This document shows positions 1-64,000 of a DNA stretch of 64,000 nt, one piece after another. Numbering within the stretch: the first letter of the stretch is position 1; every line of letters starts with the position of its first letter. This DNA comes from an uncultured Lachnospiraceae bacterium. GTDB taxonomy: Bacteria > Bacillota > Clostridia > Lachnospirales > Lachnospiraceae. Where the stretch lies: the NCBI GenBank assembly GCA_947565425.1, contig CANOFW010000006.1, positions 1 to 64,000 of the forward strand. The letters run 5' to 3'. Under the pieces are notes generated by a model. It searched no databases. It saw nothing but the letters and a program-made list of their open reading frames with translations, and had not been told where the DNA came from. A program made the translations under genes and the position numbers.

Positions 1-1249
1 AAGCATTCGCCATCTCCCATCCATTCATGAAAAATTCAAAACGCTCCACATATTCGGGGTTCTCCGGTTTCTTCTTCGTCAACGGAGAAATCTCAATCGG
101 ATGATCCATAACAAACGTCGGCTGTATTAAATGATCCTCTACAAACTCCTCAAAGAACAGATTAAGGATATCGCCCTTCTGATGCCTGTCCTCATATTCG
201 ATATGATGCTCGTCCGCCAGTTTCCTGGCCTCTTCCGTAGTCTTAATCTCGTTAAAGTCCACATTGGCATATTTCTTCACGGCGTCCACCATCGTAATGC
301 GCTCAAAAGGCTTAGACAAATCCATCTCATGCTCGCCATATGTGATAATCTCGGAACCTGTCACCTCTTTTGCCACATAGCGGTACAGATTCTCCGTCAA
401 ATCCATCATGCCATGATAATCTGTGTATGCCTGATATAATTCCATCAAGGTAAATTCCGGGTTATGACGGGTATCAAGCCCCTCATTGCGGAACACGCGC
501 CCAATCTCATAGACACGCTCCAAGCCTCCCACAATCAACCTCTTTAAGTAAAGTTCCAGAGAAATGCGCAGCTTCAAATCCTCATCCAAGGCATTGAAAT
601 GCGTCTCAAACGGCCGCGCTGCCGCACCGCCCGCATTGCTCACAAGCATCGGCGTCTCCACCTCCATGAATCCCTGTCCATCCAGGAAACGGCGAATACT
701 GCTTAACACCTTGGAACGCTTGATAAAGGTGTCCTTTACCTCCGCGTTCATAATCAAATCCACATACCGCTGGCGGTATCTCATGTCCGTATCGGTAAGT
801 CCGTGATATTTCTCCGGTAGAATCTGCAAACTCTTAGATAACAGCGTCACTTCCTGGGCATGGACAGAAATTTCCCCTGTCTTAGTGGTAAATACCTCTC
901 CCTTGATTCCCAGGATATCGCCCACGTCATATTTCTTGAAATCCTTGTAACTGTCCTCGCCAACGCTGTCCCTTGCCACATATACCTGGATATCTCCCTG
1001 CAAATCCTGAATATTACAGAAAGAAGCTTTTCCCATCACACGTTTGAACATCATTCTGCCGGCAACGCTGACCGTCTGGCCCTCCAACTCGCCATAATGA
1101 TCCTTAATCTCCTGGCTATGTTTTGTTACCTCATATTTCGTAATCTGAAACGGATCCTTACCGTTACTCTGTAAATCCGCCAATTTGTCATGACGGATTT
1201 TCAACAACTGGTTCAGGTCTTGTCCCGGTGACTGATTGTTCTGTGCCAT
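1..1249 (-). CDS. lysS: Lysyl-tRNA synthetase, class II (partial, C-terminus outside window)
   Basis: Charges tRNA-Lys with lysine using ATP in the cytoplasm. The ATG at 1249 follows AGGAGGAAGAGAAG. The 416 visible codons give an N-terminal helix, an OB-fold anticodon-binding domain (roughly residues 55-150) and the start of the class II catalytic domain. Motif 1 reads GFMEVETPML. Motif 2 reads YEIGRVFRNEG followed by DTRHNPEFT, the LysRS-type form. Motif 3 and about 80 residues lie beyond base 1. The gene is 12 bp downstream of greA on the same strand, an arrangement common in Firmicutes, so the two are probably cotranscribed. No T-box is visible because greA sits directly upstream. Confidence 0.97.
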   Translation of the reverse strand, partial: MAQNNQSPGQDLNQLLKIRHDKLADLQSNGKDPFQITKYEVTKHSQEIKDHYGELEGQTVSVAGRMMFKRVMGKASFCNIQDLQGDIQVYVARDSVGEDSYKDFKKYDVGDILGIKGEVFTTKTGEISVHAQEVTLLSKSLQILPEKYHGLTDTDMRYRQRYVDLIMNAEVKDTFIKRSKVLSSIRRFLDGQGFMEVETPMLVSNAGGAAARPFETHFNALDEDLKLRISLELYLKRLIVGGLERVYEIGRVFRNEGLDTRHNPEFTLMELYQAYTDYHGMMDLTENLYRYVAKEVTGSEIITYGEHEMDLSKPFERITMVDAVKKYANVDFNEIKTTEEARKLADEHHIEYEDRHQKGDILNLFFEEFVEDHLIQPTFVMDHPIEISPLTKKKPENPEYVERFEFFMNGWEMANA

Positions 1250-1261
1250 CTTCTCTTCCTC

Positions 1262-1741
1262 CTAATTGGAACGCTGGATTCCCAATACTTTGTATTCCAT
1301 AACGCCTGCCTGTGTCTCTATAGTTACTGTATCTCCGACTTTCGCTCCAATCAGGGCTTTCCCTACCGGAGATTCATTTGAAATCTTCCCCTGGAGGCTG
1401 CTTGCCTCGGTGGAACCGACAATCTTATATTCTAATTCCTCATCAAACTCGCAATCCAAGATTTTGACCTTGCATCCCACATTGATTTTATCAAGGTCTA
1501 CCTCGTCTTCCACTACAACCTCAGCATTTTTGAGAATTTTCTCAATCTCTTCGATTCTGGCTTCTATATCGCGCTGCTCGTCCTTCGCGGCATCATACTC
1601 TGCATTTTCGGAAAGATCCCCCTGCTCCCTGGCTTCCTTGATTTTCTGGGAAACCTCTTTCCTCTTTACCACTTTGAGATCGTGCAATTCTGTCTCTAAT
1701 TTCTGCAAACCTTCATAAGTCAATAAATTTTTCTTTTCCAT
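1262..1741 (-). CDS. greA: Transcription elongation factor GreA
   Basis: Binds the secondary channel of RNA polymerase and stimulates cleavage of backtracked transcripts. At 159 residues it is the usual GreA length. The N-terminal coiled coil carries the conserved tip sequence GDLSENAEYDAAK (about residues 41-53), whose acidic residues help position the catalytic metal. The C-terminal FKBP-like domain contains the typical NESPVGKALIGAKVGD segment. The ATG at 1741 follows AGGAAGG at good spacing. It lies upstream of lysS with a 12 bp gap and probably shares its transcript. Confidence 0.97.
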   Translation of the reverse strand: MEKKNLLTYEGLQKLETELHDLKVVKRKEVSQKIKEAREQGDLSENAEYDAAKDEQRDIEARIEEIEKILKNAEVVVEDEVDLDKINVGCKVKILDCEFDEELEYKIVGSTEASSLQGKISNESPVGKALIGAKVGDTVTIETQAGVMEYKVLGIQRSN

Positions 1742-1788
1742 TATACTACACCTTCCTAAACTACATTGTCAGTACTATTATAAAAAGT

Positions 1789-2400
1789 TTATAATACTCC
1801 CTTAACAATCACAGTATTATAACCGATAGGCACGGAAATGTCAAGATTATCCACACTTTCAGCGGCAGTCCACGCCCGCTTATACACGGGAATATAGAGC
1901 ATGTCTTCTCTGGCGCATTTTAAGGGACAATCGCCTTTATGCTCCATATCTAATATCACGTTAAAATCCGCCGGCAATTCTTCCTCCTTAGAAGAAATCT
2001 GCACAACCAAACCGCTATCCTCATACATTCTTTGAATATAATCGGTAAAATATGCAGGACGGTCCGTAACAATCCTTAAAAAATTTAAATCCTCTGAAAT
2101 CTGCTCGAGCATCACCTCCACCTGGTCTTCCTCCAACAGAGATTCCGGCGGCATGTCCGTATCAACGAGCAATGGGCAAAACTCCCGGTAAGATATACGG
2201 TGACGCTCCAGAATCTGCTGTAAAATAACTAGAAATTTATGAAGATAAGGGTTTTCCCTAGGAAATTCTTCTTCCTCCTGCGGTGGATTGTCCGCCTGCG
2301 AACTTGACTTTCTGCCAAAAATCCACACCAAAAGCCGCCGCCAAAATTCCTGGAAACGACTACCGCAATCTTCCTGCTTCCTCTCTTGCAACCTCCTCAT
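1789..2400 (-). CDS. Conserved hypothetical protein
   Basis: Not recognised. From the ATG at 2400 the product is 203 residues; an upstream TTG at 2445 in the same frame lacks a ribosome binding site. The N-terminus is basic, rich in Arg and Trp (RRLLVWIFGRK), and is followed by an acidic Pro/Glu stretch. The rest is a soluble mixed alpha/beta region with no transmembrane segment and two cysteines in a CPLKC motif near the C-terminus. It sits between dusB and greA, 47 bp upstream of greA, in a run of housekeeping genes. No function can be assigned. Confidence 0.75.
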   Translation of the reverse strand: MRRLQERKQEDCGSRFQEFWRRLLVWIFGRKSSSQADNPPQEEEEFPRENPYLHKFLVILQQILERHRISYREFCPLLVDTDMPPESLLEEDQVEVMLEQISEDLNFLRIVTDRPAYFTDYIQRMYEDSGLVVQISSKEEELPADFNVILDMEHKGDCPLKCAREDMLYIPVYKRAWTAAESVDNLDISVPIGYNTVIVKGVL

Positions 2401-2482
2401 AATCCACCCCGGCAAATACTGTTTCTTCAATATATGAAGGCGCAAAACAGGTTATTCCGCTTACCATCACGATTCCATGCAA

Positions 2483-3508
2483 CTATTCTAAATCCATCTG
2501 GCCATGAAGCGTTTGCGCAAACAATTCTTCCAACTGCGCATATGTCTCCACTTCATTGATTTTGCCCCGAAGTTTCGCTGAATTTTTATAGCCGCTGGTA
2601 TACCAGGCCGCATGTTTGCGCATTTCCCGGATCCCCATGACTTCGCCTTTATAAGCGATCTGGGCTCTTGCATGGCGTAGAATCATCGCTGCAACTTCCT
2701 GAATATCCGGCTTAGGCAATTGCTCTCCCGTGTTTAGGTAGTGCAGAATCTGCGCAAAAATCCAGGGGTTGCCCTGCGCTCCCCTGCCAATCATAAAACC
2801 GTCGCAGCCCGTTTGCTGCCTCATATTCTGCACATCCTTTGCCGTTAAAATGTCTCCGTTGCCAATTACCGGAATAGACACTGCTTCCTTAACCTGGCGA
2901 ATAATATCCCAATCCGCTTTGCCAGAATAATATTGTTCGCGGGTTCGCCCATGAACCGCCACGGCAGCCGCACCCGCCTCCTCTACAATCTTGGCAATCT
3001 CCACCGCATTGATATGAGCATCGTCAAAACCTTTGCGTATTTTTACAGTCACCGGTTTCTTTATTGCCTTTACAATGTGAGAGACAATCTCATACACCAA
3101 TTTCGGCTGTTTCATCAGCGCCGAACCCTCTCCATTATTTACGACTTTCGGCACGGGACAGCCCATATTGATGTCCAAAATATCAAAAGGGCGCTCCTCT
3201 ATGCGCTTTGCCATCTCACTCATAATATGCGCATCCGCCCCAAATAGCTGTAAAGAAACCGGACGTTCTCCCGGTTCCGTCGTCAGTAAAATTTCCGTAT
3301 TCTTATTATTGTAATAAATACCCTTAGCGCTCACCATCTCCATACAGAGAAGCCCTGCCCCCTGTTCTTTACAGAGCACACGAAATGGCAGGTCACATAC
3401 CCCTGCCATCGGCGCTAGAATCAAATTATTTTCCAGATGTACATTCCCGATTCTAAGTGTTTCCATTTCCCTTTCATTCCTAATTTTATTACTTCTCTCT
3501 ATGCTCAT
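2483..3508 (-). CDS. dusB: tRNA-dihydrouridine synthase, DusB type
   Basis: Flavoenzyme that reduces uridine to dihydrouridine in tRNA D-loops using FMN and NADPH. The TIM-barrel start is ILAPMAGVCDLPFR (residues 30-43). The catalytic cysteine is in NMGCPVPKV (C117), and FMN phosphate-binding residues lie in the IGNGDI and MIGRGAQGNPW segments. The helical C-terminal domain is complete. Length is 341 residues from the first ATG, which has a close GGAAG. An internal ATG at 3466 (METLRIGNVHLENN) matches family N-termini better and may be the true start. The gene sits between coaX and the hypothetical upstream of greA, all on the minus strand. Confidence 0.93.
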   Translation of the reverse strand: MSIERSNKIRNEREMETLRIGNVHLENNLILAPMAGVCDLPFRVLCKEQGAGLLCMEMVSAKGIYYNNKNTEILLTTEPGERPVSLQLFGADAHIMSEMAKRIEERPFDILDINMGCPVPKVVNNGEGSALMKQPKLVYEIVSHIVKAIKKPVTVKIRKGFDDAHINAVEIAKIVEEAGAAAVAVHGRTREQYYSGKADWDIIRQVKEAVSIPVIGNGDILTAKDVQNMRQQTGCDGFMIGRGAQGNPWIFAQILHYLNTGEQLPKPDIQEVAAMILRHARAQIAYKGEVMGIREMRKHAAWYTSGYKNSAKLRGKINEVETYAQLEELFAQTLHGQMDLE

Positions 3509-3551
3509 TACTTCCAGTAGATTGTACGAATTCTCCCGATTCTATTGCGAA

Positions 3552-4328
3552 CTATTTCTGACGGTTCTGCTTATTATAAATCAGCCTCAATCCTTGCAAG
3601 GTCAGCGTAGGGTCGTAAATGTCTATGGTGTCCGTCTCGCTGGCAATGATTGTTCCTAAACCTCCGGTTGCCACTACCTTGAGATTATCATAGCCTGTCT
3701 CCTTCTTGGTCTGGCGAATAATATATTCCGTCTGCCCGATCTGCCCATAAATCAAGCCCGCCTGCATACTGCTGATCGTCTCCTTCGCCAGAATACTGTT
3801 CGGCTTGCGAATCTCAATTTCCGGCAGTTTAGCCGCGTCTTCCCACAATGCCTTAGCGGAAGTGCGAATCCCCGGCGCCGTCACACCCGACACGAAAGCT
3901 CCGGTCTCATCCACCAAATCGTAAGTCGTCCCCGTTCCAAAATCAATGACAAACACCGGCCCGCCATACAGTTCATAAGCTGCCGCCGCATCCACAATAC
4001 GGTCCGCGCCTATCTGCCTGGGATTTTCCGTAGCAATACGGATTCCCGTCTTAATTCCCGGCTCCACCACCACCGGATGAATGCCAAAATATTTAATAAA
4101 AGCGCTGGAAAGCGAATGCATCACATTGGGCACTACGGAGGCAATAATGACATCCTTAATGTTCTCATAGGAAATCCCATTGTGCGCCAATAAATCTCGC
4201 ATACAGACTCCATACTCATCTGATGTCCGCTGAAGCTTTGTCGTCATGCGGAATGTCGCTTCCAATTGCTCCCCATCAAAGATTCCAAATGTAAAATTTG
4301 TATTTCCCACGTCCACTACCATTAACAT
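3552..4328 (-). CDS. coaX: Type III pantothenate kinase
   Basis: Phosphorylates pantothenate in the first step of coenzyme A synthesis; the type III enzyme belongs to the ASKHA fold and needs a monovalent cation. At 258 residues the length is normal. The phosphate-1 motif is DVGNTN (residues 6-11), the pantothenate-binding region is GADRIVDA (107-114), and phosphate-2 is DFGTGTT (129-135). The ATG at 4328 follows GGAGG with 8 bp spacing. It starts immediately after the small gene 4332-4682 and precedes dusB, suggesting one operon with birA upstream. Confidence 0.96.
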
Positions 4329-4331
4329 GCC

Positions 4332-4682
4332 TTAATCCTCCAAATCGTCATCGCTTATATCTTCTCCCAGAAAAAATACCTTAAAATACATTTCCAAAGA
4401 TTGAAATAACTCTTGCTTATCTCTCTGTAATTGCTTAATTTTCAGCACACTCCCGATGTCGTCATACAATAAATCGCCCTCGTCACATGCGGCCCATAGC
4501 TGCAAACTGCCCTCACTGTCAAATCCCAGCGTCAATGTCCCGCCAATGTCTTCTGTGTAGAGCACGCACATAATCTTGAGCTCATCTTTAATCCCCTGTG
4601 GCAGGGATTGAAACGCTTCGTTCAGATAATACTTCTTCGTATATGCACTGGAACCACACAACACGGTATCCTCATGGTCCAT
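4332..4682 (-). CDS. Small conserved hypothetical protein (DUF6145-like)
   Basis: Product of 116 residues from the ATG at 4682, chosen because it follows AAGGAGG at 5 bp; an in-frame start 33 bp upstream has no such site. The protein is acidic, soluble, and ends in a run of Asp/Glu (EDISDDDLED). A central segment, GGTLTLGFDSEGSLQLWAA, suggests a beta-sheet core. I recall small Lachnospiraceae proteins of this kind named DUF6145, but the match is from memory. It lies between birA and coaX with only 3 bp to coaX, so it is probably cotranscribed and may be translationally coupled. Confidence 0.78.
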   Translation of the reverse strand: MDHEDTVLCGSSAYTKKYYLNEAFQSLPQGIKDELKIMCVLYTEDIGGTLTLGFDSEGSLQLWAACDEGDLLYDDIGSVLKIKQLQRDKQELFQSLEMYFKVFFLGEDISDDDLED

Positions 4683-4741
4683 ATCCGCCTCCTTCTCTCT
4701 GTTATTCGCTGCCATAACGCACGCTTTTATACCAGTAAGTC

Positions 4742-5749
4742 TTATACATATCCGTAAACCCCGCGTACTGACACCTCGCCAGAGGAAATTTTACTTATCT
4801 CTCCATCCCGTTCTACGAGAAGTTGCCCTCTCTCGTCTATTCCCAATGCTGTACCCTCATATTCTCCCAGAGGATCGAGCACCCGTACAGAACGCCCGCA
4901 ATTTACTAGCATATCGTTATATTCTTCCATCAGAGCTGACAAATCTTGTGTTTTGAGAAAGATTTCATAATAACGCTCAAAATGTGTAAGTACAGCTCCC
5001 AAAAGCTGCGCTCTGGAAATCTGCTCCTCTTTTCCCTGTCTTTGCAATTCCAATTTAAGGGAAGTCGCTGTCTGTGCAATCTCTTCCGGGAACTCTTCTT
5101 GATGCACATTGATTCCGGTACCAACTACAATATGGTTCACATAATCAATCTGCGCACTCATCTCTGTAAGAATCCCTACCATCTTCCTACCATTTATCAC
5201 AACATCATTCGGCCATTTAATCTGCGGCTGCATACCTGTTACCTCCGCAATCCCCTTCACAGTCGCCATTCCTTTTACTAATGTCAGCATGGAAGCGTTG
5301 CCCGGCTCTATCTCCGGCTTGATTAAAATGGAAAAAAACAGGCCTGTCCCACAGGGGGAACTCCATGTTCGTCCCCTGCGCCCCCTGCCTGCTGTCTGTG
5401 TATCTGCCACCACTACCGTACCATGCCAGTCTGCGCGGTCAGTAGATTCTGCAATCCGCTTTGCCTGCGCATTTGTAGAATCCACCACCTCAAAGTAACG
5501 TATATTATGCCCCAGCCATTTCGTATGTAATTGGCTTACAATCTCACTTTGTGATAAAATATCCGGCACGGTTATCAGACGGTAACCTCTATTTTGAACA
5601 GCCTTAATTTCATAACCAGCCTCTTTCAACTGCTTGATTGCTTTCCAAACAGCAGTGCGGGACACGCCAAATTTTTCACACAATTCCTGCCCCGATACAT
5701 ATGTTTCCTGATTCTGTCTCAAAACTTGTAATATCTTCGTCTTCATCAT
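4742..5749 (-). CDS. birA: Bifunctional biotin protein ligase / biotin repressor BirA
   Basis: Activates biotin to biotinyl-AMP and transfers it to carrier lysines; the N-terminal winged helix lets it repress biotin genes. The HTH covers about residues 1-60 (LCEKFGVSRTAVWKAI). The ligase domain begins near residue 80, with the substrate loop GRGRRGR at 121-127 and KWPNDV further on. A C-terminal SH3-like domain follows (ALGIDERGQLLVERDGE). The length of 335 residues fits a group II enzyme. GGGGGG precedes tandem ATGs at 5749 and 5746, so either could be used. No biotin biosynthesis gene is present in the window. Confidence 0.95.
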   Translation of the reverse strand: MMKTKILQVLRQNQETYVSGQELCEKFGVSRTAVWKAIKQLKEAGYEIKAVQNRGYRLITVPDILSQSEIVSQLHTKWLGHNIRYFEVVDSTNAQAKRIAESTDRADWHGTVVVADTQTAGRGRRGRTWSSPCGTGLFFSILIKPEIEPGNASMLTLVKGMATVKGIAEVTGMQPQIKWPNDVVINGRKMVGILTEMSAQIDYVNHIVVGTGINVHQEEFPEEIAQTATSLKLELQRQGKEEQISRAQLLGAVLTHFERYYEIFLKTQDLSALMEEYNDMLVNCGRSVRVLDPLGEYEGTALGIDERGQLLVERDGEISKISSGEVSVRGVYGYV

Positions 5750-5790
5750 TGTCCCCCCTGATTAAACATCATACGTAAAATGCGTCTATA

Positions 5791-6777
5791 CTAACCAAGC
5801 GTCGCATACATCACAGCCTTTATGCTATGCATCCTGTTTTCTGCCTCGTCAAATACAACGGACTGGTTACTTTCAAACACTTCGTCCGTAACTTCCATTT
5901 CTTTCAAACCAAATTTCTCATAAATCTGTTTGCCAATCGTCGTCTTTAAATCATGAAAGGCCGGAAGACAATGCATGAAAATCGCCGACTCTCCAGCATT
6001 CTCCATCACCTTACGATTCACCTGATAAGGCATAAGCTCCTTGATACGTTCTGCCCAAACTTCATCCGGCTCACCCATGGACACCCACACGTCTGTATAA
6101 ATTACATCCGCGCCTTTTGTTCCTTCCAGCACATCTTCCGTCAAAGTTACAGTCGCCCCGGTCTCCTTGGCAACAGACTGGCAATACTCCACCAATTCCT
6201 GCTCCGGAAAATATGCCTTACTAGTACATGCCACAAAATCCATACCCAACTTCGCACAAGTCACCATCAGCGAATTTCCCATATTATAGCGGGCATCCCC
6301 CATGTATACAAATTTAACGCCTCGCAGACGTCCGAATTTCTCCTTAACCGTCAACATATCCGCAATCATCTGCGTCGGATGGAATTCATTCGTAAGTCCA
6401 TTCCACACCGGCACGCCTGCATAAGCTGCAAGTTCTTCCACGATCTCCTGTCCATACCCTCGGTACTCAATGCCATCATACATTCTGCCCAATACACGCG
6501 CAGTATCGCGGATGCTCTCTTTTTTGCCAATCTGAGACCCTGATGGGTCAAGATATGTGACATGCATACCCAGATCATGCGCCGCCACCTCAAAAGAACA
6601 GCGTGTCCGGGTGCTTGTTTTTTCAAAAATAAGTACAATATTCTTACCTTTCAGCTTATCGTGTGCGATCCCCTGTTTCTTCTTCTGCTTCAATTCTGCC
6701 GAAAGATCAATCAGATATTCAATTTCCTCCGCTGTAAAATCCTTTAACTTTAAAAAATTTCTTCCTTGTAAATCCAT
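5791..6777 (-). CDS. argF: Ornithine carbamoyltransferase
   Basis: Joins carbamoyl phosphate and ornithine to give citrulline in arginine synthesis, or works in reverse in the deiminase pathway. The carbamoyl phosphate site is STRTRCSFE and the ornithine/catalytic loop is [20 protein letters not shown] segment is also typical. The product is 328 residues from the ATG at 6777, which follows GAGAGGAAAAC; an in-frame ATG 18 bp upstream lies inside the ribosome binding region. The gene is 41 bp from birA. No other arginine gene is adjacent, so direction of use cannot be told from context. Confidence 0.96.
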
Positions 6778-6844
6778 GTTTTCCTCTCCTAACATATAAA
6801 ATGCGAACGGACTGTCAAATAACTGGACAGCCCGTTTCTGTACA

Positions 6845-7780
6845 TTAGAGCTCCTTTGCTACCTCTGCAATAGTCTTCGTAAGCCCTGCCACTCCCTGTA
6901 TATCAGAAGGGATAATAATCTTCGTCGCCTGCCCATCCGCTGCTTTGGCAAATGCCTCTAAGCTCTTTAACTGCAAGACTGCTTGATCCGGCGCTGATTC
7001 TCTCAAGAAACGCAAACCATCTGCATTTGCTCGCTGAACCCGCAAAATGGCTTCTGCCTGACCTTCCGCCTCACGCATAGTCGCTTCCTTCTTAGCCTCT
7101 GCACGCAGAATTGCCGCCTGCTTCTCCGCTTCTGCATCGAGAATCGCTGATTCCTTCTTACCTTCTGCCACAAGAACCGTTGCCGTCTTCTCTCCTTCCG
7201 CCTGCGTTACAGCCGCACGCCGCTCACGCTCAGCCTTCGCTTGTTTCTCCATGGCGTCCTGAATCTGCTGCGGCGGAATGATATTCTTCAATTCCACACG
7301 ATTCACCTTAATTCCCCATGGGTCCGTTGCCACATCCAAAGAAGCACGCATCTTCGTATTAATCAGCTCCCTCGACGTCAACGTCTCATCCAATTCCAAA
7401 TCTCCGATAATATTACGAAGCGTTGTCGCTGTCAAATTCTCAATTGCCATAATTGGACGCTCTACCCCGTATGCAAACAGCTTAGGGTCCGTAATCTGAA
7501 AATAAACCACTGTGTCAATCCGCATGGTTACATTATCCTTGGTGATAACTGGCTGCGGCGCGAAATCCACCACCTGTTCCTTTAAGATAACACGTTTTGC
7601 TATACGGTCAAGAAACGGCACTTTAAAATGAAGCCCCACGCCCCAAGTTCCCTGGTATGCTCCCAAACGTTCAATGACAAGCGCATGTGCCTGCGGCACA
7701 ATCTTGATACAGGATGCCAACAATATTAGTACCAAAACGATAAATGCAACTACTATTAAACATTCAATTCCTCCAGTCAT
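6845..7780 (-). CDS. SPFH/Band 7 (stomatin-like, QmcA type) membrane protein
   Basis: Membrane-anchored scaffold protein of the SPFH superfamily. A hydrophobic N-terminal segment (residues 5-24) is followed by the Band 7 domain (about 25-185), which includes the family sequence [18 protein letters not shown] long Ala/Glu-rich coiled coil then follows (about 190-260), and the C-terminus holds the usual [12 protein letters not shown] region. Length is 311 residues. The ATG at 7780 follows ATGGAGGAAAACAT. It lies 62 bp downstream of the NfeD gene on the same strand. SPFH and NfeD proteins are commonly paired and thought to act together in membrane microdomains. Confidence 0.93.
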
Positions 7781-7842
7781 ATGTTTTCCTCCATTTCATG
7801 ATAATTGATATATCTTACAGATGTACATGCCAAACAATAACT

Positions 7843-8274
7843 TTACTTCCCACTTTCTTTTACCAAAAGCTTTACTCCGCTGATTTCTACAATCTCTACC
7901 GTAGCATCCTGGGGGATCGTCTTATCGTCAACAGCACGCGCTGTCCACTCCTGTCCATTTACGCTGACTAAACCCCGGGCATTCAGGTTGTCAATCTCCT
8001 GTTTTACTACCGCTAATTTCCCAATCAAACTTTCCGCATTGGTTTTCACTCGATCTTTATTGAGAAACTTCACAGCCAAGGGCCTTGTTACTGCCAGTAA
8101 CACTACAGATACAGCAATAAACAATACAATCTGTACCACAATTCCGGCTCCTAGCAGACTTGCAATAAAGGCAACCAGCGCTCCTCCTGCAAACCAAATT
8201 GTAGTCAGTCCGAGCGTGATAATCTCAATGACTGCCATTACAATAACAATAAATAACCAGAAAACTCCTTCCAT
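7843..8274 (-). CDS. NfeD family membrane protein
   Basis: Short-form NfeD protein of 143 residues: two or three transmembrane segments in the first 75 residues (starting MEGVFWLFIVIVMAVIEI) followed by a small OB-fold-like domain containing GLVSVNGQEWTARA. There is no ClpP-class protease domain. The ATG at 8274 follows AAGGAGGCGAACTTT. It is directly upstream of the Band 7 gene, the usual arrangement for the partner pair. The biochemical role of short NfeD proteins is not settled. Confidence 0.92.
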   Translation of the reverse strand: MEGVFWLFIVIVMAVIEIITLGLTTIWFAGGALVAFIASLLGAGIVVQIVLFIAVSVVLLAVTRPLAVKFLNKDRVKTNAESLIGKLAVVKQEIDNLNARGLVSVNGQEWTARAVDDKTIPQDATVEIVEISGVKLLVKESGK

Positions 8275-8390
8275 AAAGTTCGCCTCCTTGTTGATATATT
8301 ACTATATTTCCCCATGGATTACAATATTAACTTAATTTCCTAGATTTTACAGGAGTTTACAAAAAGGGAAAACTCAACAAAAAATAATTA

Positions 8391-8418
8391 GCCAGACCTC
8401 TCTTACGAAAAGTCTGGC
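8391..8418 (-). terminator. Intrinsic terminator after the cell-wall hydrolase gene
   Basis: A 7-bp perfect stem, GCCAGAC/GTCTGGC, closes a loop, and on the minus strand it is followed by TAATTATTTTTT. It lies about 30 bp downstream of the stop codon at 8448, and upstream of the NfeD gene, so it separates the two transcripts. Confidence 0.8.
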
Positions 8419-8447
8419 TGGTATTTATCCCACACAGTATACGATAT

Positions 8448-9848
8448 TTAGAAGAATACATGGTTTCCTATAACGATTCCCTGCATTCCGGAAGATACAC
8501 TACGAAAACTGGTAGCTCCGTTTACATTATCAACGCCGCTAATTGCCTGTTGTGCCGCCTGTATGCAACTTCCGCTGACACCGCTTGCAAGCACACCTGC
8601 CATCGTTCCATTCAATGCCGGCGTAAACTGACCGCTCTGGTAGATAACACCAGAAATGCTTCCTGCATATCCTGCACGAACGCGGTTCATAACAACTGCG
8701 CCTACTGCAAGCTGTCCTTCATAGCACTCGCTTCCTGCCTCACACTGAATCAATGCGCCCAGCAGTGTAACATCATCATAAGATGCTGCAACCGCTGCTT
8801 TCTGCTGCGTTCCACCACTCTGGCTCTGACTCTGCGCCGCTTCCTGTGCTCTTCTCTCTGCCTCTGCTGCTTCAATCGCTGCACGCTCTTCCTCAATAGA
8901 AATGGCTTTGCCGAGCTCTAATTCTACATTTACATATTCTGCACTGACATAACCGGTTGTATCGTCAACCTTCACACATACCCAGCCATCAACTGCTTCT
9001 GCTTCTTTATCAACTTTAATCTTGCCGCCCTCTTCCAGAACGTCAAGGATTGTCACGCCTTCCTCTGCGGAGGCTGTCTCTCTTACACGGACACCACCTG
9101 TAACGGCTGTTGCGTAAGTAGTTCCAAGCTCGTTGGCAAGTGTTTCTGCCTCCTGTCCTGTCACGCAGAACTCATTCTTCACATATCCTTCTACGCTGCC
9201 AGACTTAATCTTCGTCCACTCTTCTCCACTCTCTACGATTTCCGCAGATGCCCCCTTCGGAAGTTTCCCTGCCGGCTCTGCCTCCTCAGATGCTTCTGTA
9301 CGAATATTTAGGTATTCCTCTACCTTCGGCATCAATTTCTCATCCCAAGGAGAGACTTCTTCTTTCTTGTCCTCGGCAGATGTATCGTTCTCTTTCTTCG
9401 TGTTTGTCTTCTCTTCCTTCGCTGATTCTTCCGGTTGTTTCTCTTCCACTGCTTCCAGCTTAGATTCTTCCGGTTGTTTCTCTTCCACTGCTTCCAGCTT
9501 AGATTCTTCCGGCTGTTTCTCTTCCACTGCTTCCAGCTTAGATTCCTCCGCCTGTTTCTCCACTGCTTCCAGCTTAGATTCCTCCGCCTGTTTCTCCACT
9601 GCTTCCAGCTTAGATTCCTCCGCCTGTTTTTCTTCCACAGAAGATGCCACTACGTCATATTGCTTTTTCACTTTTGTTGCAACTACATTTCTATAACTCT
9701 TTCCCGCTGTCTCTGCTATCAATTCTACTTTCCGGCTATCTAAATCAGCCTCTGTTGATCCTCCTACCGTCGGCAATGCTGAAAATGCCAAGACCAGAGA
9801 AAATGCTGCAACAACTCCGCTTTCCATAACCTTCTTATCGAATCTCAT
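8448..9848 (-). CDS. Secreted SH3-domain cell-wall hydrolase (SleB-like) with repeat linker
   Basis: Exported protein likely to cut peptidoglycan. From the ATG at 9848 (after AGGAGGTCAAT) it has 466 residues. A signal peptide covers about residues 1-33. An acidic linker follows with five to six near-identical 12-13 residue repeats of the form EKQAEESKLEAV or EEKQPEESKLEAV. Two bacterial SH3-like domains come next, the second containing VKVDDTTGYVSAEYV. After an Ala/Gln-rich stretch, the C-terminal domain resembles the SleB/CwlJ hydrolase family: LIQCEAGSECYEGQLAVG carries the expected Glu, followed by VVMNRV. A SpoIIR-like spore role is not implied; many vegetative Clostridia carry such enzymes. 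It has its own promoter and terminator. Confidence 0.88.
   Translation of the reverse strand: MRFDKKVMESGVVAAFSLVLAFSALPTVGGSTEADLDSRKVELIAETAGKSYRNVVATKVKKQYDVVASSVEEKQAEESKLEAVEKQAEESKLEAVEKQAEESKLEAVEEKQPEESKLEAVEEKQPEESKLEAVEEKQPEESAKEEKTNTKKENDTSAEDKKEEVSPWDEKLMPKVEEYLNIRTEASEEAEPAGKLPKGASAEIVESGEEWTKIKSGSVEGYVKNEFCVTGQEAETLANELGTTYATAVTGGVRVRETASAEEGVTILDVLEEGGKIKVDKEAEAVDGWVCVKVDDTTGYVSAEYVNVELELGKAISIEEERAAIEAAEAERRAQEAAQSQSQSGGTQQKAAVAASYDDVTLLGALIQCEAGSECYEGQLAVGAVVMNRVRAGYAGSISGVIYQSGQFTPALNGTMAGVLASGVSGSCIQAAQQAISGVDNVNGATSFRSVSSGMQGIVIGNHVFF
9424..9639 (-). repeat. In-frame 36/39-bp tandem repeats in the hydrolase linker
   Basis: About six tandem copies. Three units of 39 bp encode EEKQPEESKLEAV and the others, of 36 bp, encode EKQAEESKLEAV. 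The DNA copies are nearly identical, so the array expanded recently and remains in frame. It lies between the signal peptide and the SH3 domains of the wall hydrolase. Confidence 0.9.
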
Positions 9849-9865
9849 ATTGACCTCCTGAAAGA

Positions 9866-9900
9866 TAAAATAACATGTTAAAACTTTATAGGTTATTTTA
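9866..9900 (-). promoter_or_regulatory. Leader hairpin just upstream of the hydrolase RBS
   Basis: A perfect 9-bp stem, TAAAATAAC/GTTATTTTA, with a 17-nt loop lies in the 5' leader, ending about 10 nt before the AGGAGG. It could affect translation or mRNA stability. This is seen directly; the role is inferred. Confidence 0.45.
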
Positions 9901-9934
9901 TGCAAAAATATTAAAATTATTACGAACTTGTTAC

Positions 9935-9963
9935 ACCATAGCAAAGATTTTGTAAATTGTCAA
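9935..9963 (-). promoter_or_regulatory. Sigma-A promoter for the wall hydrolase
   Basis: On the minus strand TTGACA (9958-9963) and TATGGT (9935-9940) are separated by exactly 17 bp. It would give a leader of roughly 80 nt before the ATG at 9848. Confidence 0.75.
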
Positions 9964-10034
9964 GCATTTTTCTTCTTAAATGATTTTACAAAAAATGCCA
10001 TCATTAGCATTTCTTCTATATTTTTCCATATTTT

Positions 10035-10147
10035 AAGTCTCCCCATTTTTTGTAATAACCTATCTTTCAGTACCAAAAGGTCTTGCACAATAAGTGTCTG
10101 GAAAGCTAGCTTTCCAGAGCACTTTTATGTGCAAAGTGGGGAAACTT
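10035..10147. repeat. Long nested palindrome with a perfect 20-bp core
   Basis: The core CTGGAAAGCTAGCTTTCCAG (10098-10117) is a perfect palindrome. Around it lie TTGCACAATAAGTG and CACTTTTATGTGCAA arms, then outer arms AAGTCTCCCC and GGGGAAACTT. The left side carries an extra stretch of about 30 bp. The whole can fold into one long hairpin of about 113 nt. It may be a bidirectional terminator, a small mobile-element relic or an RNA structure. Confidence 0.6.
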
Positions 10148-10162
10148 AAATTTCCATATAGA

Positions 10163-10191
10163 TTGAAAAGAATTATTCAACCTGTTATAAT
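10163..10191 (+). promoter_or_regulatory. Sigma-A promoter for the chemoreceptor gene
   Basis: TTGAAA (10163-10168) and TATAAT (10186-10191) are 17 bp apart, a near-consensus vegetative promoter. It lies about 64 bp upstream of the GTG start at 10255. No sigma-28 type motif was needed to explain expression. Confidence 0.8.
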
Positions 10192-10254
10192 AAATGGCAA
10201 GGAAAATTATTTATCATATTATTGTAATAATTATTTTAGAAGGGAGAAATATTT

Positions 10255-12009
10255 GTGAAAAAGACAACGCAAAAAAGAAAACAGGCGAAACAAAAATTAC
10301 AAACACTCCATTCAAACAGAGTCAAAAGGCTTTCTTCTATAAAAGCAAAAGTTTCCTTTGTTTTGCTTTTTTCCATTATCCTCACGATTTTTATGGGGTT
10401 GGGCACAACAATCCCTAGTATACGGCGTAATACTGTAGCCATCACAGAGCATTACATGAGTGATTTAACCGCATCATATGGTTATATACTGAATCAGAAC
10501 CTTACCGTTTCAGCCATGAATATGAACGGGGAACGGTTAGCTATCACTTTTGGAGAAGCCGGACTACAAGGAATGGATTCGAGTTACATCTATGTTATAA
10601 ATGCAGAAGGAAATATCATCTACCACCCGAATCCAGAAAAGCTGGGAAAACCAGCAGATATTAAACCCATTGCTGATATCATGGAAGAAATAAAAAAGAC
10701 AGAACCGGGGAGTGCGCCGGAACCGGGCACAATGCGATACACCTATGAAGGTGTTGCCAAACGTGCAGCCTACTTTGTAACCGACAAATATAACGTCACC
10801 ATCGTTCTCTGTGCAGATGAATCTGAAATATTTGCCCCACTAAACCGCGTCATGGGCAACGCTGCGCTTATATGCTGCTCCCTTTCCATTATCCTTGCCA
10901 TTACTGGTTACTTATCTGTGGCAAAGATGATTAAACCCTTCCAGATTGTCACAGACATAATTGGCAATCTGGCTGACATGAATTTTCAGGAAGACGAACG
11001 CCTGGCTAACATCAGCAACCGTAAAGATGAAACTGGCGTAATGGCGCGCGCTATTACCACTATGCGCAACTCACTGATTCACGTTGTCACAGAAATCAAA
11101 CAACAGAGTTCTCTTTTGTACACGACTTCCGAACATTTGAGTTCTCGTGCAACAGAAACATCTAATACGGTACAAAACGTAGAACGTGCCGTTTGCGAAA
11201 TTGCAACCGGTGCAAATAACCAGGCTTCGGAGACTCAAAAAGCAACTCAAGATATTCTGCTTATGGGAACCATGGTAGAAGATACCTCTTCACAAGTAAC
11301 ATCCTTACATAACACAGCGGATTCTATGAAAGAATCCAGTGACACCGCAAGTCGCGCATTGACAGAACTAGACGCTGTCAACCGACATGCCATTGATTCC
11401 ATTGATATCATTTATAACCAAACTTTGACAACCAATGAATCGGCATTGAAAATCAAAGAGGCAACCGGTCTGATTTCCTCCATTGCGGACGAGACAAACC
11501 TTCTATCCTTAAACGCTTCCATTGAAGCGGCGCGCGCCGGAGAAGCAGGACGCGGATTTGCTGTTGTTGCTTCGCAAATCCAAAAGCTCGCGGAACAATC
11601 TAACGATTCTGCACGGCAGATTGACGATATCATCTATACACTGTTAGAAGATTCTCAAAAAGCTGTTCATACCATGGAAGAAGTGAAAGAAATCATCACA
11701 AGACAAAGTGAAAACGTCAGTAAGACCGGTTCCGTATTTTCCCAGGTTCAGGGCGGTATTTCCGAATCCATCCAAGGTGTAGATGAAATTGCAGACCGCA
11801 CCAACCAGCTTAACTCTGCACGCAGCAATATTGTAGACGTCGTACAAAATCTTACCGCCATCGCAGAAGAAAATGCGGCAAGCACCGAAGAGACTTCTGC
11901 CGCAGTGAACGAAGTCGCCAACATTATGCAAGATTTTTCCGATCACGCTGCGAAGCTACAAGAGATTGCACATACGCTTGAGGAAAATGTAGATATTTTC
12001 CAATTATAA
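10255..12009 (+). CDS. Methyl-accepting chemotaxis protein (transmembrane, Cache-like sensor)
   Basis: Chemoreceptor that signals through CheA/CheW to the flagellar motor. The GTG at 10255 follows AGAAGGGAG. The 584 residues run as a basic N-terminus, TM1 (about 32-52), an extracytoplasmic single-Cache-like sensor (about 55-195, with [18 protein letters not shown]), TM2 (about 203-225), a HAMP domain, and a long signalling coiled coil. The hairpin tip contains [20 protein letters not shown] and [18 protein letters not shown]. The Cache-type sensor suggests small-molecule sensing, but the ligand cannot be read. It is a single-gene unit ending in a hairpin at 12043-12146. Confidence 0.95.
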
Positions 12010-12042
12010 AAGCAATATAACGATTTTTCCTATATCATTAGC

Positions 12043-12146
12043 AAAGGGCTGCCGCAGTAAGGATAAAATATACAATACGTAACAGTTCTATCAACTGTGT
12101 TTCTTCTATATTGTATATTTATTACTTACTGCAACAGCCCTTTTTT
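12043..12146 (+). terminator. Long palindromic terminator between convergent genes
   Basis: Left arm AAAGGGCTGCCGCAGTAAG and its A/T-rich extension (to about 12077) pair with the right arm at 12109-12143, which ends CTTACTGCAACAGCCC then TTTTTT. An inner CAGTT/AACTG hairpin sits in the loop. The T-run makes it a terminator for the chemoreceptor; on the other strand it may also stop pgi transcripts. Confidence 0.75.
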
Positions 12147-12191
12147 GCACCATACCGTACGGCTTATTCGCAAACCGACAACATACGATAA

Positions 12192-13538
12192 CTACAGCCT
12201 CTTCAACAATTCTTCCCTCTCAGCTTCATATCCCGGCTTACCAAGTAAAGCAAACATGTTGCGCTTATAGCTCTCTACACCTGGCTGATTGAAAGGATTC
12301 ACTCCCAGGATGTATCCGCTAATTCCACAGGCAAACTCAAAGAAATAGAACAATTCTCCGAGATAGAACTCATTCTGCTCAGGAATCTTTACCATAAGAT
12401 TTGGTACATTTCCGTCAGTGTGCGCCAGAATCGTTCCATTCATTGCACTCTTGTTGACAAAGTCCATATCTTTCCCTGCAAGGTAATTCAATCCATCCAG
12501 ATCTACTGCTTCTTCCTTGAGCTCTACGGTACTGCGGGACTTCTCCACATTCAACACCGTCTCAAACATGATACGCGCACCATCCTGGATAAATTGTCCC
12601 ATAGAATGAAGATCCGTGGTTAAATCTACGGACGCTGGGAAAATTCCCTTCTGATCCTTACCCTCACTCTCACCGTAAAGCTGTTTCCACCACTCCGATA
12701 CATAATGAAGACTCGGCTCATAATTTGCTAACACCTCAACGTCTTTGCCCTTGCGCAACAGGATATTGCGCACTGCCGCATACTGCATGGCATCGTTTTC
12801 CGCAAAAGGCTTGTCCAATGCCAGCTTACGCCCTGATGCTGCGCCTTCCATCAGTTTATCAATATCTGCTCCACTGGCAGCAATCGGAAGTAATCCAACA
12901 GCCGTCAACACAGAGAAACGTCCACCCACGTCATCTGGCACAACAAAAGTCTCATACCCTTCTTCCGAAGCCAGATTTTTCAAAGCTCCTCTTGCCTTAT
13001 CTGTCGTTGCATAAATTCTCTTCGCTGCTGCTTCCTTGCCATACTTCTTCTCCAGCAATTCCTTGAATACGCGGAATGCAATTGCCGGCTCTGTCGTAGT
13101 ACCAGATTTGGAGATAACATTCACAGAAAAATCACGATCGCCGATTACTTCAATCAACCCCGCCAGATACGCACTGCTAATACTGTTTCCAGCATAATAA
13201 ATTTCCGGCGCCTTGCGGACTTCTTTTGATACATTATTGTAGAACCCATGTCTCAAAAATTCAATCGCTGCTCTCGCGCCCAGGTAAGAACCGCCAATTC
13301 CGATGACAACCAGCACTTCGGAATCGCTCTGGATTTTCGCCGCCGCTTTTTTAATCCGCGCAAACTCCTCTTTATCGTAATCTACCGGCAAATCCAGCCA
13401 TCCCAAAAAATCATTTCCTGCACCTGACTTCGATACAAGAACCTCTTTGGCATCTTCCGCCAATTTTGCCATGTAGGAAACTTCTTCCTGGCTGATAAAA
13501 CCAGCGCTCTTTCCATAATCAAACGTTACTTTTTCCAT
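12192..13538 (-). CDS. pgi: Glucose-6-phosphate isomerase
   Basis: Interconverts glucose 6-phosphate and fructose 6-phosphate in glycolysis. The 448-residue product is the short bacterial form. Recognisable parts are [14 protein letters not shown] (sugar phosphate binding), [14 protein letters not shown], the catalytic Glu/Arg region near [17 protein letters not shown], and the C-terminal [12 protein letters not shown]. The ATG at 13538 follows AGGAG at 8 bp; a GTG three codons upstream overlaps that site and is unlikely. It is convergent with the chemoreceptor gene and separated from it by the long palindrome. Confidence 0.97.
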
Positions 13539-13661
13539 GATTTCCACTCCTTTTCCATTTAATTATCGTCACGATTTCCAATTACAGGATAAGTGTAGCA
13601 AATCTGCCACGTTTCGTCAATAATACAAGCACATGCCAAAAAGCCTTAGAGACGGAAAACA

Positions 13662-14012
13662 TCAAGAAAAATACTCCTGCAATACAGCATTAAATACTTC
13701 TTCCTCCTCCTTTCTCTTACCATCCAGGTCTGCGGATGTTGGCGCTCCTTCTGTATGCTCGCTCTGCACATTCTCATGCATCTGCTGTTTTCCCTGCATC
13801 TGCGCTTGTTCTTGTTCCTGTACTTCTTCCTGCATAATTACGTCAAAATATGCCTGGATATTGTTTGTAATGCTCGTCAGGCTGCGATTAAGCCTCTTTA
13901 TCTGTCTCAAAATCCTCGACAGGGAAATTGCCAAAATTAATCCCATCACCACGATAGATGCTACTGTCAGGACTTCACTGTGTGTCTGTAAAATACTTAT
14001 CCATTTCTCCAT
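13662..14012 (-). CDS. Small single-pass membrane protein, unknown
   Basis: Product of 116 residues from the ATG at 14012, chosen because AAAGGAGGACAGGCTT precedes it; the longer reading frame upstream runs through a terminator hairpin. One hydrophobic segment lies at about residues 13-35 (EVLTVASIVVMGLILAISL), followed by a helical stretch and a Gln/Glu-rich tail (QEEVQEQEQAQMQGKQQM). The topology suggests an N-terminal anchor with a cytoplasmic coiled-coil tail. It lies downstream of the FIST and soluble chemoreceptor genes, but a hairpin separates it from them. No function is assigned. Confidence 0.65.
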   Translation of the reverse strand: MEKWISILQTHSEVLTVASIVVMGLILAISLSRILRQIKRLNRSLTSITNNIQAYFDVIMQEEVQEQEQAQMQGKQQMHENVQSEHTEGAPTSADLDGKRKEEEEVFNAVLQEYFS

Positions 14013-14050
14013 AAGCCTGTCCTCCTTTTTAAATTTCCTATAGAAGAAAA

Positions 14051-14087
14051 TAACTGCCCAAAATCCCAGAGGATCCTGAACAGTTAC
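14051..14087 (-). terminator. Terminator after the soluble chemoreceptor gene
   Basis: On the minus strand GTAACTG pairs with CAGTTAT around an inner GGATCC/GGGAT segment, followed by TTTTCTTCT. It lies about 75 bp downstream of the stop at 14161. Confidence 0.6.
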
Positions 14088-14160
14088 ATTATAAATATTA
14101 TTCTTCCTGATGTGAAGTAGCTGAAAGCCTTTTTTCACCGCATCTTTCGACAACCTGCTA

Positions 14161-15075
14161 TTATTTAATCTCCTTTATCATCGGCGGTATCTGAGAAAGC
14201 ATGTTATCTACATCCTCAAACATGGCGCTCTTTGTCGTGCCAAGCATACTCGCACATTTTATGTGATTTAAAACTTCCTCGTACTGATCCTTGATTTCAT
14301 CAAAGAAGGTATTGACCGTCATCAAAGCCGCCTTAGAATCATCTATAACGCCAGAAATTTCTGTCTGCACAGCCGTTGCACCATCCGCAGCCTGTGTGAT
14401 CTTGTCAAACATTTCATACGTTTCATCAACTTTCTCAAGGCTTTGCCCCAATGCCTGCTGTGAGGTCTCCATATCCGTGCGCAGCTTGCCAGTGCCTCGT
14501 TCCACGTCAGAAACGCTTACCTCCACCGCTGCCACAAGATTCTTCACCTCATCGGCAAGACTTTTCACTTCCCTTGCCACCACAGAAAATCCTTTGCCTC
14601 GTTCTCCTGCCTTCGTCGCTTCAATGGATGCGTTGAGCGCAAGAATGTTGGTCTGCTCTGCAATAGAAGTAATCTTATTCGTGCATCTTTTTATTTCATG
14701 CACTGCCGCTTCAAAAGCAAGAAATGTGTTCTTCATTTCTGCAAAATGCTCTTCCACCAGAAGGGCGCTGCTCTTGAGTTCTTCCACCTCGCCTTGCGCC
14801 TGAGTCACAGATTGAGCAATATCACCCTTTACGGATGCGAACTGCCCGGACGCCTGGCTGATATTTGAAAAAGTTCCTTCAAAATCCTGCAAGGTCTGCT
14901 GAAAGTCATCCGACTTTTCCAACGCACCTTTAAAAGAACGGTTCACCATACCAAGCTGATTCAGAGAGTCCACTTCCTTCTGCACAAGATCTTTTTGGTA
15001 TTCTTTTAAACTGCCCATTACATGCAATATGGGATATGTATCTATGTCATGCTGTTTTTTCCTCTTAAACTGCAT
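14161..15075 (-). CDS. Soluble methyl-accepting chemotaxis-type protein
   Basis: Cytoplasmic chemoreceptor of 304 residues with no transmembrane segment and no recognisable sensor domain. The signalling tip reads [19 protein letters not shown], then [20 protein letters not shown]. Helical regions flank it on both sides, giving a short four-helix bundle. The ATG at 15075 follows AAAGGAGGAGAAGGAA. It begins 14 bp after the FIST-domain gene stops, so the two are almost certainly cotranscribed. The FIST protein probably supplies the sensing function this receptor lacks. C-terminal pentapeptide tethers are not evident. Confidence 0.92.
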
Positions 15076-15089
15076 TTCCTTCTCCTCCT

Positions 15090-16145
15090 TTATTCAAATA
15101 CCACACAAGTCATGGACTGATTGACGAACTGATTATTATAATGTTCCCCATATCCCACAAGACCCACATGGTTCCCCAAGGTTCCCATTTCCTGCAAATA
15201 TTCCTGCATGTAGTGCTTTTCCGTAAACAACAGATAACGGAACAAACAATTTACAGAAAAAACAGCGGAAATCTGGGAGAAGTCCTGTCGAATCTGCTGG
15301 ACCGTATTTTTCACGGTCTCTCTGTAATCTTCCAATTCCAACAATACAAGCACATCCGAATCATTTACCTGCCGATAACATGTCAACGCGCTGCCGCTGA
15401 CATCTTTAATGGAAATGATACACGTCTCGTTGCCATTCAGCTTTCCAAAAGGATTCTTAAACGTCTGTGTGAGAATCTGCTCCTCCGTCACTTGCAAAAT
15501 CTGCTGATATACTTGCTTTGCCGGCCTTCCGTTCAATTCACCAAGCAAGTACTGTGATTTATCCGTTTTAGAAGCAATAAAACGGTAATTGCCCATTTGA
15601 TGATAAATATTCTCCTTGTATGCCTTCACCCTGCCATTTTTATTTTTAATCAGCGCATAAGCAACCGCATCCTCGTACACCTTGCCATTGGCTGATATCT
15701 TACCGGCATCACCCGTTCCGCCTACTAATGAAATATTCCGGTGTTTCAACACGCTATAAATAGTCGTCAATACGCAGGCGTCATTCCCGGAGCAAAAATC
15801 TATACAGATAGTATCTGACTGTGAACCACCAACGCTCTCCACATCTTTCTCTAACCGCGCAATGTATTTCACCGGCATAACGGACGCCTGTTCCAAAATA
15901 TTTGCCGCGGCAACGACTCCATCCGTATACGCTACTACACTCACACCTTTCTCAACGATTCTGTTATCATAACTCATCCCGATACATCCAATACTAGGAA
16001 CTTTGGGAAAAAGTTCCTCCAGCTTCTTCACATGTTCCTCAAACTGATCGCCGTTTGACATCAACATTATCAGCTTGGGATTGTTCAATCCGCGGACTGC
16101 TTCCTGTAAATTTCCGCTTTGGCTGATACCAAAAAATTGTTTCAC
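15090..16145 (-). CDS. FIST N-/C-domain sensor protein
   Basis: FIST proteins are cytoplasmic ligand-binding sensors often linked to chemotaxis or GGDEF output. From the GTG at 16145, which follows AAAGGAGGACGTTACC, the product is 351 residues; upstream in-frame codons lack such a site. The N-terminal half shows FIST N features: [18 protein letters not shown] and [16 protein letters not shown], then [10 protein letters not shown]. The C-terminal half matches FIST C, ending [19 protein letters not shown]. There is no signal peptide or transmembrane segment. The soluble chemoreceptor gene lies 14 bp downstream. Confidence 0.9.
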
Positions 16146-16245
16146 GGTAACGTCCTCCTTTATCATTTTGTTCGTGGCAAAATTTTTTACTATGATTATA
16201 CTGTATTTTTTAGAAAGATGGAAGAAAAAAATCAAGAAAGCCTCC

Positions 16246-16273
16246 TTGACTTTTTCCTGGAACAGTATAAGAT
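16246..16273 (+). promoter_or_regulatory. Candidate sigma-A promoter for murG
   Basis: TTGACT (16246-16251) and TAAGAT (16268-16273) are 16 bp apart, about 55 bp upstream of the murG ATG. The -10 match is moderate. Confidence 0.5.
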
Positions 16274-16326
16274 AAAAGTAATGTGAATACGTTATATATC
16301 AGAATATCAGTTAAACGGAGGAAAAT

Positions 16327-17397
16327 ATGAAACGAATTGTCTTAACAGGCGGCGGAACTGCTGGCCATGTCACCCCCAACATCGCCCTGCTCCCCAGATT
16401 AAAGGAGCTCGGTTATGATATACATTACATCGGTTCTTATGATGGAATTGAACGCAAATTGATCGAACAATGCCATATTCCCTATTATGGAATTTCCTCT
16501 GGTAAACTGCGCCGTTATTTTGATTGGAAAAATTTTTCAGACCCTTTTAAAGTAATGAAAGGCTATCGACAGGCACGCGCTCTCTTGAAAAAACTCAATC
16601 CGGACGTTGTTTTTTCAAAAGGAGGTTTTGTATCCGTACCTGTGATTCTGGCGGCAAAACACCGCAAAATTCCAGCTATCATCCATGAATCCGATATCAC
16701 CCCCGGGCTTGCCAACAAGCTTGCCATTCCCAATGCAAGCAAAGTCTGCTGTAACTTTCCGGAAACCTTAAAGTACCTCCCAGCGGAAAAAGCCGTTCTC
16801 ACAGGCTCCCCCATCCGTAAAGAATTACTTTCAGGAAACCGCTTGCATGGGCTGACCTATTGCCACTTCAAACCTGACAAACCTGTGATCATGATCATCG
16901 GCGGTAGCAGTGGCTCTCAATTCATCAATGAAATTGTACGCAACCTTCTGCCAGAATTATTAGAAAAATACCAGGTACTCCATCTCTGCGGGAAAGGCAA
17001 CCTGGATGCTTCACTAAATGGCACCGCTGGCTATGCTCAATTTGAATATGCGAACCAGGAATTAAGCGACTTGTTTGCAGCAGCAGACATTGTTATTTCC
17101 CGTGCCGGAGCCAACGCCATCTGCGAACTTCTCGCACTGCGTAAACCCAATATTTTAATTCCACTCTCCGCCAATGCCAGCCGCGGAGACCAGATTCTAA
17201 ATGCGCACTCTTTTGAACGCCAAGGGTATAGCGTCGTAATCGAGGAAGAACAGCTCAGTAATGTAGTTTTAGCAGATGCTATTCACAAGCTGTTTGAAAA
17301 CCGCAGCCAGTATACGCAGGCAATGGAAAAAAGCGAGCAGCTTAACTCCGTGGAGACGGTCGTACAGCTTATAGAACAAGTTGCCAAAAAGCTTTAA
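16327..17397 (+). CDS. murG: UDP-GlcNAc:undecaprenyl-P-P-MurNAc-pentapeptide GlcNAc transferase
   Basis: Peripheral membrane glycosyltransferase that converts lipid I to lipid II for peptidoglycan. At 356 residues it is full length. The N-terminal glycine loop [11 protein letters not shown] (8-18) and the [13 protein letters not shown] segment mark the acceptor domain. The C-terminal UDP-GlcNAc site contains [10 protein letters not shown] and [23 protein letters not shown]. The ATG follows AACGGAGGAAAAT. It stands alone, outside a dcw cluster, and is convergent with the HIT gene. Isolated murG copies of this type are common in Firmicutes. Confidence 0.96.
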
Positions 17398-17455
17398 TTC
17401 TTATCAGCAGTTGTCAGATTGCACGCCATATTCGATAAAACACCAGCGTCACCAA

Positions 17456-17564
17456 AAGGGACTAGTATAGTAAGTGGGAAACAGGAAACACATCAGCCAA
17501 AATTGCCTTATCACCGTGAAATATCCTTAAAATATATGTTTCTTCCTTACTATGATAGTCCCTT
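17456..17564. repeat. Long inverted repeat between convergent genes murG and HIT
   Basis: AAGGGACTAGTATAGTAAG at 17456-17474 faces CTTACTATGATAGTCCCTT at 17546-17564 with two mismatches. Pairing continues inward through GGGAAACA and TGTTTCTTCC. The total span is about 109 bp, with a central loop of roughly 55 nt. The right arm is followed by ATTTATAATAC rather than a T-run, so it is a weak terminator for murG, if one at all. It resembles the element at 12043-12146 in size, position and end sequence. Confidence 0.65.
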
Positions 17565-17585
17565 ATTTATAATACTCTTTTTATC

Positions 17586-18002
17586 TTACTGTTTTAACTT
17601 TTCATAAATCTCATTCAGTTCTTCTTCCGATAACTGCAAATGATTCCAACAGAGCTTATCCCCATTTCCATCCTGTTCGTATCTGGGAATCAAATGCATA
17701 TGAAAATGGAACACCGTCTGTCCTGCCGCCTCTCCATTGTTCTGCATAATATTGAAACCATCACACTTTAACACCTTTGTCATGTGCGTTGCCAGCTTCT
17801 TGGCAAGAATCATTACATGCCCGACTGTTTCTTCCGGCATCTCATAAATATTCGCGTAATGATCTTTGGGAATAATCAACGCATGTCCCTTTGTTGCAGG
17901 ACTTATATCAAGAATTACTCGGAATTCATCATCTTCATAAATTGTCTTGGAAGGAATCTCGCCTCCAGAAATTTTACAAAAAATACAGTTTTCGTCTCTC
18001 AT
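17586..18002 (-). CDS. HIT family nucleotide-binding protein (Hint/PKCI type)
   Basis: Histidine-triad hydrolase acting on purine nucleotide phosphoramidates or similar substrates. The product is 138 residues from the ATG at 18002, preceded by GGAGGA. Cysteines in CIFCKI (residues 6-11) form the usual N-terminal metal site half. The histidine triad reads HFHMHLIP (99-106), and the adenosine-binding part includes NNGEAAGQ. It lies 35 bp downstream of the flavodoxin-SCP2 gene on the same strand, so the two may share a transcript. Physiological substrates of bacterial HIT proteins remain unclear. Confidence 0.95.
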   Translation of the reverse strand: MRDENCIFCKISGGEIPSKTIYEDDEFRVILDISPATKGHALIIPKDHYANIYEMPEETVGHVMILAKKLATHMTKVLKCDGFNIMQNNGEAAGQTVFHFHMHLIPRYEQDGNGDKLCWNHLQLSEEELNEIYEKLKQ

Positions 18003-18037
18003 GTTCTCCTCCATTTCTCACGCTTGTGGCAAAATTT

Positions 18038-19030
18038 CTAACTAAAAATGAACGCCTGATCTAACATCTTTAAGGTTTTAAAGTTACCCTTTGCTGTCAT
18101 CTCCCCGGTCATAAATGCCCGCTGGAAAGTCATTCTTCCATGAACAATATTATCCATAACTGTCGTTGTCAACTTCGTATACACATCAATCTTTTCACTC
18201 TGTCCATAATATACACTTACTTCCTCGTTTTGTATCTCAATGGATAGCGGCTTCTTTTTTCCATCAATCATAAACAAATAATTTGCTGCAAAATCACTCT
18301 GCGGCACAAAGTGGGCCTCCAGCTCCATCAGATAAGCCATATCCTCGTCTTCTTCTTTCTGCCCCAACATATCCTTAAACATGCTGCTCAATTCTTCAAT
18401 ATCTTCCTTTTGTTTCTTCACATAGACGTCATCGGCAACATATTTTGATAACTGCTCGCTCTCCTGCGGCGTAAGTTCTAACTGCTGGGTACGCAAAACA
18501 GACTGCCTGATTGCCTGATTACTGTTGGGCAGACTCTTTTGTTTCTGTGAAATGGTACGGTAAAGATTTTCCGCCTTCTTCTCAATAATCACAGTATAAT
18601 CGTGATTCATTTCAAAGGAAACTAAATCTTCAACATATCCGCACAATCCGCTGCAAGGGAGACCTCCCAAAAATTCCCAGGCATTGGCGAGCGTAATCTC
18701 TCCCTCACGTTCCCCGTAAGTAGTTGACATAACAATCGGTTGCATATACGTCTTAGAAATCTTCTCCTTATCTCCATACAGCCAGCAGGCATCCAAAAAC
18801 TGCTGCATATACCCGCCAATACCTAGCCATTCTACTGTTGTCGCCAAAATAATCCCATCCGCATCCTTAATCGTCTGCGGTAATGTCGAGATATTGTTCT
18901 TATCTTCATAGATGTTATAACGCTGCACCTCTACCCTAAGTTCCGTCAGAACTTCCTGCATTTTATTCACCACATACAAGGTTGGGTCATCCAAAAGCCC
19001 GCGTCCTCCATAATAAATATTCACTTTCAT
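18038..19030 (-). CDS. Flavodoxin-like reductase fused to an SCP2 sterol-carrier domain
   Basis: Product of 330 residues. Residues 1 to about 165 have a flavodoxin-like or NAD(P)H-dependent FMN reductase fold, with alternating beta strands and the segment DGIILATTVEWLGIGGYMQQF, followed by the PIVMSTTYGEREG loop. A charged helical linker follows (about 165-225). The last 100 residues resemble an SCP2 lipid-binding domain: FMIDGKKKPLSIEIQNEEV and GRMTFQRAFMTGEMTAKGNF. The combination suggests a flavoprotein handling a hydrophobic substrate, but the reaction is unknown. It is upstream of the HIT gene. Confidence 0.85.
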   Translation of the reverse strand: MKVNIYYGGRGLLDDPTLYVVNKMQEVLTELRVEVQRYNIYEDKNNISTLPQTIKDADGIILATTVEWLGIGGYMQQFLDACWLYGDKEKISKTYMQPIVMSTTYGEREGEITLANAWEFLGGLPCSGLCGYVEDLVSFEMNHDYTVIIEKKAENLYRTISQKQKSLPNSNQAIRQSVLRTQQLELTPQESEQLSKYVADDVYVKKQKEDIEELSSMFKDMLGQKEEDEDMAYLMELEAHFVPQSDFAANYLFMIDGKKKPLSIEIQNEEVSVYYGQSEKIDVYTKLTTTVMDNIVHGRMTFQRAFMTGEMTAKGNFKTLKMLDQAFIFS

Positions 19031-19183
19031 ATGCAAAAGCCTCCAAACATTCCAATCACTCCGCTGTCATAACTCCTTATACCGGATTACTTCCTTTTTA
19101 TTGTACTAGTATATAAATTTTTGCAAATAAAGTCAACAACTCTGACGCCCTTGCTTCAAAAGTAACCGTTCCGCTCACGCCCC

Positions 19184-20446
19184 TTAAAGAAATACATACT
19201 CTTCCGCGGCAAAACGGACCTTATCATTTGCTTTCAGCTCCTGCGGCTCATGATACTCCAACGCCACATCGTTCAGATACGTCCCGTTGGTAGAATTTAA
19301 ATCTTCAATAAAATACCTATTTTCCTTTCTGCTAATCCTAGCATGAAGCCGACTGACCCCTTCCGCAGAAATTACACCGTCCGCCTGCTCACTGTTTTTG
19401 CCCAATAGAAAACTATCTCCTTCAATCTGAAAATCCGCACATTGATGCAATCCCCGGTATGTTAGCTTTCCCAGCGTTCCTCCTTGCCGGACAGACAGAA
19501 TTTCTGTAGGATGCAAAGATACGTCCACTTCCTCGGAAAAATTTATAATCTTCAGTTCCTCGGAAAATTGCACATCTTTCCTGTGCTTGCAAGTCTTTGC
19601 CACCCTTTTCTTTGTCTTAGTCCTGAATAGAGACGAGCCGATTGCAGTGAATGAAGAAAGAAACTTTTCGGTTGCCTCTGTCATTCGTCTCTGTTTTTCT
19701 TCTATTATTTCCCGAAAGCCCTTTGCTTTACCGCGAATTTCTATTTTGCTGTTAGTTTTCTCTTCTTTTTCCTTATTATCTTTTTTATGATTTGTAATTT
19801 CCCCATTTTCTTCATCGTTTTCTACACGGGCACTGCACATTTTTCCTCTTTTATCCACACTTTGCATCGTCTTTCCGCGCACATTTATATCCTCAGCTAT
19901 ACTTATGCTTTCCCCCAATACATTCGCCATTATACTTCTGATGTCGGCATTCTCCCTGATACAGAGTTGATATATTTGATAACCCAATTCCACTGCTAAT
20001 TTATCCTGGTGGTCAATTTTGCGTAACAACTGCTCCATACAGGAGGTAAAAGCTTCCGGCAAGCTTTTTTCATAGCATGGCAAATAAGTAAATTGCAGAC
20101 TATCATCCGCCAAATTAACATAAATAAACTCCATTTCCAGACAAATTCCATTTTCCCGCAAAAGATAATCCGACAAATTCAGACATGCACGCTGAATAGA
20201 AATAAGGAACCTCTTTAGCTCCCCATAACCGATTTTTTTGCCGCTAAAATAATCCTCCATTTGCTGTTTTCCGCTGATATCGTACAGATAACGGCGCTTT
20301 CCCTCCGAAATGATCATCTGCATAGGCAAAAAACCTGGAATACAATGAGAATTTAGCATTTGCAGCTCATATTCCTCCACTGGCTGTTTCTGTTCCCGGA
20401 TACACATATAGCTTCTACTCAGATTTTTTCTAAACGTTACTTCCAT
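19184..20446 (-). CDS. FHA-domain protein with DUF6382-like N-terminus, Tad locus
   Basis: Product of 420 residues from the ATG at 20446, preceded by GAGGTGAAAGAG. The N-terminal 190 residues match the DUF6382-type region I recall from Clostridia. A charged Lys/Glu-rich linker follows (about 200-250). A basic segment then leads to a C-terminal FHA domain (about 350-420) containing SRLHARISRKENRYFIEDLNS and NGTYLND. FHA domains bind phosphothreonine, so the protein probably links pilus assembly to Ser/Thr phosphorylation. It is the last gene of the Tad locus and overlaps the end of the small TadE-like gene by about 17 bp. Confidence 0.88.
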   Translation of the reverse strand: MEVTFRKNLSRSYMCIREQKQPVEEYELQMLNSHCIPGFLPMQMIISEGKRRYLYDISGKQQMEDYFSGKKIGYGELKRFLISIQRACLNLSDYLLRENGICLEMEFIYVNLADDSLQFTYLPCYEKSLPEAFTSCMEQLLRKIDHQDKLAVELGYQIYQLCIRENADIRSIMANVLGESISIAEDINVRGKTMQSVDKRGKMCSARVENDEENGEITNHKKDNKEKEEKTNSKIEIRGKAKGFREIIEEKQRRMTEATEKFLSSFTAIGSSLFRTKTKKRVAKTCKHRKDVQFSEELKIINFSEEVDVSLHPTEILSVRQGGTLGKLTYRGLHQCADFQIEGDSFLLGKNSEQADGVISAEGVSRLHARISRKENRYFIEDLNSTNGTYLNDVALEYHEPQELKANDKVRFAAEEYVFL

Positions 20447-20705
20447 CTCTTTCACCTCTAAATGAATCTAATACGTCAAACACTTCCTCTAACAATTCCA
20501 ACTTACGAAACTTTTCTGCCGGATCAAATTCCTCCCACATCTGCTTTCTGTGTACAAGCTCTGTTGTCTCTGCATATAATGTAATTCCCGCATCCATCAT
20601 CAAATAAATACACAACAAAATAACAGGAATAACGATTGCCGCCTCTACGGTTAAACTGCCCCTAGCTTTTTGTTTCATACCCGTTTCTAACTTCATTTTC
20701 CACAT
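20430..20705 (-). CDS. Small TadE-like minor pseudopilin
   Basis: Product of 91 residues from the ATG at 20705, which follows GAGGTG at 7 bp; an in-frame TTG lies two codons upstream. A short basic leader ends in RGSLTVEAAIVIPVILL, the TadE-type prepilin motif with the conserved Glu at the start of the hydrophobic helix. A short, mostly charged C-terminus follows. It should be processed by one of the two prepilin peptidases in the locus and become a minor pilin or membrane-anchored assembly factor. It lies between the second peptidase and the FHA gene. Confidence 0.85.
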   Translation of the reverse strand: MWKMKLETGMKQKARGSLTVEAAIVIPVILLCIYLMMDAGITLYAETTELVHRKQMWEEFDPAEKFRKLELLEEVFDVLDSFRGERDGSNV

Positions 20706-20707
20706 AT

Positions 20708-21127
20708 TCAAACACCTCGAAACAACATGAAAACATATGACAACAGCAAAAACGGTACAAATGCAATCTCATCCGTTTTCTTTTTCTTCTTCAACACCAA
20801 TAGTCCTAAAGAGCATAATGCCGACAAAAATAACCCGCATAAAAACAATTCCAAATTCGAGGAACCGCCCAAATATACACCTGTCACTGCCAACAAGATG
20901 CCATCGCCCATTCCCAGACTTTGGCGCGTGACAATACTAATTAAAATCAGCACAAGTCCCAAAAGTATTCCCCACAAAATACTGTAAATGGAACACACCG
21001 GCGCAAACAGATGTAGAATAACACCGATAATTCCAAACAATAGGATATAAATTATCGTCAGTCGACGATATTTCATATCTTCAATACTACATAATCCTAA
21101 CAATCCCAAAACTAACACCTTCTGCAT
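20708..21127 (-). CDS. A24-family prepilin peptidase (second copy in locus)
   Basis: Integral membrane aspartyl protease of 139 residues that would cut pilin leader peptides. Several hydrophobic segments are visible. The catalytic GxGD-type motif is SLGMGDGILLA (about residues 69-79), with the first aspartate in CSIEDMKYRRL (about 13-23). It lacks the N-methyltransferase domain, like TadV/CpaA. The ATG at 21127 follows AAAGGGGAGAATTT, inside the end of the preceding TadE-like gene, giving a 41 bp overlap. It is one of two such peptidases here; the other starts the locus at 28683. Confidence 0.88.
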   Translation of the reverse strand: MQKVLVLGLLGLCSIEDMKYRRLTIIYILLFGIIGVILHLFAPVCSIYSILWGILLGLVLILISIVTRQSLGMGDGILLAVTGVYLGGSSNLELFLCGLFLSALCSLGLLVLKKKKKTDEIAFVPFLLLSYVFMLFRGV

Positions 21128-21989
21128 AAATTCTCCCCTTTCCTATATCATTCCCGCCACATCTCGAACACCGTTTTTTACCGCCCGTCTGTGACCTCTT
21201 TATCATATAAACCGTTCGTTTCAAACCGCTGCACTCCAGACGGTAATGATAGCAGCCGCCTTCTGCCGTAATATAGATAAGCTTTCCCATGTTCTGTCCC
21301 TTGGTACAATGCGCGCAAGGCGCATAAGATTTCTGTAAGTTTTTTGACGATGCTGCCTTTATAGGCTGGATAGATAGCTTTAAATGTGTACAATTGCGGC
21401 TCTCGTGATAAACACTCTGCGTTGGTGTGACAAACACCCATGATTCTTCTTTGCCTGTCGCTTCCTCTCCCTGATACCCTACCCAGCGGTGTATACGGCA
21501 TGTATCGGAAACTTCCATTTCCCGCTTACCGAAAAAATTTACCGGAAAGCGAATGTGATACGTTACAAACGCATCAATATAAATTTCATCGACAACCATA
21601 TTCTTCCAGGAGAACCCGACCTTGCCTCCCTTAATGAACGACGTCGGACATTTCTGAGCGGCTAATTCCTTGTAAAATGCTGCCTGTGTCAATGTTTTTA
21701 TTTCCGCAGGCGTCCTATCACGCAGCAAAGCAGTATTTGCCACGGCAATATCCAATGAATTTCCCACAATATACTGCGTCTGCATCATTAGAAACAAGGA
21801 TAAAATAGTAATCACCACAAACAAAAATAACGGAAATACCAATGCAGCTTCCAGCGTCATAGCTCCCTTGCATCTGCAAAGGACATGGAGAAGTGCCTCC
21901 TGGGGATCTTTTCCCCGACATTTTTTTCCTTTATAAATTGCTTGCCTGAGAGAGATTTTTTTCTTTTCCTTTCTTGTCATATGAGGCAC
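21087..21989 (-). CDS. TadE/TadG-like pilus protein with C-terminal Cys modules
   Basis: Product of 300 residues, probable GTG start at 21989 after GGAGGG. A basic leader of about 44 residues ends in GAMTLEAALVFPLFLFVVI, a TadE-type pilin motif with its conserved Glu at 47. A beta-rich region of about 100 residues follows. The C-terminus carries two copies of a Cys module: YH then C200, C225 and C228, and YH then C253, C274 and C277. This pattern (YH, C, then PC..C) resembles a short metal-binding-like repeat seen at the ends of some secreted proteins. It lies between the DUF5702 gene and the second peptidase. Confidence 0.82.
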   Translation of the reverse strand: MPHMTRKEKKKISLRQAIYKGKKCRGKDPQEALLHVLCRCKGAMTLEAALVFPLFLFVVITILSLFLMMQTQYIVGNSLDIAVANTALLRDRTPAEIKTLTQAAFYKELAAQKCPTSFIKGGKVGFSWKNMVVDEIYIDAFVTYHIRFPVNFFGKREMEVSDTCRIHRWVGYQGEEATGKEESWVFVTPTQSVYHESRNCTHLKLSIQPIKAASSKNLQKSYAPCAHCTKGQNMGKLIYITAEGGCYHYRLECSGLKRTVYMIKRSQTGGKKRCSRCGGNDIGKGRIYAEGVSFGIVRIM

Positions 21990-22069
21990 TTTTCCACACC
22001 CTCCTTAAAAATCTACATGATTTTAAACATATACATGTTAGAAAACTGCTTTCCCTTCTCCGCATCCTT

Positions 22070-23626
22070 TTATTCTAAATATAAAAGCCTGCATTGCTCA
22101 CGAAAATGATAGGATCCATCCTTTACCTTTCCAGTCGTGGCCAACCCAAGAAACAAAGGAGGCGACGTATAAAGCCCAAATACCTGCACGCCGTGAATTT
22201 GGCAGTCCATTTGAAATGATTGCTTTTTCAACGCCATGTTACGCTCAACAATATCCATAGCGCGGTATACCAGCGTTTCCTCACCTACCAACATCAATAA
22301 AATCTGTAGATACTCCCGGTAATCCAAGCCATTTTCCTGGCTGTCGGTCTTTTCCTCTTTTTTATCCAGAACTTCTTCTCCCAACGATACATCACTTTTC
22401 CAATCGGAAACGGCCTTTACTAGCGGAACACGCCCTCCCGACAAGAGACAACGCACATCAAAAATACTCTCAATATAACTCCACGCCAGTAATATTCCAA
22501 TCTTTACCGCATAGATGAGCGGCGCCACTCCTGTAAATCCCACAGCTGCCGTAGCAATCTCTAACGCGAGCGCCTGTTTTTTACCATCCTGCATGATCGT
22601 GGCAAAATTACCTGCCTCACGGATCAAAAGCAGTTCTTTGACTGTCTTTTCCAGATTTTCGTAATCGGAACCTTTACCCGCTACACAGTATTCTAGCTCA
22701 TAATCTAAAGCATGCGCATCGCTGCCCTTTTGCCCAGAACCACTTCCACAAGAAAAATACCGATTTAAATATTGAAGGAACCACAACTTATCCAAACCTC
22801 TTTTATCTGTCAGTTTCAAGTTTCCCTCTGCCTTCCGGCGATTCCTCAACGTGTCTGATAGAGGAATAGACTTAGAAGAAATCTCGTCAGGATTCTCAAC
22901 CACTAAACCGAGCGTCAGGGAGTTTTTTAATACATCCACAGAGTCTACCGGATTCTCAGGCAAATTTTTGTCTTGCCCGGCTGTATTCGCTGCGCCCTCC
23001 TTTCCGGCTGTATTCGCTGCACCTTGTACCTGCCGTAATCCACCTACATTCGCTTCACTCCCTAACTGACCTGTCCCGGCAGACTCTTTCCCCTGCTCCA
23101 TTTCCTCTGCCTTTGTCAGCGCATCTTTCGCGGACTCCCATTGTTTTTCTAATTCTTCTGATTCTTCCGCCACTTTTTTGCCACCTTCAAATTTCTCTCT
23201 CAACACATCTGCGGCGCCAGCGGCAAGCTGCGCCTGAATTGCAGCGCAGGCTTGCTTCTCAAAAGCATCTCCGCCATCATCTGTGGCCAGAACATATTCT
23301 GTGATTTGAAAATTCTGCATTGCCATCTGGTAAAATCCGCTTCCCTTTCGCTCAAGCTCTGCTTCCTCCATTGCGCGCCCCTCCAGCAATGCTAAATCAA
23401 GATCCCCATCTGGACTGCCGCCATCTAAAAACAGCAACCCATACGCTTCCCACAAATCCGGGTCGTATTGTGCAAATAACGATTCCATTCCCAGCAAAAG
23501 CCTACGCGCTGCAAGCGCACTTAACGCCTGTACTCTGGCCGCCTCCAGCAAAGAAAAACAGAATGAAAATATAAGTGTTAAGATGAGAGCTAGAAATAAA
23601 GTAATGCTTCCATCCTTTCTTCCCAT
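22070..23626 (-). CDS. DUF5702-type Tad locus protein (TadG-like)
   Basis: Product of 518 residues. The N-terminus, GSITLFLALILTLIFSFCFSL, is a hydrophobic anchor like that of TadG proteins, followed directly by a helical LEAARVQALSALAARRLL. The body is an extracytoplasmic helical domain with a Gly/Gln/Ala-rich insertion near residues 180-220. A second hydrophobic stretch lies near 370-400. The C-terminal segment (QCRLLYLE) ends at a stop close to a hairpin-poor gap. I recall DUF5702 as a Tad-associated family of Firmicutes. The ATG follows AAAGGGGAGTATTT. It is 12 bp after the Flp pilin gene. Confidence 0.82.
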   Translation of the reverse strand: MGRKDGSITLFLALILTLIFSFCFSLLEAARVQALSALAARRLLLGMESLFAQYDPDLWEAYGLLFLDGGSPDGDLDLALLEGRAMEEAELERKGSGFYQMAMQNFQITEYVLATDDGGDAFEKQACAAIQAQLAAGAADVLREKFEGGKKVAEESEELEKQWESAKDALTKAEEMEQGKESAGTGQLGSEANVGGLRQVQGAANTAGKEGAANTAGQDKNLPENPVDSVDVLKNSLTLGLVVENPDEISSKSIPLSDTLRNRRKAEGNLKLTDKRGLDKLWFLQYLNRYFSCGSGSGQKGSDAHALDYELEYCVAGKGSDYENLEKTVKELLLIREAGNFATIMQDGKKQALALEIATAAVGFTGVAPLIYAVKIGILLAWSYIESIFDVRCLLSGGRVPLVKAVSDWKSDVSLGEEVLDKKEEKTDSQENGLDYREYLQILLMLVGEETLVYRAMDIVERNMALKKQSFQMDCQIHGVQVFGLYTSPPLFLGLATTGKVKDGSYHFREQCRLLYLE

Positions 23627-23638
23627 AAATACTCCCCT

Positions 23639-23812
23639 TTATTTATAGACTTTTCCCGCCTGCTTAGTTATTTTTTCTAAAATTTTATTTACTAAATCTG
23701 TAATTTGCTCCTTAAACAACAACGCCAGACTTATCAAAATAACAATGATTAAAATTACTTCAACAACCCCCATACCATCTTCTTCCGTCAAAAAATTTTT
23801 GAATTCTTCCAT
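23639..23812 (-). CDS. Flp-type pilin, 57 residues
   Basis: The likely major pilin of the locus, shorter than a usual annotation cutoff. It reads MEEFKNFLTEEDG then MGVVEVILIIVILISLALLF, followed by a short amphipathic helix ending KITKQAGKVYK. The leader is acidic, and the hydrophobic segment carries the conserved Glu (VVEV) five residues after the Gly of the predicted cleavage site. The ATG at 23812 follows AAAGGAGAAGTATT. It lies between TadC and the DUF5702 gene, where Flp pilins are expected in Firmicutes loci. Confidence 0.9.
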   Translation of the reverse strand: MEEFKNFLTEEDGMGVVEVILIIVILISLALLFKEQITDLVNKILEKITKQAGKVYK

Positions 23813-23869
23813 AATACTTCTCCTTTCCCGGCAGTAAACACTAACCGACTATCAAACGATAACGTTATA

Positions 23870-25147
23870 CTACAAATTCAGCGACATTCCGGCTGGTATC
23901 ACTAGAATTGCCAGCACAATTACCAACATGATTCCCATTGGCAGCAACAGCTTTGTGCCAGCTTCCTCCCCCATCTGCCTGGCATGGGCTTTACGTTGTT
24001 CAAATGCCTCCCATTCTTCCTGTTCCAACAGTTTTGTCATTCCCAGCGAACCCTTGCGTACATTTTGTATAATAATGGATGACAGGCGCCTGTATACGGC
24101 AATCTGACAGCGGTTCCCAAAGTTTTCGTACGCCTGTAGTTCCCCGCTACCATCACGGATTTCATGTAATACGCGCAACATTTCTTCATAGGCATATCGT
24201 TTTTCTGTTTCTCCTCTCTCATATTTTGTCTGGTAAGCAAGCGCGATTTTCTCCCAAGCCAAGGTAATATTCATGCCCGCTCCCAATAAGAGCGAAAACT
24301 TCCCAACAATGCCAGGATAATCGAATATAAGCTGCTGTTCACGCTTCTTACTTTCTTGTTTTTCATTTTCCTTTTCCCGGACAAGCAAGCCCACTGCCGC
24401 TGCTGCACCTAACAAAGCAATCACAAAGCTTCGGTTTAACACATCTTTTCGCCAGGTAATACTTTTTCCCTCCCACTGTTCTGGCAGCGTCACATAAGAA
24501 ACGTTCTCCTGTTCGTTTTGCTCAGATACAAGCGCGCCCAGCTTGGCGGCAATTTGCTCCTGTATGGACTTTTCCCGCGGCACGGCACACACAGAAAAGC
24601 GATAAAGGCTAATCTCCTCTTGGCAACTCAGTTCCGCCGTAATTTCCACCAGCGTTGGCTTCTGCGGCTCCTGCCTAATTGTCCCGTCCCCATGAAAAAT
24701 ATCGTAGTCGGAAAAGCGGTAAGAAACCTCCACAATTCCCTCCTGTAAATATTCCGGCAAAAACAAGGCTCTTGATACCTCTTCTTTGGAAGAATTTTCT
24801 CCCAATATAACAACATCTAATTCTCCCTCTGCCGCTTTTAGATACGCCTTTTTCTGCGAAAGCGTCAGCTTCTTTTCTGCAATCTCTAATGTCAAGGGAT
24901 AATTCTTCATTTGCCCCTCCACATCCACAAGAAATTCCTTCTCCTTTGTCCCCTGCCCCGGCTCACTTCTGGCAATCTGAATACTTTTTTCTTCCTTGTC
25001 ATCCGTTACGCTGACCACTGCCGCCAGCAGAAACCCCAGCACAAGGATTAATGCCGCCTGATAATATTTCTTCTGCATCTGGGCGCTTCGTTTCAAACTT
25101 ACAGCAATTACCATACTCACAACCGCACCTGTAAGATACCAATACAT
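23870..25147 (-). CDS. TadC-like membrane protein with an added extracytoplasmic domain
   Basis: Product of 425 residues. Two hydrophobic segments occupy the N-terminus (about 1-12 and 29-46). They are followed by about 190 residues of predicted beta-rich, soluble domain (VDVEGQMKNYPLTLEIAEKK onward), then a third hydrophobic segment (about 240-260). The C-terminal region (about 275-425) matches the GspF/T2SSF fold used by TadC, ending in LPMGIMLVIVLAILVIPAG. The extra domain is not typical of TadC. It follows TadB by 12 bp, in the standard Tad order, and is probably the inner-membrane platform with TadB. Confidence 0.85.
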   Translation of the reverse strand: MYWYLTGAVVSMVIAVSLKRSAQMQKKYYQAALILVLGFLLAAVVSVTDDKEEKSIQIARSEPGQGTKEKEFLVDVEGQMKNYPLTLEIAEKKLTLSQKKAYLKAAEGELDVVILGENSSKEEVSRALFLPEYLQEGIVEVSYRFSDYDIFHGDGTIRQEPQKPTLVEITAELSCQEEISLYRFSVCAVPREKSIQEQIAAKLGALVSEQNEQENVSYVTLPEQWEGKSITWRKDVLNRSFVIALLGAAAAVGLLVREKENEKQESKKREQQLIFDYPGIVGKFSLLLGAGMNITLAWEKIALAYQTKYERGETEKRYAYEEMLRVLHEIRDGSGELQAYENFGNRCQIAVYRRLSSIIIQNVRKGSLGMTKLLEQEEWEAFEQRKAHARQMGEEAGTKLLLPMGIMLVIVLAILVIPAGMSLNL

Positions 25148-25159
25148 TTGCCTTCCTCC

Positions 25160-25915
25160 TTAAACCTGAATATCTAGTATTTTTTCCGCCAGCAGGAACG
25201 CCCCGGCATACGCCAGCAGACAGAGCGTCATCACACATACCCCCAGAATATTTCCATACAGCGGAGCCAGAAATTCAGGAGCAGACGCCCCCACATAGAT
25301 TAAAATTGCAAAGGGCACAATATCCATGATGCGCTGCTCTGTCTTTTTCGCTGTCACCACCGTGACAATCTCCCGCTCCACATCCGCCTTTTGTCGTATT
25401 TTCTCTGCGGTATTCTGCAAAATCTTCCTCATATCCCCGCCGCCTCTTTTGGCAAAAGAGAGTACCTGAGAAAAACTGATGATTTCTTCTATCTGGCTGC
25501 GCTGCGCCAAATCCTCTACTAGCTTTTCCAAAGGCTCATTGAGCTCCATCCGGTAAATAATCCGGCAAAACTCTTGTGCCATAATACTTTTTGAACCATA
25601 GAACTTTACATACTCGTCATAAGCTTGCACAAATGCATTTTCTATGGCATATCCAGCTTTTAAAGAGGAAGAAGTAATTTGCAGGATTTCACCAAACTGG
25701 TACAACATTTCCCTCTTTTGCCTCCTTGACAGGTAACTGCGAAAAAATTTCCTTGTTATCATTAACAACGGAACGACCGATACCATTCCATACATACTGC
25801 GGTAGAACAACCAGGAAATCATACCTGTAAATCCTAACGCGACAAATAGCCAAAGCAGATTTTCTTTCCAATTGAGGCGATACTTTTTGACATTAACATC
25901 TCTCTTCGCTTTCAT
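25160..25915 (-). CDS. tadB: TadB-like pilus platform protein
   Basis: Inner-membrane protein of 251 residues. Two hydrophobic segments lie near the N-terminus (WLFVALGFTGMISWLFY and the next), and one or two near the C-terminus (EFLAPLYGNILGVCVMTLCLLAYAG is the last clear one). The central cytoplasmic T2SSF domain contains SLKAGYAIENAFVQAYDE and FSQVLSFAKRGGGDMRKIL. The ATG at 25915 overlaps the CpaF stop in an ATGA, typical of translational coupling. With the TadC-like protein it should form the platform that the TadA ATPase drives. Confidence 0.9.
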   Translation of the reverse strand: MKAKRDVNVKKYRLNWKENLLWLFVALGFTGMISWLFYRSMYGMVSVVPLLMITRKFFRSYLSRRQKREMLYQFGEILQITSSSLKAGYAIENAFVQAYDEYVKFYGSKSIMAQEFCRIIYRMELNEPLEKLVEDLAQRSQIEEIISFSQVLSFAKRGGGDMRKILQNTAEKIRQKADVEREIVTVVTAKKTEQRIMDIVPFAILIYVGASAPEFLAPLYGNILGVCVMTLCLLAYAGAFLLAEKILDIQV

Positions 25916-27126
25916 GGTACGTTATCCTCCCAATCCATACCCGCCGCATACAATTTCCCTCGGTGTTTCAACTTCCCCCGCTTCACCCAGCTTGCGCAAA
26001 TTTTCCCATCTGCCTTGCCCATTTCCACAAGTTCATAGAGCGGGTTGAGGCAAATTTCACCCTTTTCCATCCTGTCTACTTCTGTAATGGCAAGAACTCT
26101 TCTGCTGCGATCTCTAAGCCTTCCAAGATGAACCATTATATCCACCCCCGCCGTAATCTGAGCCCGGATTGCCTGCATCGGCAAATCCATACCCATGAGA
26201 ACCATCGTCTCCATACGGCTAATCATATCCAGGCAGCTATTGGCATGTCCAGTACTTAGAGAACCGTCATGCCCGGTGTTCATAGCTTGTAGCATATCCA
26301 GGCACTCCGCACCGCGGATTTCCCCCACAATAATCCTGTCCGGTCGCATACGCAAGGCTGTGCGAATTAAATCACGGATCGTTATGGCAAGCCTTCCATC
26401 TGCACTGGCACTTCTAGTTTCCATCCGTACCAAATTGCAAATACCCTGAATCTGCAACTCCGCGGAATCTTCTATGGTAATTACTCGTTCTGTCTTGGGA
26501 ATAAATTCTGATAATGCATTAAGAAATGTTGTTTTTCCAGAGCCAGTTCCTCCAGAGATAAAGATGTTGTAGCCGGCTTTTACCAGCATCTGTAAAAACT
26601 CTGCACACTCCCGACTAATGGAATCTCCCGCAATCATCTGTTCCATGAGAATCGGGTGTTTGGGAAACTTACGTATGGAGACTACCGGCCCTTCCAATGC
26701 CACTGGGGGCAAAACTACATTTACCCTGGAACCATCCGCAAGCCTAGTATCTGCAATGGGCTCCGCTTCATTAATCACTCGATTATGGCTGCCTACCATC
26801 TGCTGAATGATGTCTTCTAACCGCTCCTTAGAGGAAAATGACTTGTCCCAGGCAAAAATTCTTCCTTGCTTTTCATAAAAAATATGCTCCGCGCCATTTA
26901 CCATGATTTCCGTAATCTCATCCTCGCTCAAAAGTTCTTGCAGCACATCCAATTTTCGCAGGGAGTGAAACACCTGCATACGCAGCTCTCGTCGCCAATT
27001 TAAGGGCATGGACCGTTCCTTTGCCTCTCGACAGATTTCTTCATCAATGACTGCTAAGATCTCCTCTTCCTCATGTTCCCGCGTCATATCAAGCTGCGCC
27101 AGTACATTTTTTCTAATCTGTTCCAC
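25912..27126 (-). CDS. tadA: TadA/CpaF pilus assembly ATPase
   Basis: Secretion ATPase of the CpaF type powering Flp pilus assembly. Length is 404 residues. The N-terminal domain includes EITEIMVNGAEHIFYEKQGR. Walker A is GGTGSGKTT (192-200), the Asp box is ITIEDSAELQI, Walker B is RIIVGEIRGAE (264-274), and the His box is STGHANS. A GTG at 27126 is the likely start. It overlaps the TadZ-like gene by 14 bp and the TadB gene by 4 bp, so the set is translationally coupled. Confidence 0.96.
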   Translation of the reverse strand: MEQIRKNVLAQLDMTREHEEEEILAVIDEEICREAKERSMPLNWRRELRMQVFHSLRKLDVLQELLSEDEITEIMVNGAEHIFYEKQGRIFAWDKSFSSKERLEDIIQQMVGSHNRVINEAEPIADTRLADGSRVNVVLPPVALEGPVVSIRKFPKHPILMEQMIAGDSISRECAEFLQMLVKAGYNIFISGGTGSGKTTFLNALSEFIPKTERVITIEDSAELQIQGICNLVRMETRSASADGRLAITIRDLIRTALRMRPDRIIVGEIRGAECLDMLQAMNTGHDGSLSTGHANSCLDMISRMETMVLMGMDLPMQAIRAQITAGVDIMVHLGRLRDRSRRVLAITEVDRMEKGEICLNPLYELVEMGKADGKICASWVKRGKLKHRGKLYAAGMDWEDNVP

Positions 27127-28180
27127 ACGCTACCCCCGCCAGCTTCCTGCTGAAATCTCCCATTGTTCCCCAAAGCCACTGTTGCATCTTCCCTTCTCCC
27201 GGATAAGCTCCTTCCACGATTGCCGGAAGTGTTAAATACACAAGATTCTGCTCCAAACCTGCCTGCTCCTGTCGTTCTTCCATCTGCTGAAACTGCTGTA
27301 ACGGCGCCTCCTGCATCTCCCCTGGCTCCGTAACAATATATACCTTACTGCATGCAACCAGTAGTTGAAAAAATCCGGGAAGCATCATACCAAAATCTAC
27401 AAGTATCACCTCATAGCCGCTGCCTTCTGACAAAAGGTCTACAAACTTCAGATAGTCCTGCGCTGCAATCTCGCCCAGACACCCCCCATCCTCTGTCGGA
27501 GGAATATAATCGACACCCTCCAGAGAATAAAGTGCACTGCTGACACAATGCGCAACATTGACTTCACCATCCAGACAAAGGTACATGACATCCAGCAAGT
27601 CCCTTTCATAATCTTCGTGAAACCAACCCTTGAATCCAGAGCATTCATGCAGATTCACATAAAGTACCTTCTTCTCTTTCACCAAGGCTTGCGCGAATGT
27701 AAGTGCAAACGGCGTCTGCCAAATACTATGCCCTGGCGAATAGACGCCTATCACCTCCGTTTTGCCACCTGACGCCTTTGGCATCTCCTCTGCCCAGTCT
27801 TGATAAATAGAAAAAATTTCTCTGAGAAGCCTAGAAGCTGACTGATACTTATTTATTGCCGGAAGCTGCCTGATACATTTAGCAACCTGCCCCTCCTCGT
27901 CTGCATCGCAAAGATACATCCATAACACCTCTTCTTGAGATTGTGCATTTCGATTTTGAGGCTTCTTAAAAATCTCCGCACAAATTTGCGAATTATCATA
28001 AAATCCTTTGCCCAGCAAGACAATATCCTGTTTATGCGTTCTATGATATTCTAAAAAACGCTCAGGTAACGTAAATGAGACACTTTGCATCTTCTCCCCC
28101 CTCTGCAAAGAAATCCATTCCCCCAATTTTTCCCCATAGGATCCGTCCGCATCACAGACGGCTATTAAAACTTTTCTCAA
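27113..28180 (-). CDS. TadZ/CpaE-like protein with degenerate P-loop
   Basis: Product of 355 residues with a TTG start at 28180 after GGAGGTGGC. The N-terminal 120 residues look receiver-like (MRKVLIAVCDADGSYGEKLG). The rest has the deviant MinD/ParA fold of TadZ: EVIGVYSPG at about 143-150 leads into the nucleotide loop, and KVLYVNLHECSG follows the next helix. The P-loop reads SPGHSIWQTP (148-157) and lacks the usual Gly-Lys-Thr, so ATP hydrolysis is doubtful. TadZ proteins place the pilus machine at the pole. It lies between the first prepilin peptidase and TadA. Confidence 0.85.
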   Translation of the reverse strand: MRKVLIAVCDADGSYGEKLGEWISLQRGEKMQSVSFTLPERFLEYHRTHKQDIVLLGKGFYDNSQICAEIFKKPQNRNAQSQEEVLWMYLCDADEEGQVAKCIRQLPAINKYQSASRLLREIFSIYQDWAEEMPKASGGKTEVIGVYSPGHSIWQTPFALTFAQALVKEKKVLYVNLHECSGFKGWFHEDYERDLLDVMYLCLDGEVNVAHCVSSALYSLEGVDYIPPTEDGGCLGEIAAQDYLKFVDLLSEGSGYEVILVDFGMMLPGFFQLLVACSKVYIVTEPGEMQEAPLQQFQQMEERQEQAGLEQNLVYLTLPAIVEGAYPGEGKMQQWLWGTMGDFSRKLAGVACGTD

Positions 28181-28683
28181 TAAGCCACCTCCATAGCGAT
28201 TGCATAACCAATTAAAATTGCGATTGAAAAATGAATGACATGTTGTTTTTCCTGAGATTCTTGCGGATATCTTTGTAATTGGCGGCTTGCCAGCGTATTG
28301 TTCATGTATTCACCGAATACCCGCAGACGCGAAATGAGATTATGATGATATAATGTTTTACAAAGTGACAGGATCGCCGCCACAAAGAAAGATAATATAA
28401 TAGTTGTACAGAGCACTTGCAAGCCCCAAATACTGCCAATCATGGAAAATAATTTGATATCGCCTGCCCCCAGGACGCGTATCAGAAATAATAGATAAAA
28501 TAAGATAACCGGTAAAGAAACGTTTATTAGAAAAACGCCGACGCCCTTCCATCCCCATTCTTGAATCTGAAAGAAACATCCTATAAAAATCCCACTAACA
28601 ATCAGCCGGTTGCTAATCTGATAGCTTCGTAAATCCATTGCCGCCGCCACACTTAATAGTGTTAGGCTAAACAGCACCTTCAC
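28177..28683 (-). CDS. A24-family prepilin peptidase (TadV/CpaA type)
   Basis: Membrane aspartyl protease of 168 residues that should remove the leader from the Flp pilin. Four to five hydrophobic segments are visible. The two aspartates lie in AAAMDLRSYQISNRL (about 13-27) and in the motif RVLGAGDIKLFSMIG (about 69-83). A longer hydrophilic tail sits before the last segment. The start is GTG at 28683. It overlaps the TadZ-like gene by 4 bp and is the first gene of the locus. The C-terminal hydrophilic insertion (about 115-150) is long compared with TadV. Confidence 0.88.
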   Translation of the reverse strand: MKVLFSLTLLSVAAAMDLRSYQISNRLIVSGIFIGCFFQIQEWGWKGVGVFLINVSLPVILFYLLFLIRVLGAGDIKLFSMIGSIWGLQVLCTTIILSFFVAAILSLCKTLYHHNLISRLRVFGEYMNNTLASRQLQRYPQESQEKQHVIHFSIAILIGYAIAMEVAY

Positions 28684-28809
28684 TTCCCCAACTTATCACC
28701 TCTCTTCGAGTCACTCTCCTGTTCGCGAATCAGTGATGATTTGGATTATAGAACAAGTTTTTTGAATTGTAAAGTAGCTATGTGAAAGTTTTTTATTTTT
28801 GTAACTATG

Positions 28810-29082
28810 TCACAAGAGTTGATAGAATAAAATCCCATAAACCAGTCCAAACCCGCTGATACCAAGCGTTCCAATTGTCAAAACGTTTACTGGATTGATG
28901 CCAGCCGCCACGGAAATACCCAAACTTTCCAACATTGCATTGACCACACAAATACCCACGCTTCCTCCTACACAACGCAAAATAAATACCGATATCCAGC
29001 CTGATTTTTGCTTCATCATTCCCATAAGCAGCACGAGCACACAGATTCCTGCAATTGCTGCAATCCCATAATAATTTTCCAT
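28810..29082 (-). CDS. BofA-family protein
   Basis: Product of 90 residues from the ATG at 29082, which follows AGAAGGGGACAGGT. Two to three hydrophobic segments are visible, and the C-terminal part NPVNVLTIGTLGISGFGLVYG is the conserved BofA motif. In Bacillus, BofA holds the SpoIVFB protease inactive until sigma-K is needed, so a sporulation role is plausible but not shown here. It lies upstream of the Tad locus on the same strand, with about 126 bp to the first peptidase, and is divergent from the DUF2508 gene. Confidence 0.85.
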   Translation of the reverse strand: MENYYGIAAIAGICVLVLLMGMMKQKSGWISVFILRCVGGSVGICVVNAMLESLGISVAAGINPVNVLTIGTLGISGFGLVYGILFYQLL

Positions 29083-29213
29083 ACCTGTCCCCTTCTGAAG
29101 TTCTCTTATCACATATATATACTTTATGGAAAAAATTATGACTTTTCTGTATAGATTTGGAAGTTGCTGCTTATACTTTAAGTAACAGTAATTTAAAAAG
29201 GAAAGGGATGCAT

Positions 29214-29429
29214 ATGTTTCTGATTGCGAAAAAAGAAGAGCCTAAGACAACTGCTTACTCTTTACTTTTAGATGACATAGAAAAAGCCAGATATGATCTG
29301 GCTCTTGCCTACGATAATTTTGAAAATGCCATGGAACCGGATCTCATCGACTGCTGTATCTATCAGGTCAACGCTATGCAGATGCGCTATAAATTCCTGC
29401 TATCGAAAGCGAAACAATTCAGCAGCTAA
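29214..29429 (+). CDS. DUF2508 (YaaL-like) small protein
   Basis: Product of 71 residues from the ATG at 29214; an ATG two codons upstream abuts the GGAAAGGG and is less likely. It is helical and acidic: LLDDIEKARYDLALAYDNFE, then PDLIDCCIYQVNAMQMRYKFL, which matches the YaaL/DUF2508 pattern. In Bacillus, yaaL lies next to bofA, and the divergent BofA gene here preserves that association. Function is unknown. Immediately downstream is a 39-bp tandem repeat. Confidence 0.85.
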   Translation: MFLIAKKEEPKTTAYSLLLDDIEKARYDLALAYDNFENAMEPDLIDCCIYQVNAMQMRYKFLLSKAKQFSS

Positions 29430-29437
29430 CCGAACGC

Positions 29438-29537
29438 ATGGCCGATATCACAAGATTCCAGCCACTTCATGCAGATATGACTGATATCACAAGATTCCAG
29501 CCACTTCATGCAGATATGGATGAAATCTTGTGATATC
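29438..29537. repeat. 39-bp tandem duplication plus hairpin
   Basis: Two copies of a 39-bp unit (29438-29476 and 29477-29515) differ at about three bases. GATATCACAAGAT in each copy is the exact inverse of ATCTTGTGATATC at 29525-29537, so either copy can form a 13-bp stem; the second has a 30-nt loop. It lies between the convergent DUF2508 and fliS genes. The repeat is in frame with a short reading frame that begins after the DUF2508 stop in another phase, giving DITRFQPLHADM twice. No T-run follows. Confidence 0.8.
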
Positions 29538-29558
29538 TCCGTTGCAGTACAACCGATA

Positions 29559-30035
29559 TTATGCCAGAAATCCTCTGGACGCCTCAGACTCCTGAAGCGT
29601 TTCTGTTAAGCTTCCTTTCTGATATGTCATGCCCGCTACGATCTGCTGCGCATGCCCCATCAAAGGTTCTGAAGTATCTTGACGAGACGCCTCTACAAAC
29701 CCGTCATAGAGATTCTTCAGAACTCTCTTCGCATCCTTTAGATTCTCGGAAGTATTTTTACATACCGCCATGGAAAGCAAACGATTGACAAATTGGTACT
29801 CCGCATACAAACTGCCAGCAATCTCATAATTGAAATCAAGATCATCCATCAACCTGCGGACTACCTGCTGGGCAAATCCCACGTTACGCTTAAATTCCTG
29901 ATAGTCTTCCGCTTCTTTTGCCTGAATCCCATCCTCAAGGTAAGTAAAAAGCATATCATACATGATTACAATCATTTCACCACGGTTACAACAACTCAGT
30001 CTGCGGGTAAATTCCTGTTTCTTTTCCTGCGTCAT
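29559..30035 (-). CDS. fliS: Flagellar chaperone FliS
   Basis: Cytoplasmic chaperone that binds flagellin's C-terminus before export. The length of 158 residues is slightly long for FliS. It is all helical: LSCCNRGEMIVIMYDMLFTYLEDGI corresponds to the conserved first helix, and VVRRLMDDLDFNYEIAGSLYAEYQFVN to the core helices. A C-terminal tail of about 25 residues is extra. The ATG at 30035 follows GGGAGGACTGG. It lies 45 bp downstream of the flagellin gene on the same strand. Confidence 0.9.
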   Translation of the reverse strand: MTQEKKQEFTRRLSCCNRGEMIVIMYDMLFTYLEDGIQAKEAEDYQEFKRNVGFAQQVVRRLMDDLDFNYEIAGSLYAEYQFVNRLLSMAVCKNTSENLKDAKRVLKNLYDGFVEASRQDTSEPLMGHAQQIVAGMTYQKGSLTETLQESEASRGFLA

Positions 30036-30080
30036 CCAGTCCTCCCAAATTTCCTGCCGTCCTCATAACGACATATGATA

Positions 30081-31529
30081 CTATTGCAGAAGCTGTAATA
30101 CCTGTTGCGGAAGATCATTTGCCTGTGCAAGCACAGAAGTTGCCGCCTGGGTTAAAATATTATCCTTGGTGTACTCTGTCATCTCCTCCGCCATATCCAC
30201 GTCCTCTATTCTGGACAATGCCTGCGTCATGTTCTCCTCTGTCAACTCTAAACTGTCCACCGTATAATCCAAACGGTTCTGGTAAGCTCCCACACTTGAA
30301 CGTGTCTCGCTAACCTTAGCAATCGCCTTATCAAAACTGGTAATCGCACGATCTGCGCCGGTTACCGTACATACATCCACTTTATCAATATATAAGGTCT
30401 GAGATGAAATCTCAGGAATACGCACATCCATGGTCTGATTCTCATTTGCCCCAATCTGTAACGTCATCGGCCCCAAATCAGCCACTTCAAGATTTACCTC
30501 GCCCAGCGTTCCCGGATCTACCTCAAATTTCATCTGAAAACCACCCCGGTCTGTAATCGTTACATAATTGCCCTCTGTCAATATCGTTGCCTGCGTACCA
30601 AACCCTTCATCTGTAGAAGCAATGCTAATTTCAACATCCTTACCGACACTTGTAGTATCTGTGCCAATGCCCAAAAATGCCGCCAAATCCGCATTATCAC
30701 ATTTTATACTCATCTCTGTGCCATTCCCATATTCATTAGACACAAATACCAGATTTCCACCGTCTGCCACAGTACCGGGAACATAACCGCCATCCTCCGG
30801 CTTTCCTGTTTTATCTGCCAAATCTTTGACGATTAAGAGCTTTGCTTCTCCTAACTCAGCCCCCTCACGCATTTTTTCATATACGCGCTCAAAAGTCTCC
30901 CCTTCCTCAATCTCTACCTTAACACCATTGATAACAACCGTACCACTAGCGCCTGCCGGCACAGTAGACGCTGCTGTCAAAGGCACACCGCCCTCTTGAA
31001 CTGCATGTTCAGCATCCGCCGCAATTTCTACCGTATACATGTTAGGAATAACGGAATCAGAAATATCAATGCGCTTTATGCCACGGCTATCGGGATAAAC
31101 CCTCTGATCCAGTGTACCGTCCAATAAATGCTTTGTATTGAACTCTGTATCTCTGGAAACTCGGTCAATTTCTTCACGCAGGGAAGCAATCTCCAACTGG
31201 ATAGCCTCTAAATCGTCGGGGGTATTCGTCCCATTTGCCGCCTGAACAGAAAGCTCCCGCATTCTCTGAAGCATTTCATGTACTTCACTTAACGCTCCGT
31301 CCGCCGTATCTATAACAGAAATACCATCTGAAGCATTTCTGGACGCCTGATCCAGTCCCTTAATCTGTGACTTCATTTTACTGGAAATCGCCATACCTGC
31401 CGCGTCATCCGCCGCACGGTTAATCCGCAAACCAGTTGACAAACGCTCAATAGATTTTGACAAGCTGCCCTCCGCCTGCAATAATCTCTTGTTTGCTACC
31501 ATAGCTGACATATTGTGATTGATTTTCAT
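30081..31529 (-). CDS. Flagellin
   Basis: Filament subunit, 482 residues. The conserved N-terminus (starting MKINHNMSAMVANKRLLQAE, with RLSTGLRINRAADDAAGMAIS) and C-terminus (IEDVDMAEEMTEYTKDNIL, ending in VLQLLQ) form the D0/D1 helical domains. Residues about 140-400 are the variable surface domain, rich in Gly, Thr and Val and beta in character. GAGAGG precedes the ATG. The 5' leader has a 6-bp hairpin at 31562-31578 (ATGGTG/CACCAT). I saw no clear sigma-28 promoter. FliS follows and the DUF6240 gene precedes it. Confidence 0.97.
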   Translation of the reverse strand: MKINHNMSAMVANKRLLQAEGSLSKSIERLSTGLRINRAADDAAGMAISSKMKSQIKGLDQASRNASDGISVIDTADGALSEVHEMLQRMRELSVQAANGTNTPDDLEAIQLEIASLREEIDRVSRDTEFNTKHLLDGTLDQRVYPDSRGIKRIDISDSVIPNMYTVEIAADAEHAVQEGGVPLTAASTVPAGASGTVVINGVKVEIEEGETFERVYEKMREGAELGEAKLLIVKDLADKTGKPEDGGYVPGTVADGGNLVFVSNEYGNGTEMSIKCDNADLAAFLGIGTDTTSVGKDVEISIASTDEGFGTQATILTEGNYVTITDRGGFQMKFEVDPGTLGEVNLEVADLGPMTLQIGANENQTMDVRIPEISSQTLYIDKVDVCTVTGADRAITSFDKAIAKVSETRSSVGAYQNRLDYTVDSLELTEENMTQALSRIEDVDMAEEMTEYTKDNILTQAATSVLAQANDLPQQVLQLLQ

Positions 31530-31629
31530 ATTGTATACCTCTCTTCTAAATTTACTGTGAAATGGTGCAAAACACCATGCGCCAAACGTTCTCTACTATT
31601 CTCTACAGCCCAAATGCGTCAAATTACCA

Positions 31630-34600
31630 CTATATCCTCTGCCCGAACTGCTTCATTTCCTCTAAAAATCCCTTTGCAATGCCGTAGAGCGTCTTAGTCT
31701 GTACCTGATAAGCCTCTGATTCTGTGTCAACGCCAGCCGTATTTCCGGTCCTGCCGCCCACAAAGCGGTTCAAATCCAAATCTTCGCTGTAGACATAGTC
31801 CATCGCCCGGGAATTATCCTGCTCTGGCTGCCCGTTCACACTGTTCGCCTGATTCTTTAACTCCTCTATCGTCCGATAGGAATCAGAAACGACATAACCC
31901 TTTACAGAATCTTCCTGTACCTGGAATCTTGCCGCCACTTTCCCAAGCTTGGGCGTCTCAAACAATACATCCACTCTGCCGCGTTCCTCCTTGCCACGGA
32001 CAATTTTAAGCTGTACATTTGTCAACTCATCTGCCACCATAACAGGAATTGCATAATATTCGTCTTTTGCCATCTGAGTACCAAGCGCTATCTGCTGACG
32101 CAACAGCTTCATATCCCGCAAATCCACGCTCGTGACGCCCTCTGCGTTCTCCATCGTCCTCATAACATTCTCTGCCACGTCTGCCAACTCTTTCTGTGCT
32201 TCTGCCATCTCCTCTGGCGCACTGATGGCTTCACCAAACTTCTCGATGATGGCTTCTTTCGCCTGCTCTAAGTCAGTAGCCTTTTCATTATTTTCCCGCT
32301 GGAACAAGCTCTTAAAAATGCCGCCTCGGGGATTTAAAAGCTGGTTTGCCGCCATAATGTTATATGCGGTCACCGGCATGTCATGTCCTGCTAAAATCTG
32401 CAATACTTGCGCTTCCGCCTGCTTTGCCTGAGAGAACTCTGCTAACTGTTCCTGATAATAAGCTTCCTCGGAAGCTGCATCCGCCGGCGTTCCCCGAAGC
32501 TGCCACAACAATTCTTCCGGCGTCATATCTTCCACGGAACCCTGTGCCTGCTGCATACCCTCCGGTGTAGCATAACGCAGCGCTTCCTTTGCACAATCTG
32601 TCTGATAAGCCGCCTCAATCTGCTGGGAAATACTCAATCCCTGCTGATTCAAGCTCTCAATTCCTCCAAAATTATTATCTACGGACACATTGATGCCAGG
32701 ATTACGGTTCGTACGCACCGCAGTCAGCAGATTCTTCATGGAAAGTTCCGCTCCCTGCTGTACCAAAGCGCCAATCACAGCGCCGTCCGTCTTATCAATC
32801 TGGTTGAGCATACGGTAAATTCCGATGTAACTGTCGCGCTCTTGCTCCGTAATCTCCTGCCGATGCTCCAATTTCCACAGATACTTGCTAAATTTATCTT
32901 CATCGCCCGCATCCAACCGATGCTTAATCTCCTCAGCCTTCTTGTTGAGCTCATCTACATTCATTTCTAAGGGATTTACACCCTCACGAATCATCTCCAT
33001 CACCACGGATGGGGACAAAGTCTGCATCACATTCTGTACTTTTTGATCCGCCGCCTTCATCTGCATCACGGATTCTTCATTAATCGCCATCTCATTGTAA
33101 GCCAGAATACGTACTGCCCTGCGGTTCGCCTCTGTAACTTCCAGATCAAGATCTTCCAAAATATCGTCCACATTGCGGAAAGCCTTGTGGATCGAATCGC
33201 CCAAATCGGCACGCGGCGCCGTCTGTAAGGTCTCGTATGCCTCCCCTGCGCGCTCCATCTGCGCCTGTTTGGACATACCTGCCTCATGTATCGTGTTAAT
33301 CGTATCTTCTGCTGTCTTAACGTTACCCAGAATATAGGCTGGAACGCCTCGCATCTCCTGAGACTTCGTCATGGTATCATGGAATATGCCTGTATTCTCC
33401 TGTGTGGGCTCAATACCATTCCCACTGAGCATATTGGCATAATATGCATTTTCCTGCTCTTTTAGCTGTTCGACCAATTCTTCCAAAGGCTGGGTCTCCA
33501 CGGAAACGCCCTGCCTTAACAATGCGTAATTTGCCTGGGCCGTCATTGCCAGACGCGTCTCCTCCAACTGGCGCTTTGCCTTGAGAAATGCAAGGTCTTC
33601 CTTCGCATATTCGGGAATCTCTGTCGGCTTAGCCGCCTGTCCTTTGCTCTGACCGGCTGACTGTGCACCCTGTTGCGCCGCGTAATTTGCCGCTGCCTCA
33701 AGGCTCTCTATCGTAAGGGGCATGCCCTTTTCCACCACGCTCCAAACATCAGCGTCCGTAGCATTCTCTATTACCTGCGCCGATTCCTGTGCGCGTTCCT
33801 TATTACTGTAACCATCCAAAATCACAGCATCCTGGGGGCGTCTGCCTTCTGCAATCGCCAGCACAGCCGCATCCAACACCTGTCCCGGTTCCGGTGGAAG
33901 CTGCATATCCTTTAGGTCCATGACGTAATTCAAGTTGTCGGCCGTCAATGGAATCTGATTCTCTATCATCCACTGGCTTGTCATCAATGTCGTTTCATTC
34001 ACGGATAGCCCTGCCTGCATAATTACCTGGCTAATCTGATCTTTAAGCCCGGCGTCGAGCGTAATACCTGCGCCCTGGTTCGGCATAGTTCCGCTGCTGT
34101 GCTGCGCCTTATAGAGGTTCTCAACGGTCGGCTCAAGTTCATTATCCAACATATATTTTACTGCTTCATCGCTGCATGAAGTAAGATCTGCCGCCTGTTC
34201 CAATGTCTCCTGAATATCTGCGACATTCTCCTCTGTAGTCGGCAAGTCAGCCTCTCGCATGGCCGCTTCTACCTGCTTAGCTGCCGCCACACTGCCGGTT
34301 ATCTCCTCTAACATTGCACTGTCCGGAGTATCGCCGAACACACTGATATCTACCCCTGCCTTAGCCAGCTCCATCTTAATCTTATCCATTTCTGTCACAA
34401 CAGCTTCTATCTCCGTGTCATTGAGGGAAAATCCATCATCTTCCATCTTGCCGCAATCCGAGGGCGTAGCTGTATTCGCCACAATCTGCATCTTTTTCTG
34501 AAGGAGCTGTGCTTCCATATTCTCCGCCTCCTGGCGTATTTCGTCTAACTGGGAGTCTCCGGCAATATGGGGAACTTCCACTGTTGTCTGCTGTATGGCC

Positions 34601-34737
34601 CTTACCTCTCCCGAATCTTTCTCCACTTTCTGCGTAGTTGTCTCCTCGACAGCAACATTCACATTGCCTTTGATTTCTACCCGCGTATTCGTTCTGCTTA
34701 TTTCCACTATATTGGTGTTATCTACTCTTATGCTCAT
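31630..34737 (-). CDS. Large DUF6240-type protein, possibly flagellar-associated
   Basis: Product of 1035 residues from the ATG at 34737, which follows ATGAGGCGTG. It is acidic, helical and soluble, with no signal peptide or transmembrane segment. It contains several related segments with the phrase PLT[IA][ED][NS]L (for example IPLTADNLNYVMDL and MPLTIESLEAAANYA), suggesting internal repeats. The last 130 residues (LTNVQLKIVRGKEERGRVDV, then FETPKLGKVAARFQV) resemble the C-terminal core of FliK-type hook-length proteins. I recall DUF6240 proteins beside flagellin in Lachnospiraceae. A role in export or hook/filament length control is an inference from context. Confidence 0.78.
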   Translation of the reverse strand: MSIRVDNTNIVEISRTNTRVEIKGNVNVAVEETTTQKVEKDSGEVRAIQQTTVEVPHIAGDSQLDEIRQEAENMEAQLLQKKMQIVANTATPSDCGKMEDDGFSLNDTEIEAVVTEMDKIKMELAKAGVDISVFGDTPDSAMLEEITGSVAAAKQVEAAMREADLPTTEENVADIQETLEQAADLTSCSDEAVKYMLDNELEPTVENLYKAQHSSGTMPNQGAGITLDAGLKDQISQVIMQAGLSVNETTLMTSQWMIENQIPLTADNLNYVMDLKDMQLPPEPGQVLDAAVLAIAEGRRPQDAVILDGYSNKERAQESAQVIENATDADVWSVVEKGMPLTIESLEAAANYAAQQGAQSAGQSKGQAAKPTEIPEYAKEDLAFLKAKRQLEETRLAMTAQANYALLRQGVSVETQPLEELVEQLKEQENAYYANMLSGNGIEPTQENTGIFHDTMTKSQEMRGVPAYILGNVKTAEDTINTIHEAGMSKQAQMERAGEAYETLQTAPRADLGDSIHKAFRNVDDILEDLDLEVTEANRRAVRILAYNEMAINEESVMQMKAADQKVQNVMQTLSPSVVMEMIREGVNPLEMNVDELNKKAEEIKHRLDAGDEDKFSKYLWKLEHRQEITEQERDSYIGIYRMLNQIDKTDGAVIGALVQQGAELSMKNLLTAVRTNRNPGINVSVDNNFGGIESLNQQGLSISQQIEAAYQTDCAKEALRYATPEGMQQAQGSVEDMTPEELLWQLRGTPADAASEEAYYQEQLAEFSQAKQAEAQVLQILAGHDMPVTAYNIMAANQLLNPRGGIFKSLFQRENNEKATDLEQAKEAIIEKFGEAISAPEEMAEAQKELADVAENVMRTMENAEGVTSVDLRDMKLLRQQIALGTQMAKDEYYAIPVMVADELTNVQLKIVRGKEERGRVDVLFETPKLGKVAARFQVQEDSVKGYVVSDSYRTIEELKNQANSVNGQPEQDNSRAMDYVYSEDLDLNRFVGGRTGNTAGVDTESEAYQVQTKTLYGIAKGFLEEMKQFGQRI

Positions 34738-34849
34738 AATCACGCCTCATTAATCGTTATTTTCACTAATAAGTATTTCGGTAATAGTGTGGGAAAACTT
34801 AATCTTTAATTTTTTCTCTCAGACTTTATGTTACGGTTCAGCCTTAAAT

Positions 34850-34877
34850 TTGACAATAATATCAAATTTGTTATTAT
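34850..34877 (+). promoter_or_regulatory. Candidate sigma-A promoter of the secreted FnIII gene
   Basis: TTGACA (34850-34855) and TATTAT (34872-34877) are 16 bp apart, 40 bp before the ATG at 34917. The segment AAATTTGACAATAATATCAAATTT around the -35 is also an inverted repeat and could be an operator. Confidence 0.6.
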
Positions 34878-34916
34878 ATAAGGGACAATTATAAATATTT
34901 AGGAGGAGAAAAATTT

Positions 34917-37157
34917 ATGAAAAGATTAGCATCCCTGTTATTAACAGCCATCTTATTGGCGAGCGCCTTTCAGCCAGTTTCTACTGCTTATTCCGCTGAC
35001 AGTATGACGTTCGTTTCGCCGGATCAGGCGGCAAAAAGCGCAGACGCACAGACAGAGGACTACACATTTGAATTTGTTTCAAACGAACCAAAACAACCAT
35101 ATGACACAGGGTATTACAACCCTACCTATGTAGACAACAGCAGCTCCCTTGCCTACGCCGGTCAAAATACATCCAGTAGCCCCATTACCGTATCTGTCTC
35201 TAGTTCAAACACAGATTTACTAAAAATCACGTCCGGCGCAAAAACCACTTTAGCTGCCAACGCCTATTATTTTGAAAGAGTCAAGTTTGAGTGTTTAAAG
35301 GCCGGCTACGCAGACGTCATTGTTTCCATCGGAAAGACCTCTTACAAGCGACGCGTTTATGTAGTGCCGGCGAGAGTCTCGCTTTCGCCTCCCAAACAGA
35401 CGGATTTCAATCACATTACCCTGAAATGGAAAAAAATTTCCGGCAGCAGCGGCTACTATGTGCAGCGTGCAGGAAGCGATGGTAAATATAAAACAATTTA
35501 CACAACAGGCCCAAGCACAACCAGCGTTTCCTTACCCGTAAAATGGAACGTGGAATATTTTTATCGAATTGTCGGTTATGTAAAGGATGACTTGCGCGTC
35601 ATAGCAGGAGATAATTGGGCGTCGGCCTCAGAGAGTTTTACAGCCCGGAAAATGGCGGGTTCCACCATTACCTCCGTCAAAAAATCCGGCAGCAGCAGCC
35701 TACAGGTCAACTGGAACGCATTCAAAGGGGCAACAGGATATAAGCTTTACCGCTCCACTGAGGAGAATGGGACTTATAAATGCATTTATACTGCAAAAAG
35801 CGGCAATATAACTTCCTATAAACAGAAAGTCAGCAAGGGCGTCCCATACTACTACAAACTAATTACAACACATGCACTGGGCAACAGCGATTTCTCCCCG
35901 TCAGTGTCCCAGATGATCCCGGCAAAAAACAAAGCCAAAAGAATATCATGCAGCAAAATAAATCAGAAAGCTTCTAACGGCTACGGACAATATTACGAAT
36001 ACATAAACTGGTCGCACCCTGACCAGACATACTACTACCAGTCCGGCGGAAAATTCCACGCAGTTTGCGTCCAAAACAACGGCAATTTAAAAATCTATAC
36101 CCTGAGTTCTTCCTTCAAGGTACAAAAGACTAAGACGATTAAACTCAAATATGACGTCTGGGGCGGGTTTTTCCAGGGAACAGACGGCAATTTTTATGTA
36201 GCTGTAGGCTATGAAAATCCCAAAGAAAGCAAGAAGAAAACTGTAATTAAGGTAATCCAATACAACAGCAAATGGAAAAAATTAAAGACAGCAAATATCA
36301 AGGGCGGGGTTTTCAATACTTTTGAGGGCATATATTCACCCTTTGACGCTGGAAACTGCCGTATGGATATGCAGGGGAATACCCTTTACCTGATGACCTC
36401 AAGAGAAATGTTTGCGACCTTCCTCGATGGGTTGCGCCACCAATCCAATATCTCCTTTAAAATCAATACTAAAAATATGAAGGCAACGGCAGCAAACGAG
36501 AGTTATGTCAGTCATTCTTTTAACCAGTTTGTCAAATTTAAAGACAACACGCTTTATATTCTGGATCACGGAGACTCTAATCCCCGAAGCCTCCAGCTTA
36601 CAACCGTAACGGATTATGGCTCAGACCTGCAAAAAGTAAGCGCTTTATCCATGTTGGATATACAGGGACAATATGGCAGTAACTTTACCGGATGCAAGGT
36701 CGGGGGCATGGAAATCGGCAGCAAGAACGTGCTTGTATGCGGTACCTCGCAGCCCCACAAACATAAAATAAAAAAGATTTCCGGTTTAGATTATAATATG
36801 AAGTACAATGCATTCCTTGCCCTTGCCGACCGCAAATCCGGGAAGGTAACATTTAAGTGGCTGACAACGTATAATCCCAAAACTACCTCTGTTACCGTAG
36901 GGGAAACGCGTATGGTAAAATTATCAGACAACCGTTTTGCCATCCTTTATTCCACTACGCAGAAAAGAAAAACCACCTTAAATTATGCGGTGTACAGCGA
37001 TACCGGCAAAAAAATTTGCTCCAAGAAATATACCAACATGGTATTTGACGGCGATTCACAGCCCATTTTACAGAATGGGCGCATCACTTGGATCTCTACG
37101 ACCAATAATAAGGGAAAGACAAAGACAAAACTTTACTCTATACCTGCCACATTTTAA
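34917..37157 (+). CDS. Secreted protein with fibronectin type III domains
   Basis: Exported protein of 746 residues after AGGAGGAGAAAAATTT. The signal peptide is MKRLASLLLTAILLASAFQP onward, cleaved around residue 27. Residues about 50-150 form an Ig-like N-terminal domain. Two FnIII-like domains follow: about 155-250 (ITLKWKKISGSSGYYVQRA) and about 255-345 (LQVNWNAFKGATGYKLYRS). The remaining 400 residues are beta-rich with repeated blades, such as FFQGTDGNFYVAVGYENPKE, suggesting a propeller. It lacks a sorting signal, so it is probably released or bound by other means. It ends in a strong terminator. Confidence 0.85.
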   Translation: MKRLASLLLTAILLASAFQPVSTAYSADSMTFVSPDQAAKSADAQTEDYTFEFVSNEPKQPYDTGYYNPTYVDNSSSLAYAGQNTSSSPITVSVSSSNTDLLKITSGAKTTLAANAYYFERVKFECLKAGYADVIVSIGKTSYKRRVYVVPARVSLSPPKQTDFNHITLKWKKISGSSGYYVQRAGSDGKYKTIYTTGPSTTSVSLPVKWNVEYFYRIVGYVKDDLRVIAGDNWASASESFTARKMAGSTITSVKKSGSSSLQVNWNAFKGATGYKLYRSTEENGTYKCIYTAKSGNITSYKQKVSKGVPYYYKLITTHALGNSDFSPSVSQMIPAKNKAKRISCSKINQKASNGYGQYYEYINWSHPDQTYYYQSGGKFHAVCVQNNGNLKIYTLSSSFKVQKTKTIKLKYDVWGGFFQGTDGNFYVAVGYENPKESKKKTVIKVIQYNSKWKKLKTANIKGGVFNTFEGIYSPFDAGNCRMDMQGNTLYLMTSREMFATFLDGLRHQSNISFKINTKNMKATAANESYVSHSFNQFVKFKDNTLYILDHGDSNPRSLQLTTVTDYGSDLQKVSALSMLDIQGQYGSNFTGCKVGGMEIGSKNVLVCGTSQPHKHKIKKISGLDYNMKYNAFLALADRKSGKVTFKWLTTYNPKTTSVTVGETRMVKLSDNRFAILYSTTQKRKTTLNYAVYSDTGKKICSKKYTNMVFDGDSQPILQNGRITWISTTNNKGKTKTKLYSIPATF

Positions 37158-37163
37158 TAGGGA

Positions 37164-37201
37164 AAATCCCCGGTTGTATAAATCTACAGCCGGGGATTTT
37201 A
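37164..37201 (+). terminator. Terminator after the FnIII gene
   Basis: AAATCCCCGG and CCGGGGATTTT flank a loop and end in a short T-run, 7 bp after the stop codon at 37157. Confidence 0.85.
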
Positions 37202-37241
37202 AAGTGTGCTATAATGAATGTAGAATATATCTGGAGGTTTT

Positions 37242-37554
37242 GTGATGAAAATCCTGATTGTAGAAGACGACGCATCCATAGCGAATTTAATTAAGATGAA
37301 TCTAGCTGCTATAGGATACGAATGCACCTGCGCCTCTGATGGTAAAGCAGGGGCAGATTACTTTATGCATAGCAGGAATTATCCTTGCGGCAGCCTTGTT
37401 AGCCTTGTTCAATCCAGGAGTATTCGCCAGTAGTATACAGAAGCTTGCCTCCTGCTGGGCATTATATCTTGGCGGCGGCATCTGCGGTGCAATTACAGGA
37501 GCTGTGCTGGTGACAAGGCACAAAGTTTTGGAATTTTTACAGGTAAAGGAGTGA
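37242..37554 (+). pseudogene. Deletion-scar remnant: response regulator N-terminus joined to membrane-protein tail
   Basis: The first ~40 codons from the ATG at 37242 are a receiver-domain start (MKILIVEDDASIANLIKMNL, then SDGKAGAD). After about 37360 this frame becomes meaningless and stops at 37433. In another frame, from about 37360 to the stop at 37554, the sequence codes for a hydrophobic tail (GIILAAALLALFNPGVFASS, then GGGICGAITGAVLVTRHK). The simplest reading is a deletion that removed most of a response regulator, everything between, and the front of a membrane-protein gene. The ABC ATPase gene begins 5 bp after this tail. A promoter-like TATAAT lies just upstream of the ATG. Confidence 0.75.
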
Positions 37555-37559
37555 AACAT

Positions 37560-38225
37560 ATGTCTGCTTTGACTTTAACAAACGTATCTTATAAATATAA
37601 AAATGCACATGGAAACGCCATTTCGGATATTACTTGTGAATTCGAGGAAGGGAACGTCTACGCCATCGTAGGTCCTTCCGGTTCTGGAAAATCTACGCTG
37701 CTTTCCCTGCTTGCAGGGCTGGACCTTCCCACAGAGGGAGAAGTTACCCTTGACGGCGACAACCTTAAAGAGCTGAATCTTGACCGTTACCGCAGGGAGA
37801 GCATTTCCATGATCTTCCAAGCATTCCACTTATTTCCGCTGATGACGGTGATGGAAAATGTCTGCTTTCCCATGGAGCTGTGCGGAATAAGCCCAAAAGA
37901 CGCCAAGCCCAGAGCGGAAAAACTTCTTGAGGGCGTAGGCATTACGAAAGATCAGATGGGACGTTTCCCTTCAAAACTTTCGGGTGGGGAACGACAGCGC
38001 GTGGCGATTGCCAGAAGCCTTGCTTCTAATGCGAAAATTATACTTGGGGATGAGCCTACCGGAAACCTTGACGGCGCAAATACGCAGAATATTGTGGATA
38101 TCCTGTGTGGCCTTGCCCACGAGCAAGGATATTGTGTTATTATTGTCACGCATGATATGGAAGTCGCAGAGGCGGCGGACGTTGCTCTTAGGATGAGGGA
38201 CGGCGAGCTGCGGACGGTTGTGTAA
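37560..38225 (+). CDS. Orphan ABC transporter ATP-binding protein (MacB/LolD-like)
   Basis: Full-length ATPase subunit of 221 residues from the ATG at 37560, preceded by AAAGGAG. Walker A is GPSGSGKS (38-45), the Q-loop is IFQAFHLFPLMT, the signature is LSGGERQRVAIAR (140-152), and Walker B is IILGDEPTGNLD. The class pairs with FtsX-like permeases. No permease follows: the next gene is convergent after a terminator. The membrane-protein tail just upstream is the only candidate partner, and it is broken. It is probably the survivor of a damaged two-component/ABC module and may be non-functional in practice. Confidence 0.88.
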   Translation: MSALTLTNVSYKYKNAHGNAISDITCEFEEGNVYAIVGPSGSGKSTLLSLLAGLDLPTEGEVTLDGDNLKELNLDRYRRESISMIFQAFHLFPLMTVMENVCFPMELCGISPKDAKPRAEKLLEGVGITKDQMGRFPSKLSGGERQRVAIARSLASNAKIILGDEPTGNLDGANTQNIVDILCGLAHEQGYCVIIVTHDMEVAEAADVALRMRDGELRTVV

Positions 38226-38233
38226 GAATCGTA

Positions 38234-38283
38234 AAAAGAGAAGCTGTTGCGAGTATTTTTCAAATCGCAACAGCTTCTTTTTA
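38234..38283. terminator. Bidirectional terminator between the ABC ATPase and the anchored protein
   Basis: GAAGCTGTTGCGA pairs with TCGCAACAGCTTC. A-runs on the left and T-runs on the right give a T-run on each strand, as expected between convergent genes. Confidence 0.85.
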
Positions 38284-38290
38284 TTGCTCA

Positions 38291-40828
38291 TTACATATAT
38301 CCCACAAAAATATTTCCTGCTCCGCTAAAGAACGTATCGCTATCCTGTAATCCCAATTTCTTTACCGTATTCTCCGCCGGTTGATAGAGAATTGTATTAT
38401 GCTCATCATACCCGACAATCAGCACAGCTTCGTTTCCAACCATCGCGAGCACTGGATTTCCCAGATTTACATAGTAAAGCGCCTGGTTTACACTGCATCC
38501 TGAGAGGTCTACCACCTTCTGATTTGTTAATGCCTCCGACAGAATCTGCCTGGGCGTCTCTCCTTTCGCAATCAAGTCTTCCACATCTATACTGCTTTCT
38601 TCCTCCCTGAGCAAATACGTCAGACAACGCACCACGGAATTGTCGCTCAGTTCCGTCACATCTAGCGTTCCGGGACCAACCATAGGCTGACTGGCTTTCC
38701 TACCCCTGCGCCATATATATTTCTGTTCAGGATCTATCACTACGCCCGCATTTTCATCCGCACAGAGAATTGCTTCCGTCACCGACGGCGTAGACAGCAA
38801 GATCTTCCCTCTGCTGTAGACATAATAATTCTCTCTATTCCTGTCACCCTCAAGCTCCACCGTCCGCGGTTCCTCGACAACTACTTCTTTGGGCGCTTTT
38901 ACCTGCAAATTCTTAATCTCTTCCATCTCTTGTTCCGCAAACACCAGTTCCACCTGCGTTTGCTTTTTTTCTGTCACAATCGTATCTACCGCAACCAAGC
39001 GAGAAGATTCAAGCTGTTGATTCTTAATCGTGTCTTGAACTACCGGCGTAAATCCTGTCTCCGTTCGCATCTCTCTGTCCAGGAAAATAGTGTCCTGTTC
39101 CACATAAGCATTGGAAATATAATAGCCGTCCTTCTGATACTCTTTGACGATCTTAGAATTTTTATCCGTAATTGTGACTTTATACATGAGAAATCTCGCA
39201 TTTCCCGCACTATCTGCCTCCACTTCCGCCGCTTTTGCGGAACCGTAAACAAAATCACTTTCTACAAAACCGACAGGCTTTAAATACTCTCCATTGCTTC
39301 CTTGTACAGTACGAACTTTTTCACCCTCCAAATCCATAATTTTAATCTCTTCTGCTCGATCGTTTTCCTCGGAATCCTGCCATGCAAGATACCTGCCATC
39401 CTCCGAAACCACATAGCTTCCTGGCTGAATATTGCGAATTATCGGCTGTGCCTGACGGCTTGTTAAATCAATCCGGTATAACTGGCCATCCGCCAGGAGA
39501 TAAAACATATTTTCACCACTGATATAAAAGACCTCTCCCCAGTCCGCCTTTAAAACTTCATAAGAGGCATTCGCAGGAATAAATAGAATCTCCTCCACCG
39601 TGTTTCCCACACTGTCATAATGGAATACACTGATTCCCGTTTGTCCCTCATGGCTTCCTCGATTCATATAACCATAGACTACGAAATCCATACTGCCGCC
39701 CTCATCCATGCGCATAATCTGAATCTCATGCTGTCCATTATTCTCCCGATCGGAGATTCCCTCCGCGCTGCGAAAACTAAAAATTTGGAAAAGCTCATGG
39801 CTGTCACTGTTATAGCTCCAAAGTTCGCCTTCCTGGACAAAGGCAACTACCGTTCCCTTCTCATTTGCCTTATACTTGACATCCTCCGGCCGAATTCCCA
39901 AAAGCAGCTTATTCTTATTCACCGTGCGCTTCTCGCCACGGAACACCTGTGTCATATCTCTTTCATAATTCAACAGCGACATACGGTTAATCGTACTATT
40001 AAAACGTACACGATAATACTCCTCCACGGTGTAATACTCTACTTCCCCACCGTCTCCTGCCGCTGTCAAGATGTATCTCAGCGTAACCGTATTGTACGAG
40101 CTACTCAACTCCTTGATAGAAGGAATTGGCTGTTCTAACCGTTCTCCGGTAAAATCAGCCCAGCTCACCTGTGCCAAACTGGAATTGATTGTCACCTTCT
40201 GCAAGGTTGTATTGTCCCCCTGGCTATTCGGTTCCAGATAGAGTGCAAGATTACCGGCCTGCGCTTTGTCAAAAGACTGCTCATGAAAATTCATTACAAG
40301 GTCTAATGTCTCATCCACATAATAGTCCGCCTCCCGGACAATTCTGGAATAATAATATATCGGCGCACCGTCGCAATCAACGGTAATCACCAGCATATAC
40401 TCTGTTCCCTGTTCCAAAATATTCTCAAATTGCAGCTCCACGCGAATTTCTCCATTCTCCTGTGAAAAACTGCCGATTTCACCATCCTCAACCAGCCTTT
40501 GCATGTCCATGGAACGCACTTCAAAGGAAATGCGTTCTATCTGATTCTGATAAGATTTCACTACCAGGGGCAGAGACAAATCCTCCCCTAGCGGCGTAAT
40601 GGTATCGCGCATGGCGGTGGCATCCATCTCTGAGCGGTAGCCGTAAAGCTGATTCATTTTCACATCTCCACGCTGAAGAAAAACAACAGGAAGCGTCACC
40701 GACGCCATCTCCGACGTAAGATTCATCTCGCTTTGTCTTTCTCTCTCTCCCATTGCCACTACAGTTAATCCAAAAACAAGAACCAGTACCACAATCTTAA
40801 TTATGCCTTTACGCATCCTGTTTATCAT
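38291..40828 (-). CDS. Membrane-anchored propeller-like protein with degenerate C39-like tail
   Basis: Product of 845 residues from the ATG at 40828; an alternative ATG lies at 40816. A single hydrophobic segment (residues about 8-24, IIKIVVLVLVFGLTVVAM) anchors a large outer domain. The central region (about 300-550) has repeated blade-like units, such as FVQEGELWSYNSDSHELFQI and MFYLLADGQLYRIDL, suggesting a beta-propeller. The last 130 residues resemble a C39-type papain-like peptidase: SVVRCLTYLL could carry the Cys, and NPVLAMVGNEAVLIVGYDE matches the His region but has Asn-Glu in place of His. It is probably a non-catalytic relative. It overlaps the methyltransferase gene by about 20 bp. 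Confidence 0.72.
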   Translation of the reverse strand: MINRMRKGIIKIVVLVLVFGLTVVAMGERERQSEMNLTSEMASVTLPVVFLQRGDVKMNQLYGYRSEMDATAMRDTITPLGEDLSLPLVVKSYQNQIERISFEVRSMDMQRLVEDGEIGSFSQENGEIRVELQFENILEQGTEYMLVITVDCDGAPIYYYSRIVREADYYVDETLDLVMNFHEQSFDKAQAGNLALYLEPNSQGDNTTLQKVTINSSLAQVSWADFTGERLEQPIPSIKELSSSYNTVTLRYILTAAGDGGEVEYYTVEEYYRVRFNSTINRMSLLNYERDMTQVFRGEKRTVNKNKLLLGIRPEDVKYKANEKGTVVAFVQEGELWSYNSDSHELFQIFSFRSAEGISDRENNGQHEIQIMRMDEGGSMDFVVYGYMNRGSHEGQTGISVFHYDSVGNTVEEILFIPANASYEVLKADWGEVFYISGENMFYLLADGQLYRIDLTSRQAQPIIRNIQPGSYVVSEDGRYLAWQDSEENDRAEEIKIMDLEGEKVRTVQGSNGEYLKPVGFVESDFVYGSAKAAEVEADSAGNARFLMYKVTITDKNSKIVKEYQKDGYYISNAYVEQDTIFLDREMRTETGFTPVVQDTIKNQQLESSRLVAVDTIVTEKKQTQVELVFAEQEMEEIKNLQVKAPKEVVVEEPRTVELEGDRNRENYYVYSRGKILLSTPSVTEAILCADENAGVVIDPEQKYIWRRGRKASQPMVGPGTLDVTELSDNSVVRCLTYLLREEESSIDVEDLIAKGETPRQILSEALTNQKVVDLSGCSVNQALYYVNLGNPVLAMVGNEAVLIVGYDEHNTILYQPAENTVKKLGLQDSDTFFSGAGNIFVGYM

Positions 40829-41981
40829 CCTTTCCTCTATCCTGTAACGCCGCCAGCGTAGGCTGTACATGCAAAAATTCCATCACCCTGCGATATTCTT
40901 CGCCATCCTTCGCCCTGCCTTTTTTTACTGCACGAATTAATATGTTTTTCGGTGTATGCTCCATGTCAATAAATTCTAAAATCTGCACCTGATAACCATT
41001 GCTTTCCAAAATCTGTGCCCGAATAGCATCTGTAAACAAAGCTGCCATCCGCTCCTTAATCAGCCCATAAGAAAATACCGGCGCCAACACATCATTTTTG
41101 ATCTGTGCATTCAACTCATGTTGACAGCAGGGCACCGACAGAATTACTTTTGCCTTCCAGCGAATTGCCTTGTCCAACGCATAGTCTGTTGCAGTATCAC
41201 AAGCGTGGAGTGTCACCACCATATCAACCTGGCTAACACCCTCATATGAGGCAATATCTCCAACAAAAAAATCCAACCCTGAATAACCATATTTCTCTGC
41301 CAGCTCCCGACAATGCGCAATCACATCCTCCTTCAAATCCAGGCCAATAATATGCACCTGATAGCCCTTCAATTCCCTCAGATAATGGTACATGGCAAAC
41401 GTAAGATACGACTTTCCGCAGCCAAAATCAAGAATCGTCACTTCTCGATCCGCTGGAAGCTGCGGCAAGATATCTTCGATAAATTCCAAAAAACGATTTA
41501 TCTGCCGGAATTTATCATATTTCGTACGCACAATTTTCCCTTCTCTCGTCTGTACTCCTAAGTCCACGAGAAAATCTATCTTCCGCTCAGGCGCAAGAAT
41601 GTACTTTTTCTTTCTATTATGGGATAAATCCTGCTGTTTTACACAACACGATATCTTTTTCTCTTTAATACCCACGCGCCCCTTCTTGCTGACAAGTACC
41701 GTAGCTTGTCCTTCCTGAGAGAAAATCTCAAGCTGGCGATAAATCTCCATCCATTTGAGAATCTCCCCCACAGCCTCATCTTTGATAAAATTCCGGTGAA
41801 ATATTTGATTGTTCCGGCTGATGCTCGCCTGAAATGATAATTTTCCCCCCAGCAGCACCGGGCGGAGGCTGATTTTTGCAGCCTCCGTCTTGCTTCTGGG
41901 TTTGCTGATTGTAAGCCGCACCAATTTTTCATTCAAAAATTTATATAATAGTTCTTTTAATTCTTCCATCGTAAACCTCAA
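40809..41981 (-). CDS. SAM-dependent methyltransferase
   Basis: Class I methyltransferase of 390 residues. An N-terminal domain of about 165 residues, beginning MRFTMEELKELLYKFLNEKL, precedes the Rossmann core. The SAM-binding loop is ILDFGCGKSYLTFAMYHYL (about 184-202), followed by HIIGLDLKEDVI. The segment VVTLHACDTATDYALDKAI and the SVPCCQHELN motif are typical of the Methyltransf_25/32-type group thought to act on nucleic acid or small molecules. The substrate cannot be read. It ends inside the start of the anchored-protein gene, so the two are translationally linked. Confidence 0.85.
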   Translation of the reverse strand: MRFTMEELKELLYKFLNEKLVRLTISKPRSKTEAAKISLRPVLLGGKLSFQASISRNNQIFHRNFIKDEAVGEILKWMEIYRQLEIFSQEGQATVLVSKKGRVGIKEKKISCCVKQQDLSHNRKKKYILAPERKIDFLVDLGVQTREGKIVRTKYDKFRQINRFLEFIEDILPQLPADREVTILDFGCGKSYLTFAMYHYLRELKGYQVHIIGLDLKEDVIAHCRELAEKYGYSGLDFFVGDIASYEGVSQVDMVVTLHACDTATDYALDKAIRWKAKVILSVPCCQHELNAQIKNDVLAPVFSYGLIKERMAALFTDAIRAQILESNGYQVQILEFIDMEHTPKNILIRAVKKGRAKDGEEYRRVMEFLHVQPTLAALQDRGKDDKQDA

Positions 41982-41996
41982 TCACACGTTCATACA

Positions 41997-42773
41997 TCAC
42001 CACCAGCGGCGGCACCTCTTATGCCTGCATCTGCGCTGATACATTTCATTGAAAAGCAGCACCTCTATAAGATTCTGCAAACCATTGTTTCCCGGTGGCT
42101 GTGGCGGTCTTCCTGGACCCCCCGGTCCCCAGCCTGGGCCTCCTGGTCCTCCTGGTCCCCAACCTGGACCTCCTGGTCCTCCCGGTCCCCAACCTGGTCC
42201 TCCTGGTCCCCAACCTGGGCCTCCTGGACCACGTTGTTCCATAAGTTTACCTTCCAACGGCAACTCTTCCATTAGAAGTTCTTCCGACATAGATGCTTCT
42301 GGCGGCGCCTCTTCCAGCGGAAATCCTTCTAATGCCTGTTCATTCTCCGGCACTGGCAAAGTATTCATGCCCGCATGATCTATACTCATTTGCATCTCTT
42401 CATACGCGCCCTCTTCATACTGCTCTCTCTCATACTGCCCCATGTCGCACTGTTCAATCTCAAATTTTTGAATATCCGGCGCGCCACCCGCAGAAGCGTC
42501 ATAAATCCGCTTTACAATGCGGTTTACCATGAGCCTGTCAGGATATTCGTCAAACATCAGGCTCCCTTCATATTCCATTTTATCACATTCATCCTCCACC
42601 ATCTCCTGGATGGAGCGGACTTCTTTGGGATACATCCCCTTTAATTTCTCTAAATCCCGGGCATATTCCAGTTCTTCCATATAGACGGTCTGCATGGGAT
42701 ATGCCATATAAAAAGGTATTTTGGACATATTTTGCTGAGGGGTTTTGTAAAATACATCTTGTTTAAAATCCAC
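41997..42773 (-). CDS. GPGG-repeat protein, possibly spore- or surface-associated
   Basis: Product of 258 residues. The N-terminal 110 residues form a helical domain (MYPKEVRSIQEMVEDECDKM, then YEGSLMFDEYPDRLMVNR) that I recall from many Lachnospiraceae proteins of unknown role. A Glu-rich middle follows. Residues about 183-226 form a low-complexity GPGGPGW repeat tract, and the C-terminus ends with basic, Cys- and Trp-rich RRCRHKRCRRWW. The Gly/Pro tract recalls spore coat or exosporium proteins, but no coat signal is visible. It has its own ATG at 42773. A compound palindrome lies between it and glgB. Confidence 0.72.
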   Translation of the reverse strand: MDFKQDVFYKTPQQNMSKIPFYMAYPMQTVYMEELEYARDLEKLKGMYPKEVRSIQEMVEDECDKMEYEGSLMFDEYPDRLMVNRIVKRIYDASAGGAPDIQKFEIEQCDMGQYEREQYEEGAYEEMQMSIDHAGMNTLPVPENEQALEGFPLEEAPPEASMSEELLMEELPLEGKLMEQRGPGGPGWGPGGPGWGPGGPGGPGWGPGGPGGPGWGPGGPGRPPQPPGNNGLQNLIEVLLFNEMYQRRCRHKRCRRWW

Positions 42774-42858
42774 AGCGATTCTCCCTTTTATTCTATCCCT
42801 ATACTATATGCCCGAAACTTTGTTATGCTACTTTAAACTTTATTCGGCAGACATCTCC

Positions 42859-42953
42859 TCACAAAAGTCAAATACCCCGCAGCAAGCTGACGGGGCATGA
42901 AATTTGTGATAAACAGCAGAGCTGCGGGGTATCTGACCTTCTATCATTTGTGA
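42859..42953. repeat. Compound palindrome with alternative pairings, glgB 3' side
   Basis: ATACCCCGCAGC (42872-42883) can pair with GCTGCGGGGTAT (42921-42932). It can alternatively form a local hairpin, CCCCGCAGC with GCTGACGGGG, just beside it. Outer arms TCACAAA and TTTGTGA extend the pairing to about 95 bp. On the minus strand the local hairpin is followed by TATTTGACTTTT, so this has the geometry of a terminator with a competing structure. Confidence 0.6.
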
Positions 42954-42960
42954 TTGGTTA

Positions 42961-44853
42961 TCAATATTGGAATACAGCTACACCATATGGCGGCAAGGAA
43001 TATGCAAAGGAAAATGGCTGATTGTCGCACTCCTTTTTCACTGCTTTATACGTCAAAGGACGCTCTATGCCCTCCCCGCCGTATTTCTTATCGTCACTGT
43101 TCAAAATAAGCTTATACTGCTTCTTCAGCGGCACGCCTACACGGTAATCATCCCATGCCACCGGCGTAAAATTACAGATGAAAAGTAAATTCTTCTTGCC
43201 GTTCGCGCTCTTGCGCACAAAACTAAACACGCTGCGGGTATTATCATCAGCATTTATCCACTCAAAATTACTCCATTCTGTGTCTGCCTCATACATTGCC
43301 GGATATTTTCGATAAATATGCAGTAGATCTTTAAAATATGTCTGCAACTGACGATGTTGCGGTTCATCCAACAAGAACCAATCTAGTTCACGCTCCTCAC
43401 TCCACTCACGGAGCTGTCCAAATTCCTGCCCCATAAACAGCAATTTCTTGCCGGGATGCCCGATCATAAATCCATAACCAGCTTTTAAGTTGGCAAATTT
43501 GTCTTTGCCCTCACCCGGCATTTTGTTAATCATGGAGCATTTCAAATGCACAACCTCATCATGAGACAACACCAAAATATAATGTTCACTGCTGTTATAA
43601 CTCATGGCAAATGTCATGCGGTTATGATTATCTTTACGGAAATAGGGGTCAAGCTTCATATAGTCCAGGAAATCGTGCATCCAGCCCATATTCCATTTGA
43701 AACTGAAATTAAGCCCTTCCTCTTCCACGCCTCCGGTAACTCTAGGCCATGCTGTGGACTCCTCTGCAATCATCATTACGCCCGGATTTCTGCCGAGAAT
43801 CAGTGTATTGATATGTTTGAAAAACTCAATCGCTTCCAGATTCTTATTGCCGCCAAATTCATTGGCAACCCACTGCCCATCCTGTTTGCCGTAGTCAAGA
43901 TACAACATGGATGCTACCGCGTCCACACGAAGGCCGTCAATATGATAATGCTCTATCCACATCAGGGCGCTGCCAATAAGAAAATTCTTAACTTCTGTCT
44001 TACCATAATCAAATATTTTGGTACCCCAGTCAGGATGTTCGCCTTTTCTGGGGTCTGCATATTCAAACAGGCAGGTCCCGTCAAACTCTGCTAATCCATG
44101 CGCATCTCTGGGGAAATGTGCCGGTACCCAATCTAAGATTACACCGATATTGTTCTTATGCATGTAATTTACGAAATATGCAAAATCCTCCGGCGTACCG
44201 TACCTAGAAGTAGGCGCATAATATCCGGTCACCTGATAACCCCAGGAACCATCAAAGGGATATTCTGAAATGCCCATCATTTCCACATGTGTATAACCCA
44301 TCTCTTTTACATAAGAGGCAAGCTTTTCCGCCAGCTCGCGATAAGTATAGAATCCTTCATCGTCCCGGCCGGGATGACGCATCCAGGAACCAGGATGTAC
44401 CTCATAAATTGCCATCGGTTGGGCATGCACATCCTTACATGCCGCCCTCTTTTCCATCCATTTATCATCTGTCCATTTAATTTTGTTGATATCTGTGATT
44501 CTAGAAGCCGTCCCCGGGCGCAATTCTGCATAATTGGCATAAGGATCCGCTTTGTAGAGTTTTCTGCCGTCAGGCGTCTCTATATAAAATTTATACAAAT
44601 CGCCTTCCGCTGCTCCTGCTACAAACAACTCATACACACCCATTGGCTCGAGCCGTTTCATCTCATTGGCATCTTCCTTCCAATCATTAAATGTGCCGAT
44701 AACCGACACCTTAGCGGCATTAGGCGCCCACACTGCAAAATACACGCCTTCTTTGCCCCTTCTTTTTTCCGGATGCGCTCCAAGCTTCTTGTAAACATCA
44801 TAATGCGTTCCCTGCCCCAAGTAGTACATGTCCAATTCTGAAAAATGTTCCAT
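42961..44853 (-). CDS. glgB: 1,4-alpha-glucan branching enzyme
   Basis: Introduces alpha-1,6 branches into glycogen. From the ATG at 44853 (after AACAGGAGTGAAAGGT) it has 630 residues, the usual length. An N-terminal CBM48-like domain (YFAVWAPNAAKVSVIGTFND) precedes the GH13 barrel. The catalytic residues are in DGLRVDAVASMLYLDYG (nucleophile Asp), MIAEESTAWPRVTGG (Glu) and LSHDEVVH (Asp). A C-terminal beta domain closes the protein. No other glycogen gene is present in the window. It follows the TPR/AAA+ gene by 19 bp. Confidence 0.97.
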   Translation of the reverse strand: MEHFSELDMYYLGQGTHYDVYKKLGAHPEKRRGKEGVYFAVWAPNAAKVSVIGTFNDWKEDANEMKRLEPMGVYELFVAGAAEGDLYKFYIETPDGRKLYKADPYANYAELRPGTASRITDINKIKWTDDKWMEKRAACKDVHAQPMAIYEVHPGSWMRHPGRDDEGFYTYRELAEKLASYVKEMGYTHVEMMGISEYPFDGSWGYQVTGYYAPTSRYGTPEDFAYFVNYMHKNNIGVILDWVPAHFPRDAHGLAEFDGTCLFEYADPRKGEHPDWGTKIFDYGKTEVKNFLIGSALMWIEHYHIDGLRVDAVASMLYLDYGKQDGQWVANEFGGNKNLEAIEFFKHINTLILGRNPGVMMIAEESTAWPRVTGGVEEEGLNFSFKWNMGWMHDFLDYMKLDPYFRKDNHNRMTFAMSYNSSEHYILVLSHDEVVHLKCSMINKMPGEGKDKFANLKAGYGFMIGHPGKKLLFMGQEFGQLREWSEERELDWFLLDEPQHRQLQTYFKDLLHIYRKYPAMYEADTEWSNFEWINADDNTRSVFSFVRKSANGKKNLLFICNFTPVAWDDYRVGVPLKKQYKLILNSDDKKYGGEGIERPLTYKAVKKECDNQPFSFAYSLPPYGVAVFQY

Positions 44854-44872
44854 ACCTTTCACTCCTGTTCCT

Positions 44873-47731
44873 TTAATCTTCAAAATCCTTTTCCCTTAGG
44901 TACAAATAGCCTTCAGGATTAAATTTCTTCCCGCCAAATAATTTTTTCAGGCCCCCGCGCTCTGCTCTTGCAATCGCTTCATCCACAATTTCCTTCACCT
45001 CTGTCAGAGTCGTCGCCTCATCTAACTTCTGAATATTGCTAATTCGGTTATAAAGCGCCAGAATACCCATATCATCTATTTCACATTCCTGCTCATTTGC
45101 ATATGCCTTAGCAAACTCCACCAGCTCGTCGCTGGTAAAAATAGGTATCTTAATTCGTTCTGTAAATTTCTTGGCAAAGTTCACATCCAGGTTAAGAAGT
45201 TTCTCCATACCGCTGCTAGTATCTTCCATGATTACTAACAATCCATCTGTATTCTGTTCCATCAAAAGCGACAATGCAGTAGCTGTTTTCTTTGATATAT
45301 CTCCCGCCTTTTCAATGATAAGATAACCGCCTGCCACCTTTTTTATGAGCTGGCTTAATTCTTTCTGATTTAATGATTCCCCGGTAATCTTGCCAACTTT
45401 ACCATTGGCATGTTTGCTGTTCAATTTAATCACTTTAATCAAATCTGTTGCCAGCACTGTCTTACCGCTTCCTCTACCGCCTATAATTAAAATATTACCG
45501 CTTGAGGATGTATTGTCATTTCCCTTTCTGTGCAGGGCGCCCTCTAATACCTGGCACAACTGCTGCTCCATGCCGCTGATAGGAACAAAATAAGAAAAAA
45601 TCTTCTTCTGCTCAGGACTTAGCTTATTAATATGATCGCTTGATTCCTCAAGTTCAATTTTCGGAACACCAACTTTTTCCTTCTCTTCACGAGATACTTT
45701 TGCCGCCTCAAACACAGATTGAAGATATTGTCCAGCATCTTCCTTTTTAGAGGCAGACTTTGACTTCTTTTTCTCTTTCCCTTCATCTTCCACCACATTG
45801 CTCTTTTCCACAACCTTCTCGTCGGATACTCCATCCTCTGAATGAGCATTTTTCTTCGCTGCGGCTTCCTGCCGCATTTTTTCTAAATATTCTTCCGGTA
45901 TTTTCTCTCCGAGAATCTTCGCAGCTTCCTCCCATGTCGATATGGAATTAGAAATTTCCCCCATATCCCGCGTATCGCCAAGCGCCTGCGCATTCTCCAA
46001 CGTCTGAATGTCTTCCGGCAACGGTACATCCTGCGGCATTTGAATATCTTCCGGCAACGGTACATCCTGCGGCATTTGAATATCTTCCGGCAATGGTACG
46101 TCCTGCGGCATTTGAATATCTTCCGGCAACGGTACGTCCTGCGGCATTCTCTGCGACGGTTCTGTTTCTTCCGCCTTCTGCTCGTTGTCCAGTATCTGAA
46201 CTGGTTTTGACGTTTGTACGTCGCCCATCTTCTGCACATCTTCTGCCAGCGGCACACTCTCCACGCTCTGCATATCTTCTGCCAGCGGCATACCGTGCAT
46301 ATCTTCTGCTAGCGGTTCCCCTTCTATCATCTGCATATCTTCTGCTAAAGGCATACCCTGTATATCTTCTGCTAGCGGTTCCCCTTCTGCCATCTGCATA
46401 TCTTCTGTTAGCTGCTCACCTTCGACCGTCTGTATATCCTCCGACAAGCGTAGATTCTCTTCCATACCCGGTTCTTCAAGGGAAACACCCTGTAAATCCT
46501 GCGCTTCCATCAACTCACTGGGACTAACTCCAGCCTCAAGTTTTGGAATAATATCATGAAGCCGCTCCAATAAGTCCCATGCTTCCTGCATTGCGCGTGC
46601 TTTTGCAGACTCCAGCCTTTTTTGCTGCGCCGCTGCCATTGCAGTTTCCGCTGCAATTCTGGTTTTCTCCCAATCAGCCAAAACTTCCTCTATGCCAATT
46701 TGCCCATTAACCTGAGGTTCACGAATTCCGCCCCCTTCAACAGAAAAACTAATCTGCCCATCCCAATCTTCGGCAAGCATTTCCGCAAAATCATTCCTCA
46801 GTGTATTATCTATTTCTTCCTCTGTCTCAATATGCCCATACCGCTCTTCTTCCGCCGCACGGTTACCTTCCTCCACAGGAACCTGCAAATAGGGGATATC
46901 CTCTACCATCTTTTTGAGGTTATCCATCGTATCATTGACCGTCTCTTTCGTGTTGGCGTCCATAATCTGCTGCATACTTTTAGCAATTTCCGCCTGTAGA
47001 TTCTGTGTATTAAAACGTCCGGTATTTGCCGTAACTTTAGGAATTTGTATCGTCTCTTGCGCAAGCTCGCCTGACTCCAAGACATCAGAGCCATGCACCT
47101 TTACCACATTCCCCTTGCGCTGCATGAATTCCTGATACTTCTCTTGCTGTGTCAGCGTTAATGGCTGATGAAGCATTTTTAACTCCAGCGCCTTTTCCAC
47201 ATATTTGCTGTCGCCGATCCACAGTACCAACTCATCACAGACTTCCACACACCGCTCGCCGTTCCCAATTTTATGATACAGATATGCAAGCTCAAAGACC
47301 CACTCCTCGCGGTATTCCCGCTCCTTGAATTCTTCCAGAATATCTATTAACTGTGGCAAATCTGCACCGCTCATCTTTGCAATTTCATAGCGAAGAATAT
47401 ACTTCTGGTTATCGTAAGGTGCAACTTCCAGAAAATCCTCATAATAATCTTTCGCCTCGTCCAGATTTCCCATTTTCAGAGAAACCAATGTCAGACGATA
47501 CAATATATTCCTGCCTACAGCCGCGCGATCATAAGCCATCTGAAGAATCTCATAACTCTCATCGTATCGTTTACATCTGTCGTAAATCTCCCCTACCATG
47601 CACAAAGTCGCTGAACTCCTGACTTTTCGCCAGTTAATGGTATCAGCAATTTCTGCCGCAGTCTGATAATTCTTCTCTTCTACAAGGCTTTTCAACTGTT
47701 CCAGTTTTAACTTGTACTCGTATTTATCCAA
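44873..47731 (-). CDS. TPR/AAA+ protein with acidic repeat linker
   Basis: Product of 952 residues with a TTG start at 47731 (after GAGGTGAAATAG). The N-terminal 190 residues are TPR-like (VGEIYDRCKRYDESYEILQM, and several related helices). A Glu/Gln-rich linker follows, with 12-residue units such as MPQDVPLPEDIQ and variants EPLAEDMQ. The C-terminal AAA+ domain (about 740-930) has Walker A GGRGSGKT (751-758), but the Walker B reads GYLIIEKAG with an atypical acidic pair. The end carries RGGLKKLFGGKKF. It is reminiscent of the EccA/CbbX-type chaperone ATPases. Function is unknown. Confidence 0.75.
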   Translation of the reverse strand: MDKYEYKLKLEQLKSLVEEKNYQTAAEIADTINWRKVRSSATLCMVGEIYDRCKRYDESYEILQMAYDRAAVGRNILYRLTLVSLKMGNLDEAKDYYEDFLEVAPYDNQKYILRYEIAKMSGADLPQLIDILEEFKEREYREEWVFELAYLYHKIGNGERCVEVCDELVLWIGDSKYVEKALELKMLHQPLTLTQQEKYQEFMQRKGNVVKVHGSDVLESGELAQETIQIPKVTANTGRFNTQNLQAEIAKSMQQIMDANTKETVNDTMDNLKKMVEDIPYLQVPVEEGNRAAEEERYGHIETEEEIDNTLRNDFAEMLAEDWDGQISFSVEGGGIREPQVNGQIGIEEVLADWEKTRIAAETAMAAAQQKRLESAKARAMQEAWDLLERLHDIIPKLEAGVSPSELMEAQDLQGVSLEEPGMEENLRLSEDIQTVEGEQLTEDMQMAEGEPLAEDIQGMPLAEDMQMIEGEPLAEDMHGMPLAEDMQSVESVPLAEDVQKMGDVQTSKPVQILDNEQKAEETEPSQRMPQDVPLPEDIQMPQDVPLPEDIQMPQDVPLPEDIQMPQDVPLPEDIQTLENAQALGDTRDMGEISNSISTWEEAAKILGEKIPEEYLEKMRQEAAAKKNAHSEDGVSDEKVVEKSNVVEDEGKEKKKSKSASKKEDAGQYLQSVFEAAKVSREEKEKVGVPKIELEESSDHINKLSPEQKKIFSYFVPISGMEQQLCQVLEGALHRKGNDNTSSSGNILIIGGRGSGKTVLATDLIKVIKLNSKHANGKVGKITGESLNQKELSQLIKKVAGGYLIIEKAGDISKKTATALSLLMEQNTDGLLVIMEDTSSGMEKLLNLDVNFAKKFTERIKIPIFTSDELVEFAKAYANEQECEIDDMGILALYNRISNIQKLDEATTLTEVKEIVDEAIARAERGGLKKLFGGKKFNPEGYLYLREKDFED
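46007..46147 (-). repeat. 36-bp tandem repeats in the AAA+ protein linker
   Basis: Nearly four copies of a 36-bp unit encode MPQDVPLPEDIQ. The copies differ at only one or two bases, so the expansion is recent. Flanking stretches to about 46440 carry older, diverged units (EPLAEDMQ, MPLAEDMQ). Confidence 0.9.
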
Positions 47732-47885
47732 CTATTTCACCTCAGAATCTATGTTAAAGAGGTTGTCACACGGATAATCATTTCTATATCATAAAGCTCC
47801 ATTTCATGTGACAACTCCATTTTGCCCATACTTAGACATAGTCTAACATATTACCCCTGTATCTGTCAAAAATCTCAGTTGGAAA

Positions 47886-49244
47886 TTATTTCTTTTTCTT
47901 ATTCTTCTGTGAATCAAGTTTTCCTCTTAAAAAGCCAGACTTCCGTTTTTTATCTGCCTTTTTCTGATCCGCGCCATCTTCCTGATATTCAATAAACGCA
48001 TGATTCTCAACATCCAGTTTCTCAACGGAAACATACTCCTCACTGCTGAGAGGAAGCTGCTTTTTCTTTAAAATATGGTTGACCGTCCTGCGGAATACAT
48101 AGAAAATCACCGCAAATGTCGGCACACCGATTATCATTCCCAAAATTCCAAAAATACCGCCTCCCACAAGGATAGCAAATACAACCCAGAAAGACGAAAG
48201 TCCAGTTGATTCTCCTAAGATTGCCGGCCCAAGGATATTACCATCAAACTGCTGCAAAATGATGATAAAAATGATAAAGTACACGCCCTGGATTGGACTT
48301 GCCAGCATAATAAGAATCGCGCTCGGCACCGCACCCAGGTAAGGCCCAAAAAAGGGAATAACATTGGTAACGCCTACAATTACGCTTACTAACATAGCAT
48401 AAGGCATATTCATAAAATACAGACAAATGAAACACAAAATACCAATAATCAGGGAATCCAGAAGTTTTCCCGAAATAAATCCACCAAATATCTCGTTGCT
48501 TTTGTGAACGGTGTGAATAATCGCGTTTGCTGTTTTCCCAGGTAACAACGCATACATCAACTTCTTACTCTGCCCGATGAATTCCTCCTTGCTCATCAAC
48601 ACATAGATGGAAATGATAATACCAACCAACAAATGGAATAACACTCTTACCGCATTGATTACGCCAGTGGTAACGCCTACCATAATATTTTTCGTTTGAG
48701 GCAGGAAATCTGTTTTTGCCCAATTCTCAAAAAATTCCGTTGATTTCGTTAATCCAACTTCTAAATAACTGGAAATCTCACTATCACTGCTGACATATTC
48801 ATTCAGCCAGTCCATAAAATCATTTACCTGTTTCGGCAACGTACCAATCATCCCGTTGATACTCTTGTAAAGCTCTGGTATAACCATCAGCAGCAAAACA
48901 GCGATAATCAATATAAAGAAGATAAGTGCGCCAAGCACACTGGCTACTCTGACTAGTTTCTTTGCCTTCTCAGGATCTTTCATCTTCTTTTGCGCGAACG
49001 GCAGCAAATGACGTTCCTCAAAATTTACAACCGGCGTCATCAGATAGGCAATCACAAGACCGATTGTAATCGGCTGCAAAATACCTATCATCTTGCTGAC
49101 AATTGCCGTAAACCCATGATAACGGTCAATCAAAAAGAAAAATAACAAAGAACCGACAATTACCAAAAATGCAGTCAGCCCTATTGCTACATAGGGCCTT
49201 ATATTCCAGTTTACTTTTTCATTTGTATTCTTTTGTTCTTCCAC
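47886..49244 (-). CDS. AI-2E family transporter (PerM/YtvI type)
   Basis: Integral membrane protein of about 452 residues from a GTG at 49244, which follows AGAGGATG. An in-frame upstream start at 49292 would add 16 residues. Seven to eight hydrophobic segments are visible, with two pairs of helices flanking a longer soluble region (about 125-190). The characteristic segments NVIPFFGPYLGAVPSAILIM and the C-terminal FGILGMIIGVPTFAVI are present. A basic, Lys-rich tail ends the protein (SQKNKKKK). AI-2E transport is only the family name; substrates are unproven for most members. Confidence 0.9.
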   Translation of the reverse strand: MEEQKNTNEKVNWNIRPYVAIGLTAFLVIVGSLLFFFLIDRYHGFTAIVSKMIGILQPITIGLVIAYLMTPVVNFEERHLLPFAQKKMKDPEKAKKLVRVASVLGALIFFILIIAVLLLMVIPELYKSINGMIGTLPKQVNDFMDWLNEYVSSDSEISSYLEVGLTKSTEFFENWAKTDFLPQTKNIMVGVTTGVINAVRVLFHLLVGIIISIYVLMSKEEFIGQSKKLMYALLPGKTANAIIHTVHKSNEIFGGFISGKLLDSLIIGILCFICLYFMNMPYAMLVSVIVGVTNVIPFFGPYLGAVPSAILIMLASPIQGVYFIIFIIILQQFDGNILGPAILGESTGLSSFWVVFAILVGGGIFGILGMIIGVPTFAVIFYVFRRTVNHILKKKQLPLSSEEYVSVEKLDVENHAFIEYQEDGADQKKADKKRKSGFLRGKLDSQKNKKKK

Positions 49245-49316
49245 TATAAATACATCCTCTCGTTGCAAAGTCAGGGTATTGCTGACTTGCAATACCCTGC
49301 ATATATTTTCTTATAA

Positions 49317-51623
49317 TTACTCTGCCTTATAATAATTAATTAGACAGCCTTTGAGTATGATTGTACGCTCATCTTCTGTGAGCTCACCCATCTCAAGCGC
49401 AAACTCCTGCAAGCCCCCGTCTTTTACAACATAGGCTGGAATCTTCGTCTTACGCTCCTCTACTGCTTTGCGAATATCTGGAATAAAAATATAATCCCCA
49501 TTTGCAAAAGGAAGCTCTCCCGCCGGAATTAAAAACGGCAACATTCCCCAATTGATGAGATTGGAACGGTAACGCTTGGTCGCATATTCATTGGCAATAT
49601 TTGCCCATCCCCCAAGAACTTTCTGGCAAGATGCCGCCTGTTCTCTTGCCGAACCGTCTCCCGGTTTCACAGCAAAGATCGTACTTCCGAAACCAATAAC
49701 GCCTGGATTCCCCTCAGCAAATGATTTCTCTGGGAATGATTTGTTTACAGCTTCCATCACAGGCTTCAATTCCTCCACGGCATCCAGAGGACAACTTCCC
49801 TCTTCCACCGCTTTCTGTGCCTTTTGAATCTCCTTAGCTCGCCCAACGTACGCCGGATCCTTTCTGGACAGCGTAAACTCTGCCAAGCCCAAAGGATTAG
49901 AACGATAAGAAGAAGTTTCACCAGATGGAATCAACTCATCTGTGGTCGTTACCGGATCATGAATTTCCGAAACTACCTTTAACACCATGTTCTCCGGCAA
50001 TGCACTCATTGCCGGCCAATCCTTAATGTTAGGACCGAACTTGATTTCCTGTGCCGGATCAGCCACGCCCTTGCTGTCGAATACGCGGTTCGCGTATATT
50101 TTGCTATCAAAATAATACTTCTGATTCGTATAGTACACATCCATATCTGTAGCGGGCGTCAAATACCCTTTATTTGCTGCTGTCGCTGCAATAGAACGTG
50201 CATCCATCAAGGCAACGGAAGCAATCTGACCGCTCTGGAGCTTGCTTCCCTCACGATTGGGGAAATTCCTCGTAGAATGACGAATAGAAAAACCATTATT
50301 GCTCGGCGTATCGCCCGCACCAAAACATGGTCCGCAGAATGCTGTCTTTAAGACAGCTCCGGTCTCCATTAAGGTCTCCGCAGCGCCACTTCTAAGTAAT
50401 TCCATATAAATAGGCATACTTGCTGGATAGATGCTTAACGTAAATTCGTCGGATCCGATGCTTGCACCTTCCATAATGTCTGCCGCTGCGCAGATATTCT
50501 CAAACCCGCCGCCGGCACAGCCCGCAATAATTCCCTGGTCAACATAAAGCTTGCCATTTCTCACTTTATCCTTCAGCGTGAAGTCCACAGCACCATCCAG
50601 ACTCACCAATGCTTTCTTCTCACAGTCATCCAGAATATCCATAAGGTTCGCATTGAGTTCTTCAATCGTATAGGTATTGCTGGGATGGAAAGGCATGGCA
50701 ATCATTGGCTTCACCTTACCGAGATCCACTTCAATCATGCCATCATAGTATGCAACTTGTCCTGGGTTCAGTTCCTTGTAATCCTCTTTCCTCTTATGAA
50801 TCTCATAAAATTCACGGATTGTATCATCTGTCCGCCAGATAGAGGACAGGCAAGTTGTCTCCGTCGTCATAACATCAATGCCGATACGAAAATCTGCACT
50901 CAGATTAGAAACACCCGGTCCCACGAATTCCATTACTTTATTATTCACATAACCATTTGCAAACACGGCGCCGATAATTGCCAGCGCAACGTCTTGAGGC
51001 CCTACGCCATTCTGCGGTTTGCCGGTCAGATATACGCCGACCACCTTAGGCATGTTGATATCATATGTTTTATTCAGCAATTGTTTTACAAGCTCCGGTC
51101 CGCCTTCGCCCATAGCCATGGTGCCGAGTGCACCATAACGTGTGTGAGAATCTGAACCAAGAATCATCTTGCCGCCGCCCGCAAGCACCTCTCTGGCATA
51201 CTGATGGATGACCGCCTGGTGAGGTGGAACATATACGCCACCATACTTCTTAGCACATGACAAGCCAAACATGTGATCATCTTCATTGATGGTTCCGCCC
51301 ACTGCACAAAGAGAATTGTGGCAGTTGGTAAGCACATAGGGAACGGGAAACTTCTCTAATCCCGAAGCCCTTGCCGTCTGAATAATACCCACAAAAGTAA
51401 TGTCATGGGACGTCAATTTGTCAAACTTAATCTTAAGTTTATCCATATCCCCTGAAGTATTATGTTCAGAGAGGATTCCATATGCGATTGTATTTTGCGC
51501 CGCCTGTGCTTTATCCACTAACGCGCCTGTATTAGCTTTGATTGCCGCCGCTGCCTGTCCGTCATCGGGTATTAAGGTCTGCCCATTTACCAGATAAGCA
51601 CCACCGTCATATAATTTTATCAT
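49317..51623 (-). CDS. Aconitate hydratase family protein
   Basis: Fe-S hydratase of 768 residues, probable interconversion of citrate and isocitrate. The ATG at 51623 follows ATAGGAGGCAAATAC. Family features are [16 protein letters not shown], the [13 protein letters not shown] and [16 protein letters not shown] segments with cysteines suited to hold the cluster, and [15 protein letters not shown]. The C-terminal swivel domain contains [17 protein letters not shown] and [13 protein letters not shown]. The sequence resembles the clostridial hydratase/aconitase group rather than E. coli AcnA or AcnB, so the substrate is not certain. It is divergent from the AT-rich island. Confidence 0.93.
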
Positions 51624-51912
51624 GTATTTGCCTCCTATAATTTCTGGTATATAATCTTTTAAAATTTGCAAAAATATCTGCAATTCTCATTATAATGTGC
51701 CTGTCACGGAAATACAAGGACAAATTTTCTTAGAAATTTGGAAATAAATAATAGTTTGAAATTTTCTATGCAAAAGATAATTTCATATTTACATTTATAT
51801 ATACTTTATCAATTTAATAAATATTTTTTTCATATACAAGTTTTTATAGAAATTTTTATCATATTGCACTATAATATTTATAATAAGAATAATTGTAAGA
51901 GGGGAACATTTT
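51624..51912. promoter_or_regulatory. AT-rich divergent region between the aconitase and island genes
   Basis: This 289-bp stretch has no gene. From about 51,720 it becomes strongly AT-rich. A TATAAT at 51870-51875 is a candidate -10 for the island operon; no convincing -35 is seen at 17 bp. AAGAGGGG at the right end is the ribosome binding site of the first island gene. Confidence 0.5.
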
Positions 51913-53070
51913 TTGAAAAATATAAATATGTTATTTGAGAATAATGACCAATACGCATATAAAATTAATATTATAAAGGGTTCAATTGTATTTCAGGGTT
52001 ATGACAATAAATTTTCTGGTAACACTATATTAAAAATTATAAACTTTATAAATACTGTACACAAAAAATATAAAAATTCAAAAATAACTATAGTCTTCTT
52101 ATTTAAAGAAATAGAAATAGTGGACAAGCTATCCTATATATTGTTTGAATGTATATGTTACTATCTGATGAAAAATTGTCACCACAAAGTTTATTTATAT
52201 TGGAATCCCCAAGACAGTATTTTAACAAGAGGAATTTTTTTGTCACCTCTAAAATATCTAAACAATAATAAAAATAATTTAGATATTTTTTTACAGAAGT
52301 TTGAAAAAGACATTTATCAACGCCATTTTCGCAGATTAATAAGTAATGATAAAGAAACTACTAACTATCTTGGAAATTTATTGCAAGAACTGGACAGCTT
52401 TTTAAAATTCTTTTCCATAACAGAAGAATATCGAGATCAAATTTCAGAGGTAATTACTGAATTAACTGGAAACGCTTGTGAACATGGATGTACCGATTGT
52501 TTATTAGATATTGACATAACGGCTAGTTATAAGAAATCCATCGAAGGCATTCGACAAAAAGGCAATTTTTATGGCATCAATATTGCGATTGTTAATTTTT
52601 CTAATATACTACTTGGTGATGGAATAAAAGCAAAAATTGATAGTGGTAATTTAAACGAACCTAGATACATAGATTTAAGAAATGCATATAATTACCATAA
52701 AACATTTTTTACAGAAGATTATACATACGCAGACTTTTGCAATCTCTCTTCCTTACAGGATAAAATTTCTGGAAGAACAGATTATGGACCCTCAGGTGGT
52801 ACTGGACTTACAAAATTAATTCATTCTTTACAAAAAATCTCAGATGTTGACAAATGCTATGTCATCAGCGGACATAGAGGTGTCTTTTTTTTAAAAAATG
52901 TATTAAACTATGACGATAGAAACTGGCTTGGTTTCAATGAAGAAAAAGATTTTTTTCATGCCACACCAAAAAATGATGTCACAACTGAATGCTATATCTT
53001 CTTCCCCGGAACAGCCTATAATTTAAATTTTGTTATGAAAAGAGAGGATGATTACAATGACCACAATTAA
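51913..53070 (+). CDS. STAS-like/GHKL ATPase protein, AT-rich island
   Basis: Product of 385 residues with a TTG start at 51913, 8 bp after GAGGGG; the next in-frame ATG is 15 bp downstream. The first ~115 residues alternate strands and helices like a STAS fold (KINIIKGSIVFQGY, KITIVFLFKEIEIVDKLSYI). The C-terminal half is a GHKL (HATPase_c-like) domain: N-box ITELTGNACEHG (181-192) and glycine box YGPSGGTGLTKLIHSL (291-306). There is no HisKA helix pair, so it is more like anti-sigma-type or MORC-like ATPases than a sensor kinase. Codon use is strongly AT-biased compared with neighbours. It is the first gene of a three-gene unit. Confidence 0.82.
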   Translation: MKNINMLFENNDQYAYKINIIKGSIVFQGYDNKFSGNTILKIINFINTVHKKYKNSKITIVFLFKEIEIVDKLSYILFECICYYLMKNCHHKVYLYWNPQDSILTRGIFLSPLKYLNNNKNNLDIFLQKFEKDIYQRHFRRLISNDKETTNYLGNLLQELDSFLKFFSITEEYRDQISEVITELTGNACEHGCTDCLLDIDITASYKKSIEGIRQKGNFYGINIAIVNFSNILLGDGIKAKIDSGNLNEPRYIDLRNAYNYHKTFFTEDYTYADFCNLSSLQDKISGRTDYGPSGGTGLTKLIHSLQKISDVDKCYVISGHRGVFFLKNVLNYDDRNWLGFNEEKDFFHATPKNDVTTECYIFFPGTAYNLNFVMKREDDYNDHN

Positions 53071-53338
53071 TTTAGAATTTCCTAAAAGCGAAACAAGACT
53101 AGCTGGTTTTCCATACGGTGAGAATGTTTATCAAAGCCAAGCAAAAGAAAAAATATCTTTTGATGAGAAAATCACAATCATTTTTCCAGATCAAATTGAA
53201 AAAGTCGCTTCTTCCTTTGTACAGGGATTTTTTGCAAATATTGTTATGGAAATCGGATATAAAGGAATAGAAAAAAACGTTATTATTAAGACTAAAAACG
53301 AAAACCTTACATCTTCTATTCGTAAAAATATTTATTGA
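53057..53338 (+). CDS. STAS-like DUF4325 protein
   Basis: Product of 93 residues from the ATG at 53057, preceded by GAGAGG; an in-frame ATG three codons upstream is possible. The fold resembles STAS-like DUF4325 proteins: ITIIFPDQIEKVASSFVQGF (about 39-58), then FANIVMEIGYKGIEKNVIIK. It overlaps the ATPase gene by 14 bp, so translation is coupled. A small STAS protein next to a GHKL ATPase parallels partner-switch pairs such as SpoIIAA/SpoIIAB. No phospho-acceptor Ser is obvious beyond the VASSF position. Confidence 0.72.
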   Translation: MTTINLEFPKSETRLAGFPYGENVYQSQAKEKISFDEKITIIFPDQIEKVASSFVQGFFANIVMEIGYKGIEKNVIIKTKNENLTSSIRKNIY

Positions 53339-53352
53339 TCGAGGTGACACTT

Positions 53353-53862
53353 ATGATATTTTATTTACTGGCTGCATCTACACAGCCTATTGCTGAAAAA
53401 GCATACCCATCATTAGAATTAATTTTGTCAATCCTTGCCATTATTATCTCCGTTTTTTCCGTAATCTTTGAATATTTTTGGAATAAAAAAATCAATAAAA
53501 CTAATCTGGAAGCAGATTTTTTCAAGGATATCTATGGTGATTATTTAATGACAAAAATTCCAAAAGCCAGACTTGTTATCCATTTTAGCAACGGAGTTGT
53601 ATCAGAAACAGAAGATCTAATTGAAGAAATAAATGATATGAGACGTTCCTCATTATTCTATAAATATAACGACAAAAACTATTATAATAGGCTTAGTAAA
53701 CAAATCCAACACTTAGAAGATTTCTTAGTTAGTAATCCAGGTCCTTTAACCGACGATGAATACGCTGAATTTATTCAAAAGGTTAATGACGATATCGAAG
53801 AAATATATGATATTATTATGAAAAAATACATAGGTAAAAAAGTATTTAACTTCTTTCAATAG
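53353..53862 (+). CDS. Small membrane protein of the AT-rich island
   Basis: Product of 169 residues from the ATG at 53353, preceded by GAGGTGACACTT. One hydrophobic segment (about residues 22-42, LELILSILAIIISVFSVIFEY) anchors the protein, followed by a basic boundary (WNKKINK) and a helical, charged cytoplasmic domain. Nothing in that domain is recognised. It is the third gene, 14 bp after the STAS-like gene. Its membrane position makes it the candidate effector or anchor of the module. Confidence 0.7.
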   Translation: MIFYLLAASTQPIAEKAYPSLELILSILAIIISVFSVIFEYFWNKKINKTNLEADFFKDIYGDYLMTKIPKARLVIHFSNGVVSETEDLIEEINDMRRSSLFYKYNDKNYYNRLSKQIQHLEDFLVSNPGPLTDDEYAEFIQKVNDDIEEIYDIIMKKYIGKKVFNFFQ

Positions 53863-53941
53863 AAAGCATTTCTCCTATATTAATTATCATCTACAAAGCC
53901 AACCCATATTCTTAACCATAAACTTCATAATTAAAATATCT

Positions 53942-53976
53942 CTAAGCCCTGTCCCGTACTACGGGACAGGGCTTAG
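53942..53976. terminator. Bidirectional hairpin between the island and the histidine kinase
   Basis: CTAAGCCCTGTCCCGTA pairs perfectly with its inverse, giving a very strong GC-rich stem, between convergent genes. A short T-rich stretch follows on the minus strand only (ATATTTTAATT). Confidence 0.75.
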
Positions 53977-53993
53977 CTTCCATTCGATCTCTC

Positions 53994-56684
53994 TCACCGC
54001 TCCTGCTGAAATTCAATCATTACTTTAAACAAATCACCGTCAAGGTAAATCTGGAAGTTACCACCCATCAATGTCGTAAGGTTTTGAGCAATCGACAGCC
54101 CAAGCCCGCTGCCTTCCGTGCTCCTTGAAACATCACCACGTATAAAACGCTCCGTCAATTCATCCGCCTCAATATTGAGCGGATATTTGGAAATATTTTT
54201 AATGGAAAATGTTACTTTTTCACCGTCCGCCTGCAAGTCTACATATACTCGCGTCTGTTCCATGGCATATTTTGCCACGTTCTGATAAAGGTTCTCTAGT
54301 ACACGCCAGATCCGTCTGCCGTCTGCCAAAACCACCACCGCCTGGCTCGGCAATTTTGATACGACTGTAAGGCCCCGCTCCTCAAACCGTTCTGCAAATT
54401 CCCCTTCTGTCTGATGCACCAATTCCACCAGGTTAATGCGAACCATATCCAGGTTAATATTGCCAGAGCTGATTCGCGATGCCTCCACCAAATCTTCTGC
54501 AAGCTGCTTTAAACGCTGAGATTTACTGTCAAGCACCTTAATGTAATTCTGTGCCCGCTCATTCTGCAAATCCTCCCGTTTCAGTAAATCTACATAATTG
54601 ATTATAGAGGTTAGCGGCGTCTTAATGTCATGGGACACATTAGTAATCAAATCCGCCTGCAAACGTTCATTTTTCATACTCTCGTCCACTGCACGATGCA
54701 AGCCTTCCCCAATCGTATTCACCGCTTGCGCAAGTCTTTTATTATCTCCTCTTAATTCATCCTCCGCAATCTTATATTCCAAATCGCCCTCAGAAATCTT
54801 GCTGATTCCCTCCATTACCTTGTTACGCTGAACACCCTCGCGGATTATCAGCACAGCTTCCACGCCACATAAAATGACAAACAATATTGCTCCTATTCTT
54901 CTTAGAGGAAAAATACACAAACACACCAAAATATGCAATCCAAACCAAACTAACATCTTTGTGCAGGATTTACGGCTGGTAAAAAACAGTCCAATTCCAT
55001 TCATAAACCAATGCATAACACTGTGATGCCACAGTACACCTGCACGAATGCGACGAATAAAACTCAAATAAAAAACCGGTAGAATCGCCGCGCCCAAAAA
55101 TGCAATACTACAGGAGAGAAATAATAAATTGACAAAATCTCCACCATCATACCCCGCCCAGAGGCTGCCCAGTCCAAACACAAACATAACAATAAACACA
55201 GACGACAATAGGAAAAGAATCTCTGTCGGAATCCGATCAATAACATTTAAGTAGACCTCCCCTGAATCATCGCGCTTGCCTGCTACAATGCTCAGATAAA
55301 TAAGACAAAGCCCTTCCAAAAGGAAACTTGCCACTGCCCCCCACAGACAAATTCCAATCCACGGATGCAAGCGGCTGTACTCCTGGTTTGCCTCCTTAAA
55401 ATCGTCAGCATACGGAAAAGACATATCTACGCCAATATACAATACGTTATCTTTATTGACATAATTTGGTTCTATCTGTTCATAGAAGTACTCCTCGAAA
55501 TCTTCCACATTTGTTTCCAGATGAGCATCGCCCTCCCGATAAATCATATACTTTCCTATCTTCTTGCCAAAGGTCAACAGATCCATTCCCATACTGTCAT
55601 CAATATTAGTATAAAAATTTCTTTCTCTACCGCGAACCACCCAATAATAAATATTTGTCGTGCCCGCTTCCTGATTATAATTGGCCGCCCCTTTCCGATA
55701 TTGACCAATTTCTTCATTGAGACTGTCTAGTGTGAACTCCAATGCCTGGCAAGCACTTTGTAAATATTCTAACGAGCACTTTCCTTGTAAAAACATCTCC
55801 CAGATTCCTTCACCGTCCACCGGCAGAAAATCCTCTTCTATATAATTGCAGGTATACGACGCCATGCTATACTCCATATCCATATCACTCAACAACCATA
55901 TCAATTCCTCCTCGCGCAAATCATACAGTTTCCCGGCTAATACCTTTTGAATAATCTGCTCACCCTGCGTATCCTTCTCCTGTTCTCTTTCTTCCTCAAC
56001 ACTCGCCTCCTCAAGCTCAGATGCCTCCTTACTTATGCTGCTCGTCGTCGTGAAGTCTTGCTGGCTGCTGTTTTGCAAATTTGCCCATCCATCACTGTCC
56101 GCCGAACTACTGTAAGAACCACCATAATAATGCTCCACTTCTCCAATAATCCTATCTCTGAGATTGATGGATAAATCATCCAGGCAATGAATTGCTTTTT
56201 CCTCGCTAAATACCGACTCACCGTCCCGGAAAATTTTCAAACTTTGCTGAATTCCTTGATCAATATAACACTCTGATTGAATTTCAAGCGGCTGCGTACT
56301 ATAAAATCTTGACCATTCCGCTAAATCTCCCAGCCGGTATGCCAACTTACCTAAATTCTTCTTTTTCTTTACCTCTCCTGAAATCTCCTGAGTATCATAA
56401 TACTGCCAGATATCTACTTCCTTATCTGCATTATAAGATCCGTTTGTCTCAAACTTTCTGCGTAAATCAATAAACTCCAACAAATCTGTGGACATTCTTT
56501 CAAATTGATTTACAAAATAATCCGTATCTTCATAAGGAATGTCACTTTTTTCACTAAAATTCCAAATATTTTTTACGTACAGCAACAGCAGCATCATAAA
56601 GCACAATGACAAAACGATTACCAAACACTGGTGCGCCACCAGGATTACTGCTTTCATCCCAGCTGAATATCGCCATTTTTTCAC
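53994..56684 (-). CDS. Large sensor histidine kinase
   Basis: Membrane kinase of 896 residues, GTG start at 56684. A first transmembrane segment (about 10-35) leads into a long outer domain of about 400 residues that is Glu/Ser-rich and unrecognised. Several more hydrophobic segments follow (about 445-640). A HAMP-like stretch then precedes the HisKA helix, NVSHDIKTPLTS, with the phospho-acceptor His at 685. The HATPase domain has its N-box in ENLYQNVAKYA and a GSGLGL glycine box near 858. It follows the response regulator gene by 13 bp. The large sensor and many membrane segments are unusual for a VanS-type kinase. Confidence 0.93.
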   Translation of the reverse strand: MKKWRYSAGMKAVILVAHQCLVIVLSLCFMMLLLLYVKNIWNFSEKSDIPYEDTDYFVNQFERMSTDLLEFIDLRRKFETNGSYNADKEVDIWQYYDTQEISGEVKKKKNLGKLAYRLGDLAEWSRFYSTQPLEIQSECYIDQGIQQSLKIFRDGESVFSEEKAIHCLDDLSINLRDRIIGEVEHYYGGSYSSSADSDGWANLQNSSQQDFTTTSSISKEASELEEASVEEEREQEKDTQGEQIIQKVLAGKLYDLREEELIWLLSDMDMEYSMASYTCNYIEEDFLPVDGEGIWEMFLQGKCSLEYLQSACQALEFTLDSLNEEIGQYRKGAANYNQEAGTTNIYYWVVRGRERNFYTNIDDSMGMDLLTFGKKIGKYMIYREGDAHLETNVEDFEEYFYEQIEPNYVNKDNVLYIGVDMSFPYADDFKEANQEYSRLHPWIGICLWGAVASFLLEGLCLIYLSIVAGKRDDSGEVYLNVIDRIPTEILFLLSSVFIVMFVFGLGSLWAGYDGGDFVNLLFLSCSIAFLGAAILPVFYLSFIRRIRAGVLWHHSVMHWFMNGIGLFFTSRKSCTKMLVWFGLHILVCLCIFPLRRIGAILFVILCGVEAVLIIREGVQRNKVMEGISKISEGDLEYKIAEDELRGDNKRLAQAVNTIGEGLHRAVDESMKNERLQADLITNVSHDIKTPLTSIINYVDLLKREDLQNERAQNYIKVLDSKSQRLKQLAEDLVEASRISSGNINLDMVRINLVELVHQTEGEFAERFEERGLTVVSKLPSQAVVVLADGRRIWRVLENLYQNVAKYAMEQTRVYVDLQADGEKVTFSIKNISKYPLNIEADELTERFIRGDVSRSTEGSGLGLSIAQNLTTLMGGNFQIYLDGDLFKVMIEFQQER

Positions 56685-56697
56685 CTCTCCACCGCCT

Positions 56698-57396
56698 TTA
56701 TTTTACAGATTTTTCTACCTTATAACCTACGCCCCAGACTACTTTCAAATATCTTGGCTCCTTGGGATTAATCTCAATTTTTTCTCGTATATGACGGATA
56801 TGTACTGCCACTGTATTATCAGCGCCAATCGCATCCTCATTCCAAATACTTTCATAAATCTGGTTGATGGAAAATACTTTTCCCTGATTCTTCACTAACA
56901 GTAGCAAAATATTATACTCAATAGGCGTCAGTTTCACCGGCTCATCATCCACGACCACTTCCTTCAAATCATCATTGATCACCAACCCGCCTACCCTGTA
57001 AATGCGGTTATTATTCTCCGCCACATTGCCAAGCTGTGTGTAACGCCTGAGCTGTGATTTCACGCGCGCTACTAATTCCAGCGGATTGAAAGGTTTCGTC
57101 ACATAATCATCTGCGCCGATATTCAACCCCAAAATTTTGTCTGCATCCTCTGACTTCGCCGACAAAATAATAATAGGAATACTGCTCTCCTCGCGAATTT
57201 TAAGGGTAGCGCGGATTCCGTCAAGCTTTGGCATCATCACATCAATAATCAGCAGATGAATTTCCTGGCCTGCCAACATTTCAAGCGCCTGTTCTCCATC
57301 GTATGCTTTGAGGATGTGATAGCCTTCCTGCTGCAAATAAATTTCTATGGCGTCCACAATTTCCTTGTCGTCATCACAAACTAAAATATTTTTCAT
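56698..57396 (-). CDS. OmpR/PhoB-type response regulator
   Basis: DNA-binding regulator of 232 residues, ATG after GGAGGAGAGAGGTGAAAAG. The receiver has the acidic pair DDD near residues 8-10, the phospho-acceptor Asp52 in IIDVMMP, and Lys101 in TKPF. The C-terminal winged helix includes TPIEYNILLLLVKNQGKVFS and VHIRHIREKIE. It is the cognate partner of the histidine kinase directly downstream. The targets cannot be read; no operator repeats were seen near its own start. Confidence 0.96.
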   Translation of the reverse strand: MKNILVCDDDKEIVDAIEIYLQQEGYHILKAYDGEQALEMLAGQEIHLLIIDVMMPKLDGIRATLKIREESSIPIIILSAKSEDADKILGLNIGADDYVTKPFNPLELVARVKSQLRRYTQLGNVAENNNRIYRVGGLVINDDLKEVVVDDEPVKLTPIEYNILLLLVKNQGKVFSINQIYESIWNEDAIGADNTVAVHIRHIREKIEINPKEPRYLKVVWGVGYKVEKSVK

Positions 57397-57560
57397 CTTT
57401 TCACCTCTCTCCTCCCATACGTTTCTGCTAAATTTTATTGTATCAGCAGATTGTTAAGTAACTGTCGGGAAAATTATTAAGATTTTATAAAATAGTAGTA
57501 TTTGTTGTGTAATATCTTAACTTATTTAACGTTCAAAAATTTTCCAATGTATAGAAAGAA

Positions 57561-57590
57561 CACCCGCCACAGGTTTCTATGCAGCGGGTG
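57561..57590 (-). terminator. Terminator after the coiled-coil gene
   Basis: CACCCGC and GCGGGTG form a 7-bp stem 12 bp after the stop at 57602 on the minus strand, followed by TTCTTTCT. Confidence 0.8.
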
Positions 57591-57601
57591 CCTATCTATA
57601 C

Positions 57602-58600
57602 TTACGACTTCTTCCCAAACAAGGATTTCAGTCCTCTTCTCTCTGTACTGGCAGTTTGCTCTTTACTGCCTTCCTCTTTCCACTTAAAATATTCTGCATC
57701 CAAATCTACGCGGATGTCCGGCTCTTCCTTAAATCCTGGCTCTACTTCCGAAGCTATCGGCGACGTTCCTGCAAATTCCCCATCCTCTAACGGCGCTCCT
57801 CCGGAAACTTCTGCCTGCGGCACAGACTCCAAATTCTCTGACATATCTTCAATCTGTAGAGACTGCTCTTTGCTCTTTGCCGCCCGGCGTCGCAAGCTTT
57901 CGGCAAACTCTTTGCCTGTCACACGCGCAAGGCTTTCTTCCTCTTCCTTCCTGGTATTAACCTCTAATGGTGTCAGACTATAATTCTTTTCCATCCGCTC
58001 CAAATATGCTTCATTTACACGGATTTCCGGCTGGACACTGGTATAGGATTTCCCTTCATTCTGTATGCGTTTCTCCTTCTGCGCTTTGGCCTCCTCCAAT
58101 CGCTCGCGTTCCAGCTTTTTATTAATTTCCTCGATCATATTAATATATTTGTTGGTATCTGCAAAATCTTGAAGCTGGCTCGTCAATTCCAACTGATTGC
58201 GGCGTACTCTCTCGCGTTCCTGCTCCATTTCATTATTGAGCCCATAAAAAATCTTACGCACAGAATCATTGGCGTCCTCCATAATATGACAAATTCGATT
58301 AATGGCATCGTCCGTATACATAATGGAGGCTGCATAAATATCATCTGCATGTCTGCTTGCCTTCTGAATAATCTCTTCCCCGCGCTTTTCACACCGGCGT
58401 TGTGCAAGCTGCTGTTTCTGGCTTGTCATCTCGTACATATCCATCATCTCATAAACAGCTAGGTTCAATTGCTCTAGCTGTTCAAAGACGCTATCCTTTT
58501 TCACTATAATCCATTCCCCATCATCATCGTAAGGTTTGCTCTCAGAAAAAAGGAGATGAATATTTTTTAAAATTTGCTCCATCTTATCCTGTAGGCTCAT
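57602..58600 (-). CDS. Coiled-coil protein, unknown
   Basis: Product of 332 residues from the ATG at 58600, which follows CAGGGGAAAAGATC. It is mostly helical: a first helical part (about 1-110), then a long charged coiled coil (about 110-190, MIEEINKKLERERLEEAKAQ), and an acidic disordered C-terminus ending RRGLKSLFGKKS. There is no transmembrane segment. Coiled-coil proteins with an N-terminal lead segment and a C-terminal amphipathic tag can be DivIVA-like or structural, but no motif supports either. The C-terminal phrase recalls the RGGLKKLFGGKK near the end of the TPR/AAA+ protein. It has its own terminator. Confidence 0.7.
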   Translation of the reverse strand: MSLQDKMEQILKNIHLLFSESKPYDDDGEWIIVKKDSVFEQLEQLNLAVYEMMDMYEMTSQKQQLAQRRCEKRGEEIIQKASRHADDIYAASIMYTDDAINRICHIMEDANDSVRKIFYGLNNEMEQERERVRRNQLELTSQLQDFADTNKYINMIEEINKKLERERLEEAKAQKEKRIQNEGKSYTSVQPEIRVNEAYLERMEKNYSLTPLEVNTRKEEEESLARVTGKEFAESLRRRAAKSKEQSLQIEDMSENLESVPQAEVSGGAPLEDGEFAGTSPIASEVEPGFKEEPDIRVDLDAEYFKWKEEGSKEQTASTERRGLKSLFGKKS

Positions 58601-58699
58601 GATCTTTTCCCCTGATCTTTCCATCTGTCATTCTCTATTATATCCAATGACTGCCAACATATCAAGAAAAAAGATGGAGCAAAACACTGTAACAAAACC

Positions 58700-60118
58700 T
58701 TAGAAACGGAAATCTCTCTCCCCGCTGTGGATATTCGCAAGATATTCTTTCACTTTATCTTTTACCTTGGGGTTCGTAATCACATCAAGCTCTTTTTCTA
58801 TGAGTTTGTCACCGATTTCCCTGGTCTTTTCAGACGCATAGTCTTCGAGATATTCCTTTAAGGTCATCAATGCGTTGGGATGACAGCAATTTACAATCTG
58901 TCCGCTCTTTAATAAGCTCATGAAACGGTCACCCGTCCTGCCCTCCCGGTAACATGCCGTACAAAAACTGGGTACATAGTCCATCTCCATCAGCCACCGC
59001 ACCACCTCATCCAAGGTTCGATTATCGCTGACGTCAAACTGTGCGGAATTCTCTTCTTCCGGCTCCGGCTCGGCATAACCGCCGACACTCGTTTTAGAAC
59101 CGCCACTAATCTGAGAAATGCCCAGATGAAGCACCTTCTCCCTGCATTTCTGGCTCTCTCTGGTCGAAACAATCATTCCCGTATAAGGCACGGCAATACG
59201 GATGCATGCTACAATCTTGGCAAACATCTCATCGGAAATACCATTATCAAACGCATCTGGGTCAATATCGTCGGCGCGGCGCAGACGCGGCACGCTAATC
59301 GTGTGTGGGCCTACCCCTTTATACGCCTCCAAATGTTCTGCATGCATGAGGATTCCCGTAAAATCATAACGATAATTATTAAGTCCAAACAGCACGCCTA
59401 AACCAACATCATCAATACCGCCGTCCATCGCACGGTCCATCGCCTCTGTATGGTACACATAATCATGTTTCGGTCCTGTCGGATGCAGCTTTTCATAAGA
59501 TTCTTTATGATACGTCTCCTGAAACAAAATATAGGTGCCGATGCCGGCGTCCTTTAACTTCCGGTAATTTTCCACTGTTGTTGCCGCTATATTAACATTG
59601 ACACGGCGGATGGCTCCATTTTTATGTTTAATCCCATAAATCGTTTTGATACACTCCAAAATATATTCAATCGGATTATGAACCGGATCTTCGCCTGCCT
59701 CCAATGCCAGACGCTTATGTCCCATATCCTGCAATGCCGTAACTTCCTTTATAATTTCTTCCTGCGTCAGTTTCTTCCTGGCAATATGCTTATTCCTGGC
59801 ATGGTATGGACAATATGCACAACCATTCACACAATAATTTGACAGATACAGTGGTGCAAACATAACAATACGATTTCCGTAAAAATCCTTCTTAATCTGC
59901 TCTGCAAGCGCATAGATTTCCTGGTTTTTATCCTCCAGTTCACAATCTAAAAGCACTGCCGCTTCCCGATGGGTAATACCTTTTTTCTCACGCGCTTTTG
60001 TGAGAATCTCATTTATCAGCTCCCGGTTATTTTTATTTTTTTCAGCGTATGAAAGTGATTCCAAAATTTCCTCATGGCTGATAAACTCCTCTGCTTTCGA
60101 TGACATTACATTGTACAT
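58700..60118 (-). CDS. hydG: [FeFe]-hydrogenase maturase HydG
   Basis: Radical SAM enzyme that splits tyrosine to make the CO and CN ligands of the H-cluster. Length is 472 residues. The radical SAM CX3CX2C is YCVNGCAYCPYH (C96, C100, C103). The C-terminal auxiliary cluster motif CX2C...C lies in FCTACYREGRTGDRF to NCCHP. The sequence DRAMDGGIDDVGLGVLFGL and the SGGSKTSVGGYAEPE region are typical. It follows hydE by 17 bp. HydF and the hydrogenase are not in the window. A start 4 codons downstream (MSSKAEE) is also possible. Confidence 0.97.
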   Translation of the reverse strand: MYNVMSSKAEEFISHEEILESLSYAEKNKNNRELINEILTKAREKKGITHREAAVLLDCELEDKNQEIYALAEQIKKDFYGNRIVMFAPLYLSNYCVNGCAYCPYHARNKHIARKKLTQEEIIKEVTALQDMGHKRLALEAGEDPVHNPIEYILECIKTIYGIKHKNGAIRRVNVNIAATTVENYRKLKDAGIGTYILFQETYHKESYEKLHPTGPKHDYVYHTEAMDRAMDGGIDDVGLGVLFGLNNYRYDFTGILMHAEHLEAYKGVGPHTISVPRLRRADDIDPDAFDNGISDEMFAKIVACIRIAVPYTGMIVSTRESQKCREKVLHLGISQISGGSKTSVGGYAEPEPEEENSAQFDVSDNRTLDEVVRWLMEMDYVPSFCTACYREGRTGDRFMSLLKSGQIVNCCHPNALMTLKEYLEDYASEKTREIGDKLIEKELDVITNPKVKDKVKEYLANIHSGERDFRF

Positions 60119-60135
60119 TTTTTTATCCTCCTACT

Positions 60136-61179
60136 TCATTTTACATCGCCTCTATCAATTACCAGTTCATAACCGATGTTCTCCATCCTGCGGTTCAGGC
60201 AAGCACGGCACTCGGCAGCTTCATCCCCGGTACAGATTTTATTATCATAGAGCTCATACTTTTTACGCACAGACGTCGGGGACAGGTTGGGCATGACGAC
60301 ATTCGCCCCCGCTAAGATGCCTTTTTCCCTACCCTGTGGATCAATCGTACCCAGCGCAGTCGTGGCAGGCAAAAGCAATTTGGGCAGCATAAGACGCAAA
60401 AGCCCAATCATAAAAAGCGTCAACTCCACGCTTCCCCCCATTTCCTTGGCAAAGGGCGTATCGTGGTGCGGAACAAAAGGTCCAATGCCCACCATATGAG
60501 GTTCCAGTTCACGGATGAACATCATATCTCTTGCTAAATGCGCTGCTGTCTGCCCGGGACTTCCCACCATAAATCCGGTGCCCGTCTGGTAACCAATTTC
60601 CTTCAAATTCCAAAGGCACTGTTTCCTATGAGCCGCAGACAATTGCGCTGGATGCAAACTTGCATAATGAGCTTCATCTGCTGTCTCATGCCGCAACAGA
60701 TAGCGATTTGCTCCAGCCTCAAACAAACGGCGATAACTCTCCTTGGAACGTTCCCCAAAAGAAAGCGTAATTGCACAATCTTCATAATTTACCCTGATTG
60801 CATGGACAATTTCTTCTAACCTTTCCTGTGTAAACCACGCATCCTCACCGCCTTGCAGCACAAATGTACGAAACCCCAACTCATAGCCAATCTGACAGCA
60901 TTCTAAGATTTGTTCTTCTGTCAAACGATAACGCTGCGCATTCCGATTGCTTCTACGAATACCACAATAATAACAATCATTCCGGCAATAGTTGGTAAAT
61001 TCTATAAGTCCTCTCGTATATATCCGCTTGCCATAATACGTTTGCTGCCATTTGCGCGCTCTCTCAAATAGATACTCCGCCGTATCCTGGCTGCGATTTT
61101 CAATCAGAGAAATCCACTCTTCCTCCGTAAGCTTGGATGTTTTTTCCAATTTATCAATCAATTGTTTTGAGTGACCCAT
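60136..61179 (-). CDS. hydE: [FeFe]-hydrogenase maturase HydE
   Basis: Radical SAM enzyme of H-cluster assembly, 347 residues from the ATG at 61179, preceded by TTAGGAGGATTT; an upstream in-frame start lacks a site. The radical SAM motif is NYCRNDCYYCGIRRSN (C65, C69, C72). Conserved segments are TFVLQGGEDAWFT, RHETADEAHYASLHP and TGFMVGSPGQT. The C-terminal cysteines in CTGDEAAECRACLNRR suit an auxiliary cluster. It is the first gene of the hydE-hydG pair, 17 bp before hydG. Confidence 0.96.
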   Translation of the reverse strand: MGHSKQLIDKLEKTSKLTEEEWISLIENRSQDTAEYLFERARKWQQTYYGKRIYTRGLIEFTNYCRNDCYYCGIRRSNRNAQRYRLTEEQILECCQIGYELGFRTFVLQGGEDAWFTQERLEEIVHAIRVNYEDCAITLSFGERSKESYRRLFEAGANRYLLRHETADEAHYASLHPAQLSAAHRKQCLWNLKEIGYQTGTGFMVGSPGQTAAHLARDMMFIRELEPHMVGIGPFVPHHDTPFAKEMGGSVELTLFMIGLLRLMLPKLLLPATTALGTIDPQGREKGILAGANVVMPNLSPTSVRKKYELYDNKICTGDEAAECRACLNRRMENIGYELVIDRGDVK

Positions 61180-61523
61180 AAATCCTCCTAACAAAGTGCA
61201 CATATTATTTTTTATCTTATAGGAAGACACTTTCACGCTTTCGCGTGATAAGGTCTTTCTTAAATTAAATAAAAAATCCCTATACCAAAAGGTACAGGGA
61301 CAGCTTAAATATACACCTAATACAAAGCGGACATGATATAGGTATATTCGTCGTTATTCATATGCTGCGCCGTTCCCTTCAGGTTCCCCTTGTGGTCTGG
61401 TACGCTCTCTTTGTCTGTTAATGGTTTGCTGTCAGAAATTCTTGCTGTTCTTCATTCGTCATCAAGAATTCTTGCTGCTCACCTGTTTGATACATCGTAT
61501 CATAGTTTTTATAGGAATTCAAG
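61180..61523 (-). pseudogene. Possible small-gene remnant upstream of hydE, with terminator
   Basis: The 344-bp gap between hydE and the AAA-DUF4143 gene holds short minus-strand frames. One reads MYQTGEQQEFLMTNEEQQ and stops; another, in a shifted frame, reads PLTDKESVPDHKGNLKGTAQ then MNNDEYTYIMSALY and stops at 61317. Joined by a frameshift they would make about 60 residues. A strong terminator lies 17 bp after that stop, which supports a real, now broken, gene. This is weak evidence. Confidence 0.3.
61277..61300 (-). terminator. Terminator upstream of hydE
   Basis: TCCCTGTACC and GGTATAGGGA form a tight stem with a TTTT loop, followed on the minus strand by TTTTTTATTT. It would stop transcripts from the AAA-DUF4143 side and isolate hydE-hydG. 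Confidence 0.85.
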
Positions 61524-62738
61524 CTAAAATCCCACATCCTTTCCCAACAGATAATCCAAGGCATTCAGACGACGAATACCTTCATAATCCGCAGGGGGAT
61601 CCAGATCAAGTGTCAAAATACATTTGGGGTAATTATCTGAAATTTTCTGCAAAGGCTTTAACTCCCGCTCCAAAGTTATCTGTTCCCGCACCGTTGCCGC
61701 CACCTGAATATATCTGAGACCCTCCTGATTCATTGCGACAAAGTCTACTTCCAGATTATCCACCTTACCCACATATACACGATATCCACGGCGCACAAGT
61801 TCCAAATAAACAACGTTCTCCAGGATATGCCCAGTATCTGCCTGCCCGCTATTTCCAAGCATCGCTCTTCTCAATCCGATATCCACCATATAATACTTTT
61901 CTAAAGTTTTTAAATACTGTTTTCCTTTCACCTCATAACGTTTCGCCTGATAAATAATATATGAATCCATAAATGCCGACAGATAGGCTTCGACTGTCCT
62001 CACGTTAATACGCCGCCCATTGGAAGCCATGGTATCGCTGATTTTTTTTGTCGACAGCGGATTGCCAATATTATCCGCCAAAAACCTTATCACACTCTCT
62101 AACATCATTACATCCGTAATTTTCTTACGCCCAACGACGTCTTTGAGAATAATTGTCTCATAAATGCTTCGCAAATACTCTTGTACTTGCTCTGGCTCAG
62201 ACGCTATGTTTGCCACAAAGGGAAAAGAACTGCTTCCTATATAATCCCGGTAAGCTTCCTCTATGCGGTCCTCCATTCCATGCATCTGCACATATTCCGC
62301 AAAAGAAAAAGGCAGCATCTCTATCTGAATATATCTTCCGGTAAGCAATGTCGCCAGCTCGCCAGATAACATATAAGAATTGGAACCTGTTATATAAATA
62401 TCTACGTTATCTCTCAGAAAAAAACTATCCACCACCCGCTGAAATTCCTTGACATTTTGGATTTCGTCAAGGAAAAGGTAGGTCATCTTCCCTGGCAAAA
62501 TACGCTCTTTCATATATAGGTACAAAGCCTTGGGCTGCCACAGTTCTTGATACTCATAATCCTCAAAATTGATACTAATGATTTGATTCTCCTCGATGCC
62601 ATGTTCTAGTAAGTAATCTCTAAACATTCTTAATAAGGTAGACTTGCCACATCTTCTGATTCCCGTAACAACCTTTATCATCTTTTTGTCTTTCCACGCT
62701 AATAATCTTTGAAAATATTCCTTCCTGAGAACTTCCAT
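61524..62738 (-). CDS. AAA-ATPase with DUF4143 C-terminus
   Basis: Product of 404 residues. The N-terminal AAA domain has Walker A GIRRCGKST (about 27-35), Walker B YLFLDEIQNVKEF, and the sensor-like ITGSNSYMLSG. The middle is a winged helix, and the C-terminal DUF4143 domain ends in an ExK-like nuclease pattern (KVDNLEVDFVAMNQEGLRYIQV). These proteins are common in gut Firmicutes and Bacteroidetes and often lie in accessory regions; their function is unknown. The ATG follows TTGAGGTGATTTT, with a near-consensus promoter just upstream. Confidence 0.93.
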   Translation of the reverse strand: MEVLRKEYFQRLLAWKDKKMIKVVTGIRRCGKSTLLRMFRDYLLEHGIEENQIISINFEDYEYQELWQPKALYLYMKERILPGKMTYLFLDEIQNVKEFQRVVDSFFLRDNVDIYITGSNSYMLSGELATLLTGRYIQIEMLPFSFAEYVQMHGMEDRIEEAYRDYIGSSSFPFVANIASEPEQVQEYLRSIYETIILKDVVGRKKITDVMMLESVIRFLADNIGNPLSTKKISDTMASNGRRINVRTVEAYLSAFMDSYIIYQAKRYEVKGKQYLKTLEKYYMVDIGLRRAMLGNSGQADTGHILENVVYLELVRRGYRVYVGKVDNLEVDFVAMNQEGLRYIQVAATVREQITLERELKPLQKISDNYPKCILTLDLDPPADYEGIRRLNALDYLLGKDVGF

Positions 62739-62755
62739 AAAATCACCTCAATAAG

Positions 62756-62784
62756 ATTATATGCAAAAAGATACAATTTATCAA
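62756..62784 (-). promoter_or_regulatory. Sigma-A promoter of the AAA-DUF4143 gene
   Basis: On the minus strand TTGATA (62779-62784) and TATAAT (62756-62761) are 17 bp apart, about 18 bp before the ATG at 62738, so the leader is very short. Confidence 0.8.
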
Positions 62785-63072
62785 TAGTTTTTGTGCTATA
62801 ATGCAAAAACTTTATTACTTTTTATTGTTTTTGCAATTTTTAAATCAAAATAGCATACACAAATAGTATTGGAAAGCCTTAATCTTTTTTATAATTTCTT
62901 TGGAAATTTTTATCTTTCTTTTAGAAATTGTCCACACTTTGCACACAATTATCTTTTATACTTGGTTTATCAAATGAAGTTGATGGCACAAACATAAGCG
63001 CGCACCGTTATCAGCTTCGACTAAAGACAAATAACTTTATAACACATAAAGTTATATTACATATACATGGTC

Positions 63073-63098
63073 GGTGCCACCGCCCAAGATGTGGCACC
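63073..63098. repeat. GC-rich hairpin in the intergenic region
   Basis: GGTGCCAC and GTGGCACC form a perfect 8-bp stem around a 10-nt loop. There is no following T-run, so it is not a clear terminator. Confidence 0.5.
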
Positions 63099-63129
63099 CC
63101 ATGAAACATTTCATAAATTTACTCCCCCA

Positions 63130-63155
63130 AAAGCGTTGTCGAAAGACAGCGCTTT
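63130..63155 (-). terminator. Candidate terminator after the amidohydrolase gene
   Basis: AAAGCGTTGTC and GACAGCGCTTT form an 11-bp stem with one mismatch and a tetraloop, followed on the minus strand by TTTTGGGGG. It lies about 80 bp downstream of the amidohydrolase stop. Confidence 0.55.
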
Positions 63156-63163
63156 CCTTCCAT

Positions 63164-63268
63164 TTAAGTCATTTCCGATGCATATGTCACTTTCCCGTTT
63201 AAACCATTTCCAAAGCATATGTCATTTTCCCGTTTAAACCATTTCCAAAGCATATGTCACTTTCCCGT
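63164..63268 (-). repeat. 35-bp tandem repeats covering the 3' end of the amidohydrolase gene
   Basis: About three copies of a 35-bp unit (with CATTTCCAAAGCATATGTCA in two of them; the outermost copy is more diverged). The rightmost copy includes the last codons and stop of the amidohydrolase; the others lie beyond it. The period is not a multiple of three, so the duplication is out of frame. Confidence 0.85.
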
Positions 63269-64000
63269 TAATAATTACATACTGAATCTTTGTATCAGAT
63301 ACCATGGGATTGCCCGCCGCAATTACAAAATCACCATCTTTTCCTACTTCTAAGGAGCCTACGCGCTCTTCTACCCCGATATGTCTTGCTGCATTGAGTG
63401 TGATTGCCTGTAAAGCGTCAAACTCATCCATGCCGGATTTGACAGCAAGTCCGGCGCACAGAGGAAGATACTGTTGGGGAATTACCGGAGAATCGGTAAT
63501 AATCGCCACCTGACAGCCTGCGCGCGCAAGGTCTCCGGGCGTTTGAAAGCTCTTATTTTTTAACTCAAATTTAGTAGCATGCCCAAGAGTAGGACCTACC
63601 GCTACGGGATAACCTTCGTTTGCCAAATCTTCGGCAATCAACGAACCGTCTGTGCAGTGATCAAGGGCTAGCCGCAGATGAAATTCCTTGGCAATACGAA
63701 TTGCCGTAAAAATATCGTTTGCCTGGTGAACATGCGCCTTCAAGGGTAATAGCCCCTCAATGACAGGAATCAATGCTTCCAGCTTGGGATCATAAGGGGG
63801 GCATTTGAAAATATCATCCCCTGCCGCCTCCTTTCTTGCCAGGTAATCCTGCGTTCTCTCCAGCATTACCCGCAATTTAGACGCTGTGCTCATACGAGAA
63901 TAATTATCTTTATCTTTGTAACATGCTTTAGGATTCTCGCCAAAAGCGCATTTCATGGCAACCTTTTCTTTGACAATCATATTCTCTATGCGCTTTCCCG
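63234..64000 (-). CDS. Amidohydrolase (partial, N-terminus outside window)
   Basis: C-terminal part of a metal-dependent hydrolase of the imidazolonepropionase/dihydroorotase superfamily. The reading frame continues through the window's right edge (GKRIENMIVKEKVAMKCAFG). Visible residues include HVHQANDIFTAIRIAKEF, ALDHCTDGSLIA, a metal-site Asp in ITDSP, and the closing strand GKDGDFVIAAGNPM. The sequence resembles uncharacterised amidohydrolases of Clostridia with the AFGENPK motif. The substrate is unknown. The C-terminus TYALEMV lies in a tandem repeat. Confidence 0.88.
   Translation of the reverse strand, partial: GKRIENMIVKEKVAMKCAFGENPKACYKDKDNYSRMSTASKLRVMLERTQDYLARKEAAGDDIFKCPPYDPKLEALIPVIEGLLPLKAHVHQANDIFTAIRIAKEFHLRLALDHCTDGSLIAEDLANEGYPVAVGPTLGHATKFELKNKSFQTPGDLARAGCQVAIITDSPVIPQQYLPLCAGLAVKSGMDEFDALQAITLNAARHIGVEERVGSLEVGKDGDFVIAAGNPMVSDTKIQYVIINGKVTYALEMV

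What the first reader, a model, noticed from the sequence alone, without database searches (positions are those of the whole stretch)
51913..53862. Candidate undescribed three-gene system: STAS/GHKL ATPase, STAS-like protein, membrane protein
Three tightly spaced or overlapping plus-strand genes sit alone between minus-strand genes, in markedly AT-rich DNA. The first protein joins a STAS-like N-terminus to a GHKL ATPase (ELTGNACEHG and GGTGLTKLIHSL boxes) without a HisKA helix pair. The second is a DUF4325 STAS-like protein. The third has one membrane segment and an unrecognised cytoplasmic part. The ATPase-STAS pairing parallels anti-sigma/anti-anti-sigma switches, so I infer a sensing switch that controls a membrane effector, possibly in phage defence or stress signalling.
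Basis: partly seen in the sequence, partly recalled or inferred. Interest (0 to 1): 0.8.

Follow-up and report, generated by a model that had tools for sequence, protein, structure and literature searches.

The report
Kinase-STAS switch with membrane effector
Three genes that travel together on phages, plasmids and bacterial chromosomes look like a small cell-defence circuit in which a kinase-like protein would switch off a guard protein and so free a membrane-bound effector; the parts and their conservation are shown, the activity is not.

Summary
Three plus-strand genes (51913-53862, 28-31% GC) encode K (385 aa, GHKL-like), S (93-96 aa, DUF4325 STAS-like) and M (169 aa, one N-terminal membrane segment). 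They form a conserved mobile cassette: K, S, M order is kept in 30 of 32 distinct loci (Lachnospiraceae, other Clostridia, Paenibacillus, Enterococcus, Lactococcus plasmids, viral contigs); the others are a contig end and a decayed copy. No neighbour recurs in more than 3 loci. In four of ten same-genus genomes the site has no room for it. Ser56 of S is invariant in 35 of 35 aligned S proteins. Distant K-S-M trios occur on a Marinobacter phage and on Vibrio, Acinetobacter, Novosphingobium and Leptospira plasmids. The closest known systems are CapKS and VapKSC (PMC13373217): a STAS-GHKL kinase phosphorylates one serine of a STAS protein and so frees DNA or a VapC toxin. Here the third gene is a small membrane protein: I call it a new variant, an abortive-infection-like switch with a membrane effector.

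The parts
51856..51884 (+). possible sigma-70-type promoter (TTATCA-17-TATAAT) upstream of gene 1
   Evidence: 10 of 12 consensus matches, but 19 sites found in the stretch against 16.3 expected from shuffles, so weak
51913..53070 (+). gene K: 385 aa, proposed STAS-like N-terminus plus atypical GHKL ATPase/kinase domain (N-box-like E183..N187..H191; N228-F-S where a G1 box would be; G2-like GGTG 295-298)
   Evidence: E183, N187, H191 in 32 of 32 aligned proteins
53057..53338 (+). gene S: DUF4325 STAS-like protein, 93 aa from ATG 53057 (96 aa from ATG 53048; overlaps gene K)
   Evidence: PF14213, 26.5 bits, cut-off 23
53213..53218 (+). codons of Ser56-Phe57 of S (numbered from ATG 53048), the invariant pair and candidate phospho-acceptor
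   Evidence: Ser 35 of 35 and Phe 35 of 35 (30 close, 5 distant S proteins); acceptor role inferred
53353..53862 (+). gene M: 169 aa, one N-terminal membrane segment (residues 21-39) and a cytoplasmic part without known family
   Evidence: (no family over cut-off)
53942..53976 (-). 16-pair hairpin between the cassette and the convergent histidine kinase gene, terminator-like for the minus strand

Best explanation
A mobile three-gene stress or phage-defence switch of the CapKS/VapKSC kind with a membrane effector. Shown: the three genes form one conserved cassette that comes and goes between related genomes; S has an invariant serine inside a STAS-like domain; M is a small protein with one N-terminal membrane segment and a predicted cytoplasmic body. 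Inferred: in resting cells S binds M and keeps it inactive. A signal that may come from phage infection activates K, which phosphorylates Ser56 of S; phospho-S lets go of M; free M acts on the inner membrane and stops growth or kills the infected cell. The trigger is unknown: ssDNA activates CapK, but K of this clade lacks the strongly basic N-terminus of the more distant K proteins.
For: K-S-M order in 30 of 32 distinct loci, the exceptions being a contig end and a decayed copy. Pairwise distances of the three proteins correlate over 26 loci (r 0.72, 0.76, 0.63; 0 of 5000 permutations each; linked genes would do this anyway). M hits fall in the same 9 of 397 family genomes as K, plus one chance hit; the 6 plasmid records with M are among the 7 with K. 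Ser56 invariant in 35 of 35. M has one N-terminal hydrophobic segment in 27 of 28 rows (two overlapping ones in L027), with more K/R after than before it in 26 of 28; by a like criterion 4 of 91 flanking ORFs of similar size show that layout. Same K-S-M layout in distant subfamilies: L133, L134, L082, phage and plasmid loci L160-L163, L167, L188. Context: 8 distinct viral contigs; phage tail or endolysin genes near L021, L024, L027, L030; type I R-M genes beside L014/L016 and L017, Abi_2 near L013 and L015, AIPR and an AbiEii-like AAA near L020, a specificity subunit and a C5 methyltransferase around L034. The mechanism is taken from VapKSC: VapS inhibits VapC, S48E abolishes that, the operon protects against phage Bas42 (PMC13373217).
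Against: GHKL identity of K is marginal: Pfam E 0.041 for the window; 2 of 28 relatives reach E 0.01 in HATPase_c_2; of five distant K proteins none is over a cut-off, best E 0.00035. Profile alignment to 3 SpoIIAB-like proteins matches only around the N-box (E 0.0027, probability 11%), and so does that to the DUF4325 fusion proteins (E 0.0012, 19%). The G1 aspartate position is Asn in 29 of 32, so ATP binding or catalysis may be altered or lost. S does not align to SpoIIAA profiles; no solved CapS or VapS was found by sequence. One distant S-like protein (L165, no K beside it) has Gly at the serine position. M resembles no toxin family. In 11 of 19 genome loci I identified no phage or defence gene. 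The PADLOC control was not empty (55 families against 187). K was found in only 1 of 398 genomes over the phylum, the window's own. No protein was tested and no structure predicted.
Confidence: 0.5

Rival explanations
1. M is the sensor, not the effector: a membrane protein feels envelope stress or phage entry and passes the signal to the K-S pair, which acts on some host target or on transcription.
For: K-S pairs act as regulators in CapKS; M's single membrane segment with a cytoplasmic body would also suit a receptor.
Against: S here is a bare 93-96 aa domain without the wHTH of CapS, and no recurrent fourth gene lies beside the cassette to be controlled (no neighbour family in more than 3 loci). 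In VapKSC the third gene is the toxin.
Confidence: 0.2
2. A selfish toxin-antitoxin-like maintenance module of mobile elements (M toxin, S antitoxin, K release factor), with phage defence at most a side effect.
For: Copies on plasmids and in viral contigs; genes annotated as TA beside distant relatives L161 (MazEF), L162 (RelE/ParE) and L167 (HepT and nucleotidyltransferase).
Against: Present alone at a chromosomal site in the window, with no room for it there in four of ten same-genus genomes; a kinase is not needed for a simple addiction module.
Confidence: 0.2
3. An anti-sigma/anti-anti-sigma switch proper (SpoIIAB/SpoIIAA or RsbW/RsbV type) that controls an unlinked sigma factor; M only anchors it.
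For: K-like plus STAS-like pair with an invariant serine.
Against: No sigma factor gene recurs beside the cassette; M is co-inherited with K and S; the cassette is found in different classes and on phages, where a fixed host sigma partner is unlikely; no profile match of S to SpoIIAA.
Confidence: 0.07
4. K is a pseudo-kinase: the Asn in the G1 position abolishes catalysis, and the switch works by binding alone.
For: Position 228 is Asn in 29 of 32, Ser in 2, Asp in 1 (L009).
Against: N-box-like and G2-like residues remain invariant, which suggests that nucleotide binding is kept; distant K proteins such as AS1, V. alfacsensis and Leptospira read D-x-G-x-G (by eye).
Confidence: 0.15

Closest known systems
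VapKSC (vapK-vapS-vapC; PMC13373217: abstract, passages and sections 7, 11, 13, 14 read)
   Same: Three-gene order: STAS-GHKL kinase, short STAS protein with a conserved Ser or Thr, then a third gene whose product the STAS protein inhibits; 36% near other defence genes by that paper.
   Different: Third gene is a PIN nuclease there, a membrane protein here; VapS needs a C-terminal tail (residues 94-116) that the 93-96 aa S here lacks; no sequence comparison was possible because VapKSC sequences were not at hand.
CapK-CapS regulators of CBASS/Bub and other operons (same paper)
   Same: Kinase-STAS gene pair; phosphorylation of one serine releases the partner.
   Different: CapK has an N-terminal HTH and CapS a wHTH DNA-binding domain; CapKS controls transcription of a neighbouring operon. 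Here S is STAS-like only and no neighbouring operon is conserved.
SpoIIAB-SpoIIAA / RsbW-RsbV partner switches (recalled, and as cited in PMC13373217)
   Same: GHKL serine kinase and STAS substrate logic.
   Different: No sigma factor gene; a membrane protein in its place; no profile match of S to SpoIIAA.
DUF4325 proteins (PF14213)
   Same: S belongs to it.
   Different: In the host family the fetched DUF4325 domains are mostly the end of 311-396 aa proteins (25 of 30 loci), with a helix-turn-helix and GHKL part in my reading of L055, not stand-alone.
Francisella phage KIRK genes Fhv_0046-0048 (PMC7924643, one table passage seen)
   Same: Listed in a row as a 293-aa protein, a 112-aa DUF4325 protein and a 125-aa TM protein.
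   Different: No function is given in that passage; sequences not compared here.

Membership tests
DUF4325 (PF14213), STAS-like | profile score over the curated cut-off | tested here: met
   26.5 bits against 23, E 5.2e-6
VapKSC | third gene encodes a VapC-like PIN nuclease | tested here: not met
   M has a membrane segment and no family over cut-off in Pfam, nothing in NCBIfam or PADLOC, nothing better than E 0.02 in PHROGs
VapKSC | first protein with STAS and GHKL kinase domains | tested here: inconclusive
   N-box-like and G2-like residues invariant, Pfam HATPase_c_2 E 0.041, 2 of 28 relatives at E 0.01 or better; no STAS hit in K
VapKSC | absolutely conserved Ser/Thr in the STAS protein | tested here: met
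   Ser56 35 of 35; that it corresponds to VapS S48 is inferred
VapKSC | C-terminal tail of the STAS protein that blocks the toxin | tested here: not met
   S ends about 10 residues after the DUF4325 match (24-86 of 96 aa)
VapKSC / CapKS | aromatic residue between STAS and GHKL that is needed for activation by ssDNA (CapK W68, VapK F54) | not testable with these tools
   no CapK or VapK sequence at hand and no structure prediction
CapKS | CapS wHTH domain, DNA-binding repressor | tested here: not met
   S is a single 93-96 aa domain
SpoIIAB/SpoIIAA partner switch | linked sigma factor gene | tested here: not met
   third gene is M; no neighbour family recurs in more than 3 loci
known anti-phage system in PADLOC-DB 2.0.0 | model match of the three proteins | tested here: not met
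   only weak hits: K to Aga_Nuclease E 0.042, S to Cas6b E 0.0044, none for M

The most novel reading that the evidence does not exclude
K-S-M is a widespread, undescribed class of abortive-infection systems, present in at least Firmicutes, Proteobacteria, Spirochaetes and phages, in which one kinase-STAS switch has been fitted with unrelated small membrane effectors, as VapKSC fitted it with a nuclease; the clade of the window also carries a clade-wide Asp-to-Asn change in the GHKL nucleotide pocket that may alter nucleotide use.
Probability: 0.4. Interest if true: 0.78.

Novelty: new variant of a known kind. Interest (0 to 1): 0.62.

Why it matters
If true, the kinase-STAS switch known from sporulation and, since 2026, from two immune settings is a general module that bacteria and phages fit with exchangeable effectors, here membrane proteins. 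That would add a family of defence candidates with a clear, one-residue test (Ser56), and a dairy-plasmid copy makes it testable in a harmless host.

Tried and rejected
Structure prediction of K and M: tool off, so no fold search either. Sequence search of solved structures with single proteins and profiles: nothing of use. NCBIfam: no hit; PADLOC: only weak hits to unrelated names. Profile alignment of S to SpoIIAA and to the DUF4325 fusion proteins, and of K to SpoIIAA or to S: no support. Two scripts failed to collect SpoIIAB-like proteins; the third found them in 3 of 10 loci. M hit in G265: rejected as chance, four stops and overlap with other ORFs. AbiR of Lactococcus was considered because of the plasmid context; only a search listing was seen, no sequence was compared, and it was not pursued. 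Defence enrichment: over 119 flanking proteins 187 PADLOC families match at 1e-10, over 119 proteins picked at random from 149 ORFs at unselected contig starts of the cassette-carrying genomes 55 match; one restriction subunit matches many models, so I treat this as weak. One search listed 206 flanking ORFs; 119 of them went into the scan, the viral contigs and some others being left out. A search of 398 genomes over the phylum found K only in the window's own genome, so the close clade is rare outside the family sample.

Full report
What is there. The window holds three plus-strand genes at 51913-53862 between minus-strand genes, in DNA of 28-31% GC against 36-51% in the other 1-kb bins. I call them K (385 aa, 51913-53070, TTG start), S (93 aa, 53057-53338; 96 aa if ATG 53048 is used) and M (169 aa, 53353-53862). 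S matches DUF4325, a STAS-like family, over Pfam's cut-off; K reaches only E 0.041 with a histidine-kinase-type ATPase model, under its cut-off; M gets only weak hits under cut-off, the best E 0.018. NCBIfam gave nothing; PADLOC only E 0.042 for K and E 0.0044 for S, to unrelated names. The best PHROGs are of unknown function: phrog_3364 for K at E 4.5e-5, phrog_37359 for S at E 0.0015, and E 0.02 for M.

A conserved cassette. Searches with K gave 9 of 397 genomes of the family, 7 plasmid records, one unverified phage scaffold, 18 loci in a one-genome-per-species collection and 9 in viral contigs. I dropped repeats of the same locus before counting: L003, L004, L005, L007, L008 repeat L020, L026, L030, L032, L033; L038 repeats L036; L016 and three further plasmid records repeat L014 or L015, judged by equal scores; L011 holds the first part of a K at a contig end of the genome of L008/L033. 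I set aside the distant L009 and L010. That leaves 32 distinct loci, the window included. K, S and M follow each other on one strand in 30 of 32. The exceptions are L032, where the contig ends 96 bases after K, and L034, where K and M are broken by frame changes and only S is whole. Among the 30, K is split over two frames in L006 and L040, M in L012, and K is cut by the contig start in L033. L009 and L010 also keep the order. Distances between the three proteins correlate over 26 loci (r 0.72, 0.76 and 0.63; 0 of 5000 permutations each), as linked genes inherited together would. M was sought on its own in 397 family genomes: it is in the 9 that have K (in G353 only as a short stretch with two stops on another contig) and, as a chance match with four stops, in one more. 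In plasmids M hits 6 records, all among the 7 with K. No neighbouring gene family recurs in more than 3 loci, so the unit is three genes.

It moves. Of ten same-genus genomes examined for the two flanking genes, four have the matches 105-389 bases apart, too little for the cassette (G176, G791, G796, G790; in G790 part of the distance is unmatched gene), three carry other genes between them (G792, G797, G794) and three have them on different contigs. In the window the distance is about 2.4 kb. Among 29 same-genus genomes only the window's own has this type; two have a distant relative (L133, L134). Eight distinct copies are in viral contigs. Of 19 copies from genomes (18, plus L006), four lie beside phage tail or endolysin genes (L021, L024, L027, L030) and four beside restriction, methylation or Abi-type genes (L017, L020, L029, L034); in 11 of 19 I identified neither, having named only selected neighbours by family search. 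The three distinct plasmid copies sit near type I restriction genes (Lactococcus cremoris, L014/L016) or an Abi_2 gene (Enterococcus L013, Eubacterium eligens megaplasmid L015). A crude PADLOC count favours flanks over a control, 187 families against 55, but is inflated by redundant models. K was not found outside the window's own genome in 398 genomes over the phylum, so the close clade is patchy and rare.

Anatomy. In an alignment of 32 K proteins (28 close, plus L133, L134, L009, L010) E183, N187 and H191 (N-box-like) are kept in 32 of 32, and G296 and G298 (G2-like) in 32 of 32. Where the G1 aspartate would be, position 228 is Asn in 29, Ser in 2 and Asp in 1; the box names are recalled, the positions are from the alignment. 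Profile alignment to SpoIIAB-like proteins matches only around the N-box (E 0.0027). K's N-terminal part is STAS-like in my reading of L133 and L134, but no model confirms it. S has Ser56-Phe57 in 35 of 35 proteins (30 close, plus L133, L134, L009, L010, L082). M has one hydrophobic segment near its N-terminus in 27 of 28 aligned rows, and two overlapping ones in L027, with more K/R after than before it in 26 of 28, which by the positive-inside rule (recalled) puts the rest in the cytoplasm. By a like criterion 4 of 91 flanking ORFs of 130-200 aa have that layout.

A wider layout. DUF4325 is found in 36 of 397 family genomes; in 25 of 30 fetched loci it is the end of a 311-396 aa protein. One stand-alone case, L082, is again a trio: a HATPase_c protein over the Pfam cut-off, a DUF4325 protein and a 168-aa protein with two hydrophobic segments. 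With L082's S, one phage and ten plasmid records matched; with L082's K, one plasmid record, the Leptospira one, and no phage. I opened nine of the eleven S records (H23 and H24 were not opened). Six carry the trio: Marinobacter phage AS1 and plasmids of Vibrio alfacsensis, Acinetobacter indicus, Novosphingobium (M unannotated there), Leptospira interrogans, and A. wuhouensis with K cut short beside an insertion sequence. In three I saw no K beside S: L165, L166 and L189. In an alignment of nine such S proteins, L165 alone has Gly where the serine would be. A search with the AS1 K added Vibrio scophthalmi. The seven third proteins have 141-191 aa and one or two hydrophobic segments (A. wuhouensis just below the threshold; V. 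scophthalmi strongest near the C-terminus). Of five of them scanned with Pfam none has a PIN or other domain over cut-off, and of the five K proteins none is over a cut-off either (HATPase_c_2 E 0.00035 at best). Those five K proteins start with 16-21 K/R in 50 residues; the 28 K proteins of the window's clade have 3-13. A Francisella prophage table lists a like row of three genes.

Closest known system. Chambers et al. (PMC13373217; abstract, passages and sections 7, 11, 13 and 14 read) describe CapK, an HTH-STAS-GHKL kinase activated by ssDNA, which phosphorylates Ser54 of the repressor CapS, and VapKSC, where VapS inhibits the VapC nuclease, S48E abolishes the inhibition, and the operon gives about 2 logs of protection against phage Bas42. 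The order kinase, STAS protein, effector is the same as here; the third gene differs, and S here lacks VapS's tail. In the sections read no membrane effector is mentioned, and 'transmembrane' has no occurrence in the paper. Searches for DUF4325, STAS with GHKL, partner switching and the like showed no other description in the rows listed; most of them matched more papers than were listed, and the library lacks most subscription papers and bioRxiv.

Mechanism. I therefore propose that S holds M, K releases it by phosphorylating Ser56, and M acts on the membrane. All three steps rest on analogy; the invariant serine and the membrane segment are what the sequences show. The trigger is open: the CapK trigger, ssDNA, is possible, but the charge pattern of K in this clade does not point to it. 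The Asn in the G1 position is the main internal doubt about catalysis. Verdict: real, conserved, mobile, very probably a conflict or stress module, and a new variant of the kinase-STAS switch kind.

Noticed in passing
L133:904-2881 and L134:611-2787: Two same-genus genomes carry a divergent K-S-M trio (K 375-441 aa, S 106 aa with PSFFGG, M 170-177 aa) at other sites.
   Followed up: partly
25 of the loci L055-L084: Proteins of 311-396 aa end in DUF4325, with a helix-turn-helix and a GHKL part in my reading of L055; where stand-alone S proteins have SSF, these read GQGF, GQAF or similar, so the candidate serine seems lost in the fused form (read by eye).
   Followed up: no
window 51684-53993 and L120-L132: The space between the aconitase-type and histidine kinase genes varies in the genus: a short gap, the cassette, a 787-aa PAS-type sensor protein, or a small lipoprotein-like gene (gene names by eye).
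   Followed up: partly
L165:2974-3696 and L189:2974-3696: Vibrio loci with an S-like gene and no K beside it; in L165 the serine position is Gly and the next gene encodes a 126-aa protein with several hydrophobic segments.
   Followed up: no
L009:232-1179 and L010:2483-3382: In the distant L009 and L010 M is extended to 316 and 300 aa with a C-terminal part that no Pfam family matches.
   Followed up: no
window, about 45900-46400 (minus-strand ORF 44873-47731): A 952-aa protein contains four near-identical repeats reading PQDVPLPEDIQ and related units.
   Followed up: no
L013:2704-9951: The Enterococcus faecium plasmid copy lies about 3.3 kb downstream of the annotated optrA gene.
   Followed up: no
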